From a virus, in the IMG/VR virus record IMGVR_UViG_3300003890_000022, positions 1-25,742 of that record: a stretch of DNA of 25,742 nucleotides. The stretch is one strand, 5' to 3'. The first letter of the stretch is position 1. The number at the start of each line of letters is the position of its first letter. The notes below the pieces were generated by a model. It did no database searches. It had not been told where the DNA came from and worked only from the letters and a program-made list of their open reading frames with translations. Of the stretch, positions 1 through 25,742 are shown piece by piece. Position numbers and translations under genes: made by a program.

Positions 1-697
1 GCATGGCCTCCAGGACCTGATACGCCAGGGGGGCGTAGTTTCCCCCGAAGCGTTGCCCGACGAAGGACTTTCGCAGCCGGTTGCCGTTTGCGCTGAACAG
101 TTTCAGCAGCCTCCGCCTGACTGTCTCCTCTTTCTGCCCCCGCTTTTTTTGCCCTTCGGGCGCAAGGAGAAGTGGTATAGCCCCCTTGCCCGGAGGGGGT
201 ATATCTATCCCTGCGCTCTGGCAAAGCTTGAACACTGCCCTGTATGCCTCTACCCGCTCACACAGCTCCTTTCTCAGTCGTTCTATCTCCTCCCGTTCTA
301 TTTCGGCTGTTAGCTTAAACTCCTCCAACTGCTGGAGAAGCGGGCTGCGCGGCCCCTGGGCCACCAGCTCCTGAGCATTGTTTTCCATTGTTATGACCTC
401 TCCTTTCTGATCCTGGTCTTGTGCCTCCTGGTTGTCCTGTAACGAGTCCAGATCATCTGGCTCTTGTTCTGACAGGCGCCCTTGCTGCTGGAGCCGCAGA
501 TAAGTCCTGGAGTCCAATTCCCCTGAGGCCAGCTTGCGGATGCGGGCCTCTACGGTCTTGGGCAGGTTCTGCCGCGTGCGGGAGATCATGAATCGAACAT
601 CGTCTTTACGATAGAAGTCATGCGATCCCACGCGCTTCTCCAGGTGAAAGCCTGCCCGCTCCAGCATCTGGGCTGCCTTGTAGCTGCTAAGTGCCAA
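1..697 (-). CDS. HicA-like N-terminal domain protein, partial (3' end beyond window)
   Basis: An open frame of 232 codons reads leftward from TTG 697 to the window edge without a stop. Residues about 2-56 resemble the HicA/YcfA mRNA-interferase fold: a helix with LERAGF, then the KRVGSHDFYRK strand containing the GSH triad whose histidine is catalytic in HicA toxins, then a basic strand and a helix (LPKTVEARIRKL). Residues about 57-100 are an acidic, Q/D-rich linker. From about 120 a charged coiled-coil stretch leads to a basic, unrecognised C-terminal region. TTG 697 is chosen because an AAAGGGGG ribosome site lies just upstream and the first helix of the fold needs these residues; the first ATG would delete it. 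No HicB antitoxin gene is visible. It lies divergent to the HNH/terminase operon. HicA homology is by pattern only; an RNA-binding regulator of the same fold is the alternative. Confidence 0.6.
   Translation of the reverse strand, partial: MALSSYKAAQMLERAGFHLEKRVGSHDFYRKDDVRFMISRTRQNLPKTVEARIRKLASGELDSRTYLRLQQQGRLSEQEPDDLDSLQDNQEAQDQDQKGEVITMENNAQELVAQGPRSPLLQQLEEFKLTAEIEREEIERLRKELCERVEAYRAVFKLCQSAGIDIPPPGKGAIPLLLAPEGQKKRGQKEETVRRRLLKLFSANGNRLRKSFVGQRFGGNYAPLAYQVLEAM
386..404 (-). promoter_or_regulatory. internal ribosome-binding site and ATG inside the HicA-like gene
   Basis: On the minus strand AGGAGAGGT (404-396) is followed after 7 nt by an in-frame ATG at 388-386, residue 104 of the HicA-like protein. 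This is a better initiation signal than the one at the gene's own TTG start. It falls at the linker/coiled-coil boundary, so it could yield a separate C-terminal protein lacking the HicA-like domain. Confidence 0.5.
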
Positions 698-736
698 ATT
701 ACCCCCTTTCTAGTATTAGTTTTGATCTGTAATGTC

Positions 737-765
737 ATAATACCAGATGCTGTTATACTTGTCAA
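737..765 (-). promoter_or_regulatory. sigma70-type promoter for the leftward HicA-like gene
   Basis: Reading leftward, a perfect -35 TTGACA (765-760) is followed by a 17-bp spacer and a -10 TATTAT (742-737). The predicted transcription start would lie about 30 nt before TTG 697. A perfect inverted repeat, ACTTG-a-CAAGT (767-757), overlaps the -35, a typical repressor position. Confidence 0.75.
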
Positions 766-767
766 GT
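757..767. repeat. 11-bp inverted repeat over the -35 (possible operator)
   Basis: The top strand reads ACTTG-t-CAAGT, a perfect palindrome with 5-bp arms that includes most of the -35 hexamer of the leftward promoter. It may be a binding site for a repressor, but part of the symmetry comes from the TTGACA consensus itself. Confidence 0.3.
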
Positions 768-806
768 AGTCACGGGTGTTTAGCTTGAGTTATTTTCTAG
801 ACAGAT

Positions 807-1028
807 ATGCCCGTAGACTGGATCCCCCGCGAGTACAGGAGGCGTTACCTGGGCAAAGCCTGTGAGCGCTGTGGCCTCACCGCCGAGGTGGCAAAGGCTG
901 TTGGCCTGCGCCTGGATCTACACCACCGGGACATGGACAGGACCAACAACACCCCTTCCAACTTCATGACCCTGTGCGCTGAGTGCCACACGGCCACGCA
1001 CTGGGAGATGGGGAAGGTCACAGAATAA
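807..1028 (+). CDS. small HNH endonuclease-like protein
   Basis: This 73-aa protein has the compact HNH layout: a first CxxC pair (C19, C22), an LHHRDMDRTNN segment (H39/H40, N48) and a second CxxCH pair (C57, C60, H61) followed by TATH. The cysteines should bind a structural zinc and the histidines and asparagine a catalytic metal ion. Free-standing HNH proteins beside terminase genes take part in DNA cleavage during packaging in several cos-type phages, which is the likely role here; a homing or stray nuclease is the alternative. The ATG at 807 has no clear ribosome site upstream. No domains flank the HNH core. Confidence 0.75.
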   Translation: MPVDWIPREYRRRYLGKACERCGLTAEVAKAVGLRLDLHHRDMDRTNNTPSNFMTLCAECHTATHWEMGKVTE

Positions 1029-1042
1029 ACTGCTAACTCACC

Positions 1043-1072
1043 TTAACATGAAGGAGTCTATCCATATATAAG
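1043..1072 (+). promoter_or_regulatory. candidate promoter for the structural operon
   Basis: TTAACA (1043-1048), one mismatch from the -35 consensus, precedes TATAAG (1067-1072) by 18 bp, within an AT-rich spacer between the HNH and TerS genes. An overlapping TATATA at 16 bp is an alternative -10. It is the best-looking forward promoter before the long rightward operon, but AT-rich DNA makes chance matches easy. Confidence 0.4.
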
Positions 1073-1091
1073 ATATATATATACACGACTA

Positions 1092-1106
1092 TCATGACAG
1101 TCATGA
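1092..1106. repeat. 15-bp perfect palindrome
   Basis: TCATGAC-a-GTCATGA has perfect 7-bp arms around one base. It lies about 20 bp downstream of the candidate -10 and about 90 bp before the TerS gene, next to an alternating AT tract (1064-1081). The position suits an operator or a terminase recognition site (cos/pac); neither can be told from sequence alone. Confidence 0.5.
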
Positions 1107-1194
1107 CTAAGAGAGTAATTAATATACTTATGTATATAGTAAGGCGGTCTCATGATAAGAAGGGTTAACAATTGGGATGCAGTAGAGTATAGGC

Positions 1195-1782
1195 ATGGTT
1201 AGCAAGGTTGCCAGTCAGAAGAAGAAGGCCCTCGTAAGGCTCAGCCAGTGCGCCCATATCAAGGACACGGGTGAGCAGTGTAGGGCGAAGCCCCTGCGTG
1301 GGCAACCTACGTGCCGTAAGCACACCAGGCACAGACCCACAGACCTGGGTATCTACTCCACCGCCATAGACGCCTCCCTGAGGACTATAGCCTCAGAGGT
1401 AGAGTCCATCGGCAAGCTCAGTGAGCTCCGCAAGACTGACCTGGAGGATGAGATAGCCCTGGCCCGCCTCCAGGTCATGGACTTAATGAAGATGGAGGGC
1501 GTGCCCGCCCTGGTGCGCCTTAAGGCCCTGTCCCTGGTCTCCAAGATCATCAAGGATGCCCATAAGGTTAAAGAGATTGACGCTGCCGCCTTGAATACTA
1601 ACTTCCTGAATAGCATCCTAGAGGCAGTAGCATACTCGTTCCACAGGGCCAACGCCATTGCTGACCCTGCCCAGAGGTCACAGATATTCATCCGCGAGCT
1701 CTCTCTCTGGTTTCCCCAGGTGACCGGTGAGCGCGAGGATGACGGCGACGATGACATAGAGGGTGAACTCGTTGAGGATTGA
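1195..1782 (+). CDS. putative terminase small subunit with zinc-knuckle N-terminus
   Basis: This 195-aa protein sits directly before the large terminase and overlaps it by about 20 nt, the usual place for TerS. Near the N-terminus a C19-x9-C29-x10-C40-x2-H43 set could bind zinc; this short Cys/His module recurs in phage DNA-binding proteins. The middle (about 55-150) is predicted helical, suitable for oligomerisation, and the C-terminus is a very acidic tail (DDGDDD). TerS would recognise phage DNA and hand it to TerL. The ATG at 1195 has only a poor ribosome site. Assignment rests on position and size more than on homology. Confidence 0.6.
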   Translation: MVSKVASQKKKALVRLSQCAHIKDTGEQCRAKPLRGQPTCRKHTRHRPTDLGIYSTAIDASLRTIASEVESIGKLSELRKTDLEDEIALARLQVMDLMKMEGVPALVRLKALSLVSKIIKDAHKVKEIDAAALNTNFLNSILEAVAYSFHRANAIADPAQRSQIFIRELSLWFPQVTGEREDDGDDDIEGELVED

Positions 1783-3496
1783 TGCTCCCCCTGACAAGGC
1801 CAAGGGGTTCCTGGAAGAGCTGAGCCAGCGTATCCAGAACCCTACCCGCCCCCGGAGCGTCTTGAGCCTGTATGAGTGGACGATGCGCTACCGGAGGTTT
1901 GATGGGCGGCCTCCCTCTATCTCCTGGCCGCTGCATGATATCTATCACGATATGCATCCCAATATCGTCATTATGAAGGCGGCCCAGGTGGGCATCTCTG
2001 AGTGGGGCATTAACATGGGCCTCTGGGTCTGCGACCAGAACTGGGCAGACAGGGGTGTCAGCCTCTATGTGTTCCCCAAGCAGGACCAGGTCGACGACTT
2101 CTCCCAGGACAGGGTGATGCGGGCCATCAGGGGATCTGACTATCTCAGGTCCCGCATCAATCACATTGACAGCAGTGGGGCCAACACCAACAGGACCCGT
2201 CTCCGCAAGATAGGTGGCAGGCCCATCTACTTCCGGGGCTCTGACTCTATAGCCCAGACCCGGTCTATCGACGCTGATCTGGTCATCGCAGACGAGGTTG
2301 ACCTGTTCAAGCCAGGGGCCGTCGAGCGTATCAAGGAGCGCCTGGGCTCCTCTGCGGCCCCGCTGTTCAGGGCCTTCTCGCAACCGCTGTATCCCAATGG
2401 CCCCATAGACATGCTGTTCCGGGAGTCAGACCAGAGGTACTACTACCTGAAGTGTGAGCACTGTGGCCTGATCCAGAAACTGGAATGGGAGCACAACGTC
2501 ATCTTCAACATGCCTGTCACTGACGTGCAGGTTGTCTGCCGCAAGTGCCGCCGGCCCATAGACAGGTTGGGCAAGGGCGAGTGGGTGGCCGAACACGAAG
2601 GGGCTTACGTGCATGGCTACCACCTGTCCAAGCTCTACTCCCCCAATGCCAACCTGATTGAGATGGCCTTGAAGTCTATGGCCATCAACGACCCGGAGCG
2701 TTATCAGTCCTTCTATAATGCAGACCTGGGCGTGCCCTACAGGCCAGCCGGTACGCCAGGCCTGGACGAGTTCACCAAAGACTCGTACCCCTGGCAAGAA
2801 CCCCTCCAGGAGAACTACCTGGGCTGTGACGTGGGTACCATGTTGCATGTCACAGTCTACGGGCGCGACAGCATCCATCAGCCCCTGCGCTTGCTGTACT
2901 GCGCTGAGATAGACAAGTTCGAGAAGCTGGAGGAGATCTGGAGGACATTCAATCCGCGCCTGGGGGTCATTGACGGCCAGGGCGATCCCCGCGCGACTAT
3001 CGAGTGGGCCAGCAAGCATCCTGGGCGTGTCTACCGCTGGTTCCACCGTCCGGGGGCGCTCCAGGCCAAGTTCCTGCCGGAGTCTGAATACCAGGTGCAC
3101 TATCACCGCACGGCCCTGCTGGACAACCTGTACGGGCTGCTGCGCAGCAAGTCGCCCGTGAAGGTCATCCTGCATTCACTCGCCCCTCCAGACTTCTGGA
3201 AGCACCACGAGAACAACATCAGGGAGATCATCAAAGATAGCCAGGGCAAGATGGTGCCTCACTATGCGTCTGTGGGGCCTGACCACTACGCTTTTGCCTC
3301 GGCCTTTGCCCTTCTGGCCAGCGGTCTCCGCCCGTCGTCCAGCCAGGGGTTTGTCATCCCCAAGGCAGAGTTTGATGTCCTGGAGCCATTAGCCAGCGTG
3401 GGTAAAGCTGTTACTATCTCTGATGAGGGTACAGAGGCTACCATAAGGTGGTCAGGCACCGGGAGCGGTGGCCGCTGGAACCGGTGGCGTCCCTAG
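1763..3496 (+). CDS. terL: terminase large subunit (lambda GpA-like)
   Basis: This 577-aa packaging motor resembles the GpA family. An ATPase domain has a degenerate Walker A around residues 70-79 (KAAQVGIS) and Walker B LVIADEVD at 173-180 (D177, E178). A Cys4 zinc ribbon (C231, C234, C259, C262) follows. The nuclease domain begins near 350, with candidate metal ligands D356 in GCDVG, D404 in GVIDGQGD and a late aspartate in VGPDHYAFA. It translocates DNA into the prohead and cuts concatemers. GTG 1763 is the longest start; TTG 1772 is better spaced (6 nt) from GAGGGTG and may be the real one. Either overlaps TerS, implying coupled translation. Confidence 0.93.
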   Translation: MNSLRIDAPPDKAKGFLEELSQRIQNPTRPRSVLSLYEWTMRYRRFDGRPPSISWPLHDIYHDMHPNIVIMKAAQVGISEWGINMGLWVCDQNWADRGVSLYVFPKQDQVDDFSQDRVMRAIRGSDYLRSRINHIDSSGANTNRTRLRKIGGRPIYFRGSDSIAQTRSIDADLVIADEVDLFKPGAVERIKERLGSSAAPLFRAFSQPLYPNGPIDMLFRESDQRYYYLKCEHCGLIQKLEWEHNVIFNMPVTDVQVVCRKCRRPIDRLGKGEWVAEHEGAYVHGYHLSKLYSPNANLIEMALKSMAINDPERYQSFYNADLGVPYRPAGTPGLDEFTKDSYPWQEPLQENYLGCDVGTMLHVTVYGRDSIHQPLRLLYCAEIDKFEKLEEIWRTFNPRLGVIDGQGDPRATIEWASKHPGRVYRWFHRPGALQAKFLPESEYQVHYHRTALLDNLYGLLRSKSPVKVILHSLAPPDFWKHHENNIREIIKDSQGKMVPHYASVGPDHYAFASAFALLASGLRPSSSQGFVIPKAEFDVLEPLASVGKAVTISDEGTEATIRWSGTGSGGRWNRWRP

Positions 3497-3505
3497 GAGC
3501 GAAGC

Positions 3506-4996
3506 ATGGTACAGCAAGCCATAGAGGAACTGAGGGCCAGGCAGGGGCAAGAGCTCTACACCGGCTTCACCCAGATAGCAGTCAGCGGGCCCACGCGTTT
3601 TGGCGGGCTCATCCAGGAAGACTTTCTCCCTGAGCTTAACTGGCCCCGCGCCTACAAGGTCTACAACGAGATGCGCAAAAACTCTGCCGTCGTCGGCGGG
3701 TTCTTGCGGGCCATTGAGTCAGCCTTCAGGTCAACCCAGTGGTATACAAGGCCTTACAGTAAGGGGCCTGAGCATGCGGAGAGGGCGCGGTTCCTGGAAG
3801 AATGCATCCATGATATGGCCCGGCCCTGGAACGATGTCATCACCGATATCCTGACCATGCTCCCCTTCGGCTTTGCCCCTATGGAGATGGTCTTCAAGTT
3901 CCGCCAGGGCAGGAGCGTCCAGTATCCGGTACCCAAGTCCAAGTACAACGATGGCCGGGTGGGCCTCAAAGACCTCGTGCTCATCCCCCAGAACGAGATC
4001 ATGGAGTGGGTCTATGACCTGCCCGATAACCCGTGTGAGCTCCTGGGCATCAGGCAGATCACGTCCTCGCCAGCTCCAGGCGGGCCCTCCATCATCAATA
4101 TCCCCGCCAGCAAGATCGTGAACTTCAGGCCACGGGCCGAGAAGGACAGCCCCGTAGGGGAGAGCATCCTGCGGACGGCCTACAGGTCATATTACTTCCA
4201 GAGCAACCTGGAGGTCATCGAAGCCATCTCCCTGGAGCGCACTGGCGCCGGCATCCCCGTCATCGGGCTGCCTGCGGGCGCTACTACTATCCTGGACTCA
4301 GGAGACCAGTCCGACGAGGCGCGGGCCCTGAAGATCGTGAAACAGGTAAGGGCCGACGAGCAGGCAGGCATAGTAAAGCCTGACGGCTGGACGTTTGACA
4401 TCGTCACGTCCAAAGGCCTGCGGCCAGAGTTGTTTGACCTGGCCATCAAGCGCCACAGGGCAAACCTGCTCATCTCCGTCCTGGCGGTATTTCTGGAGCT
4501 GGGCACAGCCCGTGTGGGCAGCAACGCCATGCTCAAGGGCGGGAAGTCCTTCTTTGAGGTCGCCTTTGATGGGTGGGTCATGGGTGTGGAACAGACGTTC
4601 AACAACAAAGTCGTGCCTCTGCTGTTTGCCCTCAACGGCATCGAGGACGAGCCACTGCCTGAGCTGGCCCACACCACCCTGGCGGGCGAAGACCTGGAAG
4701 CCCTTATCAGCTCTGTGGAGAAGCTCGTGTCCATGAGCCTGCTGGATACCTCAGCGCCTGCGCTGCGCACGCACTTCCATCACCTGCTGCGCCTGCCACA
4801 TAATACAGTCGAAGAAGAGTTCATCCCGGAGAGTGAGAAGGATGCTGGTACCCATGAAGGGGAAGCTGATAGTGGAGCCGGAGGAGAGGAATCACTCCTC
4901 GCTTCTCCTGATCCCACAGGCGTCCCCCTCGACAGTGGCGACAGTAATAACATCGGGGAGTCCGGACTTCCGGGTGGGCCAGCGGGTGATCTATAG
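3506..4996 (+). CDS. portal protein (Mu gp29-like, DUF935)
   Basis: This 496-aa protein fits the Mu gp29/DUF935 portal family in size, position after TerL and motifs: NEMRKNSAVVGGFLRAIE near the N-terminus, GFAPMEMVF, IPASKIVNFRPR and an ISLERTGAGIPV segment. Portals form the dodecameric ring at the head vertex through which DNA enters and leaves. The start follows AGGAG by a good spacing. The last 55 or so residues are acidic and rich in Ser, Gly and Pro, probably disordered; this is where a second gene is read in another frame (4842 onward), so the tail composition may be shaped by that overlap. Confidence 0.88.
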   Translation: MVQQAIEELRARQGQELYTGFTQIAVSGPTRFGGLIQEDFLPELNWPRAYKVYNEMRKNSAVVGGFLRAIESAFRSTQWYTRPYSKGPEHAERARFLEECIHDMARPWNDVITDILTMLPFGFAPMEMVFKFRQGRSVQYPVPKSKYNDGRVGLKDLVLIPQNEIMEWVYDLPDNPCELLGIRQITSSPAPGGPSIINIPASKIVNFRPRAEKDSPVGESILRTAYRSYYFQSNLEVIEAISLERTGAGIPVIGLPAGATTILDSGDQSDEARALKIVKQVRADEQAGIVKPDGWTFDIVTSKGLRPELFDLAIKRHRANLLISVLAVFLELGTARVGSNAMLKGGKSFFEVAFDGWVMGVEQTFNNKVVPLLFALNGIEDEPLPELAHTTLAGEDLEALISSVEKLVSMSLLDTSAPALRTHFHHLLRLPHNTVEEEFIPESEKDAGTHEGEADSGAGGEESLLASPDPTGVPLDSGDSNNIGESGLPGGPAGDL

Positions 4997-5081
4997 CAAG
5001 GGAGCGGGTATTACATTGAAGGATGGGGAGAGGCAGTTCTTACTATTGGCCAAGACGGATATCCTGGCGCTGCTGGACTGA
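4842..5081 (+). CDS. GroES-like co-chaperonin overlapping the portal gene
   Basis: This 79-aa protein begins inside the portal gene in another frame. Its segments follow GroES order: KGKLIVEPEE (first strand), a flexible stretch ending in SSLLLIP where the mobile loop with its hydrophobic contact would be, then DFRVGQRVIYSKGAG, and the C-terminal LLLAKTDILALLD matching the GroES ending xxxSDILAIVE. It is shorter than the usual 95-100 residues and seems to lack the roof hairpin, as T4 Gp31 does. ATG 4842 is chosen because GGAGAG lies 8 nt upstream; GTG 4833 is an alternative. About 155 nt overlap the portal. A phage GroES would cap the host GroEL barrel to fold capsid or other head proteins. 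Homology is strong by eye but untested. Confidence 0.75.
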   Translation: MLVPMKGKLIVEPEERNHSSLLLIPQASPSTVATVITSGSPDFRVGQRVIYSKGAGITLKDGERQFLLLAKTDILALLD

Positions 5082-5087
5082 GCCGGG

Positions 5088-5279
5088 GTGGACACTTTGG
5101 TCAACTTCATAAAAGAGGTCGGGTTCCCCATTGCGGTGGCCGCCTACGTGCTTGTGAGGCTGAACGGCAAGATGGATAGGGTGGTCAGCGCACTGCAGGA
5201 GCTGACCCGTGCCATAGAGCGCCAGCAGGCTGTACAGACAGCCATTTCAGAGGAGCACAAGCGGCACAGTGAAACTTGA
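5088..5279 (+). CDS. YvrJ-like small membrane protein
   Basis: This 63-aa protein has one N-terminal membrane segment (VGFPIAVAAYVLVRL) followed by an amphipathic helix (MDRVVSALQELTRAI) and a polar tail, the layout of the YvrJ family, whose function is unknown though members often occur in phage and prophage loci. It follows the GroES-like stop by 6 nt and overlaps the next gene by 11 nt. The start could be GTG 5088 or TTG 5097; GGGG lies a few bases before the latter. Its place among head genes rather than lysis genes is unusual; a holin-like or membrane-anchoring role is only a guess. Confidence 0.7.
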   Translation: MDTLVNFIKEVGFPIAVAAYVLVRLNGKMDRVVSALQELTRAIERQQAVQTAISEEHKRHSET

Positions 5280-6651
5280 TGAGACTCTAGGGCGGTCTCT
5301 CCAGCAGGCAGTCTTTGAAGCCTGCCAGCACGATGCGCTGTCTCCCGAAGAACAGATCCGGCTTAATGAGGCCATAGGTGATGCCCTGGCCAGCGTGGCT
5401 CCGGATCTGGGCAACTTGCTGGAGCGGCCCGTCATCTCCAAGCGGCTGCGGCAAGCGTTCTCCTCCATCGGTGGCAAGGCGGCTATTGCCAAAGACCTCA
5501 TAGCCGCCTTTCCCCCTCACCGTGTCTATGTAGAGCCGTTTGCTGGCGGGGCGGCTGTCTTCTTCAGGAAAGAGAAGACGCCCCAGGAAGTCCTCTCGGA
5601 TATGTCTGAAGATGTCACGTTCATCTACAAGGCTATCCAGAATCTCTCGGATGAGGACATTGCCGCTCTCCAGCGCAGGAACTGGGTGGTAGACCGTGAC
5701 CTGTTTAACAGGCTGAGGGCAGAGTACCGGGCAGCGACATGGCAATCTGACCTGGACAGGCTATACTGCCTGCTGTATCTCAGGCATGCGGTCTTCGGCT
5801 CAGGTGACCCGTCCAAGTCCGTAGATATCAGTGCCCTGGGTAAGACGCTGACCATACCTTATGACTTGCCTGACATCCGTGAACGCCTGTCGGGCGTCAC
5901 CGTGGTCCGGGCTGACGCGCGGGATGTCATCAAGCAGCTGGATAGCCCCGACACTCTCTTTTACCTGGACCCTCCCTATCCGGTGGGCACCGGCCAGCGC
6001 AAGGACTACGCCTATGGGGCAGAGTTCACCGTTGATGACCTGAAAGAGCTTTTTGATATCCTCTCCAGGATCAAGGGTAAGTTCCTGCTGTCCATTCCGG
6101 CTATCCTGCAGCCGCTGGTGCCCAGCCAGTTCCGCGTGGGCCTGATTAACACGCCCGTCCTGGCCGGGAGGCAACGGATTGGGTCACGGGAGCTGGTAGT
6201 CGCCAACTATGACCTGCCCTATGAGCAGCAGGCAGTCCAGAAGGATGAGATCGAGATACTGAAGGCCGACGGAGAGAAAAGGCTGGCCACTCTCATCGTC
6301 ATGAAGCCCTGGTTTGTGGACTATGAAGACCAGTGGGCTGACCCGGAGACCATAGAGGCGGCAGCCCACAGGTGGCTCTTGAAAGGGGCCCGCATCTTTC
6401 TGGAGCACGAGGTGGACATCTCAGATAAGGTTCGGGCCGTTGAGTCCTACGTGGCCCCCATTGACATGACCATCGCGGGGCGCCAGGTTCTCCAGGGCAC
6501 CTGGATCATCGTGGTCTGGGTGCCCGACGACGAGCTCTGGCAGTGGGTCAAGGAAAACCAGGTGGGGGCGTCTGTGCGGGGCCTGGCTGCCCTGGAGAAG
6601 GGCTCACCCGCCAGGGACAATGGGCGGGTCAATGTGCGAGCACGAGTGTAG
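5269..6651 (+). CDS. DNA adenine methyltransferase fused to XkdF-like prohead protease
   Basis: This 460-aa protein has two unrelated parts. Residues about 60-320 are a D12-class (Dam-like) N6-adenine methyltransferase: the AdoMet motif VEPFAGGAA (88-96) and the catalytic DPPY (234-237), in that order. Residues about 335-440 match the XkdF/Peptidase_S78_2 pattern: IVMKPWFVDYEDQW, TIEAAAHRWL, LEH with candidate H380, VESYVAPID with candidate S393, and a GTWIIVVWV strand. XkdF-type proteases process scaffold and capsid proteins inside the prohead, and no other protease gene lies in this head module, which supports the second assignment. GTG 5269 overlaps the YvrJ-like gene and has GAGGAG 13 nt upstream. 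The frame is continuous across the junction with no sign of a lost stop. Confidence 0.85.
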   Translation: MKLDETLGRSLQQAVFEACQHDALSPEEQIRLNEAIGDALASVAPDLGNLLERPVISKRLRQAFSSIGGKAAIAKDLIAAFPPHRVYVEPFAGGAAVFFRKEKTPQEVLSDMSEDVTFIYKAIQNLSDEDIAALQRRNWVVDRDLFNRLRAEYRAATWQSDLDRLYCLLYLRHAVFGSGDPSKSVDISALGKTLTIPYDLPDIRERLSGVTVVRADARDVIKQLDSPDTLFYLDPPYPVGTGQRKDYAYGAEFTVDDLKELFDILSRIKGKFLLSIPAILQPLVPSQFRVGLINTPVLAGRQRIGSRELVVANYDLPYEQQAVQKDEIEILKADGEKRLATLIVMKPWFVDYEDQWADPETIEAAAHRWLLKGARIFLEHEVDISDKVRAVESYVAPIDMTIAGRQVLQGTWIIVVWVPDDELWQWVKENQVGASVRGLAALEKGSPARDNGRVNVRARV

Positions 6652-6856
6652 GGACGCCGTTCATGAATCAGCGATGCCGTGGCCGTCATGCAACCCTTGC
6701 CCTGCTTGCAGAAGGAACATAATATACGGTGAAATCAATCAGCACCTGAGGAGGTGCCACTCAAAATGCCATTCGCAGGATACAGAGACTTCGCAGACTG
6801 TGTCGCCCAAAATAAAGATAAAAAGAACCCTGAAGGATACTGCGCCTCTATCATGA
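6632..6856 (+). CDS. small zinc-finger protein, Rad18/UBZ4-like spacing
   Basis: This 74-aa frame fills the gap between the protease and scaffold genes. After an N-terminal CEHEC it holds one finger, CPACRRNIIYGEINQHLRRC, with C-x2-C-x11-H-x3-C spacing and the CP, NI, IN and HL positions seen in Rad18-type (UBZ4) fingers. The C-terminal 30 residues overlap the scaffold gene in another frame and look random. ATG 6632 (or 6620, four codons earlier) has GGGCGGGT nearby but no ideal ribosome site. The finger is too regular to be easily dismissed as chance, yet there is no independent support for expression; a remnant or an unexpressed frame remains possible. Confidence 0.45.
   Translation: MCEHECRDAVHESAMPWPSCNPCPACRRNIIYGEINQHLRRCHSKCHSQDTETSQTVSPKIKIKRTLKDTAPLS
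6748..6756 (+). promoter_or_regulatory. ribosome-binding site deciding the scaffold start
   Basis: GAGGAGGTG lies 9 nt before ATG 6766. The upstream in-frame GTG (6754) is part of this site itself, so ATG 6766 is taken as the real scaffold start. Confidence 0.75.
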
Positions 6857-7809
6857 GGCAGGTAGAGAAGTCACATAAAAGGTTGACAGGCGTGAAAGAT
6901 TCCGAACAGACTGATATACAGATTACTGATCTTGATCCTGGTGAGGTCTCTCTAACCAAGAGGCCGGCAGTAAGGGAGAAGACACTAATGGTAAAAAGCG
7001 AAGTCCTGAACGAGCAGCAGCTGGCTGAGCTGGCAAAGTCACTCAACATCAAAGTTGAGGAGCTGACCCCGGAGAGCATCCGGAAGGCAGAGGAGGAGAT
7101 CAAGAAGGGCATTCTTCCCTTCCAGCAGCCTCCCCAGCAGCCCCCCCAGCAGGAAGACCAGAAGCCCAAGCTGCCTCCCATGCCTGAGCTGGACAAGTCG
7201 GTGAGCCAGTATGTCGCCCTGGCGGCCAAGACGCTGGCCCCGGTGATGTCCAGCCTTCCTGAGGAGATCCAGAAATACTTCGGCAGTGCCCTGGCCTCGC
7301 CCATGCTCAGCAAGGCCGAAGCCCAGGCTGAGCAGGCCGAGATCATCAAGTCCATGCTGCCCGGCGTGGTCAATGAGATTACCAGGCCCCTGTCCGACAA
7401 GATCGGCACCCTGGAGGCAACGGTGGGAGAGCTGACCCGCGCTGCCGAGCTCAGCGCCATGCGCGAGGTTGCCAAGTCCATCAGCCCTGATGTCGAGGGC
7501 ACGGCGGCCTTTCTGGTCGATCTCAAGAAGGCCGTTTCCCAGGAGAAATTCGATGCCTTTGTGGAGCAGCAGAAGCGCCTGTACGCTGCCGCTGCGGCCA
7601 GCGACGCCTTCAAGCAGCTCTCCAAGAGCTCCCAGGACGAGTCGCCAGTTGCCAAGATTGACCGCCTGGCGCAGGAGATCATCGCCAAGTCTGAGAACCC
7701 TGGCGACCCTGTAGTCAGGGCCAGGGCGCTTGAGCAGGTGCTCAGGGCCAACCCTGAGCTGGCCCGCGAGTACGAGCGGGACATGAGCGAGCGGGCTGCA
7801 TCCAGGTAG
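6766..7809 (+). CDS. scaffold-like head assembly protein
   Basis: This 347-aa protein lies between the protease and the decoration/capsid genes, the usual scaffold position. It opens with a two-cysteine motif (GYRDFADCV, then NPEGYCASI) that recurs at the start of phage head proteins. Next comes GEVSLTKRPA, resembling the SLVDxPAN motif common near the N-terminus of XkdF-type protease and scaffold proteins, then a Pro/Gln-rich linker (PFQQPPQQPPQQ), and then about 230 residues of charged helix with coiled-coil character. It would template the capsid shell and be removed by the neighbouring protease. The assignment is from position and composition. Confidence 0.6.
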   Translation: MPFAGYRDFADCVAQNKDKKNPEGYCASIMRQVEKSHKRLTGVKDSEQTDIQITDLDPGEVSLTKRPAVREKTLMVKSEVLNEQQLAELAKSLNIKVEELTPESIRKAEEEIKKGILPFQQPPQQPPQQEDQKPKLPPMPELDKSVSQYVALAAKTLAPVMSSLPEEIQKYFGSALASPMLSKAEAQAEQAEIIKSMLPGVVNEITRPLSDKIGTLEATVGELTRAAELSAMREVAKSISPDVEGTAAFLVDLKKAVSQEKFDAFVEQQKRLYAAAAASDAFKQLSKSSQDESPVAKIDRLAQEIIAKSENPGDPVVRARALEQVLRANPELAREYERDMSERAASR

Positions 7810-7825
7810 TTAACGGAGGGACAGA

Positions 7826-8227
7826 ATGGCCTACGAAGAGAACGTAAAGTACATCGGTACTTTCAAGTCCAGCGCAGACCTGTCGGCTGCCGTCAACCAG
7901 TTCCGGCCTGTGAAGCTGGCCAGCGCGGCGGGCCAGGTTGCCCTGGCCAGCGCGGCCACCGATGTCGTCATCGGCGTCCTGGCCAACAAGCCAAAGGCCG
8001 GAGAGGTTGCCCGCATCGCCGACGTGCAGGCAGGCGGCATTGGCAAAGTCCGCATCGGGGTAAGCCAGACCATTGCCGTGGGAGACAAGCTCACCGCGAA
8101 TGCCTCTGGTGATGCCGTAAAGGCATCCAGCGGCAACCAGGTCTTTGCCCTTGCCCTGGAGGCGGTCACCACTGGTGCCGCCGAGCGGGCTGTCATCGCA
8201 GCCAAGTTCGTCCAGATGGTAGCGTAG
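7826..8227 (+). CDS. head decoration protein (DUF2190-like)
   Basis: This 133-aa protein, rich in Ala, Val and Gly, is preceded by a strong GGAGGG site. The pattern of short beta strands, with VIGVLANKPKAGEVARI, GKVRIGVSQTIAVGDKL and a C-terminal AKFVQM strand, is typical of DUF2190 capsid-cement proteins. These trimers bind the outer capsid lattice and stabilise expanded heads. Its position directly before the major capsid gene agrees. Confidence 0.82.
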   Translation: MAYEENVKYIGTFKSSADLSAAVNQFRPVKLASAAGQVALASAATDVVIGVLANKPKAGEVARIADVQAGGIGKVRIGVSQTIAVGDKLTANASGDAVKASSGNQVFALALEAVTTGAAERAVIAAKFVQMVA

Positions 8228-8240
8228 GAGGGAAACTGGT

Positions 8241-9200
8241 ATGCCTATTGACCAGCCAGGGGCACGCGACGTTCACGTCGATACGCTCCTTACTAACATC
8301 TCTATCGCGTACACCAATGAGGAATACATCGCTGACAAGATTTTCCCCATTGTGTACGTCCAGAAGCAGTCAGACCTGATTGCCTCCTACGACAAGCACG
8401 ACTTCCTGAGCGCTGTCATGCAGCCCTACATCCCTGGCACGGAGGGGGCACGCAGCGGCTACAAGGTCGATACCTCCCGCAGCTACTTCTGCAAGGGCTG
8501 GAAGCTTGGCAAGCTCATCACCGATGACCAGGTAGCCAACCAGGACGCGCCCTTCAACGCCTTCGCTGATGCGGCGGCCTACCTTCGGGAGCAGGCGCAA
8601 CTCAGGTGGGAGCTGGAGTTTGCGAACAACTTCTTCGCAGCCTCCAAGGGCTGGCAGGACAAGACGGGCGGCACGGACTTCGTGCAGTGGTCTAACTACG
8701 CAGGCTCCAACCCCATCTCTGACCTGCGCCTGATGGGTGACCTTATCCGGCAGAAGACGGCTCGCAAGCACAACACGACGGTGTTTAGCAAGCAGGTATG
8801 GGACACCCTGGTAGATCACCCCCTCATCGTGGACAGGCTGAAGTACACCACCAAGGATTCCATCACTCCTGACATGCTGGCCCGCCTGGTGGGCTACGAG
8901 CGCACGCTCATCGGCTCTGCCATCTACGCCCCCAACATTGAAGACACGGCCAACGCCAATGCCGTGTCTGAGATCTGGGGCAAGCATGTCCTCCTGGCCC
9001 ACGTGGCGCCCAGGCCCTCCCTCCAGATGCCGACTGCCGGGTACACGTTTGTGTGGAAGCCTATCACCAACACCCCTTACTACTTCAGGCGCCTGCGCAA
9101 CGAGGAGCGGGAGACCGACATCCTGGAGATCAAGAGCTACTTCGACATCAAGCAGATTGATGGTGACGAGGGCGTGTTCCTCGCCAATGCGATAGCGTAA
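8241..9200 (+). CDS. major capsid protein
   Basis: This 319-aa protein follows GGAGGG with good spacing. Its N-terminus (LLTNISIAYTNEEYIADKIFP, given here in part) is typical of the major capsid proteins of many siphoviruses with HK97-like folds related to lambda gpE: YIADKIFPIVYVQKQSD, then a GWKLGKLITDDQVANQD segment and a C-terminal YFDIKQID strand. Several hundred copies form the icosahedral shell. It has no obvious long pro-domain, consistent with a separate scaffold upstream. The stop overlaps the next start (TAATG). Confidence 0.9.
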   Translation: MPIDQPGARDVHVDTLLTNISIAYTNEEYIADKIFPIVYVQKQSDLIASYDKHDFLSAVMQPYIPGTEGARSGYKVDTSRSYFCKGWKLGKLITDDQVANQDAPFNAFADAAAYLREQAQLRWELEFANNFFAASKGWQDKTGGTDFVQWSNYAGSNPISDLRLMGDLIRQKTARKHNTTVFSKQVWDTLVDHPLIVDRLKYTTKDSITPDMLARLVGYERTLIGSAIYAPNIEDTANANAVSEIWGKHVLLAHVAPRPSLQMPTAGYTFVWKPITNTPYYFRRLRNEERETDILEIKSYFDIKQIDGDEGVFLANAIA

Positions 9201-9526
9201 TGTCCAGACCTCCAAGATACTTCTCAACCAGGAATATGACCTACGGCGCGGAGCAGGTTGAGGCCGGGGAGATTATGCAACTGCGCGGACATATGAATGA
9301 TGCCGTGCTCCTCAGGGTGGGGTACATCGCTAAGGCTGCCGACCACTACCCGGTTGTCGAGATCGCACAGTGTGTACGGTGCGGGAAAGAATTCGTGGAC
9401 TCCTCCTTCAAGGCGGTGCACGACGCCAGGTGTGGCCAGCTGGAGCTCGACATCGGCGCAATACCAGGGGGCAACATAATCTCCTCGGCTGACCCTGCTC
9501 TCGTCGGTGAGGCCGTTGATGACTAA
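9200..9526 (+). CDS. small C2HC zinc-finger head protein
   Basis: This 108-aa protein starts in a TAATG overlap with the capsid gene. Residues about 58-78 carry CVRCGKEFVDSS...H...C, a C-x2-C-x12-H-x3-C set that should bind one zinc ion. The N-terminal half is mixed alpha/beta, the C-terminal 30 residues acidic and probably flexible. Small finger-bearing proteins after the capsid gene occur in other phages but I know of no defined function. Coupling to the capsid gene suggests a virion or assembly role. Confidence 0.65.
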   Translation: MSRPPRYFSTRNMTYGAEQVEAGEIMQLRGHMNDAVLLRVGYIAKAADHYPVVEIAQCVRCGKEFVDSSFKAVHDARCGQLELDIGAIPGGNIISSADPALVGEAVDD

Positions 9527-9538
9527 CGAGGTGAACCC

Positions 9539-9874
9539 ATGCAGGTAGATGGCAGAGGAGGCGTCCTGGTTGCCGCCAGGTTTGCTGGTGACGCCAAGCA
9601 GAAGTCGGCAGCCCTGAAACTCGTTGGCACGCTCAGCGTGGATCCACCCAACCAGGCTGCTGCAGGCAGCTTTAACGTTGATGTCGCCCTGCCTGAAGCT
9701 AAGGTGGGTGACGTTATCATCCTGCAGCCCCCGGAGACGCTGGAGGACACGCTGACCTTCATCGGTGCCGCTGTACAGGCTGCCGGCAACGTCCGCATCC
9801 GCCTCAGGGCCTCAGCGGCTGTTGATGGGGCTGCCCGCACCTGGGGCTTTGCTCTCTTCGGCAAGACCGACTAA
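9539..9874 (+). CDS. small beta-rich virion-type protein, unknown
   Basis: This 111-aa protein has a good ribosome site (GAGGTG). It is made of short hydrophobic strands (GVLVAARF, VGDVIILQPP, LTFIGAAVQ, NVRIRLRASA) and ends RTWGFALFG, suggesting a beta-sandwich. It lies between capsid and connector genes. I do not recognise the family; head decoration or neck protein are both reasonable. Confidence 0.6.
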   Translation: MQVDGRGGVLVAARFAGDAKQKSAALKLVGTLSVDPPNQAAAGSFNVDVALPEAKVGDVIILQPPETLEDTLTFIGAAVQAAGNVRIRLRASAAVDGAARTWGFALFGKTD

Positions 9875-9878
9875 GTAG

Positions 9879-10259
9879 ATGGCTAACCTGAACCAGAATA
9901 CAGTCGTCCTGCCTTCGGCGGTTAGGTCAGCGTCTACGACTTCTCCGGATATGGGCAACCTGGCAGGCAGGGGTGCCTATATCGTCCTGAACGTCACAGC
10001 CGTCCCCGGTGTAGACTCTATAACCCTGGCCATAGATGGCAAGGATCCTGTATCAGGCCAGTACTTCACCCTCCTGACGGGTAGCGCCCTGACTACAACG
10101 GGCGCCAGGGTATATCTGGTGTACCCCGGCGCCCCGGCGGCTGCAGGGGGCATCACGGCCACCACCGGTTTTCCCCTACCCATGACCTGGCGCGTCAGGA
10201 TTACCCACTCTGGCACGGGAAACTTTACGTACTCCGTTGCCGCTCTGGTGGTGTTATAA
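9879..10259 (+). CDS. beta-sandwich virion protein of a widespread phage family, unknown role
   Basis: This 126-aa protein contains GRGAYIVLNVTAVPG, SITLAIDGKDP, TTGARVYLVYPG and TWRVRITHSGTGNFTYSVAA, a pattern I recall from many siphovirus structural regions, always between the capsid and connector or tail genes. It looks like an all-beta surface protein. The exact role has not been settled to my knowledge. The ribosome site before ATG 9879 is weak, and the gene follows its neighbour by 4 nt. Confidence 0.68.
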   Translation: MANLNQNTVVLPSAVRSASTTSPDMGNLAGRGAYIVLNVTAVPGVDSITLAIDGKDPVSGQYFTLLTGSALTTTGARVYLVYPGAPAAAGGITATTGFPLPMTWRVRITHSGTGNFTYSVAALVVL

Positions 10260-10261
10260 GT

Positions 10262-10798
10262 GTGGCTATCGAGAAGACTCCTGGAGATGTCCTGGCGCAG
10301 ACGACTCTGCTCTGCCGCCACATGCTGGCGCAGTCCGGGGGCGCCTTTACTCAGACCTCATTCCCCTCTGAGGCTGACGCCCAGCTGGCCATAGACGCCG
10401 CTGAGGCAGAGATCCTGAGCTGGCTGGCGGCCTTCAGGTACTCGACAGACCTGAGCTCTTACTCTGATACCGCCAAGGTATTCCTGTCCGGCTACAACGC
10501 CCTGGGTGCAGCCTACAGGCTGGAAATGGCCCACACGGGCCTAACGCACTCCACGACCCCCAGTAACAGGGCAGACTCATACTACCTGCTCTACATGGAC
10601 CTCTACAAGAAGCTGGAGTCCGGAGTCTTGCAGCTGGATGGCCTGGGCGTACCCCGCTCCTCTGCCCGCCTGTCAGCCTCTGTGACAGGCGTGAGTGCGT
10701 CTGACAAGAAGATACTGGAGCAGGACGCCGATGCCGTGCAGGCTCTGTTTAAGAGGGACGGCTTCAAGTTCAGGAACCAGGAGATCACTGAAACGTGA
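10262..10798 (+). CDS. head-tail connector (adaptor-like) protein
   Basis: This 178-aa helical protein begins at GTG 10262. Its size and helix-rich pattern (DAQLAIDAAEAEILSWLAAF, then FLSGYNALGAAYRLEMAHTG) resemble the adaptor proteins that dock under the portal ring. It is the first of three connector-type genes that overlap end to end, which supports the assignment; the sequence itself is not decisive. Confidence 0.55.
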   Translation: MAIEKTPGDVLAQTTLLCRHMLAQSGGAFTQTSFPSEADAQLAIDAAEAEILSWLAAFRYSTDLSSYSDTAKVFLSGYNALGAAYRLEMAHTGLTHSTTPSNRADSYYLLYMDLYKKLESGVLQLDGLGVPRSSARLSASVTGVSASDKKILEQDADAVQALFKRDGFKFRNQEITET

Positions 10799-11247
10799 GC
10801 CTGGTATCAATCCTGAACGCCCTCAAGGACACCCTGGAGTCCGAAGGCCTGATTATCTGGGAGTTCGACTACGGTGGCCTGAACATGGGCCACCCCGTAG
10901 TGGTCATCCTCCAGTTGTCAGGGAGCGAGGGGCAGCTTAGCACCCTTGCCACCTATGGGGGAACCCGTACCCGGATCTGGACTATCGTGGCGGAGGTGCA
11001 CTCTTTCCTGGGCACGGGAACTACTGGTGAGTCCCACAGGGCTCTGGCCGAAGCGATAGACACAGCCATTGAGGCCATCGAGAAGTGGCCCCACCTGAAG
11101 CAGGGGCCCTCTTCTGGCATCCAGGCGGACGTGGTGAGCGCCGGAGAGGTCACCATCGTCATGCAGGAGAGTGGCACGGCCAACTGGCTGGTGTCGCCCC
11201 TGACCATCAGGGTCTCAGAGATCATAGAGGTGCCAGAAGCGGAATGA
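10795..11247 (+). CDS. tail terminator-like protein
   Basis: This 150-aa protein starts at a GTGA overlap with the adaptor stop. Its alpha/beta order, with an N-terminal helix (LVSILNALKDTLES), a central strand TRIWTIVAEVHSFL, a helix AEAIDTAIEAIEKW and two C-terminal strands, is that of lambda gpU-like tail terminators, which cap the tail tube and join it to the head. Position just before the neck and tube genes agrees. Confidence 0.6.
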   Translation: MSLVSILNALKDTLESEGLIIWEFDYGGLNMGHPVVVILQLSGSEGQLSTLATYGGTRTRIWTIVAEVHSFLGTGTTGESHRALAEAIDTAIEAIEKWPHLKQGPSSGIQADVVSAGEVTIVMQESGTANWLVSPLTIRVSEIIEVPEAE

Positions 11248-11747
11248 TAAAGGGCCAGATCATTTACAGCGCCCTGACTGATGCCATCACTGATATCAGT
11301 AACTGGATACGCAACTGGGCATCCCGTGTCCGGCAGATAGGTGATGGTTCCAGCGAGCGCCTGGTCAACAGGCTGCGCGATGCCTCTCCCCAGCGTACCG
11401 GGAAGGTCAGCCGGGGGTGGGTACGCCTGCCCAGCGGCAAATCCGTGAGAGTGGGCAGCCCGGAGGCCGTGAGCTTCCTGATAGCCAATGAAGCGCCCCA
11501 CTGGAAATACGTCAAGGAAGGGACAGGCATCTATGGCCCCCTTAACAGGCTCATCCTCCCCAAGAAGGGCATAGTTCTGGTCTTCGAGAAAGAGGGGCGC
11601 ACCGTGTTCACCCGCTGGTCACGGGGGCTACGTCCCCGTCAGACCCAGATAGACAAGATTGACTGGGAGGCAGAAGATGGTGAGCGGGTGAACCGCGAGG
11701 CGGAGGAGGAGTTCAGAAAACTGGAGAGGCCAGGGTCGGGGTCATAG
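11244..11747 (+). CDS. HK97 gp10-like neck/tail completion protein
   Basis: This 167-aa protein starts at ATG 11244, overlapping the previous stop as ATGA; longer upstream readings in the same frame would run over the whole previous gene and are not used. The core RLRDASPQRTGKVSRGWVRL followed by NEAPHWKYVKEGTGIYGP is the hallmark of the HK97 gp10-like family (a 'P-x-RTG' turn, then a hydrophobic stretch ending in GTG). Such proteins act at head-tail joining. The C-terminus is strongly charged. Confidence 0.75.
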   Translation: MIKGQIIYSALTDAITDISNWIRNWASRVRQIGDGSSERLVNRLRDASPQRTGKVSRGWVRLPSGKSVRVGSPEAVSFLIANEAPHWKYVKEGTGIYGPLNRLILPKKGIVLVFEKEGRTVFTRWSRGLRPRQTQIDKIDWEAEDGERVNREAEEEFRKLERPGSGS

Positions 11748-11774
11748 TATAATCCCTGTTAAGGAGAACCTCTC

Positions 11775-12581
11775 ATGGCAAAGCTACTCGGTAAGAAGGC
11801 CCGGTGCTACATAGACCACCAGGCTATCTACCTTCAGTCATTTGAGATGGAGCATAGCCAGGAGACCTCCACAGTCGAGGGGTCGGTCTACGGGGACGAC
11901 TTTGAGCTCATGGAGCCCGTCAAGATCAAGGGCAGCTTCTCCCTGCAGGCCCGCCTGGTCAACGACTATCGGGATCCAGCTGATACTGTTGACCAGCTAA
12001 TCGATAAGTTCGCCTTTGGCAGGACTATCGACCCCGTCACAGGGCTGGTGAAGACAACCCCGGCAGTCCTGAGCTTCATCAACAGGGCCCTCCCCACCGA
12101 GGGTGATGATGCCCTGTTCACCCGTGGCTGGGGCAACATGTCCCTGGCCATGCCCAGAGACGGCCTCAGCGCCGTGGACATGAAGCTCACAGAGACGGGG
12201 CCCATCCACCTGGGGAAGATCCTGAGGCTCGTAGAGGTAACCCTGACCAACGCCAGCCCTACTGACAATGGGCCCGCCGTGAACCTGGGGGACGCCACCA
12301 GCAATATCAGGGCAGCCCTCCACGTCATCAAGTACACGGTGAACTCTGGCAGTCCCACGGGGGTCACAGCCAAAATCCAGTCTGATGACGCCTCAGGGTT
12401 CCCCAGCCCCACTGACCGGCTGACGTTCGCCACTAATACTGATGAGGGGGCAGAGTGGAAAGAGGTTACGATAAACTACGGGTCAACCACGGAGGACTGG
12501 CACCGGTTGGTCCTCACAGGAGCAGGGCCCTCTACCTGGTCAGTTACAATAGGTGTGCTCTGTATAGCTAAGACTAACTAG
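11775..12581 (+). CDS. tail tube protein, long form
   Basis: This 268-aa protein follows AAGGAG with good spacing. It opens MAKLLGKKA and carries ETSTVEGSVYGDDFELMEPV, the GDDF-type motif of siphovirus major tail proteins, then a GSFSLQARL strand. Residues about 150-268 add a second beta-rich region (LVEVTLTNASP to the end) absent from the shorter paralogue next door; it may be an exposed Ig-like or decoration domain. Both share the MAK[L/I]LGK start and S-x-YGDDF motif, suggesting duplication. Confidence 0.72.
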   Translation: MAKLLGKKARCYIDHQAIYLQSFEMEHSQETSTVEGSVYGDDFELMEPVKIKGSFSLQARLVNDYRDPADTVDQLIDKFAFGRTIDPVTGLVKTTPAVLSFINRALPTEGDDALFTRGWGNMSLAMPRDGLSAVDMKLTETGPIHLGKILRLVEVTLTNASPTDNGPAVNLGDATSNIRAALHVIKYTVNSGSPTGVTAKIQSDDASGFPSPTDRLTFATNTDEGAEWKEVTINYGSTTEDWHRLVLTGAGPSTWSVTIGVLCIAKTN

Positions 12582-12589
12582 GAGGCAGC

Positions 12590-13060
12590 ATGGCAAAGAT
12601 TCTAGGTAAAAACGCCGACTTCGCCATCGGCACGGCAACCATCAGCAACCCCCCGTTCACGTATGCCGATAGCGGCATGACCAGGATAGAGACCATCTCC
12701 AACGAGGTGTCCCTGTCCATTGAGACCACCCAGGTGGACTCCTCGGCCTACGGGGATGACTTCGACCAGTTTGAGGTTCTGACCTACAAGTGGTCTGTGG
12801 ACATCACCGCCTACGTCCAGACAGATGCCACCCCCAATACGGAGAGCATCTTCGTGAACGGGCAGCTGGCCCTGGCCAAGTATCCGTTCATCCTCTCTCC
12901 TGCAGGCAAGCCCGCTGCAGCTGAGGCCTCGGCAACGCAGCCCAGGTACTCCGGGCGTGTCATCATCGCCAGCGTCAGCGTCAGCCCTGCCAGGGCCGGT
13001 ATCGCCACGCTGTCTATTAAGCTCAACGGCGACGGTCAGCTTCACAGGGCCACGTCCTAA
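12590..13060 (+). CDS. tail tube protein, short form (paralogue)
   Basis: This 156-aa protein follows TAGGAGG with good spacing. It opens MAKILGKNA and has SIETTQVDSSAYGDDFDQF, then strands KWSVDITAYV and SGRVIIASVSVSPARAG, matching the usual size and layout of siphovirus tail tube proteins, which stack as hexameric rings. It is the likelier main tube subunit because it is the normal length and sits directly before the tail chaperone gene. Confidence 0.78.
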   Translation: MAKILGKNADFAIGTATISNPPFTYADSGMTRIETISNEVSLSIETTQVDSSAYGDDFDQFEVLTYKWSVDITAYVQTDATPNTESIFVNGQLALAKYPFILSPAGKPAAAEASATQPRYSGRVIIASVSVSPARAGIATLSIKLNGDGQLHRATS

Positions 13061-13071
13061 GGGAGAATGAT

Positions 13072-13473
13072 ATGGAATTTGAGTTCAAGGGCAAGCGTGA
13101 CCCCCAGCCTTACAAGTACGTCCTCAGGGAAGAGTGCACCGGGCAGGACTACATGCACCTGCGCCGCGCTGCGCACGGTGACGTTACCACCTACGGCCTG
13201 GCCAATCTGGTGATGCGGCTGGAGTCATGGACAAGACCGGAGGAGATCTCCGAGGATACAGTCCTCGCCTTGCCCATGGACGTGTTCAAGCTGCTCTACA
13301 ACGTGGCCTTCAACCTGGAGACCGAGGAGGTGCGGGAAGCCGAGGATTTTTTGATGACACTCTTGCCCGCCTTACAAGAGCGGGTGTCGTCGCGGATCTC
13401 TCGGCCCTCCTCAGGCTCCCCTCTGTCTACATCCGCCGCATTCTCCGACAAGAAGAAGAATCCCAAGAGCTAG
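13072..13473 (+). CDS. tail assembly chaperone, unshifted (gpG-like) product
   Basis: This 133-aa protein lies between the tube and tape-measure genes, the place of lambda gpG. Its first 94 residues are helical (FKLLYNVAFNLETEEVREAED). After residue 94 the composition turns into a poor Ser/Lys-rich tail, while the -1 frame becomes protein-like. It is expected to bind the tape measure and keep it soluble until the tube assembles around it. Confidence 0.75.
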   Translation: MEFEFKGKRDPQPYKYVLREECTGQDYMHLRRAAHGDVTTYGLANLVMRLESWTRPEEISEDTVLALPMDVFKLLYNVAFNLETEEVREAEDFLMTLLPALQERVSSRISRPSSGSPLSTSAAFSDKKKNPKS

Positions 13474-13559
13474 CTGAACAGCGCTCCATATCCTCCATAC
13501 GCCCGGAAGACTGGCGTCCTGTAGTAACCTGGACGGGGTACGATGGCGCGATCAATTGA
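13072..13559 (+). CDS. tail assembly chaperone, -1 frameshifted (gpGT-like) product
   Basis: Reading to the T TTT TTG site (13347-13353) and then slipping back one base gives a predicted 162-aa fusion: 94 residues of the gpG-like part plus 68 from the -1 frame (DDTLARLTRAGVVADL, LLRLPSVYIRRIL, RQEEESQELAE and so on), stopping at 13559 inside the tape-measure start. The -1 segment is amphipathic and charged like known gpT segments, unlike the zero-frame tail over the same DNA. A small amount of fusion is needed alongside gpG for tail assembly in lambda. Confidence 0.72.
13347..13384 (+). other. programmed -1 ribosomal frameshift site with hairpin
   Basis: The heptamer T TTT TTG (13347-13353) is in the correct phase for X XXY YYZ slippage. 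Twelve bases downstream, CCCGC (13366-13370) can pair with GCGGG (13380-13384) to form a hairpin with a short loop that can itself partly pair. The -1 frame entered is open to 13559. Confidence 0.72.
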
Positions 13560-16500
13560 GTTCATCCTCAGCGTTGAATCCCAAATCCAGGGCCTGCGCG
13601 ATGTCATAGAGGCCTTCGAGAACACAGAGAAGGCCGCCCAGCGTGCCGGTAACGTCCTGGCTGCCGGCTTCGAGCCCCGTGTCATCAAGAACGTAGGTGA
13701 CTTCCGTACGGCCCTGGAAGAGAGCGCCAGCGCCCTTGAGAACTACGCCAATCTGACCCAGCGGCAGACAGGGCTGGACTCCGTCAATGCAGATATCCTG
13801 CGGCAGGTAGCAGCGGCATACAGGGAGCAGGCCGCCGCCACCACTTTTAGTTCTGCCGCCCTGGCCGAGCAGGGAGTAGCCCTGAACTCGGTGAGGGTTC
13901 AGGGTGAGGCCCAGGCGCGGGCTATAGAGCTGGCCCGCAACCAGGCATTGCAGTACTCCCGCGCTGCTGCCGAGATGAACCAGGTCATTACCACCCAGTC
14001 TGGCAACGTGGCCCTGATGGGCCAGGCGATGGTGGCCTCTTTCTCGGCTTCCCAGATAGCAGCGGGCAATCTCCAGCAAGGTATCTTCGGCCTGGGCTTC
14101 TCGTTCCTGTTCCTGCAAAAGGCTGCCCTAACCCCTCAGTTCCTGGCCCTGACAGCCGCATTCGCTGCCGCCGGGGCAGCCCTTGAGGCGCTCACGGGGC
14201 TGTTTGGCAAGAGCAAGACGGCAGCCGAAGAGGCATCGGATGCAGTGAAGGAATGGAGAGAGGCCCTGGAGAAGCTGGCTGGCGCCCCTGCTCTGGCGGC
14301 CAAGGAAATACAGGGCCTCATAGACAGAAGCCAGGAACTAGGGGTCAGCTTCGAAGACCTTGTCGCAAAAAGAATACAAGAAGGCAGTATTGCCTTTAGG
14401 GCCTACGGTTCCGCCGCCCAAGAAGCAGCTGCCCAGAGCGGAGCCAGCATCCAGGAAATGATTAAGCAGGCGGAAGAGCTTGCGGGGCAGCAATCCAAAA
14501 TATCCGAATTCTTCAGTGATGTCCCTGTTCTTGGGCCTGTCACTTCTTTTGCGTTTGGGGGTGCCGATAAAGATGCGCAAGAGGCTTTCCAGAAGATACG
14601 AGAGGAGATTGAAGCCACTGGTGAGGCCATCGAGAGAGACCTTATCCAGAAGATCGAGGACCTCGACAAACAGATGGACAGGGAGCGCCGTCTAAAGATC
14701 GAGATCGAGGCGGCGCAGAACTTTGCCGACTTCCAGACAGGCTTCATCGACAAAGTAATTGAAAACATAGAAGCGGGCAAAGAGGCAGCCATCGAATCGA
14801 TCCGGGATGGCGCTGACGATCTGATGGATGCGCGGAGAGAGGCGGGACGGGTAGAGATTGAGGGGCTAAGGCAAGGCCTGGCAGACGCCATAGATGCCCG
14901 CCGGGACGAGCTCCAGAAAGAGATTGACGCCATCAATGAATGGGCATCGAATGCCATAGATGCCCGGCGTGATGCCCTTGACGAGGAGCTGAGTGCCATC
15001 GAGGAGAGCTTCGACCAGCAGGTGGAAGCGCGTCGCGATGCCCTTGAGGCGGAGATACAGGCCCTGGAAGATGCTCACGATGCCTTCGCGGATGCCAGGC
15101 GCGATGCCCTGGAGGATGAGCTGGACGCCATCCGTACCAATCTTGATGAGCAGGTCAAGGAGCGCCAGAAGGCCCTGAAAAAGGAACTGGACGAGATCAA
15201 CAAGAATTATGACCTGCAGGTCGATGCCCGCAAAGACCGGCTGGATGACGAGCTGGACGCCGCCAACGAGAAGTTTGATGACATGGTGGACGCCCGCAAG
15301 AAGGCGCTGGAGGAAGAGAAGAAGGCCATCGACGACAAGTTCGACGATATGGTCGATGCCCGTAGGGACGCCCTTGATAAAGAGCTCCAGGCCATAGAAG
15401 ATGCCGTTGACGCGCAGGTCTCCGCTATCAAGGCCGGGGCAGACGCTGCCGCCAATGCCGTTAAAGATAAAGCTAAAGAGCAAGAGCAGGCTGTCAGGCA
15501 GGGCCTGGATGCCCAGATCCGCGAGATCCGTGACGCCGCCAAGGACCAGGTCGATCTCCGCAAGAAGGCCCTTGACGATGAGATAGATAGCATCAAGAAG
15601 ACAGGCAAGCAGCGCATGGACGCCGTGAAGGCTGCTGCCGATGCCGAGCTGGAAGAGAACAAGAAGCGCATAGCCGCTCTTAAGAACCAGGAGAAAGACC
15701 TCACCAAGCAGCTGGACGAGCTGGCCAAGCGCCGCCAGGAGCTCGTTGCGGCCAGCCTGTCTACAGCTGCCGAGCTGGCCCGCCTGGAGGAACTCCAGGC
15801 CAGCGGTGTCAATGACGCCGCCCTGCAACGGGAGATAGCCCTCCGTAAGGGGCGGCTGGACGCTATCCATAATGAACAGGCGGGCATCGGTGAGCAGACT
15901 AACGCCATCAACGAACAGATAGCTGCCGTAGAAAACCAGATCGCAGAGGAAGAGAAGAAGGGTGACGCCATCAAGGCTGCCCGCGATGCCCAGCTGGAGG
16001 CCATCAAGGAGGAGATCGACCAGAGGGTCGAGCTCGCCAAAGAGGCTGCTGATGCCGAGATAGAGCAGATCAACCGCGTCCGCGATGAGGCTATAAATGC
16101 AGCCAGGGCCAGGGCTGATGCCCAGATACAGGCTATCCAGGCTGCCGCAGATGCCGAGATAGCCAGCATCCAGGCTGCGGCTGATGCCGCCATCAGGGAA
16201 GCGAAGCGGGTGGCAGACGAGAAGAAAGCAGCGGCCAGAGATGCCGCCGATGCCGATATAGAAATTATCAATGAGCAGCGCGATGCCGAGATAGAAGCGG
16301 CAAAGGCGGCGGCAGATGCAGATATAGAGAACATCAATAAGGCCAGGGATGCAGAGCTGGAAGCTATTAAAACCGTAGCGGAAACCGATATCGCCGCCAT
16401 TGAGGAGCGGCGCGACGCCGAGCTGGAGGCTGCCAGGGAGAGGGCAGACGGCGACATCACAGAGTACAGGCGGGCCGCCGATGACGCAATGGAGGCTGCC

Positions 16501-17355
16501 AGAGAGAGGGCCGACGCAGATATTGCGGAAAACCGCAGGGCTACAGACGAGAAGATCAAGCACGCCCAGGAGCTGGCCGACGAAGAGATCAAAGAGATAA
16601 ACAGGAGAAAGGAAGAGGCCAAGAAAGCGGCCACAGAGGCTGCTGACCACGATATCACCGAGATCAACAGGGCCAAGACAGAGGCCATCAACGCCGCCAA
16701 GGAGAGGGCCGACACAGCCATCGCCGAGATGAAGCGGCAGGTGGATGGCGAAATCCTGGAGGCCCAGCGCAAGATCGATGATGACATCGAGGACATCAAG
16801 GACAGGGCGCAGGCTCAGATCGACGAGGTTGAGCGGACTACGAAGGAAACCGAAGAGCCCCTGAAGAAGATGAAGGAGCATATCAAGGAGCAGACTGACG
16901 AGTGGATCGAGTCCAGGAGGTCTGCAGAGAGATACCGCAACTACATCGAGGACGAGCTGCTGCCCACCCTGGAAGACCTCAAATCGGTCTCCCGCCACCC
17001 GGAGAACGTCCAGGCCATCATAGATTTTGTGCGTGAGCAACTCCCCAGGGCCAAGAGCGAGGGAGATGTCAGGAAGCTGCTGGACCTGATCCTGAACACG
17101 ATCCCCGGCTTCCAGCTGGGAGGCCTCGTCCCCGGCAGGAGGGGTGAACCCGTGCTCATCAAGGCCCACGCCGGTGAGTTCGTGCTCCGGCCAGACCAGC
17201 TGGATGCCCTCATAGGGGCCCTGAGCAACACCCAGCGGCCACAGGTGACCATACACGTCAACGCCAGCTCAATGGCTGACCTCGACCGGCTGGAGCGCAC
17301 CCTCAGCCAGAGCCTGGGCTACAAGGCTGGCCTGCGCGGTAGAATGCAGGTATGA
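13543..17355 (+). CDS. tape measure protein with hendecad repeats
   Basis: This 1270-aa protein spans the tail lumen and sets its length; at the rule of thumb of about 0.15 nm per residue the tail would be near 190 nm. Residues about 180-221 are hydrophobic (LQQGIFGLGFSFLFLQ and following), as in membrane-inserting parts of other tape measures. Residues 430-715 are thirteen 22-residue units, 716-835 a heptad-like coiled coil, and 836-1099 twenty-four 11-residue units. Near 1186-1215 is the usual C-terminal signature GFQLGGLVPG...GEPVLIKAHAGEFVL. The start overlaps the frameshifted chaperone by 17 nt; the end overlaps the next start as ATGA. No lytic or peptidase domain is evident. Confidence 0.93.
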   Translation: MARSIEFILSVESQIQGLRDVIEAFENTEKAAQRAGNVLAAGFEPRVIKNVGDFRTALEESASALENYANLTQRQTGLDSVNADILRQVAAAYREQAAATTFSSAALAEQGVALNSVRVQGEAQARAIELARNQALQYSRAAAEMNQVITTQSGNVALMGQAMVASFSASQIAAGNLQQGIFGLGFSFLFLQKAALTPQFLALTAAFAAAGAALEALTGLFGKSKTAAEEASDAVKEWREALEKLAGAPALAAKEIQGLIDRSQELGVSFEDLVAKRIQEGSIAFRAYGSAAQEAAAQSGASIQEMIKQAEELAGQQSKISEFFSDVPVLGPVTSFAFGGADKDAQEAFQKIREEIEATGEAIERDLIQKIEDLDKQMDRERRLKIEIEAAQNFADFQTGFIDKVIENIEAGKEAAIESIRDGADDLMDARREAGRVEIEGLRQGLADAIDARRDELQKEIDAINEWASNAIDARRDALDEELSAIEESFDQQVEARRDALEAEIQALEDAHDAFADARRDALEDELDAIRTNLDEQVKERQKALKKELDEINKNYDLQVDARKDRLDDELDAANEKFDDMVDARKKALEEEKKAIDDKFDDMVDARRDALDKELQAIEDAVDAQVSAIKAGADAAANAVKDKAKEQEQAVRQGLDAQIREIRDAAKDQVDLRKKALDDEIDSIKKTGKQRMDAVKAAADAELEENKKRIAALKNQEKDLTKQLDELAKRRQELVAASLSTAAELARLEELQASGVNDAALQREIALRKGRLDAIHNEQAGIGEQTNAINEQIAAVENQIAEEEKKGDAIKAARDAQLEAIKEEIDQRVELAKEAADAEIEQINRVRDEAINAARARADAQIQAIQAAADAEIASIQAAADAAIREAKRVADEKKAAARDAADADIEIINEQRDAEIEAAKAAADADIENINKARDAELEAIKTVAETDIAAIEERRDAELEAARERADGDITEYRRAADDAMEAARERADADIAENRRATDEKIKHAQELADEEIKEINRRKEEAKKAATEAADHDITEINRAKTEAINAAKERADTAIAEMKRQVDGEILEAQRKIDDDIEDIKDRAQAQIDEVERTTKETEEPLKKMKEHIKEQTDEWIESRRSAERYRNYIEDELLPTLEDLKSVSRHPENVQAIIDFVREQLPRAKSEGDVRKLLDLILNTIPGFQLGGLVPGRRGEPVLIKAHAGEFVLRPDQLDALIGALSNTQRPQVTIHVNASSMADLDRLERTLSQSLGYKAGLRGRMQV
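14830..15687 (+). repeat. 13 tandem 22-residue (66-bp) repeats in the tape measure
   Basis: Units begin ARRDAL...(E/D)EL.AI......V(D/E) and run 22 residues each without insertion from residue 430 to 715. The first nine (14830-15423) are the best conserved; the rest are degenerate. Twenty-two is two hendecads, compatible with a slightly right-handed or nearly straight coiled coil. Confidence 0.85.
16048..16839 (+). repeat. 24 tandem 11-residue (33-bp) repeats in the tape measure
   Basis: From residue 836 to 1099 the protein divides into 24 units of exactly 11 residues with the approximate pattern (A/R)D(A/D)xIxxIxxx, for example ADADIENINKA and RDAELEAARER, with no insertion or deletion. Codons vary between units, so the repeat is kept at protein level rather than being a recent DNA expansion. 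Confidence 0.9.
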
Positions 17356-19214
17356 CGACAGTCCTGACGCTGACGGGAGGCTCGGAGAGCATCGACTTCG
17401 TTGGGGGCAATGAGTTCCGGCTCCTGCCCGACGGGTTGAGCCTGCTGCCCCCGGAGCCGGTACGGGTTATGGGTGGTGACCCCCTGCTGTCTGAAGGCCG
17501 GACACTGCAGGCCAGGCGCTACGGCAACAGGGAGATCTCCATCAGGTTCAAGGCCCTGGCCGCCACCCACGACACGATGGCAGCCTCCTTCCAGAAGCTA
17601 CAGCGGATCTTGAACTACGCCGTGAAGGCGCAGGCATCCCGTGGCACGCTTGCTGGCGCAACCCTGGCCGTCAAACTCAATAACCAGTCTACCCAGGTGA
17701 TATTCGACATACTGGACGGGTCACTGACCCTGGCTGGCCCCTTGAATGAGATTCTGCGCAGAGGTGGCCCCCTGCTGGCCAATGAGCTTGTCCTTATCGC
17801 TAAACCCTATGCCAGAGGGCCCACAGTCCGCCTGGAGAACTTCCTGGTGAACCCCGGCTTCGATGTGAACCCTGGGGAGACCGGGCGTGATGGCGGCTAT
17901 TACCTGACCTTTGCCGGGGGTGAGGGTAGTGGACAGAGGTTACAGTATACAGGGCTCACGGGGCTGGTGCCTGAAGGCCCCGCCAGATTCCTGGCCGGCA
18001 TCTGGGTTCAACCTACGGCCACCAGCGGCGGCGAACAGGTGGTCATGAGGGCGGGTGACGCCTGGGAGATTACCTGGACGCCCGACGATGGGCGCTTCAG
18101 GGTCAGGATGACTGACCAGGCGGGTGGCCAGGCCCTGGCGTCCAGCAGCCAGACGTTCAGCCCCGGCGCCTGGTATCACGTGCAGGCCCTGGCCCTCCAG
18201 GTGGAAGGCGGCCAGGCCCAGCAGCTGCTGTTCCTGGTAGTCAACAGGAAGCTGGCCGGAGTCATGCGCCATACTATTGGCAATCTTGCCACCACGGGAA
18301 ACTTCACCATTGGCGCCCAGGACAACGATACCAGGAACTTCAAGGGGCTTGTCTGTGGAGCCTACGTCCTGCTCAAGAACATATGGCCCTGGCAGCTGGC
18401 GTTCCTGTACGAGTACGGGATGCGGAGCCTGGTGCGTGGCACCGCCCCTGATGCAACACCCCCAGGTTCGGACTACTGGGGGCTGACCGATAGTCAGTAC
18501 GGGGGCGTGTGGGTATTTGACCAGTCCTCAGGGAACATCGCTGACAGTGGTCCAGGTGGCCGCACCCTGACGGTTATGGGAAGCCCCTCGTATACCCTGA
18601 ACGTCCGCGCTCCAAGAGGCTGGACATCTACCACCGGTAACCCTAACGCCTATTTTGGCCTGGCCTCGTCTCCCCGTAAGTACGGGCCCTTCTCCCTCTA
18701 CTTTCACAAGACTTCAGGGATCTCATTCCCCATTTTCAATCAGACTGTAACCATCCCCGCGTACAAGAAGGGGGCATCGGCCAACAGGGACTGGGAGCTT
18801 AGCTTCTGGGCGCAACCCCAGACCGATGGCGTACGCAACACCTTTGGGATCATCATCCAGGATGACCTCAGCGCCGTTCTCGTCAACACTACCGTGACCC
18901 TCGGTACAGGCCTGCGGCAGTACGGCGTGAAGTTCACCCATAACGCTGATAGCAGCACGTTCACTGTCGTCCTGAAGTATGCTGGCACCACTACGGCCTC
19001 TGATGTCTACATCATGAACATGATGCTCCTGCCCGGAAGCCCCTTTGGGCTGAGCGCCACCCTGGGCGAGATTGCCAACCCTATCCCCTGGATTAGCAGC
19101 CGGTCATTGATCAGTGGCCCAGCAACCACCGGCCAGGACAACAACCTCAAGGTGTATGGCCTACCGGGGGACGAGCCCCTCGCTACCAGGGTCTATGTAG
19201 AGAACCCTGTATAA
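17352..19214 (+). CDS. distal tail (Dit-like) protein with LamG-like glycan-binding domains
   Basis: This 620-aa protein directly follows the tape measure. Residues about 1-160 have the order of Dit-type proteins (DGLSLLPPEPVRVMGG, then REISIRFKALAATHDT and an ELVLIAKPYARGP strand), which form the hexameric ring closing the tube. Residues about 165-315 read as a LamG/concanavalin-type beta-sandwich (ARFLAGIWVQP, WEITWTPDDGRFRVRM, FSPGAWYHVQALAL). A further beta region (about 410-600) resembles a carbohydrate-binding module (SLYFHKTSG, WELSFWAQPQ, YIMNMMLLPG). The added domains suggest attachment to a surface glycan. Confidence 0.72.
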   Translation: MTTVLTLTGGSESIDFVGGNEFRLLPDGLSLLPPEPVRVMGGDPLLSEGRTLQARRYGNREISIRFKALAATHDTMAASFQKLQRILNYAVKAQASRGTLAGATLAVKLNNQSTQVIFDILDGSLTLAGPLNEILRRGGPLLANELVLIAKPYARGPTVRLENFLVNPGFDVNPGETGRDGGYYLTFAGGEGSGQRLQYTGLTGLVPEGPARFLAGIWVQPTATSGGEQVVMRAGDAWEITWTPDDGRFRVRMTDQAGGQALASSSQTFSPGAWYHVQALALQVEGGQAQQLLFLVVNRKLAGVMRHTIGNLATTGNFTIGAQDNDTRNFKGLVCGAYVLLKNIWPWQLAFLYEYGMRSLVRGTAPDATPPGSDYWGLTDSQYGGVWVFDQSSGNIADSGPGGRTLTVMGSPSYTLNVRAPRGWTSTTGNPNAYFGLASSPRKYGPFSLYFHKTSGISFPIFNQTVTIPAYKKGASANRDWELSFWAQPQTDGVRNTFGIIIQDDLSAVLVNTTVTLGTGLRQYGVKFTHNADSSTFTVVLKYAGTTTASDVYIMNMMLLPGSPFGLSATLGEIANPIPWISSRSLISGPATTGQDNNLKVYGLPGDEPLATRVYVENPV

Positions 19215-19221
19215 TCTGAGC

Positions 19222-19389
19222 ATGAGTAACGAGGAGCTAGCCAAGTTCCGGGTCTCTGAAAGATCAGTCCTGCGTAAGTTCCGCCAGACGGAACAGGGGC
19301 TCAAGCTCTACGAAGCCCTCGTGATCCAGGACGGCAAGATCACAGAGGTCTGGACAGCGGACAGCAAACAGCCACCACCGGAGGACTAA
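19222..19389 (+). CDS. 55-aa protein between tail-tip genes, unknown
   Basis: ATG 19222 to TAA 19389 encodes a charged 55-residue protein, MSNEELAKFRVSERSV through a C-terminal QPPPED. It fills the whole gap between two tail genes, and its end carries the GGAGGA site of the next gene. A TATAAT lies just before its start but without a -35. No family recognised; its lysine/arginine-rich helix followed by a GKITEVW strand suggests a small folded protein. Confidence 0.6.
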   Translation: MSNEELAKFRVSERSVLRKFRQTEQGLKLYEALVIQDGKITEVWTADSKQPPPED

Positions 19390-19392
19390 GCT

Positions 19393-19773
19393 ATGGGCCT
19401 GACCACTGCCGGCAGGGATCTCATCACCGCCATGATCATCGGCGAGACCACGATAGACTTTAACAATGCGAATGCCAAGCTGGGAGTAGGAGACAGCGCT
19501 ACTGCCTTCAGTGCCACCCAGACAGACCTCCAGGCTGCCACCAATAAGATCCGCAAGCCGATGGAGACGGGATATCCTACCCGTAGCAATAACACGCTGA
19601 CCTTCAGGGCTACGTTCCAGACCCACGAGGCCAACTTCACCTGGCAGGAGTGGGGTATCTTCAATGCTGCGTCTGGGGGCACCATGCTTAACCGCAAGGT
19701 GGAGAACCTGGGCACTAAAAGCTCTTCAGATGTCTGGCAGCTGACTGTAACCCTGACCGTCAACAACACCTAG
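19393..19773 (+). CDS. tail fibre/tip protein of a widespread phage family
   Basis: This 126-aa protein has the recurrent pattern GLTTAGRDLITAMI, NANAKLGVGDS, FRATFQTHEANFTWQEWGIFN and GGTMLNRKV, which I know from tail-fibre regions of many siphoviruses; the W-x-E-W-G-I-F segment is characteristic. It follows a GGAGGA site. Such proteins are thought to be structural tail-tip or fibre parts, with function not defined. It is full length. Confidence 0.75.
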   Translation: MGLTTAGRDLITAMIIGETTIDFNNANAKLGVGDSATAFSATQTDLQAATNKIRKPMETGYPTRSNNTLTFRATFQTHEANFTWQEWGIFNAASGGTMLNRKVENLGTKSSSDVWQLTVTLTVNNT

Positions 19774-19785
19774 CAGGGGGCTGTC

Positions 19786-21591
19786 GTGGCCCTTGTTAAG
19801 GATACTTTCACAGACACCGCTGGCAAGTCGCTTCAAAATCATACCCCTGATCTTGGCGGCTCCTGGGAGGCTCTGTCTTTTGACGTAAACGGTGTTGGTA
19901 ACACTAGTGATGCCGTAATCTCAGATATCTATTCGACGCAGCAGGGCATACATTCTAAAACCGGGTTTCATAGCCGCTTCTACAGGACTACGTCTGTAAC
20001 CATAAGCGCCGACTACGATGTCTATTGCTGGTTCGGCCCCCAGGGCAGCGGCTTTGATGGTTGGCCCTCAGGCACACAGGGCATTAGCATTGCTGGGCGG
20101 ATGAGCCCGACGGGCACCAGTTCTGCCTCCGTTGACCGCTATGAAGTCCGCACCACGTGGCTTGGCTTTTGGGCAATTGACCTGGACAAGGTAGTAAGTG
20201 GCACCCGGACTAACCTGGGAAACTTCACGGGCTTCACTAATTCGGAGGGCTGGATACGCCTGCAGATGACAGGCAGCGCCATCAAAGTCTATTACTCCAC
20301 GTCTTCCCGTACAGCGGCGAATCCCACCTGGACTCTGTGTATAAACAAGACGGACAGTAGCATCACGCAGGTGGGAAGGGCAGGCCTGTGCGCTGCCGCC
20401 CAAATCGCTGGCCACACCTGGCAGCTGGTTCTGGACAACTTCTATGCCGATGGCAACTTCGCCGCCAAGACGGCCTCTGACTCCACCATCCTGATCATCG
20501 AAGACGGGATGCTAAGCAAGCTGGTGACCATCGTGAAATCGGGAAGTGATGCCCTTGGTGTCAACATCACAGAGGATCCGGGCACTAAGGACATCAAGGT
20601 CCTGAAGGACACAGGCGATACCCTGGATATATCCATCACCGAGGGGGCCCCGGTTTTCGTCAAGCGTTACTCTATGGGGATTCGGGCAGGGCTGATCTCG
20701 GACATAGACCCCTATCCCCTGCGGACTTACTGGGAGGCCTCCGAGCTTATGGCTGCCGGGGTGCTGAACCAGGCCAAGAATTCAGGCACTACGCTGAGCT
20801 GGCTTTATGACGCTGGCACCGGCAGGACTGTGCTGGATGTGACCTCACTGGATGATGACCCCTTTGACCCCCTGCTGATAGTCCACCCCGCTTCTATGTT
20901 CGCGTCCACCAAGGATCAGAGGGGTTCATTCAGGATATTCGCCACTGCCCAGCTACTGGAGGGAAAGCCAGCTTTCCTGAGGGCAGCCATGAAGACCCCC
21001 CAGACCACGCTGCCCCTGACCCAGAACCCGCCATCTCATGCCGAAGACCTGCAGGGTGGCTACCGGAGGTTGCCCATAGGAGTCTTCACCTGGCCCCCTG
21101 CCGCTGGTGGCGCCAAGTACCGGCAGGGAGACGTGGCCCAGGACATAGACGTGACTGACCTGTCTGGCCTGGCGCTCCTCCAGGTTGAGGGGCTGTCTGA
21201 GAACGCCAATTCCAAATCCCACCTCCAGATATCATCCATTGACCTGCTGCCCGTGGAGAGCGGCTATTTCTCCCTGGCGCTCAACAAGCAGTCCGAGCAA
21301 GGCGCCTTGCAGCAGGGAGAGATCCTGGTAGTTGACAGCATCGAGGGGCGAGGGGGCGGATATGTCCTCAAGCCCAGCGCGGCGCCAGCCACGCAGAAGG
21401 AGAACATCCACCTGCCCAGCACCACGACGGCGCCAATATCCGGAGGGGGGATCTACCTGCAGCCAGCCACCAGTAATTGCCTGGTCTTCCTGGCAGACAG
21501 GTGGAGTGCCCTGGATGACCTGGGAGAAAACAAGGAGGGCGGGGCCTTCAATGCCTGGATAGAGTATGAGCCCCGGTACCTGTTCCTGTAA
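19786..21591 (+). CDS. tail protein with ConA/LamG-like N-terminal domain
   Basis: This 601-aa protein starts at GTG 19786 after CAGGGGG. Residues about 1-225 fold as a jelly-roll type domain (LVKDTFTDTAG, WEAL, HSRFYRTTSVTISADYDVYCWF, YEVRTTWLGFWAIDL, WIRLQMTGSAIKVYYST, WQLVLDNFYAD), common in glycan-binding tail and wall proteins. The remainder (about 230-601) is beta-rich with no recognised motif, and may form the tail-tip attachment part. It probably binds a host surface polysaccharide. The stop overlaps the next start (TAATG). Confidence 0.65.
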   Translation: MALVKDTFTDTAGKSLQNHTPDLGGSWEALSFDVNGVGNTSDAVISDIYSTQQGIHSKTGFHSRFYRTTSVTISADYDVYCWFGPQGSGFDGWPSGTQGISIAGRMSPTGTSSASVDRYEVRTTWLGFWAIDLDKVVSGTRTNLGNFTGFTNSEGWIRLQMTGSAIKVYYSTSSRTAANPTWTLCINKTDSSITQVGRAGLCAAAQIAGHTWQLVLDNFYADGNFAAKTASDSTILIIEDGMLSKLVTIVKSGSDALGVNITEDPGTKDIKVLKDTGDTLDISITEGAPVFVKRYSMGIRAGLISDIDPYPLRTYWEASELMAAGVLNQAKNSGTTLSWLYDAGTGRTVLDVTSLDDDPFDPLLIVHPASMFASTKDQRGSFRIFATAQLLEGKPAFLRAAMKTPQTTLPLTQNPPSHAEDLQGGYRRLPIGVFTWPPAAGGAKYRQGDVAQDIDVTDLSGLALLQVEGLSENANSKSHLQISSIDLLPVESGYFSLALNKQSEQGALQQGEILVVDSIEGRGGGYVLKPSAAPATQKENIHLPSTTTAPISGGGIYLQPATSNCLVFLADRWSALDDLGENKEGGAFNAWIEYEPRYLFL

Positions 21592-22370
21592 TGCCACTAG
21601 AACTAACGCTCTATACCCCTGCCGGAGTCTCCAGTCCGCCCGTACCCATACAGCCCCTGACCAGCATCGCCCAGAACTTGCAGTTTGGCACCGCCATCCC
21701 CGGCGGCTTCTCCTCCTGCTCCTTCAGCGTCATCCTCTCCCAGAATGAAGCCTACGAGTGGTATGCCACCAGGGGCGGCTATCACGTAGAGGTGACTGAC
21801 GGTGGAGGGACTGTCTGGGAGGGACGCATCGAGAGCATATCCCTGGAGCCGTTTGGAGTCTCTGTGGGTTGTGTCGGCTACTGGGCATCCCTGACCGACA
21901 AGGTCAGGACACAATGGTGGTCAGACTCTCAGATAGACAGCTGGAAAGAGGCGTCTATATTCCTGATTACAGCGTCTGGCCTACCCACACCTGCTTTCAG
22001 TAACAGCAAGTTTGCTGTCGTCAAAGGTGGAGGCATCGCAGTTAGCCTGCGCTATCCGGAGACCTATTACAAGAACGATGCGGCGGGATTTGTGTACATG
22101 CTTCCCCTGCCACCCTTTGGAGTTGCCAAGTCAGAGTTCTGGATGCAACCAGGGACTATCAAGGTGCTGGAGATCGCCGTCCGCTTCACTGCTGGCAACT
22201 GGCCCAGTGGCAGGACAGCCGAGATGGAGCTCAACATTTATGACACGCCTGACTACATGGGAGGCATGTGGACTCTCAGGCAGACCATCACCCGGACAGG
22301 GCTATATAACATCACCCTGGCCACGGATACGCGGGGTGTCCTCCTGAGAGCGGGGCCAAGGCTGTCATGA
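21591..22370 (+). CDS. tail hub-like protein, N-terminal half
   Basis: This 259-aa protein starts in a TAATG overlap and ends in an ATGA overlap with the next gene. The pattern, a strand-rich start (LELTLYTPAG), then FGTAIPGGFSSCSFSVILSQ, GGYHVEVTDGGGTVWEGRIE and SVGCVGYWASLTDKV, is that of tail-hub/baseplate proteins, in which an early domain of the form 'xVxVxDGxGxVWxGxI' precedes a second domain. Here the expected second half lies in the next gene. The WQP-type C-terminal segment (FWMQPGTIKVLEIAVRF) is a further beta-sandwich. Confidence 0.6.
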   Translation: MPLELTLYTPAGVSSPPVPIQPLTSIAQNLQFGTAIPGGFSSCSFSVILSQNEAYEWYATRGGYHVEVTDGGGTVWEGRIESISLEPFGVSVGCVGYWASLTDKVRTQWWSDSQIDSWKEASIFLITASGLPTPAFSNSKFAVVKGGGIAVSLRYPETYYKNDAAGFVYMLPLPPFGVAKSEFWMQPGTIKVLEIAVRFTAGNWPSGRTAEMELNIYDTPDYMGGMWTLRQTITRTGLYNITLATDTRGVLLRAGPRLS

Positions 22371-23944
22371 TACTCATAGGCAGCAAGACCACAGCCAGCA
22401 CTACAACCAGCGGGGCCACCCTCACCTTCCAGCACACCGTCATCGATGGCCCCAACCGGCTCTTGATAGTGCGCGTGGGAGTCCACTCTGAGGTAGGGGC
22501 CGCGCAGGTTGTCTCCAGCGTGACTTATGGTAGCATCAATATGTTTCTGGCCGGGCGAGCCGGTTCAGGCACAGGGCCTGGCGCTGAGATCTGGTATCTG
22601 ATTGGCCCCGCCGTGGGGACAAATAACATCACTATTACCCTGGCGGCGGCAGAGGACAGAATCTCCGCTGAGGCCAGGAACTTCTATGGCGTTCACCAGT
22701 CTACCCCTATAGGCACACCCGTCTCCTACTTCAACAGCGGGGATGATACACCCAACATCGTAGTGAACACTGCTGTGGGCAACCTGGTGATCGACGCCCT
22801 GGCGTCATACGATACCCCCACTATAGCAACGGCCACCCCAGGCACTGACCAGGAGCTGAGCTCAGACATAGTGACGACTGCCACCGGGGAGACCAGGCTA
22901 ACCACCAGCCATGCCACAGCAGTGGGGACTGCCCAGCTCATGACCTGGGAGACCTCTGGAGTGCCTATCGTAGCCCTCGTGGGCGTTGCCCTGAAGCAGG
23001 CTACGACCATCTCAGGGCTTGACTCTGCGGGCATAAGCATGGATGAGGCGGCCAGCACGGGCCTCGTGCCACCCACCGGACCCCAGACGTTCTCAGGAGT
23101 CACAGGCAGTGTATCGGTGGAGATCCCCTCCCTGATGGTGAAGGCCACAGCCAGCAAGATCACCTCCTCGGAGATACTCAAGCAGAACATTGCCGGGGGT
23201 GATGCCACTGACCCTCAGGCCACACAACTCAGCGGCAAGGCTACGTTCATACGCCCTGTTGACCCGCAGTTCCCTGAGTTCAGGTCAATCAGGTTTGAGA
23301 ATGCGACGGTACAGTCCATTGCGGCCCAGATGGGTCATTTCGCTGACCGCGAAGAGGGTAGAGCCTGGTACAGCGCCGTCTGGGAGGGCAGGCACTTTCA
23401 CTTCAGGCCCATAGACACGAAAGAGATCAGGTGGCGGATCAGCAAGACCGAGATGGGCGAGCAGGGGGTACGCCTGGAGAGGATACTCACCAACTACTGG
23501 AGTCACGTACAGGCGTTCTATAAAGACGGGAATGACATATGGCAGTCTATCCCGCCCAAGAGTGACCCCTTATTCAGGGACAGTGTGCCTTTCCCCAGGG
23601 AGACCTTCCTGGACACCGGGAATGCCCCCATCACCACCGTGGCCAGGGACGCCTTCTTTGAGGACTTCAAGATACCCCAGCCCAACACCGAGTTCACCCT
23701 GACAGGGCAGATCTACAACGCCATGGGAGTCCCTGAGCCCCTGTGGCGGGTGCGGGCCGGGGATGTCTTTCAGATCACTGACCTGCTGGCAGACATAGGG
23801 CCAGCGGCAGATCCCCTGCGGACATTCGTCATCAAGGAGACAGGCTACAACTACGCTGATAACTCCCTGACCATCACACCTGCAGTGGCTATGGGGAAGC
23901 TGGAGACCCTGCTGGCCCGCGTCCAGCAGTTTGGCAAGACCTAG
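22367..23944 (+). CDS. tail hub-like protein, C-terminal half with added N-terminal beta-sandwich
   Basis: This 525-aa protein starts in an ATGA overlap. Residues 1-210 are a separate beta-sandwich of a kind seen in secreted and virion adhesins (RLLIVRVGVHSE, VSSVTYGSINM, EIWYLIGPAVGTNNITITL, GNLVIDALASYDTP, VGVALK). Residues about 220-525 look like the later part of a tail hub (SVSVEIPSLMVKATASK, FADREEGRAWYSAVWEGRHFHFRPID, WRVRAGDVFQITD, TFVIKETGYNYADNSLTI). The gene ends at TAG 23944, sharing CTAG with the stop of the convergent leftward gene. Confidence 0.6.
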   Translation: MILIGSKTTASTTTSGATLTFQHTVIDGPNRLLIVRVGVHSEVGAAQVVSSVTYGSINMFLAGRAGSGTGPGAEIWYLIGPAVGTNNITITLAAAEDRISAEARNFYGVHQSTPIGTPVSYFNSGDDTPNIVVNTAVGNLVIDALASYDTPTIATATPGTDQELSSDIVTTATGETRLTTSHATAVGTAQLMTWETSGVPIVALVGVALKQATTISGLDSAGISMDEAASTGLVPPTGPQTFSGVTGSVSVEIPSLMVKATASKITSSEILKQNIAGGDATDPQATQLSGKATFIRPVDPQFPEFRSIRFENATVQSIAAQMGHFADREEGRAWYSAVWEGRHFHFRPIDTKEIRWRISKTEMGEQGVRLERILTNYWSHVQAFYKDGNDIWQSIPPKSDPLFRDSVPFPRETFLDTGNAPITTVARDAFFEDFKIPQPNTEFTLTGQIYNAMGVPEPLWRVRAGDVFQITDLLADIGPAADPLRTFVIKETGYNYADNSLTITPAVAMGKLETLLARVQQFGKT

Positions 23945-24267
23945 CCCAGGGAGCTCAAGACCACGATGTCAAAGGTCTCGGAGTACCTGACGATGGATCC
24001 TGTGGTTACCTTGACCTCGCCGGTATACTGGCCGGCCACCGCGAAAGCAGCTGGTGGCTGGTAGGCCACGATGGCATTGGCAGCATCCTGGATGGTGCCG
24101 TCCTGGTTGGAGAATGTATTACTGGAGGCCCCCTTGAGGCGGATGAAGACCTTGACGGTTGCCCCTGTAATGTCGCCTATGGGCTTGCCGTCTGTAGAAT
24201 TCACCAGCTGGAATTCCATTTTGGGCAGCTCGCCCACTTTGTATTTCAGGACGGGAGGATGGCTCAT
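23941..24267 (-). CDS. BppU N-terminal-like baseplate/fibre protein
   Basis: This 108-aa leftward protein has the small beta-sandwich pattern of the BppU-type N-terminal domain: MEFQLVNSTDGKPIGDITGA, TVKVFIRLKG, then an AANAIVAYQPPAA strand and QYTGEVKVTTG before a C-terminal FDIVVL strand. In phages this domain anchors receptor-binding proteins to the baseplate or tail. It starts in an ATGA overlap with the 50-aa gene before it and is the last gene of the leftward operon, ending on the stop of the tail operon. Confidence 0.68.
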   Translation of the reverse strand: MSHPPVLKYKVGELPKMEFQLVNSTDGKPIGDITGATVKVFIRLKGASSNTFSNQDGTIQDAANAIVAYQPPAAFAVAGQYTGEVKVTTGSIVRYSETFDIVVLSSLG

Positions 24268-24416
24268 GTTGCCCTACCTTCAAGGAGCAGCTTGATGATA
24301 CCGCCGGTAAGACGGAGCAGGCTGCGGACTGGCGTGAAGGCCAGGCGGTAGCGGCCACCCGTCACCTCAAGGTGATGCCTGCCGGCAGTAACGTGCAGCC
24401 TGACCGTCTTAGCCAT
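24264..24416 (-). CDS. 50-aa basic protein, unknown
   Basis: ATG 24416 to TGA 24264 (leftward) encodes a 50-residue basic protein starting MAKTVRLHVTAGRHHLEV and ending LLRLTGGIIKLLLEGRAT. Its first 8 bases overlap the fibre-like gene and its last bases overlap the BppU-like start (ATGA), so translation is probably coupled on both sides. It looks like a small beta-strand module followed by one amphipathic helix. No family recognised. Confidence 0.6.
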   Translation of the reverse strand: MAKTVRLHVTAGRHHLEVTGGRYRLAFTPVRSLLRLTGGIIKLLLEGRAT

Positions 24417-25251
24417 CAGTCCTCAGCCTGATAATACCATTCTGCATCTGCAGGCGAATCTTGTGCAGGATGGCCCTGCCCGTGTCATTGCTGACGGCCT
24501 CCAGGAACGAGAAAGCCTCATCGACGGTGAGGCCTGCATCTGTCACCATCATCTCCAGGAGGGCCAACGTCACTGCCAGTTGAAACTCAGCGGCAGCCAG
24601 GACGAGCTCTGTAAGGCTGCTGGCATCGCTCAGGGCATAGAGCGCCTCCAGGGTCGGGCTGTCCAGAAACCCCATGCTCTCGGCCTCCTGGAGGGCGCTG
24701 AGAAGGGATGACTGCTCCACCAGTGACAGCTGTTCCCCTGACTGGACTGTGATAAGGGTGGCATCCCCCAGGAGGGCAGCCTGGGAGTTCTGGTGGCTGG
24801 CGTCCAGGGTATACCCCTCCAGGACAGAGGCCAGCTCTGTGGTGCTCAGCAAGATGGTATAGGCAGCATCGAGGGAGAAGGGCTCTCCGCCCAGCAGGAG
24901 GACACTCAGGGCATACGCTTCGGCAAACAGGGCAGAGTCGGCAGCCAGGAGGCTGGCAATCAGCGACGCGTCCTCACTAAGAGATGCCTGGTCTGAGCCC
25001 GCCTGAGAAGCGCCAGGCAGGTGACCCTCCAGCAGGAGGACTAGGTCAGACAACGAGAGTGTGACTGAATGACCCTCCAGGAGCGAAGCTATATCACTGT
25101 TGGCCAGGCCAACAAGCTGAGCCTCGGCCAGGGCGATGGCTTCTGTAAGGAACTTATCCTGGATCTCTGCTGCCCCTGGGCCACGCAGAGTATTGGTCCC
25201 CCTCAGGCGAGAGGTGTTATCCAGGCCACGGACGCGGAACGGAGCAGGCAT
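24409..25251 (-). CDS. leucine-repeat fibre-like protein
   Basis: This 280-aa leftward protein has a short polar start (MPAPFRVRGLDNTSRLRG) and then about 14 degenerate repeats of the form L-x-E-(A/G)-x-x-L spaced roughly 17-20 residues apart (LTEAIAL, LLEGHSV, LLEGHLP, LSEDASL, FAEAYAL, VLEGYTL, LVEQSSL). Similar repeats occur in tail-fibre proteins. The C-terminal 25 residues (HKIRLQMQNGIIRLR) are a separate beta hairpin-like part. It is overlapped at the start by the membrane-protein stop (TAATG). Function inferred only from repeat type and the BppU-like neighbour. Confidence 0.55.
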   Translation of the reverse strand: MPAPFRVRGLDNTSRLRGTNTLRGPGAAEIQDKFLTEAIALAEAQLVGLANSDIASLLEGHSVTLSLSDLVLLLEGHLPGASQAGSDQASLSEDASLIASLLAADSALFAEAYALSVLLLGGEPFSLDAAYTILLSTTELASVLEGYTLDASHQNSQAALLGDATLITVQSGEQLSLVEQSSLLSALQEAESMGFLDSPTLEALYALSDASSLTELVLAAAEFQLAVTLALLEMMVTDAGLTVDEAFSFLEAVSNDTGRAILHKIRLQMQNGIIRLRTDG

Positions 25252-25445
25252 TAACCCGTCAGGAGCTCATAGGCCATAAGCGCTGAGAGAAAGACATAAC
25301 CTCCTGCTAGTAGCCACCGGAGGATACGGATCTCCCTGTTCATCTCCTGGAGGCAGCCCCGGAGCTCCTCCAGGCTCTCCAGGAGAACCACCAGGTCGCC
25401 ATCGGCAGCCCGCTTGCGTTGCAGGATATCCCGTGCTGTCCTCAT
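25251..25445 (-). CDS. small coiled-coil membrane protein (XhlA/holin-like)
   Basis: This 64-aa leftward protein has a predicted coiled coil (LLESLEELRGCLQEMNREIRIL) followed by a single membrane segment (WLLAGGYVFLSALMAYELL), the layout of XhlA-type lysis helpers and of some holins. It overlaps the next start by one base and lies 9 bp from the gene before. No lysin gene is visible nearby, so a lysis role is only a possibility. Confidence 0.6.
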   Translation of the reverse strand: MRTARDILQRKRAADGDLVVLLESLEELRGCLQEMNREIRILRWLLAGGYVFLSALMAYELLTG

Positions 25446-25454
25446 GGCGCCCGG

Positions 25455-25742
25455 CTATGTCTCCGGCCAGTTGCTGGCCAGGGTGGCCAGGCGCGTCGCC
25501 TTCGCCACCTCTGCGGCCTCCGCTGCCGCCTTGATGGCCGCCGTGTCCCCCGTGGCCAGGCGTAGCTGTTCCGCCACGTAGGCCCGCCCTGCCCTCAGGA
25601 TCACGTTCAGCAGCGCCTGCGCCGCCTGCGCCGCCGTGCCGGGGAACACCTCGCGGATGTCCGCGAGGGCCGCGTCCGGGATGTCCCTCGCGGCCAGCAC
25701 CGTCCCCGTACTCGTGTTCGTGATGCTCACGCGGATCGCCAT
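25455..25742 (-). CDS. 95-aa phage protein of unknown function, CpG-rich
   Basis: The frame reads leftward from ATG 25742-25740, which is the last base of the window, so a longer upstream extension cannot be excluded. The protein opens MAIRVSITNTSTGTVLAAR (a beta hairpin), continues with helices (AAQAALLN-type stretch, RAGRAYVAEQLRLATG) and ends in an alanine-rich helix. Similar small proteins occur near tail or lysis genes of other phages, as I recall, with no known role. Codon use differs sharply from neighbours: GCG, CGC and ACG are frequent and ATA is absent. Confidence 0.6.
   Translation of the reverse strand: MAIRVSITNTSTGTVLAARDIPDAALADIREVFPGTAAQAAQALLNVILRAGRAYVAEQLRLATGDTAAIKAAAEAAEVAKATRLATLASNWPET

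Follow-up and report, generated by a model that had tools for sequence, protein, structure and literature searches.

Two unlike enzyme domains, a DNA adenine methyltransferase and a prohead protease, lie within one polypeptide encoded by a phage, which raises the question of whether the methyltransferase is carried into the phage head by the protease or is simply expressed along with it. The gene was studied in a window comprising the whole 25 742-nucleotide stretch of the IMG/VR record IMGVR_UViG_3300003890_000022. The first-pass annotation had described a continuous frame joining a Dam-like methyltransferase to an XkdF-type prohead protease; the frame was found to be uninterrupted over 460 codons from its GTG start, and the nearest in-frame stop on its 5' side is at position 5215.

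Gene neighbourhood and domain composition

The features of the fusion gene and of the neighbouring head genes are given in Table 1. The fusion gene is placed in the position of a prohead protease because the terminase, portal and YvrJ-family genes lie upstream of it and the scaffold, decoration and capsid genes downstream. In the window proteins that were compared with Pfam, no second protease turned up. The scaffold candidate matched no Pfam or PHROG family and was assigned through a relative.

Table 1. Features of the fusion gene and adjacent head genes (window positions; residues are those of the fusion protein)
Feature	Position	Strand	Basis or remark
Terminase large subunit, GpA type	1763–3496	+	Pfam, PHROG
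Portal protein, Mu type	3506–4996	+	Pfam, PHROG
Small YvrJ-family ORF, 11-base overlap with fusion start	5088–5279	+	Pfam
D12 adenine methyltransferase and XkdF/S78_2 prohead protease fusion gene	5269–6651	+	460 residues, GTG start
Helical N-terminal stretch, residues 8–51	5290–5421	+	Secondary structure of predicted model
D12-class N6-adenine methyltransferase domain, residues 60–316	5446–6216	+	Pfam, motifs, Dam fold
Short linker from methyltransferase to protease, residues 317–328	6217–6252	+	Gap between Pfam matches; model confidence lower at about 321–330
Peptidase_S78_2 (XkdF) prohead protease domain, residues 329–440	6253–6588	+	Pfam, model, invariant residues
Lys332 codon, conserved Lys at cargo/protease boundary (50/54)	6262–6264	+	Hypothetical autoprocessing site
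Probable scaffold protein, N-terminal motif EVSLTKRPAVREKTLMVK	6754–7809	+	Relative 3' of L181 fusion, E 3e-23
Decoration/cement-type head protein	7826–8227	+	Pfam, PHROG; best PHROG named head scaffolding protein
Major capsid protein	8241–9200	+	phrog_1005

Both halves gave significant Pfam matches, as the first-pass annotation had led one to expect: MethyltransfD12 (PF02086) at residues 67–275 (E 4.5e-19, 69.6 bits versus a cut-off of 22) and Peptidase_S78_2 (PF14550) at residues 329–440 in the C-terminal half (E 1.5e-17, 64.2 bits versus a curated cut-off of 24), followed by an 18-residue tail to the C terminus; the PHROGs search of the fusion protein agreed with these calls. The methyltransferase motifs comprise GGK (residues 68–70), the VEPFAGGAA (88–96, with FAGG at 91–94) and DPPY (234–237) already noticed. 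With the NCBIfam Dam-subfamily model TIGR00571 the protein scored 70.8 bits, below the cut-off of 114.85 bits; the methyltransferase half is thus Dam-like and outside the Dam subfamily by this score. Judged by its motifs, it is an active-looking adenine methyltransferase of the Dam type.

In an alignment of 54 relatives H380 and S435 were invariant (54/54 each), as were P347, D351, G433 and G438. S435 sits in GASVRG, the counterpart of GFSxGG in other XkdF proteins, and position 393 is Ser in 43 of the 54 and otherwise Asn, Thr or Leu. Of the pair first put forward as catalytic candidates, H380 and S393, the histidine was therefore retained and the serine replaced by S435; by analogy with other prohead proteases, H380 and S435 are the candidate catalytic His and Ser.

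Predicted structure

The AlphaFold2 model of the full fusion protein had a mean pLDDT of 84. Modelled residues 59–315 superposed on E. coli Dam (2g1p) with Z 24.3, 229 aligned residues and an rmsd of 2.1, and the methyltransferase half also matched T4 Dam. The protease half modelled alone had a pLDDT of 74; a Foldseek search with it gave no match at E under 0.001, and the S78_2 sequence gave no match with a convincing E-value to solved structures. On realignment the T4 prohead protease gp21 (5jbl) ranked first (Z 9.0, 119 aligned residues, rmsd 2.8), followed at far lower scores by rows that included herpesvirus proteases (Z 4.5 to 3.5), a ranking that fits an assemblin/prohead-protease fold for the modelled S78_2 half. 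A0A6J5PIT0, a protein of 700 residues from an uncultured phage with the name 'Zeta toxin domain containing', has a BFVD model that also matched that of the window protein; the match may run through the protease half, and this protein perhaps bears another type of cargo.

Relatives and domain architectures

Searches with patterns from the window protein found no relative in viral contigs, and tblastn of the fusion against phage and plasmid records matched one half at a time only. The fusion could be taken as unique from these searches, but alignment-based searches did find relatives; these were reached with an S78_2 alignment and an alignment of the methyltransferase clade, the alignment of all S78_2 domains being too diverse for a pattern search. 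Dozens of contigs carry the two domains joined in this way, so the fusion is neither unique nor the assembly error that had been considered as its source.

The first S78_2 scan separated two architectures. Tailed proteins extend at the C terminus for 80 residues or more beyond the protease and have no more than 98 residues before it, without long enzyme cargo; a stretch like EVSLVDRAANKRRFLVVK, the strongly conserved N-terminal motif of the window scaffold candidate and of the scaffold genes of relatives, precedes their protease. In the C-terminal architecture (type B) S78_2 is always the last domain and follows a long N-terminal cargo of about 110 to 2052 residues. One such protein from a Bacillota genome (L167, 1173 residues) combines DNA ligase, D12 methyltransferase, a LigD-type phosphoesterase and S78_2, and its gene lies between MuF/portal and scaffold/capsid. 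The methyltransferase-clade scan added L181, L183, L185, L186, L188, L192 and L201, all ending in S78_2. Among these the L181 fusion (857 residues) has, before its methyltransferase, a stretch resembling the N-terminal helical part of the window protein in an unscored comparison by eye; L188 has two methyltransferases; L201 (2168 residues) has three, together with a SAM methyltransferase, a ligase and the C-terminal S78_2; and L183:1794–7130 encodes a 1779-residue methyltransferase–ligase–protease polyprotein with additional Hint/intein and LAGLIDADG matches resembling an intein-like insert.

With the S78_2 domains of four fusions as queries 80 loci were retrieved. Every one of them had the C-terminal architecture, and the region before S78_2 measured 111 to 1814 residues. 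Judged from their IMG numbers, L270, L272–L275 and L277, which carry fusions, seem to derive from isolate genomes. After deduplication D12 was present in 31 of 82 type-B ORFs, or in 32 of 83 (window included) once L167, which had been misfiled through a split match, was added; these loci were fetched by similarity and several queries were picked because they carry the fusion, so 32/83 is not a prevalence. Two or more methyltransferases were present in five of the 31. Among 54 type-B proteins scanned for domains there were 21 with D12, 14 with DNA ligase, five with a SAM methyltransferase and one case each of Acb1, UDG and a 2'-5' RNA ligase domain; by these matches the companion cargo is DNA- or nucleotide-directed. 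Some N-terminal regions had no recognised enzyme. In L072:164–4372 (1403 residues) an Acb1 (anti-CBASS) domain, a SAM methyltransferase and a DNA ligase are combined with a C-terminal S78_2.

The methyltransferases of L182 and L184 had no recognisable S78_2 fused to them. In L184 the cargo adjoins a protease gene: a 2011-residue ligase/metallo-beta-lactamase/methyltransferase protein (2124–8156) overlaps the start of an 869-residue capsid fusion (8132–10738) that matches the PHROGs 'major head and protease protein' and 'head maturation protease'.

Several annotated candidates were rejected as fusions. ORFs annotated 'DNA methyltransferase' in Lactococcus, Pseudomonas Boevelstad and Rhizobium phages proved to be protease-only, their label probably being a transferred one. 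S78_2 proteases of L003 and L004 (MN988558, PQ464592) and of KX456209 are labelled 'DNA methyltransferase' or 'DNA methyltransferase/prohead protease'; no methyltransferase was found in the ORFs of L003, L004 or L002, the last a relative of KX456209, and the misplaced name was probably transferred from fusions. The 'XkdF' and 'SAM methyltransferase' of DLP5 are apparently separate genes, going by the table for the related phage DLP3.

Synteny, phylogeny and selection

At least one head gene was recognisable near 80 of the 83 type-B ORFs. Portal, MuF or terminase lay upstream in 67, scaffold downstream in 76 and capsid downstream in 69 of the 83, the labels having been assigned loosely by iterative phmmer and six loci being labelled on the unexpected side as well. 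Cargo domains have been gained and lost among the relatives. The first-pass alternative, that the methyltransferase is carried along for expression, is made less likely, because the slot and the C-terminal protease are fixed among proteins whose cargo differs greatly in length and content.

The first methyltransferase tree had 107 rows, of which 90 were stand-alone; apart from these, the domains of 12 fusions and of five other long ORFs grouped together (100/95). In an enlarged tree the clade contained 28 fused, six long-ORF and one stand-alone row (100/95); the last is most likely L295 783–1751, since no other short methyltransferase ORF among the loci added for this tree is unfused, and the same phage also encodes a fusion. 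Judged from these trees, the fused methyltransferases are one dedicated clade separate from ordinary phage Dam genes, the borders of which may shift because sampling went by similarity to fused proteins. The window methyltransferase reaches at best 39% identity to another fused methyltransferase domain. The SAM-binding and DPPY motifs are kept across the aligned fused copies, and between L185 and L186 dN/dS was ∼0.22 for the methyltransferase, ∼0.10 for the protease and ∼0.38 for the linker; both enzyme halves are under purifying selection in this pair.

In L327 two adjacent genes bear a methyltransferase. One is the protease fusion; the other, which follows it (7287–9119), encodes a scaffold-type protein whose D12 domain is located just after the N-terminal motif EVSVVDQAANQRRFLIVK and before a repeat-rich part. 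This double cargo on two probable prohead-internal proteins favours head targeting over convenience of expression.

Proposed role of the fusion

The prohead connection drawn in the first-pass annotation was strengthened by the assemblin/prohead-protease fold, the slot between portal/MuF and scaffold/capsid, the methyltransferase clade and the scaffold-borne copy of L327. From the observed domains, predicted folds, conserved catalytic residues, head-operon slot, recurrence and clade, we infer that the fusion is a prohead maturation protease with a methyltransferase as cargo, and that this cargo is packaged, probably freed by self-cleavage, ejected and used against restriction; we hold this reading to be probable, if by no means secure. 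The protease domain would bring the fusion into the assembling head, as expected of its relatives, and would there process scaffold and head proteins. It would probably also cut off its own N-terminal cargo, so that the methyltransferase would be trapped in the head, ejected with the DNA and able to methylate the phage genome on its arrival in the next host, so that this genome would be shielded from restriction. The enzyme is probably in the particle and delivered with the DNA because dozens of phages share the fusion in the head-gene slot; the window protein itself is divergent and its behaviour is therefore extrapolated from distant relatives.

A Lys is present at the start of the protease domain (K332 in the window protein) in 77 of 84 sequences of a wider set, and the scaffold motif likewise ends in FLxxK. 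Cleavage after conserved Lys residues such as Lys332 is offered as a hypothesis only, as a conserved strand residue would look alike. Packaging of such proteins has precedents: a stand-alone S78_2 protease was detected by mass spectrometry, with two peptides, in DLP3 virions (PMC7326821), and in phage P1 the Dar proteins, including DarB of ∼2000 residues, are packaged and co-ejected, DarA being cut by the prohead protease (PMC12810830).

The methyltransferase could equally act on phage DNA in the producing cell. That it acts only there, methylating late, before or during packaging, with the fusion serving to place it near the portal or to co-express it with late genes, we regard as unlikely. 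Phages often have stand-alone Dam-type genes (197 records gave a match), whose products shield DNA without being packaged, and the fusion is part of a late operon; left unexplained are the joining to a head-internal protease and, in L327, also to a scaffold, the ligase, Acb1 and repair-type domains in the same position and the separate methyltransferase clade devoted to the fusion. A structural or DNA-binding role, as a spacer, a scaffold-like ruler or a DNA tether for assembly with methylation secondary, is improbable: it would suit the wide range of cargo lengths and the N-terminal regions lacking a recognised enzyme, and it has against it the conserved SAM-binding and DPPY motifs and the clear purifying selection on the methyltransferase in L185/L186. 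A neutral merger of neighbouring genes by loss of a stop codon, with the methyltransferase as passenger, is very improbable given 32 deduplicated fusions from diverse contigs in one clade with a fixed domain order and slot, even if late phage genes are densely packed and relatives gain and lose cargo domains.

If the methyltransferase is indeed a packaged cargo, many uncultured phages would bring ready methyltransferases, as many as three in some polypeptides, which could act before phage gene expression, a widespread anti-restriction route beside P1 Dar and the T4 internal proteins. More tentatively, the S78_2 protease with its scaffold tail as a separate gene may be a general cargo loader, through which N-terminal and sometimes scaffold-borne DNA-modifying, DNA-joining or signal-degrading enzymes would enter the head, be freed at a hydrophobic-Lys site and be delivered with the genome. 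Should packaging of the methyltransferase hold true, the fusions would also point to a natural signal by which selected proteins could be brought into phage heads.

Relation to known systems

The E. coli and T4 Dam enzymes share fold and motifs with the methyltransferase half, whereas the window enzyme is fused and scores under the Dam-subfamily cut-off. XkdF of the PBSX/P335 type, a stand-alone PF14550 protein, has the same protease domain and portal-to-capsid slot; unlike the fusion it bears a C-terminal tail, probably a scaffold part, and no N-terminal enzyme. The T4 internal proteins are anti-restriction proteins that are packed in the head and ejected. The P1 Dar system is a functional analogy, its anti-restriction proteins being packed in the head, ejected and in some cases processed by the prohead protease (PMC12810830). 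Unlike the fusion, P1 and T4 keep their cargo separate from the protease, and P1 DarB is a methylase-helicase with a methylase architecture different from that of the D12 half.

Polyvalent proteins combine disparate enzyme domains, with N6A methylase among the hubs, and by prediction accompany the DNA into the host; their assemblin-like peptidases are always C-terminal, probably for virion assembly (Iyer et al., 2017; PMC5512222). The window fusion resembles them in its unlike enzymes, C-terminal assemblin-type peptidase and virion-gene setting, and is a minimal two-enzyme, divergent member, with 460 residues whereas many polyvalent relatives exceed 1000. The main text of that study gives the assemblin-like peptidase only a few sentences, and XkdF is named nowhere in that text (PMC5512222). 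PHROG 13242 (450 positions, 'unknown function') holds the same pair, with the methyltransferase at about 6–252 and S78_2 at about 311–425. The window protein matched it in two stretches (E 2.5e-44, the best covering 37–296) and L186 at 2.1e-151, the window protein being the more divergent relative.

The C-terminal assemblin-like peptidase in polyvalent proteins and the methyltransferase–S78_2 pair in PHROG 13242 were thus known, and the packaged-enzyme idea had already been outlined in a brief prediction of 2017, which, if the present reading is true, becomes testable. The present analysis contributes the assignment of the candidate catalytic serine, the predicted fold, the figures on the slot, the recognition of a dedicated clade and the methyltransferase borne by a scaffold protein.

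Other features of the window

CTAG is strongly depleted across the whole window (16 seen versus 51 expected), and CATG and GATC less so. The depletion of GATC (103 seen, 144 expected) is not specific, since CATG and CTAG fall further below expectation. Elsewhere in the window a weak HicA-like match lies at the left end (2–697, minus strand), an HNH endonuclease match at 807–1028 and a BppU_N-like match at 23 941–24 267 (minus strand).
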